DNA of 64,000 nucleotides from positions 124,001-188,000 of the forward strand of contig JAJRXX010000062.1 of NCBI GenBank assembly GCA_024276075.1, read 5' to 3'. The notes below the pieces were generated by a model, which saw nothing but the letters and a program-made list of their open reading frames with translations, had not been told where the DNA came from and ran no database searches. Shown here piece after piece: positions 1 to 64,000 of this stretch. Positions within the stretch are counted from its first letter, which is position 1; each line of letters opens with the position of its first letter. The position numbers were made by a program, and so were the translations under genes. The stretch comes from Planctomycetota bacterium (GTDB lineage Bacteria; Planctomycetota; Phycisphaerae; Phycisphaerales; Phycisphaeraceae).

Positions 1-1931
1 TCGGGTGCACGCAGCGAGCTTTTGACGTTCTTAACAACAGCATCGAGCATGACAGCGAGATCGGTCGATCGGCGCTTCGCTACGGGAGGGGAGGCGAACA
101 TACGCATCGCCGAGATAAAATCGCTTAAACGGTGACTCTGATCGACGATGGTTTGCGAAGCGACCTGCTCCTTGGACCCGGGCGAAAGTGTTCTAGTAAG
201 TAACTGAGCACGCCCCGAGATGACCGCAAGGGGATTATTCATCTCGTGCGCAGCACCGCCGGCCATCTCACCGAGACGGGCGAGCGACTGAGTTTGCGTG
301 AGCTTTTCCTGAGTCTCCGCCAAAGCGCGATTCACGTCAGCCAGTGCACGGTTGGCCTGAGCGAGGTCCTCACCCAAACGGCGTACGCCTTCGTGTTGGG
401 CGGCGGCGGCAATGGCGGAACCCCAGCTAAATGTCAACGCCTCCATCTGGTTCGGGGGCGGCAGCGACACGCGATCATGCACCATCACCGCGACGGTGCC
501 CCATCCCCCGTTTAACGGCAGCAAATGCAGCTTACGAGGGTCTTCTGATTCAATTAGATGATCGGCGATCCATGGCAGCACGCTCATGAGCGACATCGAA
601 AGCGTCTGGTCACCCGACAAGTTCGCCAGATCGGGTGAATACGAAGGCGGCTCGACAAACTCCGTGCGAATCAACCCGCCTTGATCGTTGTATTGACTGA
701 CCAACCAAACCATGTCGTCACCGGCTGTGATGTCGCCCGGCTGATACAGCATGGCACAGTAACCCGTGCCCAACACCGATGAAACACTCTTGACAACGGC
801 GTCGAGGACGTCCTGTACAGTCCGCCCCGGCGTGGCCTGTTTGTGAAACGTGCTTACGGTCTCGAGTACACGTGACTGACGCGCAGCTGTGTTGGTGCGT
901 CGTTCGAGCGCGCTGTTGAGTTGTCCCAACGCCACATTCGCCTGCTGAATTGACTGGAGGAACAATTCTCGCGAGGGCTGGTCGTTTAGCCCCAACACCT
1001 CCGAACGCTGCTGGAGCTCTTCATGAAGCTGACGCGTGATCTTGTGGACGACTTTGGGAATCAGCCCAAGCTCCAGTGCCATGTTGTCAATGTCGTGCCT
1101 GAAGACGAAATTCCCGCTATAACCGATGTGATTCAGGCGAACCAGCAAGTCGGCCAAGGTCACCAGCCCGATGATCCTGCGGTGCCCCAACTGCGGGAGC
1201 GTTTCGTAATCCGATCCGTGCAGCCAAATACAGTCCTGTATCCAGTACGGCAGCAGCCATTGCTCCGAGAGGCGCTTGCCTGCTGTGTGGTGATCGATAC
1301 CCATCACCTTGCGTTCAAATACCGATATATTGCTCTGATTGAGTTCCGCTAATTCGATCACGCGTGAGTAACTCTTGGGCAAAACGTAATCGAGCGCGAT
1401 TTTGCCGACATCGTGCATCAACCCGCAGACGAATGCCTCCGCAGCAGGCAGGTCGGAGAGATTGGGGTGCGCCGCAGCGATCAGTTCCGCGGCAATCCCG
1501 ACCGCCAGGCTGTGTCGCCAGAAATTTTCACGGTCGAACTTGTAGTTTGCATGGATGACACCGTCGTCGCCGAACTTGCCCGACGCGACGTTTTGCGAAC
1601 CGGTATCGGGGTTGTCAAACAGCTCGAACACCTTGATCGACAAAGCGGCGTTTCGGATCGCATTAAAACCAAGCAAAACGACTGCTTTGTCGATCGTCAT
1701 GGTATTGTCGCGCACGCCACGGTCGGCACGCCGGCACATTGACAGAACCTTGGCGGTGAGGGTCTGGTCGGAGCTGACCAACTCGATGACCTCACGGGCA
1801 TTTGTATCATCGCTGGCGGTGAGGGTCAGCAGCTTCGTGGCGATCGCGGGCAGGGTGGGCAGCGAGTCGATCTGCCGTAGTATCAGCTCGATGCGACGGG
1901 CTTGAGCGGGTTCGGTCGTGACAGTACTCAT
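1..1931 (-). CDS. HDOD-domain sensor histidine kinase (3' end outside window)
   Basis: Reads without a stop from an ATG at 1931 to the left edge, so at least 643 codons are present and the C-terminus is missing. The N-terminal third is an HDOD module (HD-related, non-hydrolytic signalling domain; GLMHDVGKI near residue 170). A GAF-like region follows at about residues 340-500, then a coiled coil and a HisKA dimerisation box with GGAAHEMNNPL; the phospho-accepting His is about residue 562. The HATPase domain should lie beyond the edge. No membrane segment is seen, so the sensor is probably cytoplasmic. It lies 85 bp downstream of a response regulator on the same strand and the two probably form a two-component pair. 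HDOD joined to a kinase is uncommon outside Planctomycetota and Deltaproteobacteria (family knowledge); the signal is unknown. Confidence 0.85.
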   Translation of the reverse strand, partial: MSTVTTEPAQARRIELILRQIDSLPTLPAIATKLLTLTASDDTNAREVIELVSSDQTLTAKVLSMCRRADRGVRDNTMTIDKAVVLLGFNAIRNAALSIKVFELFDNPDTGSQNVASGKFGDDGVIHANYKFDRENFWRHSLAVGIAAELIAAAHPNLSDLPAAEAFVCGLMHDVGKIALDYVLPKSYSRVIELAELNQSNISVFERKVMGIDHHTAGKRLSEQWLLPYWIQDCIWLHGSDYETLPQLGHRRIIGLVTLADLLVRLNHIGYSGNFVFRHDIDNMALELGLIPKVVHKITRQLHEELQQRSEVLGLNDQPSRELFLQSIQQANVALGQLNSALERRTNTAARQSRVLETVSTFHKQATPGRTVQDVLDAVVKSVSSVLGTGYCAMLYQPGDITAGDDMVWLVSQYNDQGGLIRTEFVEPPSYSPDLANLSGDQTLSMSLMSVLPWIADHLIESEDPRKLHLLPLNGGWGTVAVMVHDRVSLPPPNQMEALTFSWGSAIAAAAQHEGVRRLGEDLAQANRALADVNRALAETQEKLTQTQSLARLGEMAGGAAHEMNNPLAVISGRAQLLTRTLSPGSKEQVASQTIVDQSHRLSDFISAMRMFASPPVAKRRSTDLAVMLDAVVKNVKSSLRAP

Positions 1932-2016
1932 GAATAAAACCAACCCAATCCAAATAGTTCACCTACCGCAATTAGGCAGGCCGACATGGCTTGGTTGCGT
2001 CTCCCATCTGTTGCAC

Positions 2017-2613
2017 TCACAACTCAAGCATGGCGTGGACGCGCTTTAGAAGCTGATCGATGTTGAACGGTTTTTTAATAAACTCATCCGCGCCGGCTTC
2101 GAGCAAACCCTCGATCTCGTCCTGATTCACGACGCCTGACACGATGATGATCATCATCCCACGCAGTTCCGAATTCTCACGCACGGTCTTGCAGACGACG
2201 TTGCCGTTGATGTCCGGGAGCATATAGTCCAAGATCATCAAGTCGGGCTTAAATTGTTCGGTGATCACACCCGCGTCGTAACCCGTCAAAGCGGTCTTGA
2301 CGTCGAGCCTGTTATCCCGGCTAAAGACATCGACGAATAAATCGATAATCTCCTGATCGTCGTCGACGACGAGCACACGTCGTTTCCCGCCGTCGAGCCG
2401 ATCAAATGGGATGCCGTTCTCCCGCATAAATCGCAGCAGACCCTCGCGTGGGATACGCCTGAATCGGCTACCCGGCACACGGAATCCTTGCAGACGCCCC
2501 GTGTCGAAACAACGGATAATCGTCTGCTGTGAGAGCTTGCAGATCTCCGCGGCTTCACCGGTGGTGAATACCTGTTTCGAATCAAATTTCGATGCGTCTT
2601 CGGGTGAAGGCAT
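2017..2613 (-). CDS. Response regulator with N-terminal excisionase-like HTH and C-terminal receiver
   Basis: 198 residues from the ATG at 2613, chosen because AGGAGAGGG stands just upstream; an in-frame upstream start at 2670 lacks such a site. Residues about 13-65 form a MerR/excisionase-type winged helix (FTTGEAAEICKLSQQTI, with the RRIPREGL wing) and residues 78-198 a CheY-like receiver with the acidic pocket DDD at 84-86, the phospho-acceptor Asp129 (MILDYMLPD) and the conserved Lys before Pro (IKKPF). The order is the reverse of common regulators, where the receiver comes first. It is followed by the HDOD kinase gene, its likely phosphodonor. Targets unknown. Confidence 0.85.
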   Translation of the reverse strand: MPSPEDASKFDSKQVFTTGEAAEICKLSQQTIIRCFDTGRLQGFRVPGSRFRRIPREGLLRFMRENGIPFDRLDGGKRRVLVVDDDQEIIDLFVDVFSRDNRLDVKTALTGYDAGVITEQFKPDLMILDYMLPDINGNVVCKTVRENSELRGMMIIIVSGVVNQDEIEGLLEAGADEFIKKPFNIDQLLKRVHAMLEL

Positions 2614-2911
2614 AGCTCTGTACCCTCTCCTGTATCCCGGTTTTTGTGCTACAAGGCGCAAATCGACCACGCCTGTCTTACCTATCTTGCCTGCTTTAAC
2701 ATCGGTTTGCCCGAAGAGCGACTTGATAGGTCTAAGCGTAGTGGTTCAAGCCAATAACATTGCCCCGACCAACGTCAATTCAGAACACCACCGCCCCAAG
2801 GCTTGGGTCGGTATAGCCGCGACCAGACACATGGAAAATGACAATTGAGAGGTGATTACACACCGACACACAGTGCTCATCGCGCACACCGCTTGGCCGA
2901 TAAACGAAAAC

Positions 2912-3565
2912 CTATTTCAGCTCGACCGACCAATAAGCGTGGTCTAGGAACGCACGCCAACTGGCGTATTTATCGGAACCCAGACGAAGACTAATCACCG
3001 GGTTGCGCCGAGGCTGAACCGGCTTGCGGGTGAGTTTCATATTGGCCTGGACGGGTGTACGACCACCTTTGCGAGCATTGCACCGCACGCAGCAGCACAC
3101 GAGGTTTGTCCATGTGCTCACGCCGCCCTGGCTACGCGGGACCACATGATCCAGGCTCAACTCGGAAATGGGGAATCGGTGACCACAAAATTGGCAGCGG
3201 TTCTGGTCCCTGGCAAATATGTTGCGGCGGTTGAGCTTGACGCCTTGGGCGGGCAGCCGATCGTAGCCCATCAGGCGGATCACCTTTGGCACAGCGATGT
3301 GCATCCGCACGGTTCTCACCCACTCGTAATGGTCGCCGGCGATGCCCTGGATACCGCCCATGAAGGAATCTCGCAGCCCGCTCAACTCGGTCCAGCTCTC
3401 AAAATCGTGGGGGGTGTATGAACCATCGTCGACGCGGATCGCTTCGGCCAGGTCCTTGAATAGCAGTGAGAACGCGCGTCGGGCGTCGGTGACGCGAACG
3501 GCCATCCACATCTTGTTCAGCACGAGGACTTGTGCGTTTAAACTTGTAGCCTGACCGGGTGTCAC
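2912..3565 (-). CDS. HNH endonuclease family protein
   Basis: 217 residues from a GTG at 3565. The C-terminal half is a classical HNH nuclease fold: RRNIFARDQNRCQFCG, then LSLDHVVPRSQGG, then TNLVCCCVRCNARKGG, giving the catalytic His (in DHV), the central Asn and two Cys-x2-Cys zinc knuckles. The N-terminal half (LVLNKMWMAVRVTDARRAF) matches the stand-alone HNH proteins widespread in Planctomycetota and Cyanobacteria, whose role is not established; they are not tied to introns or restriction systems. No methyltransferase or phage gene is next to it. It may act in DNA repair or processing (inference). Confidence 0.85.
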   Translation of the reverse strand: MTPGQATSLNAQVLVLNKMWMAVRVTDARRAFSLLFKDLAEAIRVDDGSYTPHDFESWTELSGLRDSFMGGIQGIAGDHYEWVRTVRMHIAVPKVIRLMGYDRLPAQGVKLNRRNIFARDQNRCQFCGHRFPISELSLDHVVPRSQGGVSTWTNLVCCCVRCNARKGGRTPVQANMKLTRKPVQPRRNPVISLRLGSDKYASWRAFLDHAYWSVELK

Positions 3566-3752
3566 AAGATTTTCTCACTGGTAATTAGACGTCATGAAGA
3601 TGCTAGCGGGTCGGCACCCTCAATTCAACGGCTACGAAACCCGTTCGCCACACACACCGATTGTGTATGCCCGTGTCGAAGGCCAAAAAGGGGTTGTCGT
3701 GCGGGCCGGTTGAATCATCCGTGCCACGGCAGTAGTCTTTATCGTCGATTCA

Positions 3753-3835
3753 GGGCGTGTACCGAAGCGGCCAAACGGGGCAGACTGTAAATCTGCTGGC
3801 TTATGCCTACGCTGGTTCGAATCCAGCCGCGCCCA
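3753..3835 (+). tRNA. tRNA-Tyr (GTA)
   Basis: An 83-base class II tRNA. The acceptor stem GGGCGTG (3753-3759) pairs with CGCGCCC (3828-3834), followed by discriminator A. The anticodon arm GCAGA-CTGTAAA-TCTGC carries anticodon GTA; a long variable arm precedes the T arm GCTGG-TTCGAAT-CCAGC. CCA is not encoded. No other tRNA stands nearby. Type II structure plus GTA anticodon makes Tyr certain among the alternatives. Confidence 0.97.
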
Positions 3836-3952
3836 TTAGCTACGCTCCACGGTGCTGTGGGGTCGTCTCTTATAAAATAATATTGGGTCGAAGTCTGTGG
3901 CAAACGCCAGGCGACGAACGCCACCCGCTACCCCGCTACATCAAGTATGTTA

Positions 3953-4055
3953 TACCAATCAAGATTAATACTTGCGCGACATCTGCAAACGCGAAGATAA
4001 AACAGACAATAACTTACATCACTTACGATGCGCCAGGACTATACGCAATGCGTAT
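3953..4055 (+). repeat. Family A repeat, copy A1
   Basis: One of five 102-103 bp copies in the window. It begins TACCAATCAAGATTAATAC and ends in the odd-centred palindrome ATACGCAATGCGTAT (4041-4055). The last base overlaps the TAA stop (4055-4057, complement) of the small membrane protein gene to its right. Confidence 0.9.
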
Positions 4056-4381
4056 TACCGCCGTCTTCGGAAGCGATACCGAACGATGCGCCGCCTAGAT
4101 ATCCTGTACGCCACCCGACAGCAAACGGTGATCAACAGCCCTATCCCGACGATCGAGGGACCGAAGTACAGCCTCTCCATCGCTTCGCCTCTAGCCATGT
4201 AGAGCAGCGCAACGAACATAAATAGGCCGATACCGATGAATCCGATGCCCACAGCAATTCCTGTTCGCGATAGGACGTAGACCATCTCCCACAACGTACC
4301 CATCGCCTGCCGCCTGGCCACCCTGACGGCGTGACCCGTGGAACTGTGCGTGTGTCTTTTTAGGTTTATGCTCTGACTCAT
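4055..4381 (-). CDS. Small two-helix membrane protein
   Basis: 108 residues from ATG 4381; ATG 4303 is an alternative start (74 residues) that would keep both membrane helices. Two strong hydrophobic stretches (GIAVGIGFIGIGLFMFVALL and SIVGIGLLITVCCRVAY) are joined by a short loop and followed by a very basic tail of Arg residues. The basic tail suggests the C-terminus is cytoplasmic. I do not recognise the family. Its stop codon overlaps the last base of repeat A1, so the original C-terminus may have been changed. Neither start has a convincing ribosome binding site. Confidence 0.5.
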   Translation of the reverse strand: MSQSINLKRHTHSSTGHAVRVARRQAMGTLWEMVYVLSRTGIAVGIGFIGIGLFMFVALLYMARGEAMERLYFGPSIVGIGLLITVCCRVAYRISRRRIVRYRFRRRR

Positions 4382-4574
4382 TGCATTACGCTTCATCGGC
4401 ATAACCCTTAGACACCTGAAGAACCTATCAAGGATGTCTGATTTCAAAGCCTCACAAACTTTGCCGCAACACCCGATAACACGGCAATGCCGTTGACGTA
4501 AGGTGCCCACACACAGATCGACCCTCGCCCCATTTTAAGAGGCGACAACATCCGTATAATGATCGTCGTCTCAC

Positions 4575-4871
4575 ATGGATGAAAGACGCAAACTAGCCAG
4601 AGAACCATTCGTCAACGCCTCCATCGAAGCGCTCACGCGCAGGCCCGACGGGTCTGTCCTGGTCGGGCGGGTCAGGGACCTATCCAGCGATGGCGTGGGG
4701 GTGACAGGAGACACCGCAGGCCTCAAACCCGGAGATGAGGTGACGCTAACGCTCCGATTTCCTATCGCTATCGCCCAAACGCAAGCTGCATATCAGTGTG
4801 AAATCCGGTACGTGGACCCCGGCTACTGCTTTGGCGCGCGGTTTAAAACGGTAGCTGCTGTGCCAAGGTGA
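4575..4871 (+). CDS. PilZ-domain protein
   Basis: 98 residues, a single PilZ domain. The c-di-GMP signature is visible: the basic start ERRKLAREP and, after about 30 residues, DLSSDGVGV (consensus D/N-x-S-x-x-G). PilZ proteins bind cyclic di-GMP and pass the signal to motility, polysaccharide or secretion machinery; no partner is obvious here. The last 49 bp overlap, convergently, the 3' end of the broken lipase gene on the other strand. A TATAAT-like box (4554-4559) lies just upstream of the ATG. Confidence 0.85.
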   Translation: MDERRKLAREPFVNASIEALTRRPDGSVLVGRVRDLSSDGVGVTGDTAGLKPGDEVTLTLRFPIAIAQTQAAYQCEIRYVDPGYCFGARFKTVAAVPR

Positions 4872-5746
4872 TCGGTGAACAGGAAGTAGATACCGCGCCA
4901 AGTGATCGGCGATTGCAGTTGCGGCGTCCAAGGTTTGGCTAGCCGCTCGTCCATCATTGCGCTGCTGCGCAGGACGGTGCCGTCGCCCGGCGCCCACTCG
5001 GCAAGCGAGACCCGTCCCGTAGCACGATCGACCAAAACGACGGACTCGGTCGGCTCCGCGTCTCCTGCGAACAGGTATATCTCGACACCCTCCGGCGGCT
5101 TGGCCGGCGCGTCTAACGCAGCCGCGAACCGCTCAGCCCGCTTCAGACACTTGCGCAAGTGGTCCAGCGCCACGGTCCGACGAGCCTGGGCGGGAATGTC
5201 CGGCAACAGCCTAGAGCAACTGGCGTCATTAATCTTCATTGACCGGGTGGCACGGCTTGCTTGCAAGCCGTGAAATACAGATGTTTGTTACACCTACCAT
5301 CCAATCAAGATGGAAAATATTGACGCCGGTTGCTCTAGTATCTGCGCATAGGCGTTGAACACAATCGGCAAGCCCAACAGGTCCACGCGCAGCCGATCCA
5401 ATGCGCCGTCCGACACGACGCTATCGCGTAAATTTTTTAACGCCACCCCTTGCCCCACGGGTAACGCTAACAATCGAGCACCGTCGCTCGTTTGTGGGTT
5501 GGCGTAGTCGCCTCCAAATGCGCCCCAGACGACCGTGCCCGATCGCGGCTCAACGAGCTTTGAGCCCAGGATGCCCGGGATCACGATGATCGGGTTGCGG
5601 CCCGGCCCGTGATACGACGCGGCACGGGTGTAGAGCGTGCCTAAATCCGACGCAGGCAGTGCTCCGTGGCAGCCGGTCAACACCGCGGCTACAACGGTCA
5701 ATAAGATGATCCATACTTTTCTGTTTGAGGCACCGTCGATAAAAAC
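4823..5746 (-). pseudogene. Lipase/acyltransferase-like lipoprotein gene, broken by a family B element
   Basis: Two coding remnants on the minus strand. The upstream part (about 5746-5338) encodes a lipoprotein signal ending in the lipobox LTGC and then PIIVIPGILGSKL with VVWGAF, the start of an LCAT-like alpha/beta hydrolase. The downstream part (5211-4823) encodes a C-terminal piece including YLFAGDAEPTESVV and GDGTVLRSSAM, the region that follows the catalytic Asp in such lipases. Between them lies element B1 (5212-5337). The middle of the fold, including the GHSxGG nucleophile, is absent, so this is insertion with deletion. No start codon is obvious and the 5' end abuts element C1, so the gene has probably also lost its beginning. 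Confidence 0.8.
5212..5337. mobile_element. Family B MITE-like element, copy B1
   Basis: 126 bp. Ends are inverted: TAGAGCAACTGGCGTC on the left and GACGCCGGTTGCTCTA on the right. The core contains the palindrome CACGGCTTGCTTGCAAGCCG. It has no coding capacity. It interrupts the lipase-like gene. Copy B2 at 34836 is the same length and nearly identical. Confidence 0.88.
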
Positions 5747-5757
5747 GGCTAATTCCC

Positions 5758-5891
5758 TGGAAGCTGTTTCAAAACTCCTCTCCCCTGAAGGGGAGAGGCT
5801 GGGTGAGGGGTGAAAGCTTCGCAAATCATGGGCACACGACCCTCCCCCTACCCACTCGCTGACAGGGAGGGGAGTTATGAAATCGGCTCTA
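5758..5891. mobile_element. Family C palindromic element, copy C1
   Basis: About 134 bp made of two GC-rich hairpins, CCTCTCCCCT-GAA-GGGGAGAGG and a CCTCCC/GGGAGG arm, joined by a linker containing AAATCATGGGCACACG. The ends resemble those of the other C copies (AAGCTGTTTCAAAA; CGGCTCTAG). It lies between the rnfD stop and the broken lipase gene. Confidence 0.8.
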
Positions 5892-5927
5892 GTCACAACG
5901 GATTCCTTTCTTCGATACAGCCTTGTG

Positions 5928-7136
5928 TTAGCCTGCGAAACGGCTCTTTTGAAGCGAGTCCAACGGCCTGCTGGCGATACCCGCGACGGCCAGGGCAATG
6001 AAGCCGCTCACCTGCACAGCAATAGACCATTGCAGAAGGATCATGACGCCCCCGATGATCAGCCCGTACAGCAACCTGCCGCGTGTACCCATCGGTGCCG
6101 TAAGCGGTGCGAGGATTAACACAATCAATACCATTGGCGACACGAGCAAGGTGTAGGCAAGATAGATCACCGAGATCGCCGGCCCCAAGTCAATCAGCCG
6201 CCACAACACCATGGTCGTCTGCCCATGATGCGTCAGCGGCATCAGCAGCAGGCACAGCAGCATCGCGAATACCGTCGCTACGGTTGTGGGCCACCACGAC
6301 AAACGGCGGTACATCAGGTACATCCCCAAAGCGATCAACAACCCTCTGCTAGTTGCTCCGAAAGACCCCGGCACCACGCCCAACACCAACTCACCCACGG
6401 GTTGCAGCCGACCAGCGCCGAGCATATTTGGTAACGACGATGGGTCGCGCAACAAGAGTTTTTGTTGCAACAACCACTCGCCGTAAGGATCGATCCGTGC
6501 CAAGGCATCAAAATCCGTCACGGGACGGGTCGACCACCAAGGCTGAAAATCAACGTTTGTAGGCAGATCGCATATATCACCCACAGCTACCCGCTCCGAA
6601 CGCAGCACCGCGGGAGCAGAGCCGGTTCCTCCCAGCCACGCGCCGGCTGAACCACGACCCCACGCGTTTAAAAGAACCCATAAAACCAGGATCACCACCG
6701 ATACCGGGTGCACTCGCACACGGTGCGACCTGCCCACCCCGTGTGCTACGACACCCAACAGCACACCCCCCATCAATGCGACGGCTGTCCCGCACATCGC
6801 CGGCAGGGTAATACCCAGCAAAAGCCCCAAATTAATGGTGTGAAGATTCGAGTCGGGCACCCTCTCGGGTCGGGCCAACCGCAAGACCATAGTGATACAG
6901 ATGTAGGTCGCTAAGGTAACAAGCGTCAGGGTAAAAACCCCAAGTAACCCCCGCCAGCCAAAGAACAGACAACCAAAAACGAGCATCGGCACCATCAAGG
7001 TCAGCCAGAGCAGGTCGATTTGAACACGCCGGTAAACCGGACCAATCCAAGGCGGCCCCCAGTCCGAGCCAAACCCCGCTGGTTGAGGCTGGCGATCGCC
7101 GCTGTGTGCCGGTTTGGATATGATTGGCCCGTGCAT
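5928..7136 (-). CDS. rnfD: RnfD/NqrB-family membrane subunit
   Basis: 402 residues from ATG 7136, 17 bp after the rnfC stop; the frame stays open upstream but overlaps rnfC. About eight to ten membrane helices are visible. RnfD/NqrB subunits sit in the inner membrane and carry a covalent FMN on a Thr in S-G-A-T; here GSFGATSRG stands at the matching place, so the flavin site may be kept. IYLAYTLLVSPMV and LLYGLIIGGVMILLQ fit the family C-terminus. The usual partners RnfA, B, E and G are not in the window; downstream comes repeat C1 and a pseudogene. It probably works with the RnfC-like protein in membrane electron transfer, but ion pumping is doubtful without RnfA/E. Confidence 0.75.
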   Translation of the reverse strand: MHGPIISKPAHSGDRQPQPAGFGSDWGPPWIGPVYRRVQIDLLWLTLMVPMLVFGCLFFGWRGLLGVFTLTLVTLATYICITMVLRLARPERVPDSNLHTINLGLLLGITLPAMCGTAVALMGGVLLGVVAHGVGRSHRVRVHPVSVVILVLWVLLNAWGRGSAGAWLGGTGSAPAVLRSERVAVGDICDLPTNVDFQPWWSTRPVTDFDALARIDPYGEWLLQQKLLLRDPSSLPNMLGAGRLQPVGELVLGVVPGSFGATSRGLLIALGMYLMYRRLSWWPTTVATVFAMLLCLLLMPLTHHGQTTMVLWRLIDLGPAISVIYLAYTLLVSPMVLIVLILAPLTAPMGTRGRLLYGLIIGGVMILLQWSIAVQVSGFIALAVAGIASRPLDSLQKSRFAG

Positions 7137-7153
7137 ATCAACGATCCGCTTTC

Positions 7154-8470
7154 TTAAGGTGCCACCGTCTGTCGAAAGGTCTGCGCCAAAGGCAACGACG
7201 ACGGACACGTGTGCGAGCACAACCCGCAATCGATACACCACTGCAACTGCTGGTGAAGATAGCGGTTTTCCGGGTCTTCCTGGCACAACTCATACAGCCG
7301 ATTCGGCCTCAGTCCCGTGGGACAGGTATCCACGCACCAACCGCAAGAGATACAAGGCTCCGGCACAACGGGTGTAACCCGCCTCATGATTGTAATAAGC
7401 ATCTCATGATCAGAAACGACCGGCTCGATCTGCTGGCCGCCTTGCCCGGTTTGAGCCGTGAGCGTCCGATCAGCCATGGGATTACCCAGCACGATCCGGT
7501 CACCTGCATTCATCGCGTCACCCAAGCGCGCATCGAGACTCGAAAGCGGCTGACCCGGTATGGCGTAGCAGGCTGTCATCGGGTCATCAGGCCCCGGCCA
7601 ACCGATCATCATCGGCCTAACGATGTCAAACCGTCGTAGCGTAAACCAGCGTGCGATACGGATCGCTGTCCACGGATTAATCAGCATCACACCGACGTCG
7701 CGCACGGGGTTCGCACCCACACGTAGTCTCCGGCCCCCAGGCGTGTGCGCCGAGACCACCAGTGTCGGGTCTGCGCAGGGGTAGACGTTATCCCACGTCA
7801 CCAGGCGCACCTGGAAATTCCGACAGCTCTGCCGAATCCGTGGCACCACCGTCGAACTCCTCGAAGCCAAGATGATCACACGCTGTGCCTCGACCAAGTC
7901 CGCAAGGATCATGGTCCCGAACACCATGTCGTCGGGAAAACTCACCACCAGGCTGCTGCGCACAGGAAACGGCGGGTAGCTGTCCAGACCCACGCAGATC
8001 AATGTATCGGGCTTGTGTTCGTGCGCTGCTCGCAGTTGAGGCTCCAGCCCGACACCCCCGTCGCGGACCGCCCAGCGTCCCATCCCGCGCATCACGTCGA
8101 GCCAATGGTCGATCCGCCGTTCACGAGGCGGATCAAGGTCCATCGCTGTGGGCACGTTCTCCTGATCGGGTTCGATTCTGACGACCCATTGCTGCGCTTC
8201 GGATTGTGAGCCTCCGCTTTCCCCACCACCGCCAACCGGGATCACCTCTCGGACCACACCAGCCACCGGGCTTGTACAAGCGGCTGTGTCTGACGGTTCC
8301 CGGTTGGCTATTAATTGTCCCCGACTAACTGTCTGCCCCACGGCTATCACCGGTTGATTGGGACACACGACTTGGATGGGTTGAGCCTGCAGCGTGTCCG
8401 GAGGCGATGGCAGCCGGATAGGTCGCCCAGGCGTAAATTGCATTCCACCAATGGCCCTGTTCATGGCCAT
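7154..8470 (-). CDS. rnfC: RnfC-like 2x[4Fe-4S] electron transport subunit
   Basis: 438 residues from ATG 8470 (a second ATG lies at 8464). An N-terminal barrel-sandwich domain (FTPGRPIRLPSPP to TSPVAGVVREV) is followed by a Rossmann-like middle, an SLBB-like region (GGRRLRVGANPVRDVGV) and two ferredoxin motifs, CISCGWCVDTCP and CIDCGLCSHTCP, near the C-terminus. This is the RnfC layout. The conserved nucleotide/flavin-loop sequence G-A-E-C-E-P-Y of typical RnfC is not seen; DTLICVGLDSYPPFPVRS stands in its place. The electron donor may therefore not be NADH. It overlaps nothing and is co-directional with rnfD, 17 bp apart. It is divergent from nadA. Confidence 0.78.
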   Translation of the reverse strand: MAMNRAIGGMQFTPGRPIRLPSPPDTLQAQPIQVVCPNQPVIAVGQTVSRGQLIANREPSDTAACTSPVAGVVREVIPVGGGGESGGSQSEAQQWVVRIEPDQENVPTAMDLDPPRERRIDHWLDVMRGMGRWAVRDGGVGLEPQLRAAHEHKPDTLICVGLDSYPPFPVRSSLVVSFPDDMVFGTMILADLVEAQRVIILASRSSTVVPRIRQSCRNFQVRLVTWDNVYPCADPTLVVSAHTPGGRRLRVGANPVRDVGVMLINPWTAIRIARWFTLRRFDIVRPMMIGWPGPDDPMTACYAIPGQPLSSLDARLGDAMNAGDRIVLGNPMADRTLTAQTGQGGQQIEPVVSDHEMLITIMRRVTPVVPEPCISCGWCVDTCPTGLRPNRLYELCQEDPENRYLHQQLQWCIDCGLCSHTCPSSLPLAQTFRQTVAP

Positions 8471-8558
8471 TATCTTAATCCAAATCCGTCTGTACCTTTG
8501 CGTTAACCGCTGTCGAGCCGCCCGGTAGTGGGTCAGTGTAAATCCGAGCGTCACCGCG

Positions 8559-8585
8559 ACGAGCCGCGACCGTCAGGGAGCGGTC
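8559..8585 (+). repeat. Family D core repeat, copy D1
   Basis: Carries the core CCGCGACCGTCAGGGAGCGG, which can fold as GACCG-TCAGGGAG-CGGTC. It stands between the rnfC start and nadA. Five copies of this core occur in the window. Confidence 0.85.
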
Positions 8586-8713
8586 CTCTTCTGCTTTGAA
8601 AACCCCTTACCACCAGCATTTCGAACGACAATTCCCGCCAAAATATTCAAACTGCCCCACTACCAACCGCCCCTATTTCTCATGCACCCCTGCTGCGGGC
8701 GAGCCGATACCTA

Positions 8714-8719
8714 TATAAT
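8714..8719 (+). promoter_or_regulatory. Probable -10 box of nadA
   Basis: A perfect TATAAT 30 bp upstream of the nadA start, followed by the ribosome binding site GAAAGGA at 8734-8740. No clear -35 box is visible 17 bp upstream. Confidence 0.5.
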
Positions 8720-8748
8720 GAAAGGTCTGGTACGAAAGGACTAGGTTC

Positions 8749-9960
8749 ATGCTATGGCAACCGCCGCTGCCCGACCGCTACCACGCGATGAGCGACGACC
8801 AACTCATCGAGGCGATCGCTGCGCGTAAACGGGAGTTGGCCGATCGGCTGGTGATCCTGGGCCACCACTACCAACAAGACGACGTAATCCAATTCGCCGA
8901 CTTCACCGGCGACAGCTTTAAGCTCAGCCAACTCGCCGCCCAGCGCGTCGAGCAGGCCGGGGCGCAATACGTGGTCTTCGCGGGTGTGCACTTCATGGCT
9001 GAGAGTGCCGACGTCCTCACGCCCGACGCCGTGACGGTGATCCTGCCCGACTTGGGCGCGGGTTGTTCCATGGCCGACATGGCCGACTACGACGACACCG
9101 TCGATGCCTGGGAACAGGTCCACGAGGCGATGCGGCAGTCGGGATTCCGGAGCAGGGTCGTCCCGATCTGCTACATGAACAGCACCGCCGCCATCAAAGC
9201 ATTCTGCGGAAAAAACGGCGGAGCGGTCTGCACCAGCTCGAACTGCGACAAGGTTTTTAAATGGGCACTGGCAGGCGGCGACCAACCCCTGGCACCCGAC
9301 GAGTCGATCAAAATATTGTTCCTGCCCGATCAGCACCTGGGCCGAAACACCGCCGCAACCATGAGCTACGATCCCCTAACCGACATGTGCGTGTGGGACC
9401 CGAAGTCGCCCGACCCACTGAGCGGGCTAACCCAGGACGACGTTGAACGGTGCACGTTTCTGCTGTGGAAGGGCCACTGCTCGGTCCACAAGCTATTCCG
9501 CCCCGAACACGTCGACCAGGCACGCGCCAAATGGCCCGACGTAACCGTGATCGTCCACCCCGAGTGCTGCTACGAGGTCGCGCAAAAAGCCGACATGACC
9601 GGCTCGACCGAAGGGATCATCCGTGCCATCGAAGACGCGACCCCCGGCACGCGCTGGGCAATCGGTACCGAGGTGCACCTGGTCAACCGATTATCACAGC
9701 AGGCAGCCAAGCGCGGCATCTCCGTACGCATGCTCAGCGACTGTCAGTGTCTGTGCACCACGATGTACCGGATCGACATGCCACACCTGTTGTGGGTGCT
9801 CGACAACTTAGCTAAGGACACAGTGGTAAACCAGATCAAGGTGCCCCAACAAGTCAAGCACTGGTCGCTGATCGCGCTCGAACGGATGCTACGGATCACC
9901 GCTGCTCCCGACGACGCGATCGACTTTCAGCCGTCAGCACCACGATCAGCCCACGCCTGA
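8749..9960 (+). CDS. nadA: Quinolinate synthase A
   Basis: 403 residues. NadA condenses iminoaspartate with dihydroxyacetone phosphate to quinolinate in NAD synthesis, using an oxygen-sensitive [4Fe-4S] cluster. Family landmarks are LGHHYQQDDVIQFADFTGDS near the start, VFAGVHFMAESADVL, CYMNSTAAIKAFCG, LFLPDQHLG, HPECCYEV, TEVHLVNRL and the last cluster-ligand region SDCQCLCTTMYRI. The ATG is preceded by GAAAGGA at a good distance. nadB and nadC are not in the window, so the pathway genes are scattered. Normal length for the long bacterial form. Confidence 0.97.
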   Translation: MLWQPPLPDRYHAMSDDQLIEAIAARKRELADRLVILGHHYQQDDVIQFADFTGDSFKLSQLAAQRVEQAGAQYVVFAGVHFMAESADVLTPDAVTVILPDLGAGCSMADMADYDDTVDAWEQVHEAMRQSGFRSRVVPICYMNSTAAIKAFCGKNGGAVCTSSNCDKVFKWALAGGDQPLAPDESIKILFLPDQHLGRNTAATMSYDPLTDMCVWDPKSPDPLSGLTQDDVERCTFLLWKGHCSVHKLFRPEHVDQARAKWPDVTVIVHPECCYEVAQKADMTGSTEGIIRAIEDATPGTRWAIGTEVHLVNRLSQQAAKRGISVRMLSDCQCLCTTMYRIDMPHLLWVLDNLAKDTVVNQIKVPQQVKHWSLIALERMLRITAAPDDAIDFQPSAPRSAHA

Positions 9961-10036
9961 CTTATACGCCTCCATACCCCCCTACTCATCTCCAGCCACA
10001 AATTTACGCATTCAGATAAATCCGTGTGTGGTCGTA

Positions 10037-10063
10037 ACGAGCCGCGACCGTCAGGGAGCGGGC
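10037..10063 (+). repeat. Family D core repeat, copy D2
   Basis: Core CCGCGACCGTCAGGGAGCGG followed by GCCTTTTCTT, so the hairpin with its T-rich tail could end the nadA transcript. Confidence 0.8.
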
Positions 10064-10153
10064 CTTTTCTTGAATGACAATACGTACAAATTAATCTGAA
10101 AGCGTATTATCGTGAAGTGTGATAAATTCGTGGGGTCTACGAAAGGCCCCACC

Positions 10154-10444
10154 ATGACACGCCCCGCGAAACTATCCGCACAACAGCTCGAACAAGAACT
10201 GTCATCACTACCCAACTGGACAATGGAAAACGGCAAGCTACACCGCCAATATCAGTTCAAGGACTTCGTCGAAGCGTTTGGATTTATGGCCCGCGCCGCG
10301 CTGGTTGCCGAATCGATGAATCACCACCCCGAATGGTCTAACGTCTATCGCACCGTAACCGTCGACCTGACCACGCACGACGCGAGCGGCATCACCAGCC
10401 TCGATATCCAGCTCGCCAAGAAAATGGATGAATTAGCTGGGTAA
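10154..10444 (+). CDS. phhB: Pterin-4a-carbinolamine dehydratase
   Basis: 96 residues from ATG 10154, chosen over an upstream in-frame start because GAAAGG lies 10 bp before it. The fold signature is complete: [20 protein letters not shown], then [27 protein letters not shown] with the catalytic His-His-Pro-Glu-Trp, then [12 protein letters not shown]. The enzyme dehydrates 4a-hydroxytetrahydrobiopterin. No phenylalanine hydroxylase is next to it; in many bacteria lacking that enzyme the protein is thought to act in pterin or molybdopterin-related metabolism (family knowledge). It stands alone between repeats. Confidence 0.93.
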
Positions 10445-10587
10445 TACGCATCACGTGACTTTTGTCCGCGTCCAAGTCGTCTAAATACTTACGATGCAAG
10501 GCCACATCCCAAAGAGAATAGGCCATTACATTTTACGATGGGTATAATTCTTAACGTAAAAAACCACCCCACCAGTGACCGTGTAAT

Positions 10588-10608
10588 TGGTTCCTGACAC
10601 CTTTTCTC
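10588..10608 (-). repeat. RAYT-type short repeat, left inverted copy
   Basis: On the minus strand reads GAGAAAAGGTGTCAGGAACC. The same motif in opposite orientation lies at 12118-12138 next to the Y1 transposase gene, so the two lipoprotein genes in between are bracketed by an inverted pair. Confidence 0.75.
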
Positions 10609-10632
10609 CATCTTTTCTTCTCTCAGAGCAGG

Positions 10633-11046
10633 TCACTTGTCTTTGCCAACTTCTATTTGCTGGATATTTTTGATCTTTTGCTGTGAATCATAGAAAACTA
10701 CGTATCGAAAGTGATCCTCGTTGGCCGCCCCCATTTCAACCGGAGTACCTATTACCTCCCATATACCTATGGTGAGAACATCAAGTGCGCCGTGCATCGC
10801 AGCGCGGCCTACGCTGGGGGCGTTGCCTTTAACGATTTTGTAGCTATCGACATAGTTTCCAGCCTCATCTGTGGTCGTGGTTTCCGGTGGCCCTAATTTT
10901 GCAAATACAACATCACGGGGAGAACCAAGAAACAGTATCGAAGTGTCTTTTTGCTCTTCGCCGCTCATGGCCATACCTACTGAGCAGGCAGTGACATATG
11001 AGCAACACAACAAGAGTACGAGTGTTTTAGCAAAGTTAATTTTCAT
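10633..11046 (-). CDS. Small lipoprotein of unknown function
   Basis: 137 residues from ATG 11046. The N-terminus MKINFAKTLVLLLCC...YVTACS is a lipoprotein signal with the acylated Cys in TACS. The mature part contains FLGSPRDVVFAKLGPPETTT and ends YDSQQKIKNIQQIEVGK, a layout like outer-membrane BamE/SmpA-type small lipoproteins, where a G-x-x-x-x-x-V-x-x-x-L-G-x-P motif also occurs; the likeness is short and may be chance. The gene is richer in A and T than its surroundings and lies in an island bordered by RAYT-type repeats, which hints at transfer. Alternative GTG start at 11073 would spoil the signal peptide only slightly. Confidence 0.7.
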   Translation of the reverse strand: MKINFAKTLVLLLCCSYVTACSVGMAMSGEEQKDTSILFLGSPRDVVFAKLGPPETTTTDEAGNYVDSYKIVKGNAPSVGRAAMHGALDVLTIGIWEVIGTPVEMGAANEDHFRYVVFYDSQQKIKNIQQIEVGKDK

Positions 11047-11112
11047 TATCCCATTTTCATTTGAACTTACCACTCAGTCTGACCAAACCTATTAGCAAAG
11101 TTGATGAATAAC

Positions 11113-11192
11113 AGTCTGACCTGCCCCCTCATTCCGATCCACTTCGAAGTTCCTAAATTGGAACCTTTGGATCGCAGAAAGGCAGGTCAGAA
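11113..11192. repeat. Nested inverted repeats between two lipoprotein genes
   Basis: CTGACCTGCC near 11115 and GGCAGGTCAG near 11182 are perfect inverted arms; inside them lies a second hairpin, AGTTCC-TAAATT-GGAACC. The structure follows the stop of the Sel1 gene on the minus strand, where it could stop transcription or stabilise the message, though no T-run follows. Confidence 0.5.
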
Positions 11193-11199
11193 GCGGCTT

Positions 11200-11862
11200 T
11201 TAATCTGCGTGCATCTCCATCCATTCTCTGGCTAAATCTTGTGCCTCTTCAATTTGTGATGAAGACATTTGTGATTGAATTAATTCTCTGTTCTTTTGTC
11301 CACGTACATTTCCGTGTGATGCTGCTAGGTAAAACCACATGTGTGCAGAAATAAGATTATTAGAAACTCCTAGACCTTTGCCGTACATAACACCCAATTC
11401 ATTATAAGCTACTTCCACCCCTTGCTCGGCGGCTAGACTGAGCCAATACAATGCTAATTCATAGTCCTGATGGACACCTAACCCATGTCGATAGAACATG
11501 CCTATCAGGTATTGAGTATAGGCATCTCCTTGTTCGGCAAGAGGTTTCAACTCCTGGACAATATTGGCGTAATTCTCATTCTGCCCCTGTTCTTTGGCAG
11601 TATAGCTTGCTGGTGATAGCTCGCGTGGTGGTACTACAGTCTTCATTTTTGAACGATCTGCGCCGTCGTTGTCAGGCGTCTCACTATCTATGTTCTCAAC
11701 AATATACATGTGGTTAAAATTCGGTGTGGGGGGACGCCAAGCAATCTGGCCGACTGGATTAGACGCACATCCTGTCAATATCCCCGTATATATTGCAAAG
11801 CCCACGGATGGCGACAAGAGTAGGCCAACACTGCAAGTCTTGGCAAAATAATAATTACACAT
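11200..11862 (-). CDS. Sel1-repeat lipoprotein
   Basis: 220 residues from ATG 11862, fixed by the strong site GAGGAGG ten bases upstream. The signal peptide ends in the lipobox LTGC, so the protein is lipid-anchored. The C-terminal half has Sel1/TPR-like units: LAEQGDAYTQYLIGMFYRHG, then LALYWLSLAAEQGVEVAYNELG and AHMWFYLAASHGNVRGQ. Such solenoids bind partner proteins; the partner is unknown. Like its downstream neighbour it is AT-rich for the window and lies inside the repeat-bordered island. Confidence 0.8.
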   Translation of the reverse strand: MCNYYFAKTCSVGLLLSPSVGFAIYTGILTGCASNPVGQIAWRPPTPNFNHMYIVENIDSETPDNDGADRSKMKTVVPPRELSPASYTAKEQGQNENYANIVQELKPLAEQGDAYTQYLIGMFYRHGLGVHQDYELALYWLSLAAEQGVEVAYNELGVMYGKGLGVSNNLISAHMWFYLAASHGNVRGQKNRELIQSQMSSSQIEEAQDLAREWMEMHAD

Positions 11863-12073
11863 TCTCGCTATCCTCCTCGATTGCCACGACTGCCAAGAGA
11901 TTTCCTCCATCAAGGGTTTTCGGTATCGGTAAGAAATTTTGTCCTGAAATGACGGCTCTAACATCAACTATGAACATACATATTATAGCCGTATCTATAG
12001 GGATGAGTCTACCGATTTCGTGTTTATTTTGATGGCTCGGAGAAAGAAAAGGTGTGCGCAAAAAAGTTCCAGA

Positions 12074-12138
12074 GGAGAAAAGGTGGGGGAGAAAAGGTGT
12101 CAGAGGAGAAAAGGTGAGGAGAAAAGGTGTCAGGAACC
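12074..12138 (+). repeat. Four-copy GGAGAAAAGGTG array before the Y1 transposase gene
   Basis: GGAGAAAAGGTG occurs at 12074, 12088, 12105 and 12118, with 13-17 bp between starts; the last copy continues into TCAGGAACC. Variants of the same motif (AGGTTCCTGGTACTTTTTTG) follow the transposase gene near 12886. Such short repeats are the typical partners of REP-associated tyrosine transposases. The stretch 11863-12184 holds nothing else that I can recognise. Confidence 0.7.
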
Positions 12139-12184
12139 TTACTTTTGACGCCGGGGCATTTGGCGGCTATCCTTTTCGTTCAAT

Positions 12185-12868
12185 ATGGGACGATCCCCGC
12201 GTGTAGATGTAGGCGGTTATGTATACCACGTGCTTAACCGCGCCAATGGCCGGGATGATCTGTTCACCGAGGCTGGTGATTACGCTGCTTTTGAAAAAAT
12301 CTTGGCCCAAGCAGTGGAACGTGTGCCGGTGCGATTGTTGGCTTACTGCCTGATGCCCAACCACTGGCACCTGGTCGTTTGGCCCAGGCAAGATGGTCAA
12401 CTGGCCAAATGGGTGCGGTGGCTGACGTTGACCCATACCCAGCGTGTTCATGCGCATCGTCACGATGCCGGCCGGGGGCATATTTATCAGGGGCGGTATA
12501 AATCGTTCCTGGTGTCGAGGGACGATCATTTTTTGGCTGTGGCGCGATACGTCGAGCGCAACCCGGTCCGGGCGAACCTCGTCGAGCGGGCGGAACTGTG
12601 GCAATGGGGTAGCTTGTGGCGTCGCCGCCATCCGAAGGATGACAAGGACCTGCCCGCGCTTAGCGCTTGGCCCGTGCAGCGGCCACGTAATTGGGTTCAA
12701 CGCGTCAACCAAGCTCAGACGGCAGCAGAGTTAGAAGCTATCCGGAAAAGTATTGTTCGCAGCAGGCCCTTTGGAACCAAGCGGTGGGTCGCTAATCGGG
12801 TCAAGGCCTGGGCGTTAGAAACCACCATGAGGCCAAGGGGCAGACCCGCAAAACCAATGGCTGAGTAA
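12185..12868 (+). CDS. REP-associated tyrosine (Y1) transposase
   Basis: 227 residues. The HUH nuclease signature is clear: YCLMPNHWHLVVWP carries the two metal-binding His, GRYKSFLV follows, and YVERNPVRANLV holds the single catalytic Tyr. The N-terminal GGYVYHVLNRANGRDDLF is typical of the Y1_Tnp family without an IS200 partner. These proteins cut single-stranded DNA at palindromic REP sequences and are usually domesticated, with one copy per genome family (family knowledge). The array of GGAGAAAAGGTG repeats directly upstream and TTCCTGGTACTTTTTTG downstream are the likely substrates. The gene looks intact. Confidence 0.9.
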   Translation: MGRSPRVDVGGYVYHVLNRANGRDDLFTEAGDYAAFEKILAQAVERVPVRLLAYCLMPNHWHLVVWPRQDGQLAKWVRWLTLTHTQRVHAHRHDAGRGHIYQGRYKSFLVSRDDHFLAVARYVERNPVRANLVERAELWQWGSLWRRRHPKDDKDLPALSAWPVQRPRNWVQRVNQAQTAAELEAIRKSIVRSRPFGTKRWVANRVKAWALETTMRPRGRPAKPMAE

Positions 12869-13300
12869 TTGATCCCCGCGTAAAAAGGTTCCTGGTACTT
12901 TTTTGTTTTGGTACTTTTTTGTTTTTTTTGTTTTCAAGTTTGATTAACGGCTATTGGCAAGTCGCGTGCGCTTTGCCCGGATATCGTTGAAACGATGTCA
13001 ATCTGGGTAGTCTGGGTAAACTCGGCAAAAACGCACTCCATAAAACCTACGATTAACTCTTAGCACGCTTAAGAAATCAATACTTTCGTTCAGGAAAACA
13101 TTGATTTTTACCCTGTACAGGGGATCGCAAATCAAACCGAAACGTGCGACGATTTGTCTTCATGTCATTTCATCAATCTCCAAATCGAGCTTGCACGTTT
13201 TCATGAATCAAATCCGTTGGTTTCACTTCACGCTGTCAATGATGGGCGACACAGCCCATCGCATGAAGGCCAACACAATTCACTTCGAAGGGACACCGTA
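12869..13300 (+). promoter_or_regulatory. Intergenic region upstream of the large surface protein
   Basis: 432 bp without a gene. It holds a direct repeat GGTACTTTTTTGTTTT near 12893 and 12909, a hairpin ATCGTT-GA-AACGAT near 12985, and a perfect 12-bp palindrome CCCTGTACAGGG at 13111-13122, 178 bp before the ATG, a possible operator. In-frame upstream starts of the surface protein (from 13154) fall here but lack ribosome binding sites. Confidence 0.4.
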
Positions 13301-16300
13301 ATGTTGGCACCTGGCTCTCGCGCATTCAAATGGCTCAACTCACTCTATACCGGTGTGCTGCATCGGCAACGTAAGCCCCAGCGTCAAACAGTAGATCAGC
13401 TAGCTGCTGACGATTATGCCTCACACGGGTTGGAGCCGCTCGAGTCACGGGTGCTGCTGTCAGCGAGTTTCGGGCCAAACCTTTCAGACCTATTACCTAT
13501 AAATGGCGGCGACGGATCGGCGGGCATCGTGATCAATGGCGAGGCCGCGTCTGATTTTTCCGGCCTTGCGGTCAGCAATGCCGGCGATGTCAACGGCGAC
13601 GGGATCGAAGACGTCCTCATCGGTGCCGACGGATTCAATGGCCAAGCAACGCGTTCCGGTGCGGCTTACCTGTTATTCGGCAAAGACACGACACCAGCAG
13701 ACACCACGCCGAGCGTGCCCTCACAATCGGCTACATTCGAATTGTCCACGATAGACGGGCTTAACGGCTACATCTTTGAAATGCCCACCGATAACGGTTC
13801 CGTCGGCGTGTCGGTCAGCGCTGCGGGTGACGTCAACGGAGACGGTGAAGCTGACATTATCATCGGTGCATCGAATGCGTTCCGCACCACACCCTCCGTG
13901 GGCAGGCCCGGTGCTGCGTATATTGTCTTCGGTGGATTGACCAACCTTCAATCACTCGACCTTGCCGACGGGACTACGGACGGCAGCATTGATCTAAACA
14001 ATTTGAACGGGGCGAACGGCTTCAAGGTCTTCGGCGAGCAAGGGACGCTTAGCATCGGCGATCGCTTCGGCACCTCCGTCAGCTCAGCAGGCGATATTGA
14101 CAACGACGGATTTGGCGACGTGATTATCGGCGCCAACCAAGCCAACGGCTTCGACGGTGCTGCATACGTCATATACGGCAAAGACACGGTCGCCACTCCC
14201 TTTGCGTCCATAATCAATCTTGGCGTTACGCCCCTGGACGGGACCGACGGCTTTGTGATCAATGGCAAGGGAAGTTCGGATTTTCTTGGCATCTCGGTCA
14301 GTAACGCAGGCGACGTCAACGGCGACGCATTCGGCGACATCATCATCGGCGCCTTTACTGCTGGGAATACCCCTTTTTCAAATCCTGGGCAGGCGTATCT
14401 AATTTTCGGTAACACCCGCGCCGCGATCGGCGCCAGCGTGGACCTGAGCCTGTTCGATGGCACGCCCACCTCGAAGGGCATCGCGTTTACCGGCATCAAC
14501 GACCAAGACCGGGCTGGCTTTTCGGTCAGCTCAGCAGGCGATATCAACAACGACGGCATCAACGACCTAGTTATCGCAGCGCCGGTTAATACAGCCACGC
14601 AATTACGTTCTGGACAGGTTTACGTCGCGTTCGGCGGCTCGGCAAACCTCGCGGCACTTGACTTAGCAGACGGGACAGCGGACGGAGACATCGAACTGTC
14701 CTCCCTGCTAACCACCAACGGCGGCGACGGCAGCACCGGATTCGCGATCAACGGCATCGGTGCAGACGACTCGACCGGCGTGTCGGTCAGCACTGCGGGC
14801 GACTTCAACGGTGACGGTGTAGCCGACCTGATCATCGGCGCACGCAGCGCCGACCCCAACGACGACAACGCAGACGTATTCGATAACGACCAGAGCGGGC
14901 AAACATTCGTCGTATTCGGAAAAGACACCGTAATTGACGGCGCGTTTGCAGCTGAAATCAATCTGGCTGACATCGAGTCGGGTATGAGCACCGCGGGCGT
15001 GGTGCTTAACGGTATCAATCCAAGCGACCAATCCGGGATCTCGGTTAGCGCTGCGGGCGACTTCAACGGCGACGGTACCGGTGACATCATCATCGGTGCC
15101 CTTACCGCTGACCCCAACGGATTATCCTCAGGTCAAAGCTACATCGTCTTCGGTGGCGGTGGGGCCAACAACGCACCAATCGTCAACGACCAATTGTTTA
15201 CCGTCGAAGAGAACACCGCCAACGGCACACTAATCGCCACGGTAGCGGCCAGCGACCCGGACACCGGCGACGTGCTGACGTACAGCATCATCGGCGGGAC
15301 AGGAGCCACAGCGTTTGCCATCGACGCCAACACGGGCCAGATCACCGTCGCGGACGGTAGCCAACTGGACTTCGAACTCGTCGCAAGCCTGAGCCTGATC
15401 GTAGAGGTCCACGACATCTGTGACGAGACCGACACCGCGACCATCACGATCGATCTTCTCAACCACCCGGACATCGTCGGGCGGGTGTTCGACGACTTAA
15501 ACAACAACGGCATTGTGGACGGCCTCGACGCCGGGCTGGAAAACGTCAACATCGACCTTGTCGACAACGTATCGAGCTTGGTCGTCGCCACAGCTGTAAC
15601 AGACTCGAACGGGGATTACACATTCGGAGACGTGGCCCCGGGCAGCTACAGCTTGGTCGAGCAAGCAGACCCCAACGTAGCCAGCGGGTTTGCCTTTGAC
15701 TATCTCGACGGCAACGAAACCGCAGGAACCCTAGGCGGCACGGTGGACAACACGCAGGACAGCAACGAAATCACAAGTATCACGGTGCAGGCGGGCGATG
15801 CGGACGCCAGCGGCTATGACTTCGCAGAGATCCGCCCATCGGTCATCCAAGGTTTAGTCTGGGAGGACTTCAATAACGATGGCGTGGCGAACTTCGACGA
15901 GACCGCGATTGAGAATGTAACGGTAAACCTGACCGGCACGGATGACCGGGGCAATGTGGTGAGCGTCGTGAGCGAACTAACCGACATCGAAGGGATGTAT
16001 GCGTTCATCGGGCTGCGACCGGGTGACTACACGATCACCGAAACACAACCAACGGGATTTGAAGACGGCATCGACGTGCTAGGAACCGTCAACGATAGCC
16101 CCACACCCATCGGTACGGTCTCGGCCAACGACACGTTTTCCAGTGTCGTGCTGCCCGGCCCCGAATCACTGGGTATGAACTACAACTTTGGCGAGCGCCC
16201 TGAGGCGGGCGCCTCCATCGCGGACGGCCAAACGGCGACGATCGGGTTCTGGCTCAGCAGGTACCACGGCCAAGCGCTGATCAAATCGCTCAACGGCGGA

Positions 16301-16783
16301 TCAACGGCTACACAACTGGGCGAATGGCTCGCCGCCACGTTCCCGAACATGTACGGAGACTTGGCCGGTCTGACCAACGCCCAGATCGCATCGTCCTACC
16401 GTCACCTGGTACGAAGAAGCCTGATCCGGTGGCACTCTACACCTAGGCCTCGGCTGCTCGAAGCCAGGACATTGTCCGTCGCATTGTCGACATACGTGAC
16501 CAACGAAACCCTCGCGGGCACGACGGCACAGCAGTTCGGCTTCGTGACCAGCACGAACGGACTGGGCGTCTCGACCATCAACGTGGGCAGCAACGGTGAA
16601 CCGTTCGGCGTCGCCGACGACACCGTGATGACAGTCCTGGACATGCTGTTAGCCACGAACACGCAGTCATCAAACGGCCTGCTGTACGATACCAACGGCG
16701 ACGGCATCATCAGCTACAGCGAAAGGATACTACGGTACCAAGCCAACTGGGTTTACCTACGCATCATCTTCCAAGGCCTATGA
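13301..16783 (+). CDS. Large exported FG-GAP / cadherin / SdrD-B-like surface protein
   Basis: 1160 residues from ATG 13301, preceded by GAAGGGA. The N-terminus carries the planctomycetal export-associated motif LEPLESRVLLSA at about residues 45-56. Seven FG-GAP-type units follow (residues about 70-620), each with SVSxAGDxNGDGxxDxIIGA, a calcium-binding beta-propeller blade. Then come one cadherin-like domain (about 622-720, with NTGQIT), two SdrD/Cna-B-type domains (GRVFDDLNNNGIVDG at about 726 and GLVWEDFNNDGVANFD at about 851) and a C-terminal module ending in the EF-hand-like DTNGDGIISYSE. It is probably displayed on the cell surface and may serve adhesion or matrix building. It stands alone; repeat A2 follows 115 bp downstream. 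Confidence 0.9.
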   Translation: MLAPGSRAFKWLNSLYTGVLHRQRKPQRQTVDQLAADDYASHGLEPLESRVLLSASFGPNLSDLLPINGGDGSAGIVINGEAASDFSGLAVSNAGDVNGDGIEDVLIGADGFNGQATRSGAAYLLFGKDTTPADTTPSVPSQSATFELSTIDGLNGYIFEMPTDNGSVGVSVSAAGDVNGDGEADIIIGASNAFRTTPSVGRPGAAYIVFGGLTNLQSLDLADGTTDGSIDLNNLNGANGFKVFGEQGTLSIGDRFGTSVSSAGDIDNDGFGDVIIGANQANGFDGAAYVIYGKDTVATPFASIINLGVTPLDGTDGFVINGKGSSDFLGISVSNAGDVNGDAFGDIIIGAFTAGNTPFSNPGQAYLIFGNTRAAIGASVDLSLFDGTPTSKGIAFTGINDQDRAGFSVSSAGDINNDGINDLVIAAPVNTATQLRSGQVYVAFGGSANLAALDLADGTADGDIELSSLLTTNGGDGSTGFAINGIGADDSTGVSVSTAGDFNGDGVADLIIGARSADPNDDNADVFDNDQSGQTFVVFGKDTVIDGAFAAEINLADIESGMSTAGVVLNGINPSDQSGISVSAAGDFNGDGTGDIIIGALTADPNGLSSGQSYIVFGGGGANNAPIVNDQLFTVEENTANGTLIATVAASDPDTGDVLTYSIIGGTGATAFAIDANTGQITVADGSQLDFELVASLSLIVEVHDICDETDTATITIDLLNHPDIVGRVFDDLNNNGIVDGLDAGLENVNIDLVDNVSSLVVATAVTDSNGDYTFGDVAPGSYSLVEQADPNVASGFAFDYLDGNETAGTLGGTVDNTQDSNEITSITVQAGDADASGYDFAEIRPSVIQGLVWEDFNNDGVANFDETAIENVTVNLTGTDDRGNVVSVVSELTDIEGMYAFIGLRPGDYTITETQPTGFEDGIDVLGTVNDSPTPIGTVSANDTFSSVVLPGPESLGMNYNFGERPEAGASIADGQTATIGFWLSRYHGQALIKSLNGGSTATQLGEWLAATFPNMYGDLAGLTNAQIASSYRHLVRRSLIRWHSTPRPRLLEARTLSVALSTYVTNETLAGTTAQQFGFVTSTNGLGVSTINVGSNGEPFGVADDTVMTVLDMLLATNTQSSNGLLYDTNGDGIISYSERILRYQANWVYLRIIFQGL

Positions 16784-17091
16784 CCGAGTGTGAACGAGAT
16801 GATTTTCAGCTATGACAACGGGCACCATCGCACCTGAATAGGAGCAGTGCGTGTGTGGCTTGTTTGAAATAAGATCGTCCAACGTGGCTGTGTGTCGTAC
16901 CAATCAAGATTAATACTTGCGCGGTGTCTACGAACGCGAAAACAGGGCAGACAATAACTTACATCACTTACGACGCGCTAGAATCATACGCAATGCGTAT
17001 AAGGGGAGGATCGTGTGTCCATGATTTGCGAGGGTTTCACCCCTCACCCAACCCCTCCCCTGGACAGGGGAGAGGGATTTTGAAACAACTT
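16784..17091. other. Repeat-filled intergenic region
   Basis: Between the surface protein and the next, convergent gene. The first 114 bp show nothing recognisable; the rest is repeat A2 joined directly to element C2. Confidence 0.7.
16898..17000 (+). repeat. Family A repeat, copy A2
   Basis: 103 bp, TACCAATCAAGATTAATAC to the palindrome ATACGCAATGCGTAT. It abuts element C2 with no spacer, and C2 seems to lack its left end there. Confidence 0.9.
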
Positions 17092-17094
17092 CTA
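17001..17094. mobile_element. Family C element, copy C2 (left end missing)
   Basis: Keeps the linker GTCCATGATTTGCGAGG, the hairpin CCCCTCCCCTGGACAGGGG and the right end, which on the minus strand reads TAGAAGTTGTTTCAAAATCC. Its terminal TAG (17092-17094, complement) is the stop codon of the membrane protein gene on the minus strand. Confidence 0.8.
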
Positions 17095-17961
17095 GAACAC
17101 ATAACCTGTCGATCCTAAAAGCGCTAACGCGATCCCCTCTCCCAGCACGACCAACACCGTGGCTACGTAGAGTATGCCTGTAGCTGATTGATTCGCCCGG
17201 CGGCGCACGCAGTCATGGATCATGTACACAAACACCCCCGGGACAATCACGCCCACTGCGTAACGGGCTGTGACCATCACCGTGTCCCACATACGTGCCA
17301 TGGGCATCACATTTTCAGATGTGCTCGAAAAATAAGGCCACAAGCCGAACACGCCACTCGTCACCGCGCGCAGTGCCAGCAGCGCCGCTAACATCCACAC
17401 GAGGCGTCGAAACGGCGATTGCGTCATCTCGTTGCCAGCAGTGAGGTAGGCGTGGCCCAGGAGCATCGTCATGAGAAAGCCACCTAGCAACCCCGTCGCA
17501 AACAACGCGCTCGACGCCAAACCAAAACCCACGACGTTGGCTACAACCAGCGTATCGACGCGGGATGCCACTGCCTTGGAAGGGTGTATTGCCGCCGCCT
17601 GATCGGCCAACAGCCCGACCACCGCCAATCCTGCTAAGTAGAACACCAGCATGGAACCCAGCCTCGCGGCCCGGGCATAGCCCAATTGCACAACCACGAG
17701 CTGCGCCACACACACCGAAGCTAACCCCACCCCAAGCCACCAGACCTGGGTCACGCCCCCCGCGTCAAGGCCTGCGGACGTGTCGAGCAGGCTGACCGTC
17801 ATCTCAACGGCCAAAAGCGACACGGCTATGAGCCCGCCCAAGCGGAGCCAGCGGAGCGTGACCTGCTTGGGATCGCTGACCGCACCGGTCAAGCCGATCC
17901 CGCCGACGATCATTAGCAGCATGACATGGACCATAGCCCGTAGTGTAGCGAACCGATCCAC
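17092..17961 (-). CDS. Polytopic membrane protein, family not recognised
   Basis: 289 residues from GTG 17961; ATG 17934 is equally possible. Seven or eight membrane helices are visible (for example VMLLMIVGGIGLTG, LGGLIAVSLLAVEM, MLVFYLAGLAVVGLL, LLGGFLMTMLLGHAYL, YAVGVIVPGVFVYM). A His in the helix MTMLLGHAYLTAGNEM could bind a cofactor, but that is speculation. It stands alone, and its reading frame ends with the TAG formed by the end of element C2, so the true C-terminus may have been conserved or cut there. No function assigned. Confidence 0.75.
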   Translation of the reverse strand: MDRFATLRAMVHVMLLMIVGGIGLTGAVSDPKQVTLRWLRLGGLIAVSLLAVEMTVSLLDTSAGLDAGGVTQVWWLGVGLASVCVAQLVVVQLGYARAARLGSMLVFYLAGLAVVGLLADQAAAIHPSKAVASRVDTLVVANVVGFGLASSALFATGLLGGFLMTMLLGHAYLTAGNEMTQSPFRRLVWMLAALLALRAVTSGVFGLWPYFSSTSENVMPMARMWDTVMVTARYAVGVIVPGVFVYMIHDCVRRRANQSATGILYVATVLVVLGEGIALALLGSTGYVF

Positions 17962-18047
17962 AGACGCAGACCGCCAACATCAATTCTTTTCCGACGGGTC
18001 GTGGGTCAATTTAAAATTGAGCGTAAAATGGACGGACACGAGCCGCT

Positions 18048-18752
18048 ATGGATCACGAACACCCACCGACACCACCTGACGCCTTCCCGGGACCACGGTC
18101 GCTGTGCGAACACTGCGGCTACCGCCTCCGGGGCCTGAGCGCCGACCAGGCCTGCCCCGAATGTGGCCAGGCGGTGAGCAACTCATCACCCGTACATCGG
18201 CCGGGTCTGCCCTGGCAACGCGGCGCGGGTGTGGGCAACTGGCTAACCACGGCACTGCTGCTGTGGTTTCGCCCGGGGATCGGCTTCCGTCGGCTGCGTG
18301 TGAGCGGGTCTAACCTGCGCGACCGGATATTTCTGCTGACATTTGTGATCGGTTTGGGAGTTGGGGTGTACTGGGTATTCGCGATTCAGGGAGTGCGTGA
18401 GCCTTGGATATGGGGACTAGCGGTGGTGATCGGTGTGCCCGCAGCGACATACACCGAGGTGCTGGGCGTATGGTTCTTTAGCCGAAAACGTGGCTGGCGT
18501 GCGGAGTTTGCCTTGGCTGAGCGGATCGCCTGCTACGCTGCGGTGGGCTGGGTGCCGGCCATCGTCCTGATGGCGTTGGCACAACTGGCGGCTGAAAAAG
18601 GGTATCTGATGAGATACTGGAACCCAAAATGGGGCCCGTATACGCTCGCCGCCGACGTAATCTTGTCGGCTGTGCTGCTGGGCGTAAGTGTGCTCTGGTT
18701 CGAAACGCTTGTTTGGCTAGGGGTTAGAAAAACTCGCTACGCCAACGCCTAA
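18048..18752 (+). CDS. Zinc-ribbon membrane protein
   Basis: 234 residues. Residues 20-40 form a zinc ribbon, CEHCGYRLRGL...ACPECG, common at the N-terminus of planctomycetal membrane proteins. Four membrane helices follow (FLLTFVIGLGVGVYWVF, IWGLAVVIGVPAATYTEV, AERIACYAAVGWVPAIVLMA, LSAVLLGVSVLWFETLVW), a pattern like Yip1-type proteins. The role is not known. A TAAAAT at 18024-18029 could be a -10 box. Coding clearly ends before the long untranslated stretch ahead of rny. Confidence 0.75.
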   Translation: MDHEHPPTPPDAFPGPRSLCEHCGYRLRGLSADQACPECGQAVSNSSPVHRPGLPWQRGAGVGNWLTTALLLWFRPGIGFRRLRVSGSNLRDRIFLLTFVIGLGVGVYWVFAIQGVREPWIWGLAVVIGVPAATYTEVLGVWFFSRKRGWRAEFALAERIACYAAVGWVPAIVLMALAQLAAEKGYLMRYWNPKWGPYTLAADVILSAVLLGVSVLWFETLVWLGVRKTRYANA

Positions 18753-19327
18753 CCGCTGCGACGCACGTCCATTCACGACCAACCGATCCGTCACCTTAGA
18801 GGACCCACTTGACCTATCAAGACATCACGCCTTACTATTCTAATAGTTATAGTTCGATTAATGTGCTTGATGTAAACGATGAACGAAATAACAACCGGCA
18901 CGTGCCAGGCGATTTGAAGCCTAGCGTCACGGCCGATCAGCCTGGGCAACGCTGCGAGACGGCAATGTCCGGCCGTCGAAAGACGGGATAGATTGACGAT
19001 GATTTCACACTTTTGTGTACAACCGGTACTAGACCAGATTTATTGTGACGCCTGTTTCACCTTGCGTTGTGGCCGATACGGCTTGGAGACCTTTGCGCAT
19101 CAAGATGCGCCTACCCGATCCGTCGCGCCCCAACGCCTCAATAGGTACCGAAACGCAAAGTAGCCCCATCGTCTTTTGCTACCGACTGATCGACCTCACC
19201 GCTAGACTCCACTCGCGCCGACGAAAGCGGTCTGAGTCGGCGCAATCCGCCCTGTTCACGTGCCTAAAAGCCGGTCTAACTCTGTTTCACTTTGGGAAAC
19301 GGATCGGCATAGAAAGGGGCGGCGCAG
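18753..19327 (+). other. Intergenic region before rny with structured stretch
   Basis: 575 bp with no convincing gene; a TTG-started frame of 60 codons at 18809 has no family features. Positions 18897-18986 contain several hairpins (listed separately). The part 19045-19300 shows nothing recognisable. The rny ribosome binding site AAAGGGG ends the region. Confidence 0.5.
18897..18986 (+). ncRNA. Candidate structured RNA upstream of rny
   Basis: Successive stems: GGCACGTGCC (18897-18906), AGGC-GATTTGAA-GCCT (18907-18922), AGCGT closing on ACGCT (18923-18953), then two mutually exclusive stems, GACGGC with GCCGTC (18958-18977) or CCGTC-GAAA-GACGG with a GNRA loop (18973-18986). Exclusive stems suggest a switch, but no known riboswitch consensus fits and the start of rny is 340 bp away. 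Strand taken as plus from the neighbours. Confidence 0.3.
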
Positions 19328-20947
19328 ATGACGGTTTTATTCCTTGCAGATATATTGTCACCAGCCGGGCTGGGAATGGCTCTGGTCGGTATCGCGATCG
19401 GTGTGGCTACCACGGTAATACTGGGCAAGCTCGTCGGCAACCGGATCGTTGCAGACGCTCGAGTGCAGGCGAAACGGCTCCTAGAGGACGCTGAACGCGA
19501 AGCCCAGACCCTCAAAAAACAGATTGAATTGGACACGCGCAACGATCTGGCTAAACGGCGTGAAGAGTTCGAAAAAGAGATCAGCCAGAACCGCAACGAA
19601 CTCAAAGACGCCGAGCGACGCCTAACCAAACAAGAAGACGGCCTCGACCGCAAACTCGACGTGCTGGCCACCAAGGAGCGTCACCTTGAGGACCTTGACG
19701 CCAAGATCAAACAGCGTGAAGAGACCGTTGCCACACGCGACGCTCAACTCGACGATCTGATCGCCAAACACGAAAAGGTCCTCGCTGATTCGACCCAGGA
19801 GCAGATAACCACCCTATTGAGAGTCAGCAAGCTCGGCGAAGACGACGCTCGCAAGGAATTACTCAAGCTCATCGAGCAGGAAGTTCAGCACGAAGCCGCC
19901 CAGATCATCCAACGCGAGATGGACCTAGCCGAGGAGCAAGTAAAGGAAAACGCTCTGCGGATCACCCTCCAGGCTATTCAACGGTACGCCTCGGATCACA
20001 CCGCAGAGAACACCGTCTCGGCGATCGACATCCCCAGCGACGACATGAAGGGTCGCGTCATCGGCCGCGAGGGGCGTAACATCCGCGCATTTGAGAAGGC
20101 CACCGGCGTGGACGTGATCGTCGACGATACGCCAGGCGTGGTCGTGGTATCGTGTTTCGACCCCGTTCGTAGGGCTATCGCAGCCGAATCACTGCGGAAG
20201 TTGCTCGAAGACGGGCGTATCCACCCGACGCGCATCGAGGAAATCGTCGAGCAGATGCAAAAAGAGATGGCCCAGCGGATCATCAAGATCGGTAAAGACG
20301 CGTGCATCGAGGCCAACATCCAGGGCCTACACCCGAAAATCTCCGAGATGATGGGTCGGCTGCACTACCGCACCAGCTACGGGCAGAACATCCTACGCCA
20401 CTCGATCGAGGTCGCGTACCTGTGCCAGGTCGTCGCTGACGAATTAGGACTCGACGGGACGATCGCTCGGCGGTGTGGGTTCCTGCACGATATCGGCAAG
20501 TCCATGGACCACGAAGTGGAAGGCGGCCACCCGAAGATCGGAGCCGACTTCTGCAAGAAATTCGGTGAAAAAGAAGCGGTACTCAACGCGATCGCCGGCC
20601 ACCACAACGACATCCCCGCTACCACGCCTTACACACCGATCGTCGCGATCGCCGATTCGATCAGCGGAGCACGACCCGGCGCACGCCGCGAGACGCTAGA
20701 GAAGTACATCAAACGGCTCGAACAGCTCGAAACGATTGCCAACAGTATGCAAGGCGTCAAGCAGGCGTTCGCGATCCAGGCCGGCCGAGAAGTGCGTGTC
20801 GTGGTTGACCCGCAGTCGGTCGACGACGCCAACAGCGTGGTGGTCGCGCGTAACATCGCCAAGCGTGTCAGCGACGAGATGACCTTTCCCGGCGAGATCC
20901 GCGTGACCGTCCTGCGCGAAATGCGCACGGTCGAATATGCACGATAA
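19328..20947 (+). CDS. rny: Ribonuclease Y
   Basis: 539 residues, the usual length. A single N-terminal membrane helix ([18 protein letters not shown]) anchors the enzyme, followed by a long coiled coil (about 40-220), a KH domain with [21 protein letters not shown] (about 240-270) and an HD domain with [21 protein letters not shown] and AGHHNDI as metal ligands. RNase Y starts decay of many messages in bacteria lacking RNase E. The ATG at 19328 follows AAAGGGG. pnp, a partner in decay, lies 11 kb away. It is a single-gene unit, with fhcA 113 bp downstream on the same strand. Confidence 0.97.
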
Positions 20948-21060
20948 CCGCGCGTCGCCACATCATCAATGGTAATGGTGAAATTTGAATCTGTTTCGCT
21001 CTGCGATGCGGTTTTACACTTGTCTAGCGGTGAGCTGGCCTATATCTCTGCTTGAATCTC

Positions 21061-22530
21061 ATGAGCCAATACCTCCAAATCGTGGGCGGCCGGGTGTACG
21101 ATCCTGTTAACGGCATCGACGGCGAGACCCGAGACGTCTTCGTCGAAGGCGATCGGATCGTCTCCGCGCTGCCAAGAGGTATCGGGCCCGATGCTGTGAC
21201 GCGGCTCGACGCTCGGGGGTGCGTGGTAATGCCCGGGGGAATTGATATTCATACTCATGTAGCGGGCCCCTCGCTCGACGCGGTCCGCCAGGTGCAAACC
21301 GAGCCGGGCGATCTGATCGTCCCGACCCCTGCCCAAGCTGGGCACCGATACAGCGCTATGGGCTACACCACCATAATCGAAGCGGCTGTCGAGCTGGACG
21401 AACTGCCCGACACGCCCCGCCGTCTGTGTGAGGCGGTCAACCTGGACGCAGGGTTCCTGCTTGAGCTGGGCAATCACAAACCGATCATCGACCTGTTGAA
21501 TCGCGACCAAGACGCCGCTGCGATTGAATTAATCGCATCGCTGCTGCGCGACTCGGGCGCTTACGGCATCAAGATGGTCAATCCGGGTGGCGTGCTGCAC
21601 TATCGCCACTGCCACGAGGAGCCCACGTCACTCGATCAAGCCATCGGCGGCACACGCGTCACGCCCCGGCGAATTATGAAGTTGATGTCTGTTGCAGCCG
21701 ACCAGTTTGGGCTGCCCCACCCGCCCCACCTGCACTGCTACCATCTGGGCCTACCGGGCAACGTTTACTCGACCCTTGACGCATTGGACGTATTCGAGGG
21801 TAGCCGCGTGCACCTGGCACACGCACAGTTTTACAGCTACAGCCAAACAGACGACGGCGACTACACCAGTGCTGCGGACCGGATGTGCGAGTACCTGAGT
21901 CGCCACCCCAACGTCACACTCGACGTGGGCCAAATCGTCTTCGGGCCTGCGTGGGCCATCACAGGCGACATAGCCCTTGAGCACCGCCTACGTGAACAAT
22001 TATACGGACCCGACGAGCCCGCTTCCGAGGGACCGTTACGGATCGAGTATGAACCGAAAAACCCTATCCACAGCCTCATGTGGGCGACGGGCTTGGAGCT
22101 TGTGCTGTTATACAAAAACCTGCAGCAGGTCACGCTGTCGGTTGATCACCCCAACGGCGGGCCGTTCTGGGCGTACCCGCAGATCATCGCTTGGCTGTGC
22201 AACAAGCCGCTACGCGACCGGACGCTGGCAGCCGCCCACCCCGTTGCCTCACAGCACAGCCGACTCAAGGACATCAAACGCGAATTGACGCTCCAGGAGG
22301 TTGCGACAATCACGCGTGCCGCGCCGGCGAAGGCCCTTGGCCTGAAAAACAAGGGGCACCTGGGCACCGGCGCCGATGCTGACATCGCGGTCTACGAGCA
22401 CGACACTGCTGATCCGCAGCGGATGTTTGAGTGTGCCCGGCACGTCGTCAAGGCGGGGCAGGTGGTCATCGAGGATAGCCGTGCGCGGGAAACCCTACCT
22501 GGCAAACTCCTGCCGGGGCCGGTGGTCTAA
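21061..22530 (+). CDS. fhcA: Formylmethanofuran dehydrogenase subunit A homologue (FhcA/FwdA)
   Basis: 489 residues from ATG 21061. An amidohydrolase-fold protein with the family start GGRVYDPVNGIDGETRDV and a complete binuclear metal site: His64 and His66 (DIHTHVAG), the lysine to be carboxylated Lys171 (YGIKMVNPGG), His228 in HLHCYHLGLPGN, His254 in HLAHAQFYSY and Asp362 in LSVDHPNGGPF. FwdA/FhcA hydrolyses or forms the formyl bond to methanofuran in the tetrahydromethanopterin C1 pathway, which some Planctomycetota carry. In methylotrophs FhcA works with FhcB, C and D; none is adjacent here. It is convergent with uppS, 29 bp apart. Specific assignment over dihydropyrimidinase rests on the DHPNGGPF and CYHLGLPGN motifs. 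Confidence 0.85.
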   Translation: MSQYLQIVGGRVYDPVNGIDGETRDVFVEGDRIVSALPRGIGPDAVTRLDARGCVVMPGGIDIHTHVAGPSLDAVRQVQTEPGDLIVPTPAQAGHRYSAMGYTTIIEAAVELDELPDTPRRLCEAVNLDAGFLLELGNHKPIIDLLNRDQDAAAIELIASLLRDSGAYGIKMVNPGGVLHYRHCHEEPTSLDQAIGGTRVTPRRIMKLMSVAADQFGLPHPPHLHCYHLGLPGNVYSTLDALDVFEGSRVHLAHAQFYSYSQTDDGDYTSAADRMCEYLSRHPNVTLDVGQIVFGPAWAITGDIALEHRLREQLYGPDEPASEGPLRIEYEPKNPIHSLMWATGLELVLLYKNLQQVTLSVDHPNGGPFWAYPQIIAWLCNKPLRDRTLAAAHPVASQHSRLKDIKRELTLQEVATITRAAPAKALGLKNKGHLGTGADADIAVYEHDTADPQRMFECARHVVKAGQVVIEDSRARETLPGKLLPGPVV

Positions 22531-22559
22531 ACGCTGCAAAAAATCGCATCAATTTTAAG

Positions 22560-23423
22560 TTACGGGTCGACCACCGCACCGTATTTGCGTTGTCGGCTGG
22601 CGTAGGCACGAATCGCCTGGTACAGGTGTTCGCTTGTAAAATCGGGCCAACAGACGTCGCTGACGTAAAGCTCCGCGTAGCTGATCTGCCAGAGTAGATA
22701 ATTGCTGACGCGCATCTCACCTGCGGTGCGAATCATCAGGTCCGGGTCGGGCAGACCCGCGGTGTAGAGATGATTGCTAACGGTGTCTTGGGTGATGGCG
22801 TCAGGATCGAGTCGGCCGGCTTTGACCTTCTGGGCAATGGCCCGGACGGCGTCGGTGATCTCGGTCCGTGAGCCGTAGTTCAGCGCCAACGCGAGGGTCA
22901 GACCGGTATTCGCCTTGGTGGTATCAATGGTCTGGTCGAGTTCGTCCAGGACACGCTGGGGCAGGCCCTGACGCCTACCGACCTGCACAAAGCGCACGTT
23001 GTTTTCCATCATCTCTTCACGCTCAGCGATCAGGTACTGGACGTAGAGGTCCATGAGGAACCCGATCTCATCGCCGGGACGCTTCCAATTTTCGATTGAA
23101 AAGCTGTACAACGTCAGCACGTCCAACTCGAGCCGTGCGCACTGGGTGACGATGGCACGCACAGCCTTGGCGCCCTGCTGGTGGCCGAAGATACGAGGCT
23201 TACCCTGTCCCCGTGCCCATCGGCCGTTGCCGTCCATGATGATCGCAATGTGGCGGGGCAATACCTCCTGGGGTAGCCCCAGTGCCGCCATCGACGCCTC
23301 GGTCTGCTGTGCGCGGCTCGCAGCCGCACTGTCACTGGCCACGGCTGTGGCACCGGGTGTATTTCCGCTTCGACGGTCAGCATCGTCAGAAACAGGATGT
23401 GCTGAAAAATCACTCATGTCCAT
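22560..23423 (-). CDS. uppS: Isoprenyl (undecaprenyl) diphosphate synthase
   Basis: 287 residues; the first 50 are a low-complexity Ala/Ser-rich extension absent from most homologues, so a later start is possible, though AAGG precedes the ATGs at 23423 and 23417. The catalytic region is intact: IAIIMDGNGRWARGQG with the catalytic Asp, GHQQGAKAVR, LYSFSIENWKRP, and RTAGEMRVSNYLLWQ followed by YAELYV. It makes the lipid carrier for cell wall and glycan assembly, in line with mrdA and rodA in this window. The gene lies 59 bp after purA on the same strand. Confidence 0.95.
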   Translation of the reverse strand: MDMSDFSAHPVSDDADRRSGNTPGATAVASDSAAASRAQQTEASMAALGLPQEVLPRHIAIIMDGNGRWARGQGKPRIFGHQQGAKAVRAIVTQCARLELDVLTLYSFSIENWKRPGDEIGFLMDLYVQYLIAEREEMMENNVRFVQVGRRQGLPQRVLDELDQTIDTTKANTGLTLALALNYGSRTEITDAVRAIAQKVKAGRLDPDAITQDTVSNHLYTAGLPDPDLMIRTAGEMRVSNYLLWQISYAELYVSDVCWPDFTSEHLYQAIRAYASRQRKYGAVVDP

Positions 23424-23482
23424 AAACCTTAAACCGTCGCGTAGACGTTTAGGCTACCCCTCGCTCCCCTCACTGCCGCATG

Positions 23483-24943
<1,461 letters not shown>

Positions 24944-24980
24944 TTACGCCTGAAAAAATACGCAATGGATGGTGCTCACT

Positions 24981-26075
24981 TTAATCCCCAAACGAGATGC
25001 TCATATCACGGACCGCCTGAATATATGGATGGTCCATCGGCACCAGCCGCTGCTTGTCCACCACGTCGTACAGGCTGATGTCGGTGACGTTTCGACCTTG
25101 CATGACGACCATGCGGTTTTCCTTGCCCGCCATCAGCGTGGTGATGGCAGCGTGCCCAAACGCGGTGGCGAGCAGACGGTCTTGGGGAATTGGTGAGCCG
25201 CCCCGCTGGATGTGACCGAGAATCGTCGTGCGCGTCTCGATACCGGTCATTTTTTCGATCTGGTCGGCGACGATCCTGCTGATCCCGCCTAGCCTCACGG
25301 GATCGGCACTGGTGTGGTCGTACCGCGCGACCACCTGCTCGCCGTCGATAGGCCGAGCGCCCTCAGCTACGCAAAGGATGCTAAACCGCTTTCCATGTCT
25401 TGAGCGGTCGGTCACTTTTTCGCAGACCTTGTCGATGCTAAACGGGATCTCGGGTATAAGGATAATGTCCGCACCCGATGCGACGCCGGCGTACAACGCG
25501 ATCCAACCCGCGTTTCGTCCCATCACCTCAACGAGCATAGCGCGATGGTGACTGGCCGCGGTGGTATGGATACGGTCGAGCGCCTCGGTCGCCACGTAAT
25601 AGGCAGTCGGAAAGCCAAACGTGACGTCACAGCTCTCCAGGTCATTGTCGATCGTTTTGGGTACGCCGATGCAATTCACACCTCTGCGTGCGAAGTTTGA
25701 CGCGACCGCCATGGTCCCGTCCCCACCAATCACGATCAGGGCATCGAGCGATCTGGATTTAATGTGCCCCATCACCTGCTCAGACAGGTCCTGTATCTGC
25801 ATTTGGCCGTCGACCTCGACGTGGTAGCGGGCTGGGTTGCACTTGTTGTTGGTCCCCAGGATCGTCCCGCCGTGCGTAAGGATATTGCTTACATCCTCCA
25901 TACCCAGCGGGTGCATCCGGTTATGCAGCAACCCCTCAAACCCGTCCTCGATACCAAAGACTTCCAATCCGTGTTGATTGATCGCACTCTTGGTGACCGC
26001 ACGGATAACAGCGTTTAGCCCCGCGCAGTCCCCCCCGCCGGTAAGCACGCCTATTTTTTTGATCCGTTTTGTCAT
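24981..26075 (-). CDS. pfkA: 6-phosphofructokinase (ATP- or PPi-dependent)
   Basis: 364 residues. PFK fold with GVLTGGGDCAGLN at the start, the phosphoryl-donor loop GGDGTMAVA and the catalytic loop PKTIDNDLESCD, then MGRNAGWIALYAG and GHIQRGGSP for fructose-6-phosphate. The two donor-specificity positions are mixed: Gly120 in GGDG is the ATP type, Lys140 in PKTIDND is the form seen in PPi enzymes and in the actinobacterial group III ATP enzymes (family knowledge). ATP use is somewhat more likely. No strong ribosome binding site precedes the ATG at 26075. The gene is a single unit divergent from the Rrf2 regulator. Confidence 0.93.
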   Translation of the reverse strand: MTKRIKKIGVLTGGGDCAGLNAVIRAVTKSAINQHGLEVFGIEDGFEGLLHNRMHPLGMEDVSNILTHGGTILGTNNKCNPARYHVEVDGQMQIQDLSEQVMGHIKSRSLDALIVIGGDGTMAVASNFARRGVNCIGVPKTIDNDLESCDVTFGFPTAYYVATEALDRIHTTAASHHRAMLVEVMGRNAGWIALYAGVASGADIILIPEIPFSIDKVCEKVTDRSRHGKRFSILCVAEGARPIDGEQVVARYDHTSADPVRLGGISRIVADQIEKMTGIETRTTILGHIQRGGSPIPQDRLLATAFGHAAITTLMAGKENRMVVMQGRNVTDISLYDVVDKQRLVPMDHPYIQAVRDMSISFGD

Positions 26076-26164
26076 GAACCCAATTCTCTAACAAAAGGCC
26101 AGAGTATCTGCACAGACCCAGCGAGCCTCGCAGGGTCTGGCGTGAAAAATCCGTGGCATTCCAA

Positions 26165-26170
26165 TATAAT
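26165..26170 (+). promoter_or_regulatory. Probable -10 box of the Rrf2 regulator gene
   Basis: TATAAT 48 bp ahead of the ATG. A -35 box is not clear. Confidence 0.45.
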
Positions 26171-26193
26171 ATGTAATGAGGTGAGCCGGTACT

Positions 26194-26204
26194 CAGTTTA
26201 ACTG
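26194..26204. promoter_or_regulatory. Palindrome CAGTTTAACTG, candidate operator
   Basis: An 11-bp odd-centred perfect palindrome lying between the -10 box and the start codon of the Rrf2 regulator gene, where an autorepressor would bind. Confidence 0.4.
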
Positions 26205-26217
26205 GGGTGGCACTCGT

Positions 26218-26688
26218 ATGATTTACTCAAATGCTTGCGCGTACGCGATCCGTGCGATTTCTCGTCTCGCTATGCTGCGCCCAGACGGATACGTCTTGCT
26301 CGACGAACTGTGCAACGACACGGATCTGCCTCGGCACTTTGTAGCCAAGATACTCCAAGACCTCGTTCGCAAGGGCCTGCTCGCCAGCGCCAAGGGCCGG
26401 GGCGGGGGTTTCGCTTTGTCGCGCAGCGCCGAGCACATCACGCTCTACGATATCGTGGCGGCAGTAGACGGCGTTGACCAGCTTGACCACTGCGTCGTCG
26501 GCATGGACCCCTGTAACGACAAACAACCTTGCCCTGAGCACGACCAATGGAAATCCTTACGCACACACCTGCGGGAATACCTACAAGAAACCACCCTGGC
26601 CAAAATGAGCGCCACCCTTCAACGTAAACTCGATCTGCTTGGCAAGTCACTGCCTACACCGAATAGCAAATCCAAAGCCGCTCAGTAA
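26218..26688 (+). CDS. Rrf2-family transcriptional regulator, IscR-like
   Basis: 156 residues. The N-terminal winged helix is typical of Rrf2 (YAIRAISRLAM, then LPRHFVAKILQDLVRKGLLASAKGRGGGFALSR). Three cysteines, Cys92, Cys99 and Cys105 (HCVVGMDPCNDKQPCPEH), match the positions of the IscR cluster ligands 92, 98 and 104, with one extra residue in the first spacer, so a [2Fe-2S] sensor is likely. No iscS/sufS gene is adjacent; a cysteine desulfurase-like gene lies at 59638. A palindrome in its own promoter suggests autoregulation. A NsrR-like NO sensor is the main alternative, since both share this cysteine pattern. Confidence 0.9.
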   Translation: MIYSNACAYAIRAISRLAMLRPDGYVLLDELCNDTDLPRHFVAKILQDLVRKGLLASAKGRGGGFALSRSAEHITLYDIVAAVDGVDQLDHCVVGMDPCNDKQPCPEHDQWKSLRTHLREYLQETTLAKMSATLQRKLDLLGKSLPTPNSKSKAAQ

Positions 26689-26767
26689 AGACGAACCACC
26701 CTCCCGATGGCGTATCCCTAACAAAGCGGCGCAGCTATCCACCCCATCACCCGCGCACACGTCCACG

Positions 26768-27355
26768 CTACCGACCCGCAACGACGGGCTTTTCCATTTT
26801 GTAAACATCCCGGGTGATTACCTCGAGAGGTGCACTGCGTCGTTTGTCGCCACTCGTATCAAGCCCAAAGTGCGACACCCGAGTGTAGGAATTTTTAGCC
26901 CGACTCATCTCAGGCCACGGGTAATGCTCAGCCAAACATGTAATGATTTGGCTTTCCGGTGCGACCAGTAGAAAAACCGGCTGTCGAGCGATGCGCCAAG
27001 CAAATGCTGCCCCACGAGGCAGTCGGCCCGCCGTCGTCGCCACAAGCAACCGCCCGTCTTCACACCGCAAAGGCACGAGCTGAAACTGCCACGCCTGCCG
27101 CCTGCTGAACGTACCCAGCACGCTACGGTCTACACTTTCTCGGCGTAGATCGACCCGCGTACCGTAGCTCAGGTACTGCTCGACCCAAGCCTGCTCGACC
27201 GCCTCATGGCTCACGCCGTACAGGTGCTCGGCCAATTCACCGAATGGTCTTGGATGATGCTCTTGGTGCTCTAGGATGAATGCGACTTGTTCATCCGATA
27301 ACTCTTTTCGATCCTTGAGGATTGTTCCGATCCGCGCATGATTTTGCCCTGACAT
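26768..27355 (-). CDS. Stand-alone GspE/MshE N-terminal-domain protein
   Basis: 195 residues from ATG 27355, with GAAGG nine bases upstream. It matches the N-terminal (GspEN/MshEN) domain of type II secretion ATPases: IGTILKDRKELSDEQVAFIL, RPFGELAEHLYGVS, AVEQAWVEQYLSYGTRVDL and FSRRQAWQFQLVPLR. The ATPase domain is missing and no room is left for it, so this is a free N-domain. In secretion systems the domain links to GspL, and the MshE version binds c-di-GMP (family knowledge). Such lone copies are known to me from Planctomycetota; function is unknown. Confidence 0.75.
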   Translation of the reverse strand: MSGQNHARIGTILKDRKELSDEQVAFILEHQEHHPRPFGELAEHLYGVSHEAVEQAWVEQYLSYGTRVDLRRESVDRSVLGTFSRRQAWQFQLVPLRCEDGRLLVATTAGRLPRGAAFAWRIARQPVFLLVAPESQIITCLAEHYPWPEMSRAKNSYTRVSHFGLDTSGDKRRSAPLEVITRDVYKMEKPVVAGR

Positions 27356-27723
27356 TATATGGACCTTCTTTCACGGTTCGGGACAGCATGCGGGACTTAT
27401 CGTCCAACTCCAAGAGCGGCTTTAGCACAATCAGAAAAAATTTAAAAAAACCATTCACACTGTAAGGTTTACCCCAATAAGACTGCCTGAAATTGATACG
27501 CCGCACACACCTGGATCGTGTGTACACTTGCTTTCCACATCAAACGCGTCGCTTGACAAGTACACCAATTCACCAGAAACTGTTCGAAGCATTTAGTTCA
27601 TATGACTTCATGTCTATGATTTGTGGGAATAACGCGTTTCTGCGGTGGAGTGAGCAAACAAATTTAGTATCAGGAAGGGTGGAGATCGTCACATGATTTC
27701 ATTTCAGTGAACACATTAAACGC

Positions 27724-27880
27724 CACAGCAGTATGACTAAAGCTGTGCGTCACTCAAAATATAGTTTGAGTTAATAAAAAATGACCCCAAGACGGTTGTA
27801 CGTCTTGAGGTCACTAGGAGGTCGGTAAGTTCCGACCCACGCCCGCGTCGTCACGGGACAGCAGCGACGCGGGTTTTTTT
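27724..27880 (+). ncRNA. Candidate small structured RNA
   Basis: Five stems in a row: CACAGC/GCTGTG (27724-27747), ACTCAAA-ATATAG-TTTGAGT (27752-27771), a 12-bp stem with one mismatch, TGACCCCAAGAC/GTCTTGAGGTCA (27782-27813), GGTCGG/CCGACC (27820-27837) and the terminator stem CCCGCGTCG/CGACGCGGG (27842-27873) followed by seven T. Both neighbouring genes run on the other strand, so this is not a leader or tail of either. No long frame exists. I cannot match it to 6S, SRP, tmRNA or RNase P RNA. A TTGACA occurs at 27553 but without a fitting -10 box. Confidence 0.5.
27842..27880 (+). terminator. Strong intrinsic terminator
   Basis: A perfect 9-bp stem CCCGCGTCG/CGACGCGGG with a 14-base loop followed directly by TTTTTTT (27874-27880). 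It is oriented on the plus strand, where no protein gene precedes it for over 1 kb, which supports a separate RNA. Confidence 0.8.
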
Positions 27881-28089
27881 ATCGGCATAATCGAGCACAA
27901 CATAAGAAATTACTTCTACAGGTACCGCAAACACAATGGTTTACAAGACCGAAGCGACGACATCTAGACCAGGTTATCCTGGAATATAAGATTCTGTTTT
28001 AAAACAGCTTACACGCACATGCGCGTGCATATGCACCTGTCATATTCCCCCCTGATTGGCCCATCGCCCCGATTGCGAAAAATGTAACG

Positions 28090-29709
28090 CTAATCTTCGT
28101 GTGAGCCGTTTTCTTGTGGCAAGTTCACCGTGATGACCTTCAACATTCCCGGCCGATGACGCAGCCTATTGAGCAACGACTCGGGCACCGGCGCATCGAC
28201 CTTGAGCACCATCAGCGCGGTGTCGTCGCGTCGGCTAATCGCCATGTCGGCGATATTTACCTGCGCTTCGCCTATCTCCGTACCCACCAAACCAACCATC
28301 CCGGGCATGTCCTGATTCAGGATCAGCAGCATCGCGCCTGCGGGGACTATATCCATGTGATAACCGTCGATCTCAACCACACGCGGGCGCATGTCGTGGT
28401 ACACACGTCCTACAATCCGGTGTGGCTGATCACCGCCTCGCACCTCGATCGCCAACTGTGGGCCTTCGAGCTTGCCCTCTTCGCTCGTGACGATGCGCAG
28501 CTTAATGCCTCGCTGTTCCGCTACGTGCTTGACGTTGACGATATTCAAAGGCACATCCATGTGGCTACCCAACACCCCGACTAATCCGACACGCTCAATC
28601 ATGCTCGCCGAGGACGCCAGCGCCTCGCCGCTGAGTTCAAACGTCACCTGTGCCACACCGGCTGTGATCATCGGGCTCATGAGGCACGCCATGCGTCGTG
28701 TCAATTGGACAAACCGCTCTTGGATGGGGTCGAGGTCCACGCGCAGGCCACCGGCGTTAACCGCGCCTTGGATACCCTCGCCACGCAGATATGTCAGCAG
28801 CGAAGCGGCGGCATCAACACTCACAGCACGCTGAGCCTCGACGGTGCTGGCGCCGAGGTGCGGGGTGACCAAGACACGCGGGTGGCTACGCAATGGGCTG
28901 TCAGCCTCCAACGGCTCAGTCTCGAATACGTCCAGTGCCGCGCCACCGCAGCGGCCCGTCTCCAGCGCCACCATCAATGCTTTCTCGTCGATGACCCCGC
29001 CACGCGAGGCGTTTACCACCATCACACCCTTGCGGCACAGCTCAAATGTTTGTCCGTTGAGCATGCCCCGGGTCTGATCGTTTAGCGGGACGTGAAACGT
29101 CAAGATATCCGCGTGGGGCAGCAGGTCCTCAGCTTTTTTGAACATCTTGACCCTGCCGTCCATCGCGGTGGCCGCGTTGAAAAACGGGTCATACGCGACG
29201 ACCCCCATGCCAAACGCCAACGCGCGCTCGGCGACAGCCTGACCAATGCGCCCAAAGCCGATCACTCCGAGCGTCTTGCCAGCGAGTTGGGTACCTTGAA
29301 ATTTTTGACGATCCCAGCCGCCCTGTGCCATCGTCTTGTACGCAGCACCGATATTCCTCGCCAGCGCCATCATCAGGGTAAACGCGTGCTCGGCTGTGGT
29401 GATCGTGCTGGCCTCCGCGGAGTTCATGACCAGGATGCCCTTGGCGGTCGCCGCTGTCAGGTCGATGTTGTCCACGCCCACACCGGCACGTGCGATCGCT
29501 TTGAGTCGACCAGGATTGGCCAAGACCTTGGCGGTCACCTGCGCACCGCTGCGCACGATCAACCCGTCGTACTGGCCCACAATCCCACTCAATTCGTCCT
29601 CGGTCAGGCCGGGCTTGCTCTCTAGTTCCGCGTCGGGCTGGGAACGCACGTAATCCAAGCCCTCTTGAGCGAGCTTGTCCGCAGCGAGAATCTTGAACTT
29701 GTCACCCAC
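28090..29709 (-). CDS. serA: D-3-phosphoglycerate dehydrogenase
   Basis: 539 residues from GTG 29709; AGGAG lies 14 bases upstream. The long, type I form: substrate and NAD domains (GLIVRSGAQVT, TLGVIGFGRIGQAVAERA, catalytic Arg in NASRGGVIDE, VLVTPHLGASTVEAQ with the catalytic His), an intervening regulatory domain (about 320-455) and a C-terminal ACT domain (MLLILNQDMPGMVGLVG). It opens serine synthesis from 3-phosphoglycerate and is usually feedback-inhibited through the ACT domain. It lies 35 bp after hemL and is probably co-transcribed. Confidence 0.97.
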   Translation of the reverse strand: MGDKFKILAADKLAQEGLDYVRSQPDAELESKPGLTEDELSGIVGQYDGLIVRSGAQVTAKVLANPGRLKAIARAGVGVDNIDLTAATAKGILVMNSAEASTITTAEHAFTLMMALARNIGAAYKTMAQGGWDRQKFQGTQLAGKTLGVIGFGRIGQAVAERALAFGMGVVAYDPFFNAATAMDGRVKMFKKAEDLLPHADILTFHVPLNDQTRGMLNGQTFELCRKGVMVVNASRGGVIDEKALMVALETGRCGGAALDVFETEPLEADSPLRSHPRVLVTPHLGASTVEAQRAVSVDAAASLLTYLRGEGIQGAVNAGGLRVDLDPIQERFVQLTRRMACLMSPMITAGVAQVTFELSGEALASSASMIERVGLVGVLGSHMDVPLNIVNVKHVAEQRGIKLRIVTSEEGKLEGPQLAIEVRGGDQPHRIVGRVYHDMRPRVVEIDGYHMDIVPAGAMLLILNQDMPGMVGLVGTEIGEAQVNIADMAISRRDDTALMVLKVDAPVPESLLNRLRHRPGMLKVITVNLPQENGSHED

Positions 29710-29744
29710 GGTTATTTTGCACTCCTATTGATCTAACTATTTGA

Positions 29745-31061
29745 TTAATGGCCGGCCAAAACTTCAAAAGCCTGGCTCGCAGCTTCTATGGTCTGGTCGA
29801 TACAACCCGGGTCGTGGGCTGTGCTAACGAACCACGTCTCGTACTGGCTGGGCGGGATGACAACACCCCGATCCAGCAGACCTCTAAAGAAAGCCCCAAA
29901 CGCCCCGGTATCGCACCGCAACGCCTGCTCGTAATTCTCGACCGGCGCGTCCGTGAAGAAGCAACACACCATCGACCCCACATGCGAGCACCGCACCGGC
30001 ACCCCCGCCGCGATCGCGCCGGCCTCGAGACCGCCTACCAACGCCGCTCCCGCCTGCTCGAGCACGTCGTAGACACCCGGCTCTTGCAGCGCTTCGAGCG
30101 TGGCGATCCCCGCCGCCATCGCCAATGGATTCCCGCTCAGTGTGCCCGCCTGATACACAGGCCCCTGAGGCGAAACTTGTTGCATCAAATCCGCCCGCCC
30201 ACCGTATGCCGCACACGGCAGCCCCCCGCCGATGACCTTACCCAGGCACGTCAGGTCCGGCTTGACCCCGTACAACAACTGCGCACCGCCATACGCCACG
30301 CGGAAACCGGTCATCACCTCGTCGAAAATCAAGACCGCCCCGTGTTCATCGCACAGTTGTCGTAACTCCTGGAGGAACCCCTCCCGCGGCAAGACGCAGC
30401 CCATGTTCCCAGCAATCGGCTCGACAATCACCGCAGCGACGGCATCGGCGTGTTGGGCAAACAACGCCCCAACGGCTTGTTCGTCGTTGTACGGCGCCAG
30501 CAGTGTGTGCTGCGTCACCGACGACGGCACGCCCGGGGAACTGGGCACACCCAAGGTCGTGGCGCCGCTGCCAGCCTCGACGAGCAAGCCGTCGCTGTGG
30601 CCGTGGTAGCAACCGGTGAACTTGATCACCTTGTCACGCCTTGTAGCCGCCCGTGCGAGCCGAATGGCACTCATCGTCGCTTCCGTGCCGCTGTTGACGA
30701 ACCGCACGCGTTCGATCGACGCGACAGCTTCGATGATCATCCCCGCCAGAGTCGATTCCGCTTTGGTGGGCATGCCGAAGCTGATACCCTTCGACGCCGC
30801 CTTGTTCACCGCCGCCAGCACCCGGTCGTCGGTATGGCCCAAGATCAGCGGGCCGTACCCGCAGACGTAGTCGATATATGGGTTCCCGTCCACGTCAGTG
30901 ACGCGGGCACCGCTACCCTTCCGCACCACGATCGGGTCGCGTCCGACGGCCTTATAGGCACGCACGGGGGAGTTGACCCCGCCGGGCATTAGCTGCTGCG
31001 CCTGCTCGAAAACGAGGTGTGAACGGGCGTAACGATCTTGGGCTGTATCGAGCGTTTTCAT
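29745..31061 (-). CDS. hemL: Glutamate-1-semialdehyde 2,1-aminomutase
   Basis: 438 residues. PLP enzyme of the C5 route to haem; converts glutamate-1-semialdehyde to 5-aminolevulinate. Visible landmarks: PGGVNSPVRAYKAVG, VRFVNSGTEATMSAIRLARA, FTGCYHGHSDGLLVEAGSG, LIFDEVMTGFRVAYGG and the PLP lysine in LGKVIGGGLPCAAYGG. First gene of a hemL-serA unit. Divergent from rpsO, with about 140 bp between the starts. Confidence 0.97.
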   Translation of the reverse strand: MKTLDTAQDRYARSHLVFEQAQQLMPGGVNSPVRAYKAVGRDPIVVRKGSGARVTDVDGNPYIDYVCGYGPLILGHTDDRVLAAVNKAASKGISFGMPTKAESTLAGMIIEAVASIERVRFVNSGTEATMSAIRLARAATRRDKVIKFTGCYHGHSDGLLVEAGSGATTLGVPSSPGVPSSVTQHTLLAPYNDEQAVGALFAQHADAVAAVIVEPIAGNMGCVLPREGFLQELRQLCDEHGAVLIFDEVMTGFRVAYGGAQLLYGVKPDLTCLGKVIGGGLPCAAYGGRADLMQQVSPQGPVYQAGTLSGNPLAMAAGIATLEALQEPGVYDVLEQAGAALVGGLEAGAIAAGVPVRCSHVGSMVCCFFTDAPVENYEQALRCDTGAFGAFFRGLLDRGVVIPPSQYETWFVSTAHDPGCIDQTIEAASQAFEVLAGH

Positions 31062-31201
31062 GAATTCGCCAGTGTATCACGAGGCCGCGGAGCCCGCCTG
31101 TTGCCATCCGCGTTGGGCTTCGGTAGAATCTGCTACGAATTTCGGGCACCGAATTAACTGTTTTAAATTAACTATTTTATAAGATAGTACGGCTTCACAA
31201 G

Positions 31202-31471
31202 ATGGCACTGATCGCAGAACAAAAAACACAACTGATTACCGAGTACCGCTGCGACGATTCGGACACCGGCTCGCCACAGGTCCAGATCGCTCTGCTGACC
31301 AAGCGGATATCTGGGCTCACCGACCACCTACGCACCCACAAGCACGACCATGCCTCGAGGCGAGGTCTGCTGATGATGGTTAGCAAGCGCAACCGCCTGC
31401 TGAGCTATCTGTCCCGGAAAGACCGTCCGGGGTACCAGACGCTCATTGGACGGTTGGGACTCAGAAAGTAA
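31202..31471 (+). CDS. rpsO: 30S ribosomal protein S15
   Basis: 89 residues, the standard length. Contains the family signature [37 protein letters not shown] in two parts and ends with the typical LIGRLGLRK. It binds 16S rRNA helix 20-22 in the central domain. The gene precedes pnp as in many bacteria. An AT-rich leader with TTTTATAAG lies directly upstream; a clear ribosome binding site is lacking. Confidence 0.98.
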
Positions 31472-31510
31472 ACGTCAAGCCCTTCTGCTCGCGATCTCTT
31501 GATCGTTAAG

Positions 31511-31594
31511 GGAGAAAGTGCAGACGGCAGTGGGCTCAACGCATACCGCCCGGCGCGGTCCTGTGCGTTCAGCCTTCTGTCATCTGCTTTTCTC
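31511..31594 (+). promoter_or_regulatory. Long rpsO-pnp intergenic hairpin
   Basis: GAGAAA and GCAGA on the left (from 31512) pair with TCTGC and TTTCTC on the right (to 31594); further in, CAG/CTG, GGCT/AGCC and AACGCA/TGCGTT pair around a loop of about 18 bases. The stem is interrupted only by small mismatches. In E. coli a similar stem between these two genes is cut by RNase III and is the basis of pnp autocontrol. Confidence 0.65.
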
Positions 31595-31707
31595 GCAGAA
31601 TGGGCCTAATCCATAACGGCTCGGCTCTCACGCCGACCACGACCCTGGCCCTAAGCTCGTAATAACCACGACTTCTTAAAACGGGCTAAACAAAGAGGAA
31701 TTGCAGC

Positions 31708-33855
<2,148 letters not shown>

Positions 33856-33914
33856 GCGATTGATCAGGCCAGCACTCGTAACGCGCAAGCGTCGTCGGGT
33901 ATCCTGTTAGATTA

Positions 33915-34814
33915 ATGAGCCTGTACTGGTTTTTTATTGGTTTGGGCACGGGTGTCTTGTTAGCTGTCCCGGTGGCGCTGGTCGCAATCATCCGCGCCAC
34001 GCAACGCACGCGGGCACTGGAGCGTCGCGCCCGGGCGTCGGGGCGATTGGCGGAATTGGGTACGCTCACCGGCGGGCTGGCGCACGAGATCAAGAACCCG
34101 CTCTCGACCATCGGGCTCAACATCGGCCTGCTCCAAGAGGACCTGCGGGCAATCGGTCAGCAGACACAACCGCAGCCGGACGTGCACGAACAGGTCGGCA
34201 GGACGATACGGCGATTTGACTCACTGTCTCGCGAGACCGATCGTCTCCGCGACATCCTCGAAGACTTCCTGCGATTTGCCGGCCGGGTCAAGCTCCACCG
34301 CGTCGAGACCGACGCCAATACACTTGTGGACGAGCTTGTCGATTTCTTCAGCCCCGAAGCCCAAGCCAGCGGCATCCGCATCCGTACCCAGACCCTGGCT
34401 CACCCCGCCACGATCTGGGCCGACACCAACCTGCTCAAACAGGCGCTGCTGAACATCCTGATCAACGCCGCGCAGGCTATGACCGACGCCCACCAATCGG
34501 GCCGACCCCACGGGGGTTGCAATGAGTTGTTTATCCGCACCGAACGCTCACGCGCTCACGGCCAAGACGAGATCAACATCCACATCACCGACACCGGACC
34601 CGGGATCGCCCCGGACAGGCTCGAAAAAATATTCCACCCGTACTTCTCGTCCAAGAAAGGCGGCACCGGCTTGGGCCTGCCCACCGCACGCAGGCTCGTC
34701 GAGGAGCACGGTGGCAGCCTGACCGTGCATTCGGAGCCGGGCCGCGGCACCGACTTCGTCGTCGCATTGCCCACCGAAAAACCAACCGATGCCGACCCCG
34801 ATTCGGATACGTGA
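33915..34814 (+). CDS. Membrane-anchored sensor histidine kinase
   Basis: 299 residues. One N-terminal membrane helix (WFFIGLGTGVLLAVPVALVAI), then HisKA with His57 in LTGGLAHEIKNPLSTIG, and a HATPase domain with the N box LLNILINAAQAM, G1 DTGPGI, F box FHPYFSSKKGGTGLGL (G2) and VHSEPGRGTDFVVALP. No sensor domain of note, so it may be driven by a partner. It starts 59 bp after pnp and may share its transcript. No response regulator is adjacent; it is of the NtrB-like type (HEIKNPL). Confidence 0.9.
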   Translation: MSLYWFFIGLGTGVLLAVPVALVAIIRATQRTRALERRARASGRLAELGTLTGGLAHEIKNPLSTIGLNIGLLQEDLRAIGQQTQPQPDVHEQVGRTIRRFDSLSRETDRLRDILEDFLRFAGRVKLHRVETDANTLVDELVDFFSPEAQASGIRIRTQTLAHPATIWADTNLLKQALLNILINAAQAMTDAHQSGRPHGGCNELFIRTERSRAHGQDEINIHITDTGPGIAPDRLEKIFHPYFSSKKGGTGLGLPTARRLVEEHGGSLTVHSEPGRGTDFVVALPTEKPTDADPDSDT

Positions 34815-34835
34815 CCCACGCCGCTTTTAAACTAT

Positions 34836-34961
34836 TAGAGCACTTGGCGTAATTAATCTCCATTGACCGGGTGGCACGGCTTGCTTGCAAGCCGTGAAAT
34901 ACAGATGTTTGTTACACCTGCGGTCCAATCAAGATGGCGAATATTGACGCCAGTTGCTCTA
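34836..34961. mobile_element. Family B MITE-like element, copy B2
   Basis: 126 bp, same length and almost the same sequence as B1: TAGAGCACTTGGCGTAATTAA at the left, GACGCCAGTTGCTCTA at the right, core palindrome CACGGCTTGCTTGCAAGCCG. The right-hand CTA (34959-34961) is the complement of the TAG stop of the MBL hydrolase gene. Confidence 0.9.
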
Positions 34962-35672
34962 ACCCTGTACAAACGGGTTGTGTAGCCGCTCCTGGCCGAT
35001 CGTCGTGGACGGCCCGTGCCCGCAGTGCACGCGCGTCTCGTCGGGCAACGTGTATAGCTGTGTGCGGATACTGTTGAATAGCGTCGCCTGATCCGAGGTG
35101 GGGAAGTCGCACCTGCCGATGCTGCCCGAAAACAGGGCGTCGCCAACGAGCACCAAATTGGCGTCGGCTTGATACAGCGATATCCCTCCCGGGCTGTGGC
35201 CGGGCATGTGACGCACCTCAAATACACAACCGTCCAACGCCAACTTCTGACCATGCGTGAGCGTGGCCGTCGCCTCCGGAGCAATGACCGCTTCGGGTAG
35301 CACAATCGAAAGGTTCAACGCCGCGTCCGTCAGAAACTCCCGCTCTGCTTCGTGAACGACAATCGGCACCCTCGGCCAAACCGATCGCACCGCGTGCAGG
35401 CCCGCGATGTGGTCCACGTGCGCGTGTGTCAGGATCACCTGTTCGAGCTGCAGCCCGCGCGATTGGACGAACTCGATCATCGGCTCGGGCGCATATCCGG
35501 CATCGATAATCCAGCAGCGCCCGCCGGCATATTCCCCACGCTCTGATTCGGATTCGCCAGCGTCGTCCTCGCGATCCGCACCCGTAGCCAAAATAGGGTC
35601 CACGTACACGACGTAGCAATTGGTTTGCCATTCGCCCAGTGTGTATCGCCTGACGTGAAGCCGATTGACCAT
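34959..35672 (-). CDS. Metallo-beta-lactamase-fold hydrolase (glyoxalase II-like)
   Basis: 237 residues. Zinc ligands are all visible: LTHAHVDHIAG (His-x-His-x-Asp-His), HMPGHSPGGISLY, the bridging Asp in LVLVGDALFSGSIGR and a last His in RVHCGHGPSTTIGQE. An insert of about 25 acidic residues (DREDDAGESESERGEY) sits in the N-terminal beta layer. Close to the small glyoxalase II/persulfide dioxygenase-like hydrolases; substrate not defined. Its stop is the TAG formed by the end of element B2. It is the last gene of mrdA-rodA-rsmG-MBL, 16 bp after rsmG. Confidence 0.88.
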   Translation of the reverse strand: MVNRLHVRRYTLGEWQTNCYVVYVDPILATGADREDDAGESESERGEYAGGRCWIIDAGYAPEPMIEFVQSRGLQLEQVILTHAHVDHIAGLHAVRSVWPRVPIVVHEAEREFLTDAALNLSIVLPEAVIAPEATATLTHGQKLALDGCVFEVRHMPGHSPGGISLYQADANLVLVGDALFSGSIGRCDFPTSDQATLFNSIRTQLYTLPDETRVHCGHGPSTTIGQERLHNPFVQG

Positions 35673-35688
35673 TTTCTTAGCACCTATT

Positions 35689-36417
35689 TCAAAGCGGCGA
35701 CTGCTGGGGTATCCCCAGCCCCCGCGGATACGCCTTCGGGGTCACACGGTCTTTTTCCACGCTGACGATCACCGCGTCCTGCTCGTCGGCCGACAGGTAC
35801 GCGTCCATCACCTGTACCTGCCCCGCACCCAGCAGCGTCATCGCGTCGCCCGCTTCGTCTAGTTCTTGCTCGACCGTAGAGCCCTTGATCGTCATCACCC
35901 GTCCGCCGACGCGCACCAGGGGCAGCGTGTATTCCAAAATACGCCTCATCGGCCCCACGCCTCGGCACACCGCAACATCGTAACGCTGGCGGTGCTGACC
36001 GTCCTGACCCACCGTCTCGGCCCGCTGATGGACCACCCGCACCGTGCTAAGACCCAATTGGGTTGCGCAATGTTTGAGAAATTTCGCCTTCTTACCACGC
36101 GCTTCGAGCAGCGTGACGCGCAGACTCGGCACCGCGATCGCAATGGGGATGCCCGGCACGCCGCCGCCCGATCCGACGTCGATCAGCGATCCACCCGCGG
36201 GCAGTTGCGCCAGTTCAGGTACCAGTGTCAGGCTGTCGAGGATCAACCGCCGCCACGCCTGGGCCCGGTCACGCACAGCGGTCAGGTTAAATTTCTGATT
36301 CTCAGTGAGCAGAAGGTCGAGGTACGCCCCGAGACGAGAGACCAATTCGTCGTCGCAGGTGAGCCCTAGTGATTGTAAACCTTGGCCCACAAACTCGGGC
36401 ACGCTTTGTTCATCCAT
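35689..36417 (-). CDS. rsmG: 16S rRNA m7G527 methyltransferase RsmG
   Basis: 242 residues from ATG 36417; a GTG at 36465 overlapping the rodA stop as GTGA is an alternative and would add 16 residues. Landmarks: NQKFNLTAVRD, LIDVGSGGGVPGIPIAIAVP (SAM loop), LLEARGKKAKFLKH and CRGVGPMRRILEYTLPLVRVGG. It methylates G527 in 16S rRNA; loss gives low-level streptomycin resistance in other bacteria. The C-terminus carries the usual SAM-fold end with YPRGLGIPQQSPL. The gene is not next to gidA or parAB as in many bacteria but follows the cell-wall pair mrdA-rodA. Confidence 0.94.
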   Translation of the reverse strand: MDEQSVPEFVGQGLQSLGLTCDDELVSRLGAYLDLLLTENQKFNLTAVRDRAQAWRRLILDSLTLVPELAQLPAGGSLIDVGSGGGVPGIPIAIAVPSLRVTLLEARGKKAKFLKHCATQLGLSTVRVVHQRAETVGQDGQHRQRYDVAVCRGVGPMRRILEYTLPLVRVGGRVMTIKGSTVEQELDEAGDAMTLLGAGQVQVMDAYLSADEQDAVIVSVEKDRVTPKAYPRGLGIPQQSPL

Positions 36418-36461
36418 GACATACTCATTTAATCGTACGGTACTTTGGCTGTCTTCTCGGC

Positions 36462-37658
36462 TCACGTGGCTACACCCATCCGGTCAAACTCAAACGCTGG
36501 CCTCGCGAGCATCACGGGCGTGCGCGACGCGAAATTCAACACCAACCCCACCATGATGTACGCCGCCAAGAGGCTCGACCCGCCATACGACACAAACGGC
36601 AGTGTGATTCCCGTCACGGGCAGCAACCCCAGCGTCATGCCCATGTTGATCACCGCTTGGCTAAATAATAACCCCGCAAACCCCACCGTCGCCAAGCGTA
36701 CAAACGGGTCTTTCTTCCCGCCCGCGACCAGCAGCAGCGACACCACCAGCACCACATACAGCCCGACGACGACCGAGCCGCCAAGCAAGCCCCAGCGGTT
36801 CATGATCACCGCGAAGATCATGTCGTTGTGATTTTCGGGTAGCCGATTGAGCCGAACGACCACTTCTGATTGATCGGTTCCGTACCCGCTCACACCGCCG
36901 GCGCCCGCCAGCGTCATGGCCTTGTCCTGTTGATAACCAGTCTGCTTGATGTACCGGTTATCGCCCTGCACACGGCTAACCATCGCGATGATACGTTGTC
37001 GCTGATGTGCCTTGAGAAGCTGCATTGAGTCGGGCAGGGTGTAGATCACCACCACGTTCATCACGACAGCGATGACAGCAAGCCCCACCAGGATACTTAG
37101 GTGCTTTAGCCGAGCACCCGCCGCGACCAGCATCACGAACAGGGCTGGCACAAAGATCAACGCTGTGCCCAGATCGGGTTGATTGAGGATCAGCAAAACG
37201 GGAATAAACATCAACCCAAACGGCACGAGCAACCCGCCCAGCGTCCGGTAGCTGCGCCGGTACCGCAGGTACAACGCCAGCGCCAAGACGAATATCGTTT
37301 TGGCCACCTCCGACGGCTGGAACATCATAAAGTGCAGGTTAATCCAACACGTAGCGCCGTTACGCACCGGCACGACCGACCGCGGCACCCCGGGCACGAG
37401 CAGCAACACCAGCAACGCCAGCGTCACCCACATCGTCGGCCCGACTACCTTGGCAATCAGCTTCGGGTGCGGCAGCACCACGGCGCCCGCGACCAGCAGC
37501 GAGATCACCAGCCACTTGAGTTGTATCGCTCCATAAACAGGGCGCACACCCTCGATCGCTGCGATCCCCAGGCCCGACAACGCCAACACCGACCCCAACA
37601 CAAGCCACGCCGGCTGCGGCCGACACAAATGACGGATTTGCCCAGGTAATAGCATCAT
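36462..37658 (-). CDS. rodA: Cell-elongation SEDS glycosyltransferase RodA
   Basis: 398 residues from ATG 37658 (GTG 37664 also possible). About ten membrane helices. SEDS features: RNGATCWINLHFMMFQPSEVAKTIFVLALA (in two parts) with the conserved Pro-Ser-Glu, LNQPDLGTALIFVPALF, the catalytic Asp in QPDLG, and GLLPVTGITLPFVSYGGSSLL. RodA polymerises glycan strands with its partner PBP2, whose gene lies just upstream, 43 bp away. With mrdA and uppS this argues for a peptidoglycan wall. RodA rather than FtsW because of the mrdA partner. Confidence 0.93.
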   Translation of the reverse strand: MMLLPGQIRHLCRPQPAWLVLGSVLALSGLGIAAIEGVRPVYGAIQLKWLVISLLVAGAVVLPHPKLIAKVVGPTMWVTLALLVLLLVPGVPRSVVPVRNGATCWINLHFMMFQPSEVAKTIFVLALALYLRYRRSYRTLGGLLVPFGLMFIPVLLILNQPDLGTALIFVPALFVMLVAAGARLKHLSILVGLAVIAVVMNVVVIYTLPDSMQLLKAHQRQRIIAMVSRVQGDNRYIKQTGYQQDKAMTLAGAGGVSGYGTDQSEVVVRLNRLPENHNDMIFAVIMNRWGLLGGSVVVGLYVVLVVSLLLVAGGKKDPFVRLATVGFAGLLFSQAVINMGMTLGLLPVTGITLPFVSYGGSSLLAAYIMVGLVLNFASRTPVMLARPAFEFDRMGVAT

Positions 37659-37701
37659 GCCCACGCGCCACGGTATTCAAAGATTACGTATCGATCTGTT
37701 T

Positions 37702-40014
37702 TCACAAGTACCCCTCCGCGCGCATGGCGTGCAGTATCTGGTTGACGATCGGCGCCGCCACCGCCCCGCCGCTGCCGCCGTATTCCACAACCACCGCCAC
37801 GACGAAATCGGGTCGCGGCGACCCGGGTCGCTGGACTAAGCACAGCGTCCACGCGTGATCGCCTCGTCTGACGATACGGTCCACCTCCCGGTTAAACCGC
37901 CCGTCTCTATCCTCGTCGAGCCACAAGGGCACACCCTGAGCCGTACCGCTCTTGGCAAAAATGCGCACCGACTCGATGTTAAATACCGGCTCGTGCCTCA
38001 ATAGTGTCAGGCTGTGTACCGAGCCATACGGTTTGGTGACCGCGTCCTCCAGCCCCCCCATCGCCGCCTCGACGCCACGCGGGTCGAGTTCCAGATCATA
38101 CCCGTCTTGCCCTTCGACACGATCGCCCAGCATGACCAAGTTCGGACTAATCGCGTATCCCCCACGCGCCAGTGCCGCGTAGGCGCCGGCAGCTTGTAGG
38201 GGCGTCCAACGGATCGGCCCCTGCCCGATGCCCATGAAAATCGCATCGGCGACACTTAGGTTCACCACGCTGCCGTATCCCTGTGCGCCAAGCTTCGGCA
38301 GGTCGCCGCGAACCTCTTCAGCCAGCCCGCATCCCGTCGATCGCCCCAGCCCAAAACGGTCATACCACCCCACCAAGCCCCCGCTCAAACGCCGACCCAG
38401 GGTATAGAAGAAAATGTTGCAGCTACGCGCGATGGCTTCCCGGCCAGCGAGTGGGCCGTGCGTTGAGTTGAAAGACTTGTATATCCAACAGCGGTAGCGG
38501 TCGTTGTGATTCGGGTCCAGGTGGCCGTTGCATTCGATTGTTTCGCCCCCACTGATCTTGCCGTCGGTCATCGCAGCGGCCAACACCAGCGGCTTTACGG
38601 TCGAGCCGGGTTGGTACGGCCGGGACACGGTGCGATTCAAAAAGGGTTGATTCTCATGGTCTCTCCATACCGAGCCGGGGTCGTCGCGCAGTTGTTGCAG
38701 GCTAAACCCGGGCACACTGACTGCTGCGAGTACCTGGCTCTGCTGCACGTCGAGCACCACGGCGGCACCGTTGAGTGTCTGGCCCGGCTGCGGCTCCAAC
38801 GGGTCGGGACGCGGACCGTCGTGGTGCCAAGGCTGGACTCTCATCAACCCGAACGCCGGCGCCATGATCGCCTGTAAGCGTGCCTGGAGTTGGATGTCAA
38901 CCGTTAATACCACATCGCCGCCGCCGAGCGGCTCGATGCGTTGCTGCTGATCGGTGTCGAGGTGTCTGACGACTTGGCCTCGCACGCCACGGAGCCGATC
39001 CTCCTGAGATTTTTCCATACCCCACCAGCCCACCGCGTCTCCAGGCAGGTAGCCGCCCAGGTCCATGCCCGCGCCGGCGGTGCCGCCATCGGGTCGGCGA
39101 AACGGCCGCCGTTGCACGTCTTCCTTCCAAACATTGCGCAGTGCCCCGATAAAGTGTGTCCCCACGCCGTTGACAGCCACCTCAATCGGCGTGTCCCTGC
39201 GTAGCGGACCGGGCAGGGTGTTACGCTCGACCAGCAGCGTCATATTTTGTAGCGGGTAGTAGCGGCTGCGCGACGGCTCGACGCTTACCTGACGCCACAC
39301 CGCCATCCCGGGGTCGTCCGCTGCCGCCGCGATTAGGCTCTGAAACCGTATCAACGCCAAATGGTCGACGCCCTTGAGTAACGGGTGCGCCGCCGTCTGC
39401 TCGCTGATCGGCTGTGCCACCTCAATCAGTGAGATCGGCTCGCCCTCCTCCTCCATGCGCAGTTGCAATCGCCGATCCCACACCGTGCTGGCGATCTGCT
39501 TGACGCGGCGGACGATCGTAGCCTTTCGTTGTTCGAGTTCGTGGCGATCGATACCCCCCTCTCGGCACAGCGTCTGCCAGAGCTTCTCAACCTGCTGGTC
39601 GTACGGCCGCTGGTACTGCTCGATGAGCACTTGGCGGTCTTGCTCGTGGAATTGCACCCAGTGGGTCTTGTTGGCTTTGTAGGCATCCCGCCGTGCGCGT
39701 GTATAAGCCCAATCGCCGGTGAGTACCGCGTAGCGCACGCAGACGTCGTCGCTTGGCCGATCCGCTGCCAACACCCGCATACGCCGGTCAAGGATGCGCC
39801 CCCTGGCTGTGGGAATCAACCGTCTGTGCACCAGCGCCGCCTCCGCACGCCCCCGCCAGACCGCGCCCTCCACGATGGTCAGCCGTGCCATCTGGACGAT
39901 CAGCACCACCGCCGCCACCAACGCACCGCTACCCACCAGTATCAACCGGCGCTGGAACATGCTGGGCACCAGCCGGCTCAACAAAAATTGACCTCGGAAT
40001 TTAGATCGCTTCAC
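37702..40014 (-). CDS. mrdA: Penicillin-binding protein 2 (transpeptidase)
   Basis: 770 residues from GTG 40014. One N-terminal membrane helix (LILVGSGALVAAVVLIVQMA) and a PBP dimerisation domain starting TARGRILDRRMRVLA. The transpeptidase motifs are complete: PGSTVKPL with the active Ser near residue 466, SCN in IARSCNIFFYTLG, and KSGT in FAKSGTAQG. The region 90-220 is a charged, coiled-coil-like insert not found in E. coli PBP2, making the protein about 140 residues longer. It cross-links peptidoglycan with RodA. First gene of the four-gene operon; repeat C3 lies upstream. Confidence 0.93.
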   Translation of the reverse strand: MKRSKFRGQFLLSRLVPSMFQRRLILVGSGALVAAVVLIVQMARLTIVEGAVWRGRAEAALVHRRLIPTARGRILDRRMRVLAADRPSDDVCVRYAVLTGDWAYTRARRDAYKANKTHWVQFHEQDRQVLIEQYQRPYDQQVEKLWQTLCREGGIDRHELEQRKATIVRRVKQIASTVWDRRLQLRMEEEGEPISLIEVAQPISEQTAAHPLLKGVDHLALIRFQSLIAAAADDPGMAVWRQVSVEPSRSRYYPLQNMTLLVERNTLPGPLRRDTPIEVAVNGVGTHFIGALRNVWKEDVQRRPFRRPDGGTAGAGMDLGGYLPGDAVGWWGMEKSQEDRLRGVRGQVVRHLDTDQQQRIEPLGGGDVVLTVDIQLQARLQAIMAPAFGLMRVQPWHHDGPRPDPLEPQPGQTLNGAAVVLDVQQSQVLAAVSVPGFSLQQLRDDPGSVWRDHENQPFLNRTVSRPYQPGSTVKPLVLAAAMTDGKISGGETIECNGHLDPNHNDRYRCWIYKSFNSTHGPLAGREAIARSCNIFFYTLGRRLSGGLVGWYDRFGLGRSTGCGLAEEVRGDLPKLGAQGYGSVVNLSVADAIFMGIGQGPIRWTPLQAAGAYAALARGGYAISPNLVMLGDRVEGQDGYDLELDPRGVEAAMGGLEDAVTKPYGSVHSLTLLRHEPVFNIESVRIFAKSGTAQGVPLWLDEDRDGRFNREVDRIVRRGDHAWTLCLVQRPGSPRPDFVVAVVVEYGGSGGAVAAPIVNQILHAMRAEGYL

Positions 40015-40089
40015 GCCCTTGCCTCATTCCTATTGACATGACACCGATTATAAGCCCCGACCCCCTGGTGCGTGCAGCACCCACGCCTA

Positions 40090-40215
40090 ATTACAAAAAC
40101 CCTCTCCCCTTAGGGGAGAGGCAGGGTGAGGGGTAAAAGTCTCGTAAATCATGAACGCTCGACCCTCCCCTTGCCCTCTCCATGAAAGGGAGGGGGAATT
40201 ATTAAGCCGACTCTA
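40090..40215. mobile_element. Family C element, copy C3
   Basis: About 126 bp. Hairpins CCTCTCCCCTTAGGGGAGAGG and CCCTCTCCATGAAAGGGAGGG flank the linker GTAAATCATGAACGCTCG. The right end reads TAGAGTCGGCTTAATAATTC on the minus strand and lies three bases beyond the TGA stop of the EEP gene. Confidence 0.8.
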
Positions 40216-40218
40216 GAA

Positions 40219-41247
40219 TCATGGCTCGGCGGGAACGCGCCGCGACCAGGTATCGGCTTGGGCCTGAGCCGCGGCGAGCCGATCCAGGTCAAATACCGCG
40301 ATGACCGGCGCGTGATCCGAGCCCTTGAGCAACTGCTTGTCCAATACCACCCGGGCAGACCCCGCGACTACCGCATGAGCCATGGCTTTGCTGGCAAGGA
40401 TGTAGTCAATCGTGCTGCGGTACGGCTTTTTCAGATATGTAACCCGCTGCTGCGCGGGTAATTTCGCGTGCAGGTCGACTAGCAACGGCGCACCATCTCC
40501 AGACGCCCCGCCATCCCCAACGGGATCAAGCAGCGCCCGAAGCGGTGCGCTATCGGGAACGTCGTTGAGATCGCCGATCAATATGGCCATGGCCGACGCG
40601 GGTCGATCCGCAAACGAGTTTTGGATGATTCGCCTTGCCGTGACCGCCTCCGCCAGCCGCCGTGCCGCTGATTTTGGGTCGTTGCGCGACGACCGTTTGC
40701 TCTTGAAATGCACGACGAACACGTCGAGTACCGCATCGGGCGCCACCTGTATACGCACCTGCATCAGGTCACGCGCAAATCGCTTGCCCGCCGCCGGCCC
40801 ATCCGTCACGTCTAAATCAATAAACCGGTGGCTGGTGACGCTGACAATCGGCCTTCGGCTGATTAACGCCAAATTTAGCCCAAACCGGGAATTGGTCTGC
40901 CCGACTACGACATACCGGTACCCCATATTGCGCAGGTACTCCCTGACAACGGATCGCAGGAAACCCTCGCTCTCCACCTCCTGTAGTGCCACGAGGTCGG
41001 CGTCTAGGCGGCGCAGCACCGCGACGATTTGTTTGATCTGCTTGGGGGTCTTGGCCGACGTCCGCTCGTCTTGGATGTAGGGGTCGTTGTGCTCGTCCAA
41101 CAGATTCTGCACGTTGTACGTGGCAACCGTCAGCATCGCGGGCGCTGGTGCGCCGTTTTGCCCAAGCGCAACGGTCTGCCCAAGGACCAGCAGCCACACA
41201 CACAGCAGTCGTCGTGCAATTAGACAGCCATCCCGGTCGTGCGTCAT
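40219..41247 (-). CDS. Exported endonuclease/exonuclease/phosphatase-family protein
   Basis: 342 residues with a signal peptide (RRLLCVWLLVLGQTVALGQ). EEP-fold motifs: VATYNVQNLLDEHND, LVALQEVESEGFL (metal-binding Glu), VVHFKSKRSSRND, MAILIGDLNDVPDS (catalytic Asp/Asn) and the closing KGSDHAPVIAVFDL (Asp-His pair). Probably an extracytoplasmic nuclease or phosphodiesterase; the fold does not fix the substrate. It lies 48 bp downstream of... on the same strand as aspS, which precedes it, so the two may share a transcript. Confidence 0.88.
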   Translation of the reverse strand: MTHDRDGCLIARRLLCVWLLVLGQTVALGQNGAPAPAMLTVATYNVQNLLDEHNDPYIQDERTSAKTPKQIKQIVAVLRRLDADLVALQEVESEGFLRSVVREYLRNMGYRYVVVGQTNSRFGLNLALISRRPIVSVTSHRFIDLDVTDGPAAGKRFARDLMQVRIQVAPDAVLDVFVVHFKSKRSSRNDPKSAARRLAEAVTARRIIQNSFADRPASAMAILIGDLNDVPDSAPLRALLDPVGDGGASGDGAPLLVDLHAKLPAQQRVTYLKKPYRSTIDYILASKAMAHAVVAGSARVVLDKQLLKGSDHAPVIAVFDLDRLAAAQAQADTWSRRVPAEP

Positions 41248-41294
41248 GGAAATTCACTCGTGTACGCCGGTGTGTAGGGCATCGCCCGGCAAAC

Positions 41295-43091
41295 TCAACC
41301 CGTCCCGACAACCACAGCCGGCTTCGGGGGCAGTGCCAATCGCAAATGAAGCTCACGCAACTGAGCGTCGTCGACCAGCGACGGTGCTTCGGTCATCAGG
41401 TCGGCGCCGTTTTGCGTCTTGGGAAACGCGATCACGTCGCGGATGTTGTTCGTACCGACCAGGTGCATCATGATCCGGTCGAGCCCCAGGGCAATGCCGC
41501 CGTGCGGCGGGGCACCGTGCTTGAGCGCGTCGAGCAGGAACCCGAACTTTGCCCGTGCCGCCGATTCGTCGATCCCCAACAGCTTGAACACCTGCATCTG
41601 CACCTCGGACTGATGGATACGGATCGACCCACCGCCAAGCTCTGAGCCGTTGAGGATGATGTCGTACGCCTGCGACCGCACCGCTGCCGGATCGGTCTCG
41701 AGTAATTCCATATCCTCTGAACACGGCGCGGTGAACGGGTGGTGGAGGCTGTCCCACCGCTTCTGGTCCTCGTTCCACTCGACAGCCGGAAAGTCCACGA
41801 CCCACAGCCAGCGCCATTGGCCTTCCTCGATCAGGTCACGCTCACGGGCCATCTTGATCCGCAACTCACCAAGTACCCGGTGCACGATCTTCGACCGGTC
41901 AGCCCCGAAGCACAGCAGGTCGCCCTGCTTTGCGCCCATCCGCTCGATCAGCTCACCCGCAACGGGTGCGAGAAACTTCGCGATGCCGGTTTCGAGCTTG
42001 TCGGGGCCAGCGACTTTCGTCACGGCTAGACCCTTAGCACCGAAACCCTTTGCCCAGTCAGCGAGCCCATCGGTTTCCTTGCGCGTCATGGTCCCGCCCC
42101 CGGGCACGCAGATACCCTTGACCGTCCCATCACCCGACGCCAAGCCCAACGCGCCTTTAAACACGCCGAAGTCCGTCTTGCCAGCGATATCGCCCAGGTC
42201 GATCAGTTCCATGCCGAACCGCGTGTCGGGTCGATCGGTGCCGAACCGGCTGATCGCCTCGTTGTAGCTCATCCGCGGGATGTCACCCACTTCCACTTCA
42301 AGCACCTCGCTCCACACCCGCCGTACCAAGCCCTCGATCAACGCCATGACATCCTGCGCCTCGACGAAGCTCATCTCCAGGTCCAACTGCGTAAACTCCG
42401 CCTGCCTGTCAGCACGCGGGTCCTCGTCGCGGAAGCACCGCACGATCTGCACGTACCGCTCGATCCCCCCAGCCATGAGTATCTGCTTAAAGAGCTGCGG
42501 GCTCTGAGGCAGTGCATAAAACTCGCCCGGCTGAAGCCTGCTGGGCACCAGGAAATCGCGTGCACCCTCCGGCGTCGACTTACACAGAAACGGCGTCTCC
42601 ACCTCATAAAATCCGTGCTCGTCAAAGTAATCTCGCATGATCTTGGTCACGCGATGGCGTGCCTTGAGGATATGCACCATCCGGGGCCGACGCAGGTCGA
42701 TGTACCGGTATTTCAGGCGCACTTCTTCGCCCACGCGCCCCGCCTCGTCGGGTGTGAACGGCGGAGCCTGAGTCTTATTCAAAACCTCGACGCGTGTCGC
42801 CTGCACCTCGATCTGCCCTGTGACGAGCTTCGGGTTTGCCATACCCGACTCACGCCCCACGCACTGACCCTCGACCCAGACGACGTCTTCGTTACGCAGC
42901 TTGTCCGCCGCCGCGTGGGCCTGAGCGTGCTCGGGGTGGAAGACGATCTGCGTCACCCCTTCCCGGTCGCGCAGGTCGATGAAGATGACCCCGCCGTGGT
43001 CGCGGTAGCTGTTGACCCAGCCCGCCAAGCTGACCGTTTGGCCAACGTGTTCATCCCGTAGCTCGCCGCAATTGTTTGTTCGTACTGGCAT
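41295..43091 (-). CDS. aspS: Aspartyl-tRNA synthetase, probably non-discriminating
   Basis: 598 residues of bacterial-type AspRS with anticodon-binding OB fold, class II core and inserted GAD domain. Class II motifs include FLCKSTPEGARDFLVPSR, FRDEDPRADRQAEFTQLD and ALGLDRIMMHLVG. His32 (YRDHGGVIF) and Gly83 (GRESGMANPK) match the pair that marks non-discriminating enzymes such as that of Pseudomonas, which charge both tRNA-Asp and tRNA-Asn with Asp (family knowledge). If so, Asn-tRNA must be finished by GatCAB. Precedes the EEP gene by 47 bp on the same strand. Confidence 0.97.
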   Translation of the reverse strand: MPVRTNNCGELRDEHVGQTVSLAGWVNSYRDHGGVIFIDLRDREGVTQIVFHPEHAQAHAAADKLRNEDVVWVEGQCVGRESGMANPKLVTGQIEVQATRVEVLNKTQAPPFTPDEAGRVGEEVRLKYRYIDLRRPRMVHILKARHRVTKIMRDYFDEHGFYEVETPFLCKSTPEGARDFLVPSRLQPGEFYALPQSPQLFKQILMAGGIERYVQIVRCFRDEDPRADRQAEFTQLDLEMSFVEAQDVMALIEGLVRRVWSEVLEVEVGDIPRMSYNEAISRFGTDRPDTRFGMELIDLGDIAGKTDFGVFKGALGLASGDGTVKGICVPGGGTMTRKETDGLADWAKGFGAKGLAVTKVAGPDKLETGIAKFLAPVAGELIERMGAKQGDLLCFGADRSKIVHRVLGELRIKMARERDLIEEGQWRWLWVVDFPAVEWNEDQKRWDSLHHPFTAPCSEDMELLETDPAAVRSQAYDIILNGSELGGGSIRIHQSEVQMQVFKLLGIDESAARAKFGFLLDALKHGAPPHGGIALGLDRIMMHLVGTNNIRDVIAFPKTQNGADLMTEAPSLVDDAQLRELHLRLALPPKPAVVVGTG

Positions 43092-43263
43092 AAGCGATTA
43101 TCCGTCCATCACCGCTCGGTCGCGGGGGTCTGTCCAAAGATCAGCAATCATAACACCAGCCGGTGCGCTACTCCATCCGACCGTTTAACGGTACAATCAG
43201 GAGAATTCGCCAAACCTCAATGCCCAACGCCCTTGTCTCTTGTCTATGCCGCCACATGGCCGA

Positions 43264-44172
43264 ATGCTCACCATGACACAGACTTTAACCTCACTAAAAA
43301 ACACGATCCGCTTCACCCTGTGCGTCGCGACGGTTGTCATCCCGCAGATTGCCTGGGGGCTGACCATCACACCGACCATCACCGGCCTGATCGACCTCGA
43401 TAACGACGGGAGCATCCTCGACGAGACGGCTGTCATCGACCAAGCGATCCGCATCTGGGAGACCACCATCCCGACTAGCCGTGCATTTAGCTTGCAGGTT
43501 AACTTCCTTGATCAAGCAGCCACCGGCTCGGGCGTAGTCCTGGGAACCGATGCACAGCAAATCCCGAACACCGGCTTTATCCGTATCGACACCAACCCGG
43601 CCAACTCGCGTGGCTGGTTCGTCGACGACACCCCCAGCGAACACAGTGAGTTCACCCCCGACACGGATTTCGGGGCAGACCACCAGCACTACGTCGGGGG
43701 CTCAAGCACCGACTTCGACCTGCTCACGGTCGCGCTTCACGAGATCGGCCACGCACTGGGCTGGACTTTTCTCAATTTGAACCCAACGAGCAACCCACTC
43801 TACCTCGGGTTAATGGACCCGACCTTCGGCTCGTTCGTCAAAGGCACACGCGTACGCCTCACGTCGGGTACTTACGACGTCCCGCTAGACGGCGACGGTT
43901 TTACGATTGGCGAAGGCGGCTTGGGTAACAACCTCAGCCACATCTGGTTCGACCGACAGACGGGCGAAGGCATCCACACACTAATGAACAGCGGCCACGG
44001 GCCCGGCGAACGTTTCCTACCCGCCAACCCAGACATCCTGATGTTCCTGCACGCATTTGGCGACGAGGTCGTGCCCGTACCCGAGCCGACGGTGTTGAGC
44101 ACACTCGTGATGCTGTGCCTCATGGCCATGCCGACCCGAAATCGAGTTGTGAGATGCCGATCAAAGGTTTAA
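43264..44172 (+). CDS. Matrixin-like metalloprotease with PEP-CTERM-like tail
   Basis: 302 residues if started at ATG 43264; ATG 43246 and 43273 are also possible and none has a clear ribosome binding site. A signal peptide (NTIRFTLCVATVVIPQIAWG) precedes the mature protein. The zinc motif HEIGHALGW (His-Glu-x-x-His-x-x-Gly) and LMNSGHGPG with a possible third ligand region and Met turn indicate a matrixin/metzincin peptidase. The C-terminus PVPEPTVLSTLVMLCLMAM followed by a basic tail is a PEP-CTERM-type sorting signal, to be handled by an exosortase. Only a weak link to a particular substrate. Single-gene unit. Confidence 0.8.
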   Translation: MLTMTQTLTSLKNTIRFTLCVATVVIPQIAWGLTITPTITGLIDLDNDGSILDETAVIDQAIRIWETTIPTSRAFSLQVNFLDQAATGSGVVLGTDAQQIPNTGFIRIDTNPANSRGWFVDDTPSEHSEFTPDTDFGADHQHYVGGSSTDFDLLTVALHEIGHALGWTFLNLNPTSNPLYLGLMDPTFGSFVKGTRVRLTSGTYDVPLDGDGFTIGEGGLGNNLSHIWFDRQTGEGIHTLMNSGHGPGERFLPANPDILMFLHAFGDEVVPVPEPTVLSTLVMLCLMAMPTRNRVVRCRSKV

Positions 44173-44273
44173 AACCGCGATTGACAGGCAGCATCCAAAT
44201 TGAATTGATCTAGCCGCCCGTGACCCGTACCGGCGAGCCTGTTTGTGTTTGTAGTACTGGGTGGTAGGCGTTT

Positions 44274-44672
44274 ATGAATATTGATGTAACCACACCCGGA
44301 TTGCTGTTCCCAGCTATCACGCTGCTGCTACTGGCGTACACCAACCGTTTCCTGGGGCTGGCCACCCTGATCCGCAACCTCCACACCGCCTATAAGACCA
44401 ACCCCGACACGACCATCCTCAGCCAAATCGACAACCTCAGACACCGCGTCATACTCATCCGAAACATGCAAGCCCTGGGCATACTGAGTCTGTTGCTGTG
44501 CGTTTTGTGTATGTTCCTGCTGTTCGCCGGCCACGCCGAACTGGGCAAGTACGTCTTCGGCATCAGCTTGGTGCTGCTCATGGTTTCGCTTGGCCTATCG
44601 TTCCGCGAGATACACATTTCTGTCAACGCGCTGAACCTGCACCTGAAGGACCTGGAAAAAAACGACTCGTAA
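44274..44672 (+). CDS. DUF2721-family membrane protein
   Basis: 132 residues with three membrane helices: the first at LLFPAITLLLLAYTNRFL, the other two at ALGILSLLLCVLCMFLLFAG and YVFGISLVLLMVSLGLSFRE. The middle segment RVILIRNMQALGILS and the end REIHISVNALNLHLKDLE match the DUF2721 pattern, in which the short linker carries RN and the tail is SLxALxLHL-like. Function unknown for the family. Followed 36 bp later by another small membrane protein gene on the same strand. Confidence 0.8.
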   Translation: MNIDVTTPGLLFPAITLLLLAYTNRFLGLATLIRNLHTAYKTNPDTTILSQIDNLRHRVILIRNMQALGILSLLLCVLCMFLLFAGHAELGKYVFGISLVLLMVSLGLSFREIHISVNALNLHLKDLEKNDS

Positions 44673-44708
44673 CCATTCGAACCAGTCCGCCTAACGGGCC
44701 ACGACACC

Positions 44709-45275
44709 ATGACACGGTTCCATATCAGAAAAAGAGTCGTTCAACTCGCCGGCATGATTCTGTTCTTCGGCACGGGCTTGGTCCTGCTGCTCTTGGCGTC
44801 AACGTTCGACGCGCCAGAGACTATCACCGACGTATCGCAATACGCTGACATCCTGAAATGGCACGACATCTCGGGCCTGACCGACCATTTCCCGCGTCAA
44901 GTCCCGCCCGAAGCAACGGAAGCACGCATGTCGTTTAACGCAGGGTACCGCTACGGCGGCACACATCTCCAACTTTGGCTACGGCTGCCGCCCGGCCACG
45001 CCGCCGACATCCGCAAACAATACGACCACAAAGCCCTCTACCGATTCCAAGGCGGCAACCGGAAAATACACCGGGATCTGCCCGGCGGTGTGCCGACAAC
45101 CTTTTTCCGCACCAGCGGCACCGATACCGTCAAATTCCCCGACTCATTCACGATCCTGGTCCTGGGCTTCGACGAAGACGAAACAGCCGACAAGAAATGG
45201 GGGCACGTCGATACCTTCGGCCTAGCGATCAGCGAGACGACCTCCAAGGTCGTGTACTGGGCTGAGGCCTGGTAA
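44709..45275 (+). CDS. Membrane-anchored protein of unknown function
   Basis: 188 residues. One N-terminal helix (LAGMILFFGTGLVLLLLAST) anchors a soluble domain that would lie outside the cytoplasm. The domain contains FNAGYRYGGTHLQLWLRLPP and PDSFTILVLGFDEDET and ends KVVYWAEAW. I recognise no family or catalytic motif. It follows the DUF2721 gene by 36 bp and precedes a cupin gene by 47 bp, all in one direction, so the three are probably one unit. Confidence 0.65.
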   Translation: MTRFHIRKRVVQLAGMILFFGTGLVLLLLASTFDAPETITDVSQYADILKWHDISGLTDHFPRQVPPEATEARMSFNAGYRYGGTHLQLWLRLPPGHAADIRKQYDHKALYRFQGGNRKIHRDLPGGVPTTFFRTSGTDTVKFPDSFTILVLGFDEDETADKKWGHVDTFGLAISETTSKVVYWAEAW

Positions 45276-45322
45276 TCGCCCCGCTCCCACGACGCAATCA
45301 CCAATTAACTACCCTGTGCCAC

Positions 45323-45658
45323 ATGAAAGCCATCACTCTAGACCAATTGCCGCAAGAAGGGGTATCGCACAACCCGCAGATCCGTAAACGGGTCATGTTG
45401 CGACGCGGCGAGCTGCCGCACTTGGCGAATTTTTCACAAGCACGCTTCGCACCCGGCGACGTCGCCAACGCGCACGCACACAACAACATGTGGGAGGTGT
45501 TCTTCGTGGAATCGGGGCAAGGCGTCATCCGCGTTGACGGGCGTGAGCAGCCGCTGACCGCCGGCGTCTGCGTCTTGATCGAGCCAGGCGAACGCCACGA
45601 AGTCGCCAACACCGGTACCGTTGACTTGGTCATCACCTATTTCGGGATCAATGCCTGA
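45323..45658 (+). CDS. Single-domain cupin protein
   Basis: 111 residues. The first cupin motif FAPGDVANAHAHNNMWEVFFVESGQG and the second VCVLIEPGERHEVANTG keep the metal-binding His, His, Glu and final His of small cupins (sequence given in parts: AHAHNNMWEVFF; IEPGERHEV). Such proteins range from mannose-6-phosphate isomerase relatives to sensors; no substrate can be named. Probably the last gene of the 44274-45658 unit. Confidence 0.85.
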   Translation: MKAITLDQLPQEGVSHNPQIRKRVMLRRGELPHLANFSQARFAPGDVANAHAHNNMWEVFFVESGQGVIRVDGREQPLTAGVCVLIEPGERHEVANTGTVDLVITYFGINA

Positions 45659-45812
45659 CGCTTCCGACGCGCGCCTTCAACACAGGCACGGTGTCCAGGG
45701 TTGCTCAACAACTCATACGGATCACACTATTGATGATGTATACTTGCTTCACGCCACGCAGCTACGCCTACCAGCAAGCCCAGCCCACCGAACATCCCGG
45801 AGCCCCGCTGAT

Positions 45813-46013
45813 ATGTCTAGACCCAAATTAATTACCGTCATTGTGCTGGCTGTCCTAGCGGTTGTCATCTTATTTCAGAACATAGAAACGGGAGATACCA
45901 ATATCTTGTTTTGGACGGTTCCAGTTCCACGAGCATTGTTTTTCTTTTGTGCTGTGTTGCTGGGCTTCGCTGCCGGCGTACTAGTGACCAAGTCGTACCT
46001 AAAAAAACCGTGA
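45813..46013 (+). CDS. LapA-family small membrane protein
   Basis: 66 residues from ATG 45813, behind GGAGCCCC. Two helices, VIVLAVLAVVILFQNIET and ALFFFCAVLLGFAAGVLV, separated by ILFWTVPVPR: this is the LapA/DUF1049 pattern (QN, then LFW.V.....L). E. coli LapA assists lipopolysaccharide assembly with LapB. No lapB is adjacent. It starts 37 bp before ribE ends upstream spacing, in the same direction. Confidence 0.78.
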   Translation: MSRPKLITVIVLAVLAVVILFQNIETGDTNILFWTVPVPRALFFFCAVLLGFAAGVLVTKSYLKKP

Positions 46014-46050
46014 TACGCACTGCGTAACCCCACTCTGATAAACTAGCAAT

Positions 46051-46725
46051 ATGTTCACGGGTATCGTCCAAATCCTAGGCCGAATAGGCACGGTTCAACA
46101 GCGACCGTTCGGCATACACCTCACCATCGAGCACGACGGTTGGGACAACGGCACCCCATCGCCAGGCGATTCGGTCTGTATCAGTGGCGTCTGCCTGACC
46201 GTCGTGGAATCTACCCAACGGGTGCTGAGCTTTGACGTGGTGGCCGAGACACTTGCCAAGACCACGCTGGGCGATATTGAGCCGGGGCAAATGGTCAACC
46301 TCGAACCCGCACTCACGCCCAATACACCCATCGGCGGTCACTTTGTCCAAGGCCACATCGACGGCCTGGGCCAAATCACAGGCGTCCGCGCCGACACCGA
46401 CGACCGTCGGATCACCGTCGTGCCCGCTGTAGAGTCACCCGCAGTTGCTGCTGAACTGATGGAAGCCATCGTACCCAAGGGCTCGGTGGCCATCGACGGC
46501 GTGAGCCTGACCGTCGCGGCAGTAGATCGGTCGCAGTTCGAGGTGGCACTGATCCCGACGACGCTCGAACACACCACGCTCGGCCGCGCCAAGGTTGACG
46601 ACCGCGTGAACCTCGAAACCGACATCGTCAGCAAAACAGTAGTCCACTGGCTGCGGCAACGCTCCGCCTCGCAAACCAGCGTCTCCATGGACAACCTACG
46701 CAACGCGGGATTCTTGGGTCAATAA
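46051..46725 (+). CDS. ribE: Riboflavin synthase alpha chain
   Basis: 224 residues made of two lumazine-binding repeats: the first starts MFTGIVQILGRI with SVCISGVCLTVV, the second has GHIDGLGQITGVR and SVAIDGVSLTVAAVD. The N-terminal MFTGIV is diagnostic. The enzyme dismutates two molecules of 6,7-dimethyl-8-ribityllumazine into riboflavin. Other rib genes are not in the window and no FMN riboswitch precedes it. Slightly longer than E. coli RibC/RibE (213). Confidence 0.97.
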   Translation: MFTGIVQILGRIGTVQQRPFGIHLTIEHDGWDNGTPSPGDSVCISGVCLTVVESTQRVLSFDVVAETLAKTTLGDIEPGQMVNLEPALTPNTPIGGHFVQGHIDGLGQITGVRADTDDRRITVVPAVESPAVAAELMEAIVPKGSVAIDGVSLTVAAVDRSQFEVALIPTTLEHTTLGRAKVDDRVNLETDIVSKTVVHWLRQRSASQTSVSMDNLRNAGFLGQ

Positions 46726-46763
46726 AACAAACACATCGCCACGCCGGGGTAACGCCCCGCTGC

Positions 46764-46867
46764 TAGAACATTTTCAATTGACCTGCGGTGTACACAACGA
46801 GCCGCGACCGTCAGGGAGCGGTCAATTTGTTGCAACCAAACGCTATAGATGTGTTGAGAATGCGCTA
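46764..46867. mobile_element. Family D TIR element, copy D3
   Basis: 104 bp. Left end TAGAACATTTTCAATTGACC and right end (reverse strand) TAGCGCATTCTCAACACATC are imperfect inverted repeats around the core CCGCGACCGTCAGGGAGCGG (46801-46820). Lies between ribE and the convergent phosphatase gene. Confidence 0.75.
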
Positions 46868-46897
46868 GACGTCTTTAGATTTTGAACTGATCCCCGG

Positions 46898-48181
46898 CTA
46901 GCCGACGGCACGTTGACCCGCTGTGGTGAGGCTCTTGGACTCACCAGCAACCTCCCGCTCCCGCTTGGCACCGATGCACAGTACCGTCAGGTCGTCGCGT
47001 TGGTTCAGGGAACCGATCTGCTGATCGAGCTTGCCTTCCAGACGGCTCACCGCCTGATCCAACGGCCCGTTCGCCAAGTCCTTAAATTCCTCGAGGTACT
47101 GCATGTTGGCGGGGCACGCTTGGGCGTCGTCGCCCTCACTTAGCTGCGGAAACGCGGTCTGAAACCCGTCACTGTACACCAGCAAACGATCGCCCGGCGT
47201 CAGACGGATGCTCGCCACCTCGTATTGGCTATCGGGGAACATGCCAAGCAGCATCCCGTCAGGCTGAAGTTCGTCCACCGTGCCGTCGGCACGCAGCAAC
47301 AGTGGGAACGGGTGCCCCGCGCGCGCCACCGACACCTCAAGTGTTTGACAATTAATCACCCCATAACAAGCGGTGACGAACCGCGTTTTACCCGTGCGAT
47401 GGCGGAACATGTCGTTGTTGAGTCGTGCCAGCGCCTCGCCGGGAGGTACCAGCCGATACCCACTTGGGGCATTGGGGTCTTCGTCGATGCCGTGCAGAGA
47501 CCGCTTGAGATACATCGTCATCAGCGCCGCCGGCACGCCGTGCCCCGCTGCATCGGCGACGAAAAAACCCACGTGATGATCGTCGAGACGAACCGCGTCG
47601 TATAGGTCTCCGCTGACATATCCCGCTGGTCGAAACAACACGCGTAGCTCCACGTGATCACAACCGGGCAGAATTTGTGGCAAAAATTCTCGCTGGATTT
47701 GCGACGCGAGGCGCAGCTCCTCATCGATCTTGCCTATCTGGTCACACAAGCCGTCCTGGTGCACCTGTAGCATGCGCATTTCAGCTTTGAGCGACTGGAC
47801 GATACCCGCTTGATTCCACAAGGTACGCAGCATGGCGCACAACGAGCCCGCGTCAGTGTCAGCCGGCGCCATGACAACACCGTCTTGAAACGGCGTGCCC
47901 ATCGGCTGTGTATCGCCCGACACAGTGAGCATCGCGGAAATGTGATGCTGCCCCAGCAAACCGACAAGCTCGCCTAGCTGTGAGTTATCCTTACTATCCA
48001 ACACGATCCACGCCACGCGCGTGCCGTCGAGGATCGTTTCATCGTCGAGGATGTGCTCTACCGTGGTCGTGAGGATGGGGGGAAACTCACGGTCGGGCCA
48101 CGACCGCAGCGCCGCATCGACCCAATCCGACCGCAGCACGCCCGGCGTTGACCCGATCAGCGTCAGGGATCTGATGCGCAT
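46898..48181 (-). CDS. SpoIIE/RsbU-type serine phosphatase
   Basis: 427 residues from ATG 48181; a GTG at 48193 is an alternative. The first 130 residues resemble a degenerate receiver or PAS-like domain, followed by a coiled coil (about 130-170) and a PP2C-type SpoIIE domain: RLASQIQREFLPQILPG, RPAGYVSGDLYDAV with metal Asp, FFVADAAGHGVPAALMTMYL with the second Asp, and GDRLLVYSDGFQTAF. Such enzymes dephosphorylate anti-sigma antagonists in partner switching; no antagonist or anti-sigma gene is adjacent. A run of Ser/Gly at the tail has no features. Confidence 0.9.
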   Translation of the reverse strand: MRIRSLTLIGSTPGVLRSDWVDAALRSWPDREFPPILTTTVEHILDDETILDGTRVAWIVLDSKDNSQLGELVGLLGQHHISAMLTVSGDTQPMGTPFQDGVVMAPADTDAGSLCAMLRTLWNQAGIVQSLKAEMRMLQVHQDGLCDQIGKIDEELRLASQIQREFLPQILPGCDHVELRVLFRPAGYVSGDLYDAVRLDDHHVGFFVADAAGHGVPAALMTMYLKRSLHGIDEDPNAPSGYRLVPPGEALARLNNDMFRHRTGKTRFVTACYGVINCQTLEVSVARAGHPFPLLLRADGTVDELQPDGMLLGMFPDSQYEVASIRLTPGDRLLVYSDGFQTAFPQLSEGDDAQACPANMQYLEEFKDLANGPLDQAVSRLEGKLDQQIGSLNQRDDLTVLCIGAKREREVAGESKSLTTAGQRAVG

Positions 48182-48239
48182 AAACGCCCACACTGCCTGA
48201 GAGGAGATTTAAGAAATGACCACCTCGATTACTATCGGG

Positions 48240-48737
48240 CTAGCGGGCTTGTTTCTTAAGCGCTTCTAACGGCAAATCCACCTTGGTACCGGGCTTAAGA
48301 CCAAATGAACCGAGCGTCCCGCCCCGCAGTTCGATCGCAAACTGGGCTGGCCAACGACTTGTGTATCGCCGAAGTTCGTCTTCCGGCCTATCGAAAGGCT
48401 CCACCACCATCGCATGCGTTCCCACGACACGGCCGTTGGGCCCCAGGAAAATCAGATCGATCGGCACAAGGCAACGACGCATGACAAATTGCAACACCCC
48501 CGCTCTCGGAAAGACAAAAAGCATACCCCCCTCAACCGAGACCTCACGCCGGTCGGATAACCCTTGGTAGCGAGCCTGGCCGTCCAGCGCTAGTTCCAGG
48601 TTAAACACCCTGCCACCTAGCACCACCCGCTGATGGGTAGGCGTTGTCTCCGCCACGCCGCCGCATCCCGTCAACACAGCAAACATCAACCACCCTACCG
48701 TCATACCGATTATTAACTTTAACCTTGCAATAGCCAT
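48240..48737 (-). CDS. DUF192-domain lipoprotein
   Basis: 165 residues. Lipoprotein signal GWLMFAVLTGCGG with acylated Cys. The mature part is a DUF192 domain: YQGLSDRREVSVEGGMLFVF, MRRCLVPIDLIFL and AIELRGGTLGSFGLKPGTKV. DUF192 proteins are small barrels of unknown role, often secreted. The start overlaps the end of gluQ by 19 bp, so the two are translationally close and form an operon with gluQ first. Confidence 0.88.
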   Translation of the reverse strand: MAIARLKLIIGMTVGWLMFAVLTGCGGVAETTPTHQRVVLGGRVFNLELALDGQARYQGLSDRREVSVEGGMLFVFPRAGVLQFVMRRCLVPIDLIFLGPNGRVVGTHAMVVEPFDRPEDELRRYTSRWPAQFAIELRGGTLGSFGLKPGTKVDLPLEALKKQAR

Positions 48738-49714
48738 GCGTGATCCTTTTGCGTAAACGTCACCGGCCCACGTGGCAAACCTGTAAGAGCAAAGCCATTA
48801 AGAAACTCGCTCGCTCCCATCGGTTCATTATGGTCTACCACACCGCACCACCGCGCGATTAGGCCGATGACCCGCTCGCTTCGCACGCCCTGTTGCCGAT
48901 ACGTCGCCAGCTTCGTGTCGCCGTGCCGCTTCGCTAGGCGCCTGCCATCCGGGCCCAGCACCAGCGGCACGTGTATGTACTGTGGCACGGGCGTTAAATC
49001 CAACATCCGATACAGCCATAGCTGCCGACCCGTCGACCGGATCAGATCGTCGCCGCGGATCACCTCCGTCACCCCCTGGCGAGCGTCGTCCACCACGACC
49101 GCTAACTGATACGCGGGCAGCCCCGCCTTCGTCGCCACGACAAAGTCGCCCACCTGTTGTTGCACATCCACGCGCTGCGGGCCGCAGAGCTGATCGGTAA
49201 ATTGGACCACCTCGTCGGGCACCACGACCCGCCACGCCGCCGCGTCCGTCGCAAGTGCCACACCACCCCCGCCGCCGCCGCCGCCAATCCCCCTCGCACC
49301 ACCCCCGCCTGTACCACTGACCCCCGCGCCGGGCCGACACGTGCCAGGGTACCGCAGTTCGTGATCGTCGCCGTGCGGTGCCGACTGTACCGCCACGACC
49401 TCGCTGCGGGTGCATGTACAGGGGTACACCAATCCCTGTTGTTTAAGCCGGGCCAAAGCGTCCCTGTAGGGTGCCAAATCGCTCCGCTGGTAGAGCGGCC
49501 CGCCCTCCCAGTCGATCCCCAGCCACCGCAGGTCTTCAATGGCCTGCTCGCTGGCGCCTTCCTTGACCCGTGGGCCGTCCAGGTCCTCGATGCGTAAAAG
49601 CAACCGGTGCCCTTGCCCACGAGCGATCGCCCAATTGATCAGGAACGTGCGAGCGTTGCCCAGGTGCATCGCACCCGTAGGCGACGGAGCCAAGCGTGTG
49701 GTCGGGGTATCCAT
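48719..49714 (-). CDS. gluQ: Glutamyl-Q tRNA(Asp) synthetase
   Basis: 331 residues from ATG 49714. A shortened GluRS-like enzyme without anticodon-binding domain, which attaches Glu to queuosine at position 34 of tRNA-Asp. Class I motifs: APSPTGAMHLGNARTFLINW (HIGH type) and RRLAKRHGDTK (KMSKS type); the zinc site is seen in YPCTCTR and ELRYPGTCR. Residues about 130-155 are an unusual Gly-rich loop (GTGGGGARGIGGGGGGGG) encoded by a C-rich CCGCCG run, absent from E. coli GluQ. tRNA modification to queuosine must therefore occur in this organism. Divergent from purN with 20 bp between starts. Confidence 0.9.
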   Translation of the reverse strand: MDTPTTRLAPSPTGAMHLGNARTFLINWAIARGQGHRLLLRIEDLDGPRVKEGASEQAIEDLRWLGIDWEGGPLYQRSDLAPYRDALARLKQQGLVYPCTCTRSEVVAVQSAPHGDDHELRYPGTCRPGAGVSGTGGGGARGIGGGGGGGGVALATDAAAWRVVVPDEVVQFTDQLCGPQRVDVQQQVGDFVVATKAGLPAYQLAVVVDDARQGVTEVIRGDDLIRSTGRQLWLYRMLDLTPVPQYIHVPLVLGPDGRRLAKRHGDTKLATYRQQGVRSERVIGLIARWCGVVDHNEPMGASEFLNGFALTGLPRGPVTFTQKDHAWLLQG

Positions 49715-49734
49715 CACCGATTATCCTATCAACG

Positions 49735-50358
49735 ATGACCCTTGAACCCGCGAATACAAAACCCCTGGGACTGGCAGTACTGATCAGCGGCGGAGGCACC
49801 ACGCTCCAAAACCTCATCGACGAGATCGACCGTGGCCAGCTCAACGCTCAGATCAAGCTCGTCGTCAGCTCCAACCCCACCGCCTTTGGCCTCGAACGCG
49901 CAAACAAAGCCGCAATCCCCACCGCCGTCGTGACCAAAAAAGACTTCGACACCCCCGCCCGAATGTCGCAGCATGTATTCGACCTGGTCCGTGATGCCGG
50001 TGCCGACTTGGTCTGCCTAGCCGGTTACCTGAGCCTATTGGAAATCCCCGACGACTTCGCCACCCGCGTGATCAACATCCACCCCGCCCTGTTACCCGCG
50101 TTCGGGGGCACGGGCATGTACGGCCGCCGCGTGCACGAAGCTGTGTTAGCCGCCGGGTGTAAGGTCTCAGGACCCACGGTGCACTTCTGCGACCAGACCT
50201 ACGACACCGGCCCCATCATCGTCCAGCGTACCTGCCCCGTGCTCGAAGGCGACACGCCCGACACCCTGGCCCAGCGCGTGTTCGAGCAAGAGTGCATCGC
50301 CTACCCCGAAGCAATCCGCCTGATCGCTGCTGACCGGGTTAATACCAATCAAGATTAA
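49735..50358 (+). CDS. purN: Phosphoribosylglycinamide formyltransferase
   Basis: 207 residues from ATG 49735. GAR transformylase, formyl-THF-dependent: VLISGGGTTLQNLIDEI (phosphate loop), NPTAFGLERA, DLVCLAGYLSLLEIP, VINIHPALLPAFGGTGMYG with the catalytic Asn-x-His, and TVHFCDQTYDTGPIIVQ with the catalytic Asp. The last residues NTNQD and the TAA stop are read from the start of repeat A3, so the native C-terminus has been altered. Upstream it is divergent from gluQ. Confidence 0.95.
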   Translation: MTLEPANTKPLGLAVLISGGGTTLQNLIDEIDRGQLNAQIKLVVSSNPTAFGLERANKAAIPTAVVTKKDFDTPARMSQHVFDLVRDAGADLVCLAGYLSLLEIPDDFATRVINIHPALLPAFGGTGMYGRRVHEAVLAAGCKVSGPTVHFCDQTYDTGPIIVQRTCPVLEGDTPDTLAQRVFEQECIAYPEAIRLIAADRVNTNQD

Positions 50359-50445
50359 TACTTGCGCAGCATCTGCGAACGCGAAAACAGGGCAGACAAT
50401 AACTTACATCACTTACGACGCGCTAAAACTACACGCAATGCGTAT
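50343..50445 (+). repeat. Family A repeat, copy A3
   Basis: 103 bp, TACCAATCAAGATTAATAC to ACACGCAATGCGTAT. Its first 16 bases encode the last codons and the stop of purN. Confidence 0.9.
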
Positions 50446-50539
50446 CACTGATTGCAAGCAACCAGTGCCACCCTGACTCCGTGACAACTATTATGCGACA
50501 GGTGTATCATGCCCGTGAAGGGGCTGCTCATCGTGAGTG

Positions 50540-51190
50540 CTACGACGGCTCGTCGTCTGATAGCAGGTCGTCGGCAGCGCCATCGCGGAGGTGCTCGACG
50601 GCTTTGCGGTAAATGGCGTTGGACTGGGGTGCTTGCGGCTGGGCGGGGGGTTGCTTGGTTGCGTTTTTGGCGGGTTGAGCAGGGGATTTCTCGGTTGAGA
50701 TTTTTGTGGGTTCGGTGGTGGCTGGCGTTGCGGCGGTGGGCGCTTTGTGAGCGACGGACTGCAATAAAACCCGACTCTGGTCGAGCAACGTCTCGGCACG
50801 CCGAGTCAGCGTGGCGATCTGCAACTGCGAGGCTTCCCACTGACGCTGGAGTGTGTCGATTTTTGTTTCTAGCTTGGTCAGCGAACGGGTAAAGTTCTGG
50901 TCAAACCGAGCCATCCACTGGTCGTAGGTCTGGAGCGTGCTGGCGACGTCCTTCTGTATCTGATCACGCAGGTGGTCTTGCTGATCCTTAATTTGGCCCA
51001 GCAGGTCCTGCTGCTGCGTGGTATAGGCCTCGGCGGCTTTGAATAGCTGCATGCCTAGCTGAACGCGCTGCTGCGCCTGGGCGGTTACACGGCGGATCGC
51101 TTCGGACTGCTGCTTGGGCGATAATGGGCCTCTGGGTGGGATCGGCAGCGCATCGGCTTTCATTAATCGTAATTTTGGTGCTTGGCTCAT
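50540..51190 (-). CDS. Coiled-coil protein of unknown function
   Basis: 216 residues. Residues 25-145 are a long heptad-rich coiled coil (for example QQQDLLGQIKDQQDHLRDQI and LTKLETKIDTLQRQWEAS). Residues 150-190 are a Pro/Ala/Thr/Lys-rich linker, and the end VEHLRDGAADDLLSDDEPS is acidic. No signal peptide or membrane helix. Family not recognised; the layout resembles structural or scaffold proteins. Single-gene unit, divergent from the Nif3 gene with 75 bp between starts. Confidence 0.65.
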   Translation of the reverse strand: MSQAPKLRLMKADALPIPPRGPLSPKQQSEAIRRVTAQAQQRVQLGMQLFKAAEAYTTQQQDLLGQIKDQQDHLRDQIQKDVASTLQTYDQWMARFDQNFTRSLTKLETKIDTLQRQWEASQLQIATLTRRAETLLDQSRVLLQSVAHKAPTAATPATTEPTKISTEKSPAQPAKNATKQPPAQPQAPQSNAIYRKAVEHLRDGAADDLLSDDEPS

Positions 51191-51265
51191 GGTGTTGTTT
51201 CAGATCAATCGGTCAACCGGGGGCCCGTGCTGCACAATCACCGCGTTCTGCGGTAAGCTGCCCTG

Positions 51266-52375
51266 ATGCGGCTCGAAGAGGTATTGACAATCCTGCGTGG
51301 CTTAGCGGACGAGCGTCTAGCGGAGTCGTGGGACCGCGTGGGGCTACAGGTGGGCGATCCGGCGTGGACCGTACGCGGTGCGATCCTGTGTATCGACCTG
51401 ACGCAACAAGTGCTCGAAGAGGCAATCGGGGCGAAGGCGTCCCTGATCGTGGCGTATCACCCGCTGATCTTCGCGCCGCTCGAAAGCGTGACGGCGCTTG
51501 AGCCCAAGAGTCGGATCGTCTTGGAGGCGGCTAGGCGGCGGATCGCGGTCTACAGCCCGCACACAGCACTGGACGCGGTACAGGGTGGCGTGAACGATTG
51601 GCTGTGTGACGGCTTGGGGCAGGGCGTCCGGGAGCCGATTCGGGCCACAGCGTCGGGCCAGGCGGTGCAATATAAAATAGTGACGTTTGTCCCTCACGAT
51701 CACGCGGAGGGGTTGCGCATGGCGCTGGCATTGGCGGGGGCGGGCGTCATCGGCGACTACACGCAGTGCTCGTTTGGCGTGTCGGGCCAGGGGACGTTTC
51801 GGGGTGGGCAATCGACGAACCCCGCGGTGGGCAAGCGTGGCAGACTGGAGCGCGTGGCAGAGCTACGCATCGAGATGGTGTGCCCAGCCGATCGTCTGGG
51901 GCAGGTGGTCGCGACGCTGCGCGGGGCGCACCCGTACGAGGAGCCCGCGTTTGATGTTTACCGTTTGGAGTCGCCCCCTCAATCGGGCCAGGGCCAGGGC
52001 AGGGTTGTCACATTTGATAAGCCGGTAAGCACCGCGACGCTGATCAAGCGGGTTAAGCAACACCTGGGGGTCGATGTCTTAGATGTGGCGGTGCCCGACG
52101 GCGTGAAGCATATCAAGCGCATCGGCGTGTGTGCAGGTTCGGGCGGGTCGCTGTTGGCCAAGGCGGGCCAAATCGACGCGTTCCTAACCGGTGAGATGCG
52201 CCACCACGACGTGCTCAGTGCCAAGGGGCGTGACGTCATGGTCATGCTCGCGGGGCACACACAGACGGAGCGGCCGTACCTGAAGGTCTACCGCAAGCGG
52301 ATCATGAAAGCGGGTGGCAAGGGCATCGACTGGCGGATTAGCAGAGCGGATCAGCCGCCATCGCGGCTCACTTAG
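51266..52375 (+). CDS. Nif3-like dinuclear metal-centre protein with inserted domain
   Basis: 369 residues, the long (YqfO-type) version with a PII-like insert at about 130-240 (IVTFVPHDHAEGLRMALALA to HPYEEPAFDVY). The Nif3 core shows ESWDRVGLQVGDP, IVAYHPLIFAPLESV (metal His), YSPHTALDAVQGGVNDWL (metal His and Asp) and, near the end, FLTGEMRHHDVLSAK and LAGHTQTERPYLKVY with the remaining ligands. Proposed roles include GTP cyclohydrolase I type 2 activity, which is disputed. Single gene, followed by an array of palindromes. Confidence 0.92.
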   Translation: MRLEEVLTILRGLADERLAESWDRVGLQVGDPAWTVRGAILCIDLTQQVLEEAIGAKASLIVAYHPLIFAPLESVTALEPKSRIVLEAARRRIAVYSPHTALDAVQGGVNDWLCDGLGQGVREPIRATASGQAVQYKIVTFVPHDHAEGLRMALALAGAGVIGDYTQCSFGVSGQGTFRGGQSTNPAVGKRGRLERVAELRIEMVCPADRLGQVVATLRGAHPYEEPAFDVYRLESPPQSGQGQGRVVTFDKPVSTATLIKRVKQHLGVDVLDVAVPDGVKHIKRIGVCAGSGGSLLAKAGQIDAFLTGEMRHHDVLSAKGRDVMVMLAGHTQTERPYLKVYRKRIMKAGGKGIDWRISRADQPPSRLT

Positions 52376-52775
52376 CCCCGGGGGGGTGACCTACACCCGT
52401 CGGGTGGCACAGCTTGCTTGCAAGCTGTGTTGCAGAGGGTCGTGACTCACGGGTTGCAAGCAACCCGTGCCACACCTGTCGGATGCCACGGGTGTGATCA
52501 CCCGGGGCTAAATGGGTCCGGATTCAGCCGTAGGCCCGGCATCGTGCCGGGCAATGAATCACCAACACACACACCAAGCTGCCCGGCATTGTGCCGGGCC
52601 TACCGGGTAGCACGTCGGCGCTGCTTCTGGCGGGGGGGGGGTTGTGTCTCCTGGGGCGGCGCAGGCATTTGGCTTCACGGCGTTTGGCCTATAGAATCCC
52701 TGCTCGTGACGTGAATGCCGTCGCCGCGGCTGTGTTTGGCTAGCGGCTATTTAACCCGAGACGGAGTGACTTGAA
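52376..52775. repeat. Palindrome cluster in 400-bp intergenic region
   Basis: Contains in order: CACAGCTTGCTTGCAAGCTG (the core palindrome of family B), ACGGGTTGCAAGCAACCCGT, GCCCGGCATCGTGCCGGGC and GCCCGGCATTGTGCCGGGC, plus a CCACGGGTGTGATCACCCGG stem. Each can form a stable hairpin. A run of nine to ten G follows at about 52630. The rpsR ribosome binding site CGGAGTGAC ends the region; nothing else is recognisable. Confidence 0.75.
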
Positions 52776-53024
52776 ATGGCAGAATTTACTAAACTCAAAG
52801 CGAAGTCGGGGTCGATCCTGAAGCTCGCTAAGAAGAGCAGCACCGGCGTCGTGCACATCGACTACCGCGACATCGACTCGCTACAACGGCTGCTGACCCC
52901 CAACGGCAAGGTCCAGGGACGCAAGCGCACAGGTCTATCGGCACGCGAGCAGCGGTTAGCAGCACAGGCGATCAAGCGGGCACGCTACATGGCGTTGCTC
53001 CCCTACACCTCCGCGACGCTGTAG
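52776..53024 (+). CDS. rpsR: 30S ribosomal protein S18
   Basis: 82 residues. The S18 core is clear: VVHIDYRDIDSLQRLLTPNGKV, then RKRTGLSAREQRLAAQAIKRARYMALLPYT. The N-terminal 25 residues are lysine-rich and lack the Cys pair of zinc-binding S18 forms. The gene is not in the common rpsF-ssb-rpsR-rplI cluster. A good site, CGGAG, precedes the ATG. Its TAG stop is exactly the first three bases of the left end of composite element D4. Confidence 0.93.
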   Translation: MAEFTKLKAKSGSILKLAKKSSTGVVHIDYRDIDSLQRLLTPNGKVQGRKRTGLSAREQRLAAQAIKRARYMALLPYTSATL

Positions 53025-53231
53025 CGCATTCTCAACGCATCTGTGGCGATTGGTTACAACAAATGGCCCGCTCCCTGACGGTCGCGGCTCGTTTTATGCC
53101 AGTCAAGATTAATACTTGCGCGGTATCTGCGAACGCGAGGATAGAACAAACAATAACTTACATCACTTACAACGCGCTAGAAATATACGCAATGCGTATT
53201 AGACGCTACACATGGATTGAGAACGCTCTAG
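53022..53231. mobile_element. Composite family D element D4 with nested repeat A4
   Basis: Ends TAGCGCATTCTCAACGCATC (left) and, on the reverse strand, TAGAGCGTTCTCAATCCATG (right) agree at about 21 of 27 positions. Inside lie the D core in reverse (53066-53092) and a full A repeat (53097-53199). Total 210 bp; no coding sequence. It fills the gap between rpsR and uvrA. Confidence 0.75.
53097..53199 (+). repeat. Family A repeat, copy A4
   Basis: 103 bp, from GCCAGTCAAGATTAATACTT to ATACGCAATGCGTAT (53185-53199), nested in D4. Confidence 0.9.
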
Positions 53232-53271
53232 TATCGCCGTGTCTCGGTGCATGGATTGCGTGGTGAGTTCA

Positions 53272-56169
53272 ATGGCTCTTAAGACGATATCAATCCGCGG
53301 TGCTCGAGAGCACAACCTCAAGAGCGTCGATATCGACATCCCACGCGATAAGTTCGTCGTGGTGACCGGGCTGTCTGGCAGCGGCAAGAGCACGCTGGTC
53401 TTTGACACGATCTACGCTGAGGGGCAACGTAAATACATCGAGAGCTTGTCGGCGTATGCCAGGCAGTTCCTCGATCAGTTGCAGAAGCCCGACGTCGAGT
53501 CGATCGAGGGCTTACCCCCGACGATCGCAATCCAGCAGCGGTCAGCATCGCACAACCCCCGATCAACCGTGGCGACCACGACGGAGGTGTACGACTATCT
53601 TCGGCTGCTGTTCGCACGGGCGGGCACACCTCGCTGTTGGCACCAAGACGGCAAGGGGCATGCGTGTGGCAGGGTCATTACCAGCCAGTCGGCGACGCAG
53701 ATCGTCGAGCAGGTCTGGTCGCTACCCGACGGCAGCAAGTTGATGGTGTTGGCACCGCTGGTGCGTGGCAAGAAGGGACACCACAAGGATGTCTTGGACG
53801 CGATGGGTCGGCAGGGGTTTGTGCGAGCCAGGGTCAACGGGCAGGTGGTGGACCTGCGTGAGCCGAAAAAAATTAAACTCGAACGATACAAAGCTCACAC
53901 GATCGAAACCGTAGTGGACCGGATCGTCATCCGACACGACGACGAGGAAAATGTGCGATCGCGATTGGCGGACTCGATCGAATTGGCATTGAAATCGTCG
54001 GGCGGGCTGGTCGTGGTTAGTGTGGCGGACGGTGACGGTACCGACGCTTGGACGGACACGACATTTAGTGAGAACTATGCGTGCTCCGTTCACCCCGAGT
54101 GCAGCTTGGAGGACATGGAGCCGCGGCTGTTTAGTTTTAATAGCCCCTACGGCGCGTGCTCGGCGTGCGGTGGGCTGGGCACGGTGATGGAGTTCGACCC
54201 GGACCTGGTCGTGCCCGACACGAGCGTGAGCCTATCGGAGGGCGCGGTGGACGCGTGGCGACACCAGGGCAAGCGGATGAACATCTATTACAACCGGATG
54301 ATCCGCAGGTTTTGCAAGGGCGCGGGGGTTGACTCGAAATTGCCTTACAAGAAACTACCCAAACCGATCCAGCGGGTGCTTATGCACGGCACGACGAGCC
54401 GAGACGAGGAGAAATACGGGCTGCGGTTCGAGGGTGTGCTCCCAAACCTTCAGCGGCGATGGCGCAACACCGACAGCGAATACGTCCAGGCGAAGCTCCA
54501 CCAGTTCATGTCCGAGTCGTCATGCGAGACGTGTGGCGGGTCGCGGCTACGCACCGAGGCGATGAACGTTTTTATCGAGGGCGGCGGTGTCGAGCCGACG
54601 AACATCGCTGGTGTCACGGCGATGACCATCGAGCAGGCGGTGGCGTTTTTCGATCGCCTCAAGTTCCGTGGTGAGCACCGCAAAATAGCTGTGCCGATCC
54701 TGAAGGAAGTTTCCGCAAGACTCGGATTCATGTTCAGTGTCGGGCTGGGATACCTCTCGCTGGACCGGGCAACGGGCACGCTCTCGGGCGGTGAGGGCCA
54801 GCGTATCCGTCTGGCAACGCAGGTGGGTTCGGGCTTGGTGGGTTGTTGTTACGTACTCGACGAGCCGACGATCGGCTTACACAACCGCGACAACGATCGG
54901 CTGATCGAGACGCTGCGACACCTGACGGATATCGGCAACACCGTGCTGGTCGTCGAGCACGACGAGGACACGATCAAGGCTGCGGACTGGCTGGTGGACG
55001 TCGGCCCGGGACCGGGTCGGCACGGTGGCAGGGTCGTGGCGCAGGGGTCGCTCGACCAGATCATCGGCGAGCCGGAGTCGATCACGGGACGGTATTTTTC
55101 CGGGGAATTATCGATCCGAGTCCCCGACCGTCGGCGGGATCTCGACCACAAACGGCCCATGTCGGTCCAGGGTGCGCGGGAGAATAACCTCAAGGGTATC
55201 GACGTGTCGTTTCCGCTTGGCGGGATCGTCTGCGTGACGGGTGTATCCGGTTCGGGCAAGAGCACGCTGGTAAATCAGATATTGCTGCGATCGGTCAAGC
55301 GTCACCTGCACGGCTCGCGTGAAAAGCCAGGCACGCACTACAGCGTGACCGGCCTCAAGGGGATCGACCGGGTGATCGAGGTGGACCAGTCGCCGATCGG
55401 GCGCACTCCGAGGTCGAACCCCGCGACGTACACAGGCGTCTTCGACGTGATCCGCCAACTCTACACCCAGACGAAGGAGTCGAAGATACGCGGGTACAAG
55501 CCGGGGCGGTTCAGCTTTAACGTCAAGGGCGGGCGCTGCGAATCGTGTCAGGGGCAGGGGACCAAAAAAATTGAGATGCACTTCCTGCCCGACGTGTACG
55601 TACAGTGCGATCAATGCAAAGGCAGGCGATACAACCGCGAGACGCTTGAGGTGCATTACCGAGCAAAGTCGATTGCGGACGTGTTGGAGATGACGGTTGA
55701 GGAGGCGTTAGGCTTTTTCGAGAACTTCCCAGTAATCCACCGGCTGCTCGACGCGCTCAACGACGTGGGCCTGAGTTACGTGCAGCTAGGCCAAAGCTCG
55801 ACGACGCTGTCGGGTGGCGAGGCGCAGCGTGTGAAGCTGGCGACGGAGCTGGGCAAGCGTGCTACGGGCCACACGCTGTACGTCTTGGACGAGCCGACAA
55901 CGGGGTTGCACTTTGCTGATATTGACAAGCTGCTGGGTGTGCTGGGGCGATTGGCTGACGTGGGCAACACGGTCGTCGTGATCGAGCACAACATGGACGT
56001 GATCAAGTGTGCCGATTGGATCATCGACCTGGGGCCAGAGGGTGGCGACCGGGGTGGCAAGGTCGTGGCGACGGGCACGCCCGAGCAGGTGGCGAAGAAG
56101 AAAAAATCGTACACGGGGCAGTACCTGCGTCGGCACGCGGCCAGACAGGTGCCGGCGGGGGTGTGTTAA
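53272..56169 (+). CDS. uvrA: Excinuclease ABC subunit A
   Basis: 965 residues from ATG 53272. Two ABC modules: Walker [10 protein letters not shown] and GVSGSGKST, signatures [16 protein letters not shown] and [16 protein letters not shown], Walker [12 protein letters not shown] and [11 protein letters not shown]. Zinc modules: the first is CSVHPEC...[11 protein letters not shown], in which CxxC of most UvrA is replaced by C-S-V-H-P-E-C; the last is CESCQGQG...CDQCKGRR. It recognises bulky DNA damage and loads UvrB. Slightly longer than E. coli UvrA (940). Stands alone after element D4. Confidence 0.97.
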
Positions 56170-56273
56170 ATCGTGAGCGGGTTGGGAGAGTAACGCTTGC
56201 GGGCTACGGGTAGGGTGTTTTGACACCGTGTCGGGTGGCTTTAGAATCGCAGAGCACACTTAGGAGAATCGCC

Positions 56274-56705
56274 GTGGCGAAAAATTTTCGATGCTCGTTG
56301 GTGACGCCCCAGCACGAGGTGCTTGAACAGGACGTGTCGTACGCGTCGATCCCGGCCCACGACGGGCAGCTTGGCGTGATGCACCAGCGAGCGCCGCTGC
56401 TGGTGAAGCTAGGCGACGGGGCGCTGCGGCTAGACATAACAGACGCCAAGGACGGGGCAGGCGACTCGGCGGGCACACGGTGGTTCTTTGTCGGCGGCGG
56501 CTTCGCGCAGATGAAGGACAACAAGCTGACGCTGCTGGCCAGCGAGGCGGTGCCGGCCCAGGAGATGTCCAAGCAGGACGCCCAAGCGGCGCTCAAAGAG
56601 GCGCAGGCTCGGGTCGCGAATACGGATGAGGAAGTTGCTCGCCGTGACCGCGAGATGACCCGTGCACGCACGATGCTGCGGGTGCTCGAGGGCAAAGCTG
56701 GGTAG
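56274..56705 (+). CDS. atpC: F1 ATP synthase epsilon subunit
   Basis: 143 residues from GTG 56274, fixed by TAGGAGAA just upstream; the frame is open earlier but without a site. N-terminal beta sandwich (RCSLVTPQHEVLEQDVSYAS, PAHDGQLGVMHQRAPLLVKL, FFVGGGFAQMKDNKLTLLA) and C-terminal helical hairpin (AQAALKEAQARVANTDEE). It couples rotation to catalysis and can inhibit the enzyme. It normally ends the atp operon after atpD, but here stands alone after uvrA. Its TAG stop (56703-56705) is the first three bases of element C5. Confidence 0.88.
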   Translation: MAKNFRCSLVTPQHEVLEQDVSYASIPAHDGQLGVMHQRAPLLVKLGDGALRLDITDAKDGAGDSAGTRWFFVGGGFAQMKDNKLTLLASEAVPAQEMSKQDAQAALKEAQARVANTDEEVARRDREMTRARTMLRVLEGKAG

Positions 56706-56841
56706 AGGGAATTGTATAACTCCCCTCCCTTTCAGGGAGGGGCAGGGGGAGGGTAGGGCGCACATCATTTACGGGGCTTTCACCCCTCACCCAACCTCTC
56801 CCCTCGAGGGGAGAGGGGTTCTGAAATAGTTTTCAATCGAT
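56703..56841. mobile_element. Family C element, copy C5
   Basis: Begins TAGAGGGAATTGTATAACTC, then CCCCTCCCTTTCAGGGAGGGG, the linker GGGCGCACATCATTTACGGG and CCTCTCCCCTCGAGGGGAGAGG in two halves, ending near TGAAATAGTTTTCAA. The initial TAG is the atpC stop codon. Confidence 0.8.
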
Positions 56842-56920
56842 AGCCCCCTGTCTCGTCGCGCGGCTGCGCGATTACAGTTTACCTTCGGGCCCAATCACCG
56901 TGCATCGGCTGTCAATCTTA

Positions 56921-57022
56921 TACGCATTGCGTATATTTTTAGCGCGTTGTAAAGGATGTGAGTTATTGTCTGTTTTGCCTTCGCGTTCGCAGATGCCGCG
57001 CAAATATTAATCTTGATGGGTC
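56921..57022 (-). repeat. Family A repeat, copy A5 (inverted)
   Basis: 102 bp, in the opposite direction to the other four: ATACGCATTGCGTAT at the left, CTTGATGGGTC at the right. Directly followed by element B3. Confidence 0.88.
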
Positions 57023-57127
57023 TAGAGCACCTTGCATAAATAATCGCCATGTCAGTTCTGGAGTAGGGCAGGTCATTGACCTGCCTTCTTCTTGAGGAGA
57101 TGGAGAATAATGACGCCAGTTGCTCTA
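57023..57127. mobile_element. Family B-type element with a different core, copy B3
   Basis: 105 bp. Ends TAGAGCACCTTGCATAAATA and GACGCCAGTTGCTCTA match family B, but the core is another palindrome, GGCAGGTCATTGACCTGCC. The right CTA (57125-57127) is the complement of the alaC TAG stop. The 419-bp gap 56706-57124 consists of C5, about 80 bp without features, A5 and B3. Confidence 0.8.
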
Positions 57128-58309
57128 ATTCAGTACCTTCGCCAACTGCCGAAGCGCCTGACGTATCCGCTGCTCATTCTCGACCAACGCCATGCGCACG
57201 TAGCCCTCACCCAGATCGCCGAACGCCGAGCCGGGTGTTATGGCCACCTCCGCCTGATCGACCATCGCTAAACAGAAGTCCGACGTCTTGCCGCTGTACA
57301 GCGCCAGGTGCTCGGGCTTGACCTTGGCCCAAACAAACATCGACGCACGCGGCGGCTCGACGTCCCAGCCCAGCTTTCGCAAGCCCGACACCAGCAGATC
57401 ACGACGCTTCTCATACACCCGCGCCTGACGCTCAATGTGCGCGTCCCCCTCGCGCATCGCGATGATCGCGGCAATCTGCACCGCCTGGAATATCCCGTAA
57501 TCGTAGTAGCCCTTGATCGTCGCCAGCGACTTGACCATCTCGGGGTGCCCCGCGCAGAAGCCGATCCGCCACCCAGCCATGTTGTAAGGCTTGCTGAGCG
57601 TCGAAAACTCCACGCCGAACTGCTTCGCACCGTCGACCTGGAGAAAGCTCGGAGCTTTGTACCCATCAAAGCACGTCTCGCCATACGCGAAATCGTGGAT
57701 GATCATCACTTGGTGCTTGTCAGCCATGCGCACGACCTTGTCAAAGAAGCTTAGCTCCACGGTCATAGCCGTCGGGTTGTGCGGGTAGTTCAGGATCACC
57801 ACTTTGGGCTTGGGCGTCATCTGCTCGAGTTTATCTTCGATCCTTCTTAGAAACGCCTCGTCATTGCCCAGCGGCACAGCGATCGCGCTAGCACCCGTTA
57901 GAATGACCGCGTATGTGTGTATCTGAAACGCCGGGTTGCCCACCACAGCCGTATCGCCCGGCTCAAGCAACGCCAAACACAGATGACTAAAGCCCTCCTT
58001 CGACCCGATCGTCGCGATCACCTCGGTCGCCGGGTCCAGTTCGACGCCCCACTTTCTACGATACTTCAATGCCATATCGCGGCGCAGGTTGTACACACCC
58101 GCCGACACCGAGTACCTGCTGTTGCGCGGGTCGAGCACTGCCTCACGCAGCTTGTCCACCACCGCTTCGGGCGGCGCGTCGGACGGGTTGCCCATGTTCA
58201 TATCGATCACATCCGCCCCAGCTCGGCGGCGCTCGTAGATCATCTGCTTGAGCTTGCCCAACACGTAAGGCGGCAGCCGCTGGATTCGGTTGGCCACTTC
58301 AATCTGCAT
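57125..58309 (-). CDS. alaC: AlaC-type PLP aminotransferase
   Basis: 394 residues. Class I aminotransferase very close to E. coli AlaC (YfdZ) in RIQRLPPYVLGKLKQMI, DVIDMNMGNPSDAPPE, IATIGSKEGFSHLCLALL, NYPHNPTAMTVELSFFD, HDFAYGETCFDGYKAPS and the PLP lysine site TLSKPYNMAGWRIGF. AlaC makes alanine from pyruvate and glutamate. The protein ends KVLN, a few residues short of E. coli AlaC, because the TAG stop is supplied by the end of element B3. LL-diaminopimelate aminotransferase (DapL) is the main alternative. Confidence 0.9.
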   Translation of the reverse strand: MQIEVANRIQRLPPYVLGKLKQMIYERRRAGADVIDMNMGNPSDAPPEAVVDKLREAVLDPRNSRYSVSAGVYNLRRDMALKYRRKWGVELDPATEVIATIGSKEGFSHLCLALLEPGDTAVVGNPAFQIHTYAVILTGASAIAVPLGNDEAFLRRIEDKLEQMTPKPKVVILNYPHNPTAMTVELSFFDKVVRMADKHQVMIIHDFAYGETCFDGYKAPSFLQVDGAKQFGVEFSTLSKPYNMAGWRIGFCAGHPEMVKSLATIKGYYDYGIFQAVQIAAIIAMREGDAHIERQARVYEKRRDLLVSGLRKLGWDVEPPRASMFVWAKVKPEHLALYSGKTSDFCLAMVDQAEVAITPGSAFGDLGEGYVRMALVENEQRIRQALRQLAKVLN

Positions 58310-58510
58310 CGTTACATCAAACCCAATTGAAACCCGTGTGTGCTTACGAAGACAACCCCATAGCCATCAATACTCTACGACGCTCGGACGCGACAAGAAC
58401 ACTCGCTCATGCGATGAGCCGACCGTCTCACGTTACATCGGCCCGATCGGCACGCGATGATTACAGGATCGTTCCCGTCTCCAACTCGGACGCCGGAACC
58501 ACAGCCGCTG

Positions 58511-59479
58511 CTACCGCCCCCCCAGCAACTTCCCACGCCGACGCTGCCAATCCGTGTGCAGCAACGGGTCCAAAACAACCACGTCCGCCTCGCTAAGCAT
58601 CGTCCTGGCCCGCCGCTGCATCAGCACCCATTCCACACGACGACGCACTTTCTCCGTCAGTTTCGCCTTGACCTGGTCCGGGTCTACGCCCGTGCCTTCG
58701 ACCTTTCGCTCAAGCCGCAGCACCGCAAACCCCCGCTCCAATGCCACCGGATCGCTGACCTGTCCCGGCTCAAGCGCACCCAGTGCCACCCGCACCGCTT
58801 TGGGTAGCGTCGGATCGACCAAGCTAACGGAGCCAATCAGCCCCCCCTGCGCCCGACTGGCGTCCGAGCTGTGAGCGATCGCCAAATCGATAAACGACTC
58901 GCCCGCGCGCGCGCGACGCACAAGCTCCGTCGCATTGACCAGCGACCCGGTCACAATGAGCCTCGCCTCGTACCGCGGGCCGTGCTCGAGTTGATACGCC
59001 TGATCGACCGCGGCGTCCGACACCTCGACCTCGTCCTGTACCAGCAACCGCAGCCCTGCGTTGCGTTTTAACAATTTCCTAAACCGGTGCTCGCCCAGCC
59101 CACGCCGTTGACGCAACTCACCGAGCAACCGCTGCGCCTGATCGGAGTCGGCGTCGAGCGTGGCTAACAACAGCGACTTCTCCTGATCGACCGTCGCAGG
59201 CTCAATCGTCTCACCACGATCCGACAGCGCCCTGGCGATCTGGCGGTCGAGGATCAATTCGCTCAAGACCTCGCCACCCTTGGCCTCCACGAGCAACGCC
59301 CATAGGTCGCCCCGGTGTATCGCCTTTCCGCCCACGTAACCCACCGGCCGCTGATCAGACCCCGGCGCAGCGACCACACCACCGTCGCTCGCCGCGTTGC
59401 CCATCTGAGCCTGATCCGCAGCTGCACACCCACCCACGAGCAGGCCCAGGACACTCAATATCATCGCATATATCTTCAT
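58511..59479 (-). CDS. PpiC-type peptidyl-prolyl isomerase lipoprotein
   Basis: 322 residues. Lipoprotein signal ILSVLGLLVGGCAA; then a SurA-like N-terminal helical region (ELILDRQIARALSDRGE, residues 60-150) and a parvulin domain (YEARLIVTG, ESFIDLAIAHSSDASRAQGG, IGSVSLVDPTLPKAV, LEPGQVSDPVALERGFAVLRL). The active-site His of the strand start is not obvious (ARLIV instead of A-x-H-I-L), so it may act as a chaperone rather than an isomerase. It should help fold exported proteins in the periplasm. Single gene; the C-terminal run of Gly codons ends at the stop. Confidence 0.82.
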   Translation of the reverse strand: MKIYAMILSVLGLLVGGCAAADQAQMGNAASDGGVVAAPGSDQRPVGYVGGKAIHRGDLWALLVEAKGGEVLSELILDRQIARALSDRGETIEPATVDQEKSLLLATLDADSDQAQRLLGELRQRRGLGEHRFRKLLKRNAGLRLLVQDEVEVSDAAVDQAYQLEHGPRYEARLIVTGSLVNATELVRRARAGESFIDLAIAHSSDASRAQGGLIGSVSLVDPTLPKAVRVALGALEPGQVSDPVALERGFAVLRLERKVEGTGVDPDQVKAKLTEKVRRRVEWVLMQRRARTMLSEADVVVLDPLLHTDWQRRRGKLLGGR

Positions 59480-59562
59480 CGCCCCACGCTATGAACAGCA
59501 ATCCATGCTGTCAATCGCCCGCAACTGTCAATATGAACGAAGGCTTTAGATATGCGGTAGAT

Positions 59563-59584
59563 TAATGTAGGTAAATCTACATTA
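59563..59584. promoter_or_regulatory. Inverted repeat upstream of the cysteine desulfurase-like gene
   Basis: TAATGTAG-GTAAAT-CTACATTA: perfect 8-bp arms with a 6-bp spacer, 54 bp ahead of the start codon and 18 bp before a TATTATAA that may be the -10 box (59602-59609). A further TAGGTCTACCTA lies directly downstream. Likely operator. Confidence 0.5.
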
Positions 59585-59637
59585 TCCTAGGTCTACCTAC
59601 TCTATTATAAAGGCACCCCAAATCCGGAGACCTGTTC

Positions 59638-60837
59638 TTGACCGCCTCTCAACGCATCTACATGGACAACGCCGCCACGAGCTTCCCCAAGCCGCCCGCT
59701 GTCCACGACGCCATGACGCGGTTCGCCACCGGGCTTGGTGCCAGCCCCGGCCGCGGCGCTTACGCCGAGGCACGCGAAGCCGGACGACTCCTCTACCAGT
59801 GTCGCCAACGGATCAATACCCTCATCCACGGCGAAAAGCCCGAGCACGTCATCTTCACGCTCAACACCACCGATGCACTAAACCTCGCCATCCGAGGCCT
59901 GATCCAGTCGGGCGATCACGTCATCACCACCACGATGGATCACAACTCCGTGCTGCGTCCCTACAACGCCTTGGCCAACTACCTCGATCTCCAACAAACC
60001 CGCGTTCCCTGCGACCCACGCACAGGCCTGGTCGATCCCGACGACATCCGAAAAGCCATCCGACCCCGCACCCGCGTGATCGCCGCTGTCCACGGGTCCA
60101 ACGTCACCGGCACCCTCCAACCCATCGCCCACATTGGGCGCATTGCGCGCGAGCACGACATCCCCCTGCTCGTCGACGCCGCTCAGACCATCGGACACGT
60201 CCCGATCGACGTCCAAGCCGACCACATCGACCTGCTGGCATTCCCCGGCCACAAGGGGCTGCTTGGACCGCTAGGCACCGGCGGCTTGTACATTCGGCCA
60301 GGCATCGACCGCCGCATGCGCACCTGCCGCGAGGGTGGCACAGGCTCGCTAAGCGAAAACGACATCCAACCAGACTTCCTACCCGACCGCTTCGAACCGG
60401 GTAGCCACAACGCCGTCGGCATCGTTGGCCTATCCGAAGCCGTCGCGTGGATTCTCGACCAAACAGTCGAAAAACTCTGGCTACACGAGCAATCCCTGAT
60501 CCGCGCCATGATCGCCGGGCTGTCCGACACCGGCACGATGCCCGGACTCACCCTGTATGGCCCGCAGGGCATCAAAGACCGCTGCGGCGTCTTCTCCGTG
60601 CGCGTCGACGGATTCGACAATCCGCAGGCTCTGTCCGATCTGCTCGAACGAGACTACGGCATCCTCACCCGGGCCGGCATCCACTGCGCGCCGCTGGCAC
60701 ACAAGACGTTCGGCACGCACACCCTGGGCGGCACCACGCGATTCTCATTTGGCCCGTTCCTTAAAGTCCAAGACGTGCAATACGCATGCGACGCGCTGGC
60801 GCACCTGAGCGAACGACACGCAGCCGTCACACACTGA
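59638..60837 (+). CDS. Cysteine desulfurase-like aminotransferase class V
   Basis: 399 residues from TTG 59638, supported by GGAG eight bases upstream. IYMDNAATSFPKP at the start, LNTTDALNLAIRGLI, TTTMDHNSVLRP, LLVDAAQTIGHVPID, the PLP lysine in LAFPGHKGLLGPLGTGG and the probable catalytic Cys in AGIHCAPLAHKTFGT. This is the SufS/CsdA-related group often found with selenium or sulfur metabolism genes. It should take sulfur from cysteine for clusters or thio-modification. No suf or isc genes are adjacent. The inverted repeat at 59563 suggests control by a dimeric repressor, perhaps the Rrf2 protein at 26218 (inference). Confidence 0.88.
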   Translation: MTASQRIYMDNAATSFPKPPAVHDAMTRFATGLGASPGRGAYAEAREAGRLLYQCRQRINTLIHGEKPEHVIFTLNTTDALNLAIRGLIQSGDHVITTTMDHNSVLRPYNALANYLDLQQTRVPCDPRTGLVDPDDIRKAIRPRTRVIAAVHGSNVTGTLQPIAHIGRIAREHDIPLLVDAAQTIGHVPIDVQADHIDLLAFPGHKGLLGPLGTGGLYIRPGIDRRMRTCREGGTGSLSENDIQPDFLPDRFEPGSHNAVGIVGLSEAVAWILDQTVEKLWLHEQSLIRAMIAGLSDTGTMPGLTLYGPQGIKDRCGVFSVRVDGFDNPQALSDLLERDYGILTRAGIHCAPLAHKTFGTHTLGGTTRFSFGPFLKVQDVQYACDALAHLSERHAAVTH

Positions 60838-60874
60838 AACGGCAAACCATTAAAATTGTAAATGTCATCTTCGT

Positions 60875-62563
60875 CTACTGGCGTCCGCTATCAACAGCCG
60901 AACCACCTATCAGCGACATCGCGTGCGCCACAGCAGGCGGAGCGTACACCCGGCTCTCCGCAGGCGGCGCGTCACCTTGAGCCACCACGATCCATTCGTT
61001 ATGCAACTGGATCAACAACGGACACGCGGGGTACGCTCGTGAGGTCGAACCCGCCGTCACCACCCAGTCAAATTCGCCCGTATCGAACCGCTGCTGAAGC
61101 TGTGCCGACTCATAATTACGCGGGTCGTACTGGTGGACGATCAAATCATCGCGTCCCTCCCGAAGCAGCACATACCTCACCACCGGCCACGCCTGCGCCA
61201 AGACCTCGTCGCCCGGCTTCGCAAGGCGAGCCAACTCCTGCACCACGCGTACGAGCTTGGTATTCGCACGGTCGCTTGGCGGTGTCTGAGTGGTCTGCCC
61301 ACCCAAGATGGCTCCCAACGCCAGCACCGCCAACGCTGCACCTATGGGTCCGGGCAACCGCCACCATGCCGGCTGCCCAACATCCATACGACGCGTACCA
61401 CGTAGCCGAGCCGCCTGCGCCATGCGAGCCAGCCACAACCCAGCCAAAGGGCCGCCCAAGATGACCGGTGGGATCAGGTACAAGCTGTACACCAAATCCA
61501 TGATGTGCGAACTGTGGATCGACAGCCCAATCCCCAGCGTAAACACAGCCAACGTCCGGGGCACAGCCCCTCGCTGCTTCCACGCGCGCATCAAGATCAA
61601 ACCAATCGCCACGCCCATACCCGTCAGCAGCAAGGGATACCCTGTCGCATACCACCACACATAAGCGTATTTGGGCACGTGCTCATAGATTTCGCCTCGA
61701 AACAGTGTGCGATGCCCCAGCTTGGCGTAACGCACGTAGTAAGCGAAATTCATCAGCACATGGAGCTTGTATAGACCGGCCGGCCACAGCACCGCGATCC
61801 CAGCCAGGCACGTACCCGTCGCCACCCATAGGTGTCGATGCACCGCGATGAACGGGAACAACCGGCTACGGACTAAATACGGCCAACGCCACCGCACGCC
61901 CACCCGATGCGGACGCACCAGCGCCACCGCCGCGAAGCTCAGCCCCACCACGACGGGCCCGTACTCCATCGACAGGAACTGCCCCGCCAGCGTTAAGCCA
62001 AATGCCACTGCTCGGCCCCTCGTAGGTCGCAGCAAGTACCGGCACAGCGTCCATATGTTCAGGAACAAGAAAAACGCGACGAATGGGTGAGGCCTGGCAA
62101 CGGCTGTCATGAGCACCGCCGCCGGAGCCGTCGCGTACAACAGCCCTACCACAGCACCCACGATCAGCTTCGCTTTACGACGCCCATGCGCCAGGTCGTA
62201 ACCCGCCAATACCGCCAAGCCCGACGTCAAGACACTGATCACGACCGCAGGCAGCCGAATCGTCCATTCACTGATCCCAAGCAAGGTTGTGCTGAGCCAA
62301 ATAGCGTAGAACGACAGCGGAGCGTGGTAGTGACGCAAGTCGGGGTTCAGGTCCCAGCGGTCCAGTGCATTGGCGACGATCCCATGCCGAGCTGCGAAAA
62401 CGTAATCCGCCTCGTCCCACATGATCACGTCGTGCAACACGCCACAATGTAGCCACGCGGAAACACCAACGACCCCCGCCAATATCAACAACAGCGTGGT
62501 GATAGCCCCCCCGCGTGACCAGTCCGCGTACGTTTCTAAACGCTGTGTTTTCGCTGTGCTCAT
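60875..62563 (-). CDS. Membrane glycosyltransferase of the GT-C (PMT/ArnT-like) type
   Basis: 562 residues with about eleven membrane helices. The first outer loop holds MWDEADYVFAAR, the acidic motif of lipid-linked sugar transferases, and DLRHYHAPLSFYAIW follows. The last 150 residues form a soluble domain (PGDEVLAQAWPVVRYVLLRE to SAVDSGRQ). It probably moves a sugar from a polyprenyl phosphate to protein or glycan outside the membrane. Divergent from the GT2 gene that could supply the lipid-linked sugar. Confidence 0.82.
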   Translation of the reverse strand: MSTAKTQRLETYADWSRGGAITTLLLILAGVVGVSAWLHCGVLHDVIMWDEADYVFAARHGIVANALDRWDLNPDLRHYHAPLSFYAIWLSTTLLGISEWTIRLPAVVISVLTSGLAVLAGYDLAHGRRKAKLIVGAVVGLLYATAPAAVLMTAVARPHPFVAFFLFLNIWTLCRYLLRPTRGRAVAFGLTLAGQFLSMEYGPVVVGLSFAAVALVRPHRVGVRWRWPYLVRSRLFPFIAVHRHLWVATGTCLAGIAVLWPAGLYKLHVLMNFAYYVRYAKLGHRTLFRGEIYEHVPKYAYVWWYATGYPLLLTGMGVAIGLILMRAWKQRGAVPRTLAVFTLGIGLSIHSSHIMDLVYSLYLIPPVILGGPLAGLWLARMAQAARLRGTRRMDVGQPAWWRLPGPIGAALAVLALGAILGGQTTQTPPSDRANTKLVRVVQELARLAKPGDEVLAQAWPVVRYVLLREGRDDLIVHQYDPRNYESAQLQQRFDTGEFDWVVTAGSTSRAYPACPLLIQLHNEWIVVAQGDAPPAESRVYAPPAVAHAMSLIGGSAVDSGRQ

Positions 62564-62905
62564 CTTTGATCCCGTTGTATCGGTTGTATCGGTTGTACGG
62601 ACACTGGGCTTGATTGGCCCCTACCTCGTTATCCGCTTCTAGAACTACCCTTTACAGCTACATTCGGTCACCGAAGCACTCATCCAGTTGCTGCAAAAAC
62701 TGATATTGGGACCCTAAAGTCAGCGTATAGCTGTGACGATGGTAGGGGTTGTAGCGGTCGTAAAAGATATACCGCCGCTGCAGAGGTCGCTCTCACGAGG
62801 CCGATAATGCCTTAGATAAGGAACACGGGTAACCCCGCGATCACACACAACGCACGATCCAGGATCCACCCTTTGCAAAAACCGCACCCCACCCGAGGCT
62901 AAGAC
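62564..62905. other. Intergenic region between two glycosyltransferase genes
   Basis: 342 bp between divergent genes. It holds three tandem copies of a 9-mer (GTTGTATCG, GTTGTATCG, GTTGTACGG) at 62574-62600 close to the GT-C start. The rest shows no recognisable gene, structure or operator. Confidence 0.5.
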
Positions 62906-63715
62906 ATGTTTAAGACACTGAGCATCGTGATCCCGGTCTACAATGAACGCGACCTGCTGCCCCATGTCATCGAACGTGTCAACGAAGTACCACTACCCAC
63001 CGGCATACGCAGGCAGATTATCGTCGTGGACGACTGTTCCACCGACGGCACCACCGACGTCCTGCACGACCTGGCACACCAGTACCCGAACCTGGACGCT
63101 CACTTCCACCAGATAAACCGCGGCAAGGGCGCTGCGCTGCGTACCGGCTTTACACGCGCCACCGGCGATATCGTCCTGATCCAGGACGCCGACCTTGAAT
63201 ACGACCCTCGCGAGTACACCCAACTGCTCAAGCCGATCCTCGAAGGCCAGGCAGACGTCGTCTACGGCTCACGATTCATAGGCGAGACCCACCGCGTGCT
63301 CTATTATTGGCACAGCTTGGGCAACCGCTTCCTGACGATGCTCAGCAACATGTTCAGCAACATCAACCTCACCGACATGGAGTGCTGCTACAAGCTCTTT
63401 CGTCGGCCGGTGATCAACATGCTCATCCCCACCCTCCGCGAGGACCGGTTCGGATTCGAGCCCGAGATCACCGCCAAGGTTTCCAAGATGAGCGCTCGGA
63501 TCTACGAGGTCCCCGTGAGCTACGCCGGGCGAACCTACAAAGAAGGCAAGAAGATCAACTGGAAAGACGGCTTCTCCGCACTGCGCTGCATCATGCGGTA
63601 CAACCTATTCCCTGGGAGCATCCCCACACTCGCCGAGACCGCGACACCCCTACCTCAGATACGCCCCGCCGCTGGGCCTGTGATCGCTCGCACCACAGCC
63701 CGCAAAGCAGCGTAA
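62906..63715 (+). CDS. Family 2 glycosyltransferase (DPM1-like)
   Basis: 269 residues. GT-A fold: [35 protein letters not shown] (nucleotide site), [33 protein letters not shown] (DxD-type motif) and [13 protein letters not shown], with a C-terminal [22 protein letters not shown] in two parts. Like dolichyl/polyprenyl phosphate mannose synthases, it probably loads a sugar on a polyprenyl phosphate. No membrane helix, so cytoplasmic or peripheral. Likely partner of the divergent GT-C enzyme. Confidence 0.92.
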
Positions 63716-63765
63716 GACGGATCGCGCCGATCAACGACTCGATCCTATTTGTGGCATCCGTTTTC

Positions 63766-63887
63766 TTCTCCCCTCCCTGTCAGGGAGGGGCTGGGGGAGG
63801 GTTGCGCGTCCATGATTTACGAGGGTTTCATCCCCTCACCCTGCCTCTCCCCTCAAGGGGAGAGGAGCTTGGAATCAGCTTTCAAAA
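63766..63887. mobile_element. Family C element, copy C6
   Basis: CTCCCCTCCCTGTCAGGGAG, linker GTCCATGATTTACGAGGG, then CCTCTCCCCTCAAGGGGAGAGG in two halves and a tail like AGCTTTCAAAATC. Downstream of the GT2 gene. Confidence 0.78.
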
Positions 63888-63943
63888 TCTTGCCAATTAA
63901 CACCGCTCCTCGCTACGCAACGCAACGGCTCGTGCCGCTCATA

Positions 63944-63976
63944 ACGAGCCGCGACCGTCAGGGAGCGGTCTTTTTT
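63944..63976 (+). terminator. Family D core D5 acting as intrinsic terminator
   Basis: Core CCGCGACCGTCAGGGAGCGG; the stem GACCG-TCAGGGAG-CGGTC is followed at once by TTTTTT. A typical terminator shape; it would end a plus-strand transcript, perhaps that of the GT2 gene. Confidence 0.6.
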
Positions 63977-64000
63977 CCCCGTTGAGCCAACGGCTATCCC

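Follow-up and report, generated by a model that had tools for sequence, protein, structure and literature searches.

The plus-strand segment at 27820-27880 of the window (the whole 64,000-nucleotide stretch analyzed, whose genome is G000 and in whose positions all coordinates below are given) probably forms the conserved 3′ portion of a regulatory small RNA, the terminator loop of which would present a seed that pairs with the mRNA leader of a nearby gene for an MshEN-domain protein, most likely lowering its expression. The comparison of related genomes establishes strand, conserved structure, complementarity of loop and leader, one compensatory change between the two, and co-occurrence of the RNA with the leader site. 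The small-RNA candidate is well supported, and its predicted target unusually so, a compensatory change that links two RNAs being a kind of evidence seldom obtained from sequence alone.

Two predicted transcripts in one intergenic gap

The gap is exactly 734 bp long, and both flanking genes, that for the MshEN protein (26768-27355) and its upstream neighbor serA (28090-29709), are on the minus strand, just as the first-pass annotation described. The five consecutive stems it reported are all where it placed them (about 27720-27751, 27752-27771, 27780-27815, 27820-27837 and 27842-27873), as is the 9-bp terminator stem with its seven T (27874-27880). The plus strand of 27700-27900 (201 nt) has a folding energy of -74.6 kcal/mol versus -47.5 +/- 4.3 for shuffled sequences (z -6.3; equalled in 0 of 200 shuffles). 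The minus strand of the same region folds equally strongly (z -6.3), so that folding energy alone cannot pick the transcribed strand.

Hairpin 3 (27780-27815), which lies about 275 nt past the serA stop and is kept in four genera, has a T-rich tail on the minus strand. The sole irregular pair of its window copy is C-A on the plus strand and G-U on the minus, and the three irregular pairs found across the four genera, A-C or C-A on the plus strand, are all G-U on the minus. Given this tail and the restriction of G-U to the minus strand, and with the stem, then T tract on the gene's strand past its stop that characterize an intrinsic terminator, hairpin 3 is best read as the minus-strand serA terminator, and not as a conserved part of the small RNA. 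For hairpins 4 and 5 (arms registered by hand) each of the eight irregular pairs is G-U when read on the plus strand, against none on the minus, a bias from which the two are best read as plus-strand RNA.

The stems are then best read as split between a plus-strand RNA containing hairpins 4 and 5 and, on the minus strand, the terminator of serA. A single RNA with five stems was rejected, since the irregular pairs of hairpin 3 point to the minus strand, and since hairpins 1 and 2 (27720-27771, plus strand), present in the window, are unconserved, being outside every cross-genus match. Of the earlier proposal of an independent small RNA with its own terminator, what stands is a plus-strand RNA, on the strength of five genera and of stem changes on both sides, but not one RNA of five stems; the 12-bp stem that it singled out exists, as hairpin 3, but is best read as the serA terminator and is no evidence for a plus-strand RNA. 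That proposal also did not include the likely target, the leader of the divergent MshEN gene.

The conserved element and its distribution

The conserved core is about 62 nt. Hairpin 4 (27820-27837, plus strand; GGTCGG-TAAGTT-CCGACC) retains its structure in five genera through G-U pairs and one change on both sides. Hairpin 5 (27842-27880, plus strand), an intrinsic terminator with a 9-bp stem, a 14-nt loop and seven T that marks the predicted 3′ end of the small RNA, is near-invariant in four genera and has two both-sides changes in the fifth, G066. Across the 64 pair cells of the four well-registered sequences only standard pairs occur, and three pairs are changed on both sides, with 0 in slid controls; this is the covariation in relatives that the first-pass annotation proposed to look for, seen here in hairpins 4 and 5. 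The 14-nt loop has a conserved GGGA-C/U-AGC and includes the putative seed, CGGGACAGCA (27854-27863, plus strand), which complements the MshEN leader in five genera. The breadth of retention, the paired changes and the G-U bias point to a conserved non-coding unit with a structured 3′ terminator. The first-pass annotation assigned it to no housekeeping RNA; no Rfam covariance model matches the region above gathering score, and the literature searches made returned no account of an RNA of this kind.

A nucleotide search of 60 related genomes places the element in three further genera (G012, G010 and G004), always with serA on one side and the MshEN gene on the other, and a covariance model detects the diverged copy of G066 beside an MshEN paralogue, there on the opposite side of the gene relative to the other genera. 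A second model, built without the window copy and without a second copy in G012, recovers both, at 64.8 and 46.7 bits. Scans of the order (400 genomes) and of the class (397 genomes), under strict filters that may miss weak matches, brought no further convincing copies to light, and weak model matches in other families (G305, G130) were set aside as ordinary short-loop terminators with a similar stem. An exact-pattern scan of public genomes returned Phycisphaeraceae/Planctomycetota records together with one actinobacterial match, and no viral copies. In these searches, the family appears restricted to a few genera of Phycisphaeraceae. The second G012 copy (L021 1820-1882, contig 30) has the same seed and trails a same-strand gene by about 230 nt; the product of that gene we take, from reading the sequence, to resemble DUF2294 proteins and the convergent gene on the other side to encode an MlaE-like permease. 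No MshEN gene is nearby, which counts against the proposed regulatory role.

Also counting against a small RNA is the uncertainty of its promoter, the position of which is unconserved between genomes. A weak candidate at 27553-27581 on the plus strand (TTGACA-N17-GAAACT), a consensus match only, might yield an RNA of about 290 nt; G010 has a better match, TTGACG-N17-GATAAT.

Complementarity of loop and leader

Within the leader of the MshEN mRNA, the predicted target site TGCTGTCCCG (27379-27388, minus strand) has its first base 33 nt before the AUG. The complement of the loop there reads UGCUGUCCCG (minus strand 27388-27379), spans 24-33 nt before the start codon and lies just upstream of the ribosome-binding site. 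In four genera the complementarity extends over 9-10 pairs at the same leader position: G010 also has UGCUGUCCCG, and G012 and G004 have UGCUGUCUCG, with a G-U pair for G-C. In G066, with loop GGGAUAGC and leader GCUAUCCC, a loop change of C to U is matched by a leader change of G to A, the one full compensatory loop-leader change seen, the remaining changes being G-U-compatible. By these features the seed would be complementary to its target leader and kept so through compensatory change. As four of the five loop-leader pairs share recent ancestry, independent support for pairing comes chiefly from the G066 change together with the G-U-compatible ones. The location of the G066 RNA on the other side of the gene implies that the pairing is no by-product of antisense overlap.

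Predicted duplexes across the five genomes range from -15.5 to -20.6 kcal/mol, and the number of shuffled leaders per 1000 that score as well is 2 for the window, 17 for G012, 6 for G010, 25 for G004 and 5 for G066. The MshEN leader ranks best of 48 leaders in the window and best of the 14 scored in G004; where its start codon was set by alignment, its value versus that of the best other leader scored is -17.6 versus -15.5 (G012), -18.7 versus -14.1 (G010) and -15.6 versus -14.9 (G066). Among 28 further MshEN loci, all of them without the RNA in their vicinity, no such site is present close to the start; stray matches there are few and of 7 nt, the exception being a 9-nt match in a hairpin whose loop has 5 nt. 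Because the loop complements the MshEN leader base by base and across genera, the RNA probably regulates that gene.

A coding explanation for conservation of the site also merits attention. In all five genomes it reads start codon-Leu-Ser-Arg, out of frame with the MshEN gene (27389-27355 in the window), and coding constraint in a possible short upstream reading frame here might count against pairing. Conservation of that frame does not extend past these four codons, which favors pairing and leaves an upstream frame as a lesser possibility.

Scanning four genomes with TGCTGTCYCG for a wider regulon gave 39 matches, of which almost all lie within open reading frames. One leader in G010 (contig 258; L147 1480-1510) belongs to a gene for a 131-aa secreted-looking protein and has TGCTGTCCCG at 31 nt before its AUG; for this protein no orthologue was detectable in the other genomes compared; this leader is possibly a second target, an anecdotal one peculiar to G010.

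The same comparisons bear on whether hairpins 4 and 5 could be nothing other than the terminator of a longer or antisense transcript, with the loop kept for termination and the leader match accidental. In favor of such a role are the quality of hairpin 5 as a terminator, the failure to find a conserved promoter upstream of it, and the placement of the second G012 copy downstream of a same-strand gene. Termination does not need an invariant loop, however, and same-stem terminators in relatives have short and different loops; nor does an accidental match sit easily with recurrence at the same place in five genera, co-change in G066 and absence where the RNA is absent, all of which leaves this explanation improbable.

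Somewhat less probable again is a functional RNA on the minus strand that starts at a GCCGATA beyond the plus-strand T tract, ends at hairpin 3 and merely shares a motif with the leader. Directly past the T tract, ATCGGCATA (27881-27890) is conserved in three genera and on the minus strand reads GCCGATA, with no good -35 element. The form GCCGATAWA, which is like a sigma28 -10 element, is kept in three genera, with GACGATAA in a fourth, and hairpin 3 as a minus-strand terminator would provide a fitting end. Yet most genomes have no -35 element at the right distance, hairpins 4 and 5 read on the minus strand would have A-C at all eight of their irregular pairs, and the second G012 copy and the G066 copy are without both the promoter motif and the minus-strand terminator. 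A sigma28-driven minus-strand small RNA was rejected on account of the irregular pairs and the missing -35 elements.

That the shared sequence is a protein-binding site, whether a DNA operator present in two copies or, in a sponge RNA, a loop site for CsrA, is least credible: an Rrf2 regulator gene adjoins the MshEN gene, all five genomes have CsrA and GGGA occurs in the loop, but an operator leaves the RNA stem compensation and the G-U strand bias unexplained, and for CsrA the ANGGA consensus occurs only in G004, GGA is in one loop only and the leader strand is without GGA at the site.

The predicted target and mode of action

The predicted target gene (26768-27355, minus strand) encodes a 195-aa MshEN-domain protein (Pfam PF05157, E 9.5e-9), which is probably a c-di-GMP receptor. 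Read by eye, it has two 24-residue blocks with a five-residue joint, with Arg and Gln in the first block, at MshEN positions described as important for c-di-GMP binding (PMC12943098). Named records of its relatives are from Phycisphaeraceae/Planctomycetota. A sigma28 (FliA)-like promoter, TAAAG-N17-ACGATAA, precedes the gene at 27397-27424 on the minus strand. The pattern TAA-N17..20-NCGAT is found in 17 of 33 MshEN leaders of the family (0.57 expected), and FliA is present in all five genomes. This shared promoter suggests that the stand-alone MshEN proteins belong to the motility regulon.

With hairpins 4 and 5 taken as the 3′ end of a plus-strand small RNA, such an RNA would be made from the gap and end at 27880, its intrinsic terminator presenting the seed in its loop for pairing with the MshEN leader before the ribosome-binding site. 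The target site is probably near the mRNA 5′ end, given the sigma28-like promoter directly before it; judged from promoter spacing, the expected mRNA start would be no more than a few bases away from it in four of the five genomes. Pairing in the cell would most likely lower translation or stability of the MshEN mRNA, repression being the commoner outcome of pairing in this mRNA region and activation the alternative, and the small RNA would thereby lower the level of a c-di-GMP receptor that belongs to the motility regulon. We consider rather unlikely a more distinctive arrangement: a dedicated small RNA linked to, and co-changing with, a single gene for a stand-alone c-di-GMP receptor of the sigma28 regulon where Hfq is lacking, with a seed that may cover the start codon of the short upstream frame and act on its translation.

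Relation to known systems

No Pfam match to Hfq was obtained in the five genomes (5 of 14 control genomes score), and the Hfq expected in the genome for an Hfq-dependent small RNA is accordingly missing from what was detected. The literature searches made turned up no base-pairing small RNA described in Planctomycetota, so that the candidate would be an early case there. It would also tie control by a small RNA to the sigma28 (motility) regulon and to c-di-GMP signaling in bacteria with no detected Hfq.

With sponge RNAs of the CsrB/RsmY type there is the likeness of a GGA in a hairpin loop and of CsrA in the genomes. The several loops with ANGGA of such RNAs are, in contrast, represented here by one GGA loop in which that consensus is not kept. 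OxyS of E. coli pairs with fhlA through loop seeds of 7-9 nt (PMC5575007); unlike the present candidate, with no Hfq detected, it needs Hfq, and it uses two loops. ChvR of Caulobacter is an Hfq-independent and highly structured RNA with seeds in stem-loops. It pairs with its target mRNA in two places: at the 5′ end and, through a third stem-loop that is possibly its terminator, near the start codon (PMC6237742). The differences are that ChvR has two pairing sites, another target and experimental tests behind it, compared with the one site found here from sequence inspection, and no sequence relation between the two is known. ChvR is a precedent for Hfq-free pairing through a loop, whether at the 5′ end of the mRNA or shortly ahead of its start codon (PMC6237742). 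Hairpins 4 and 5 most likely represent a new family of small RNAs. In its way of working it would resemble the loop-seed small RNAs already known, and it does not amount to a novel type of system.
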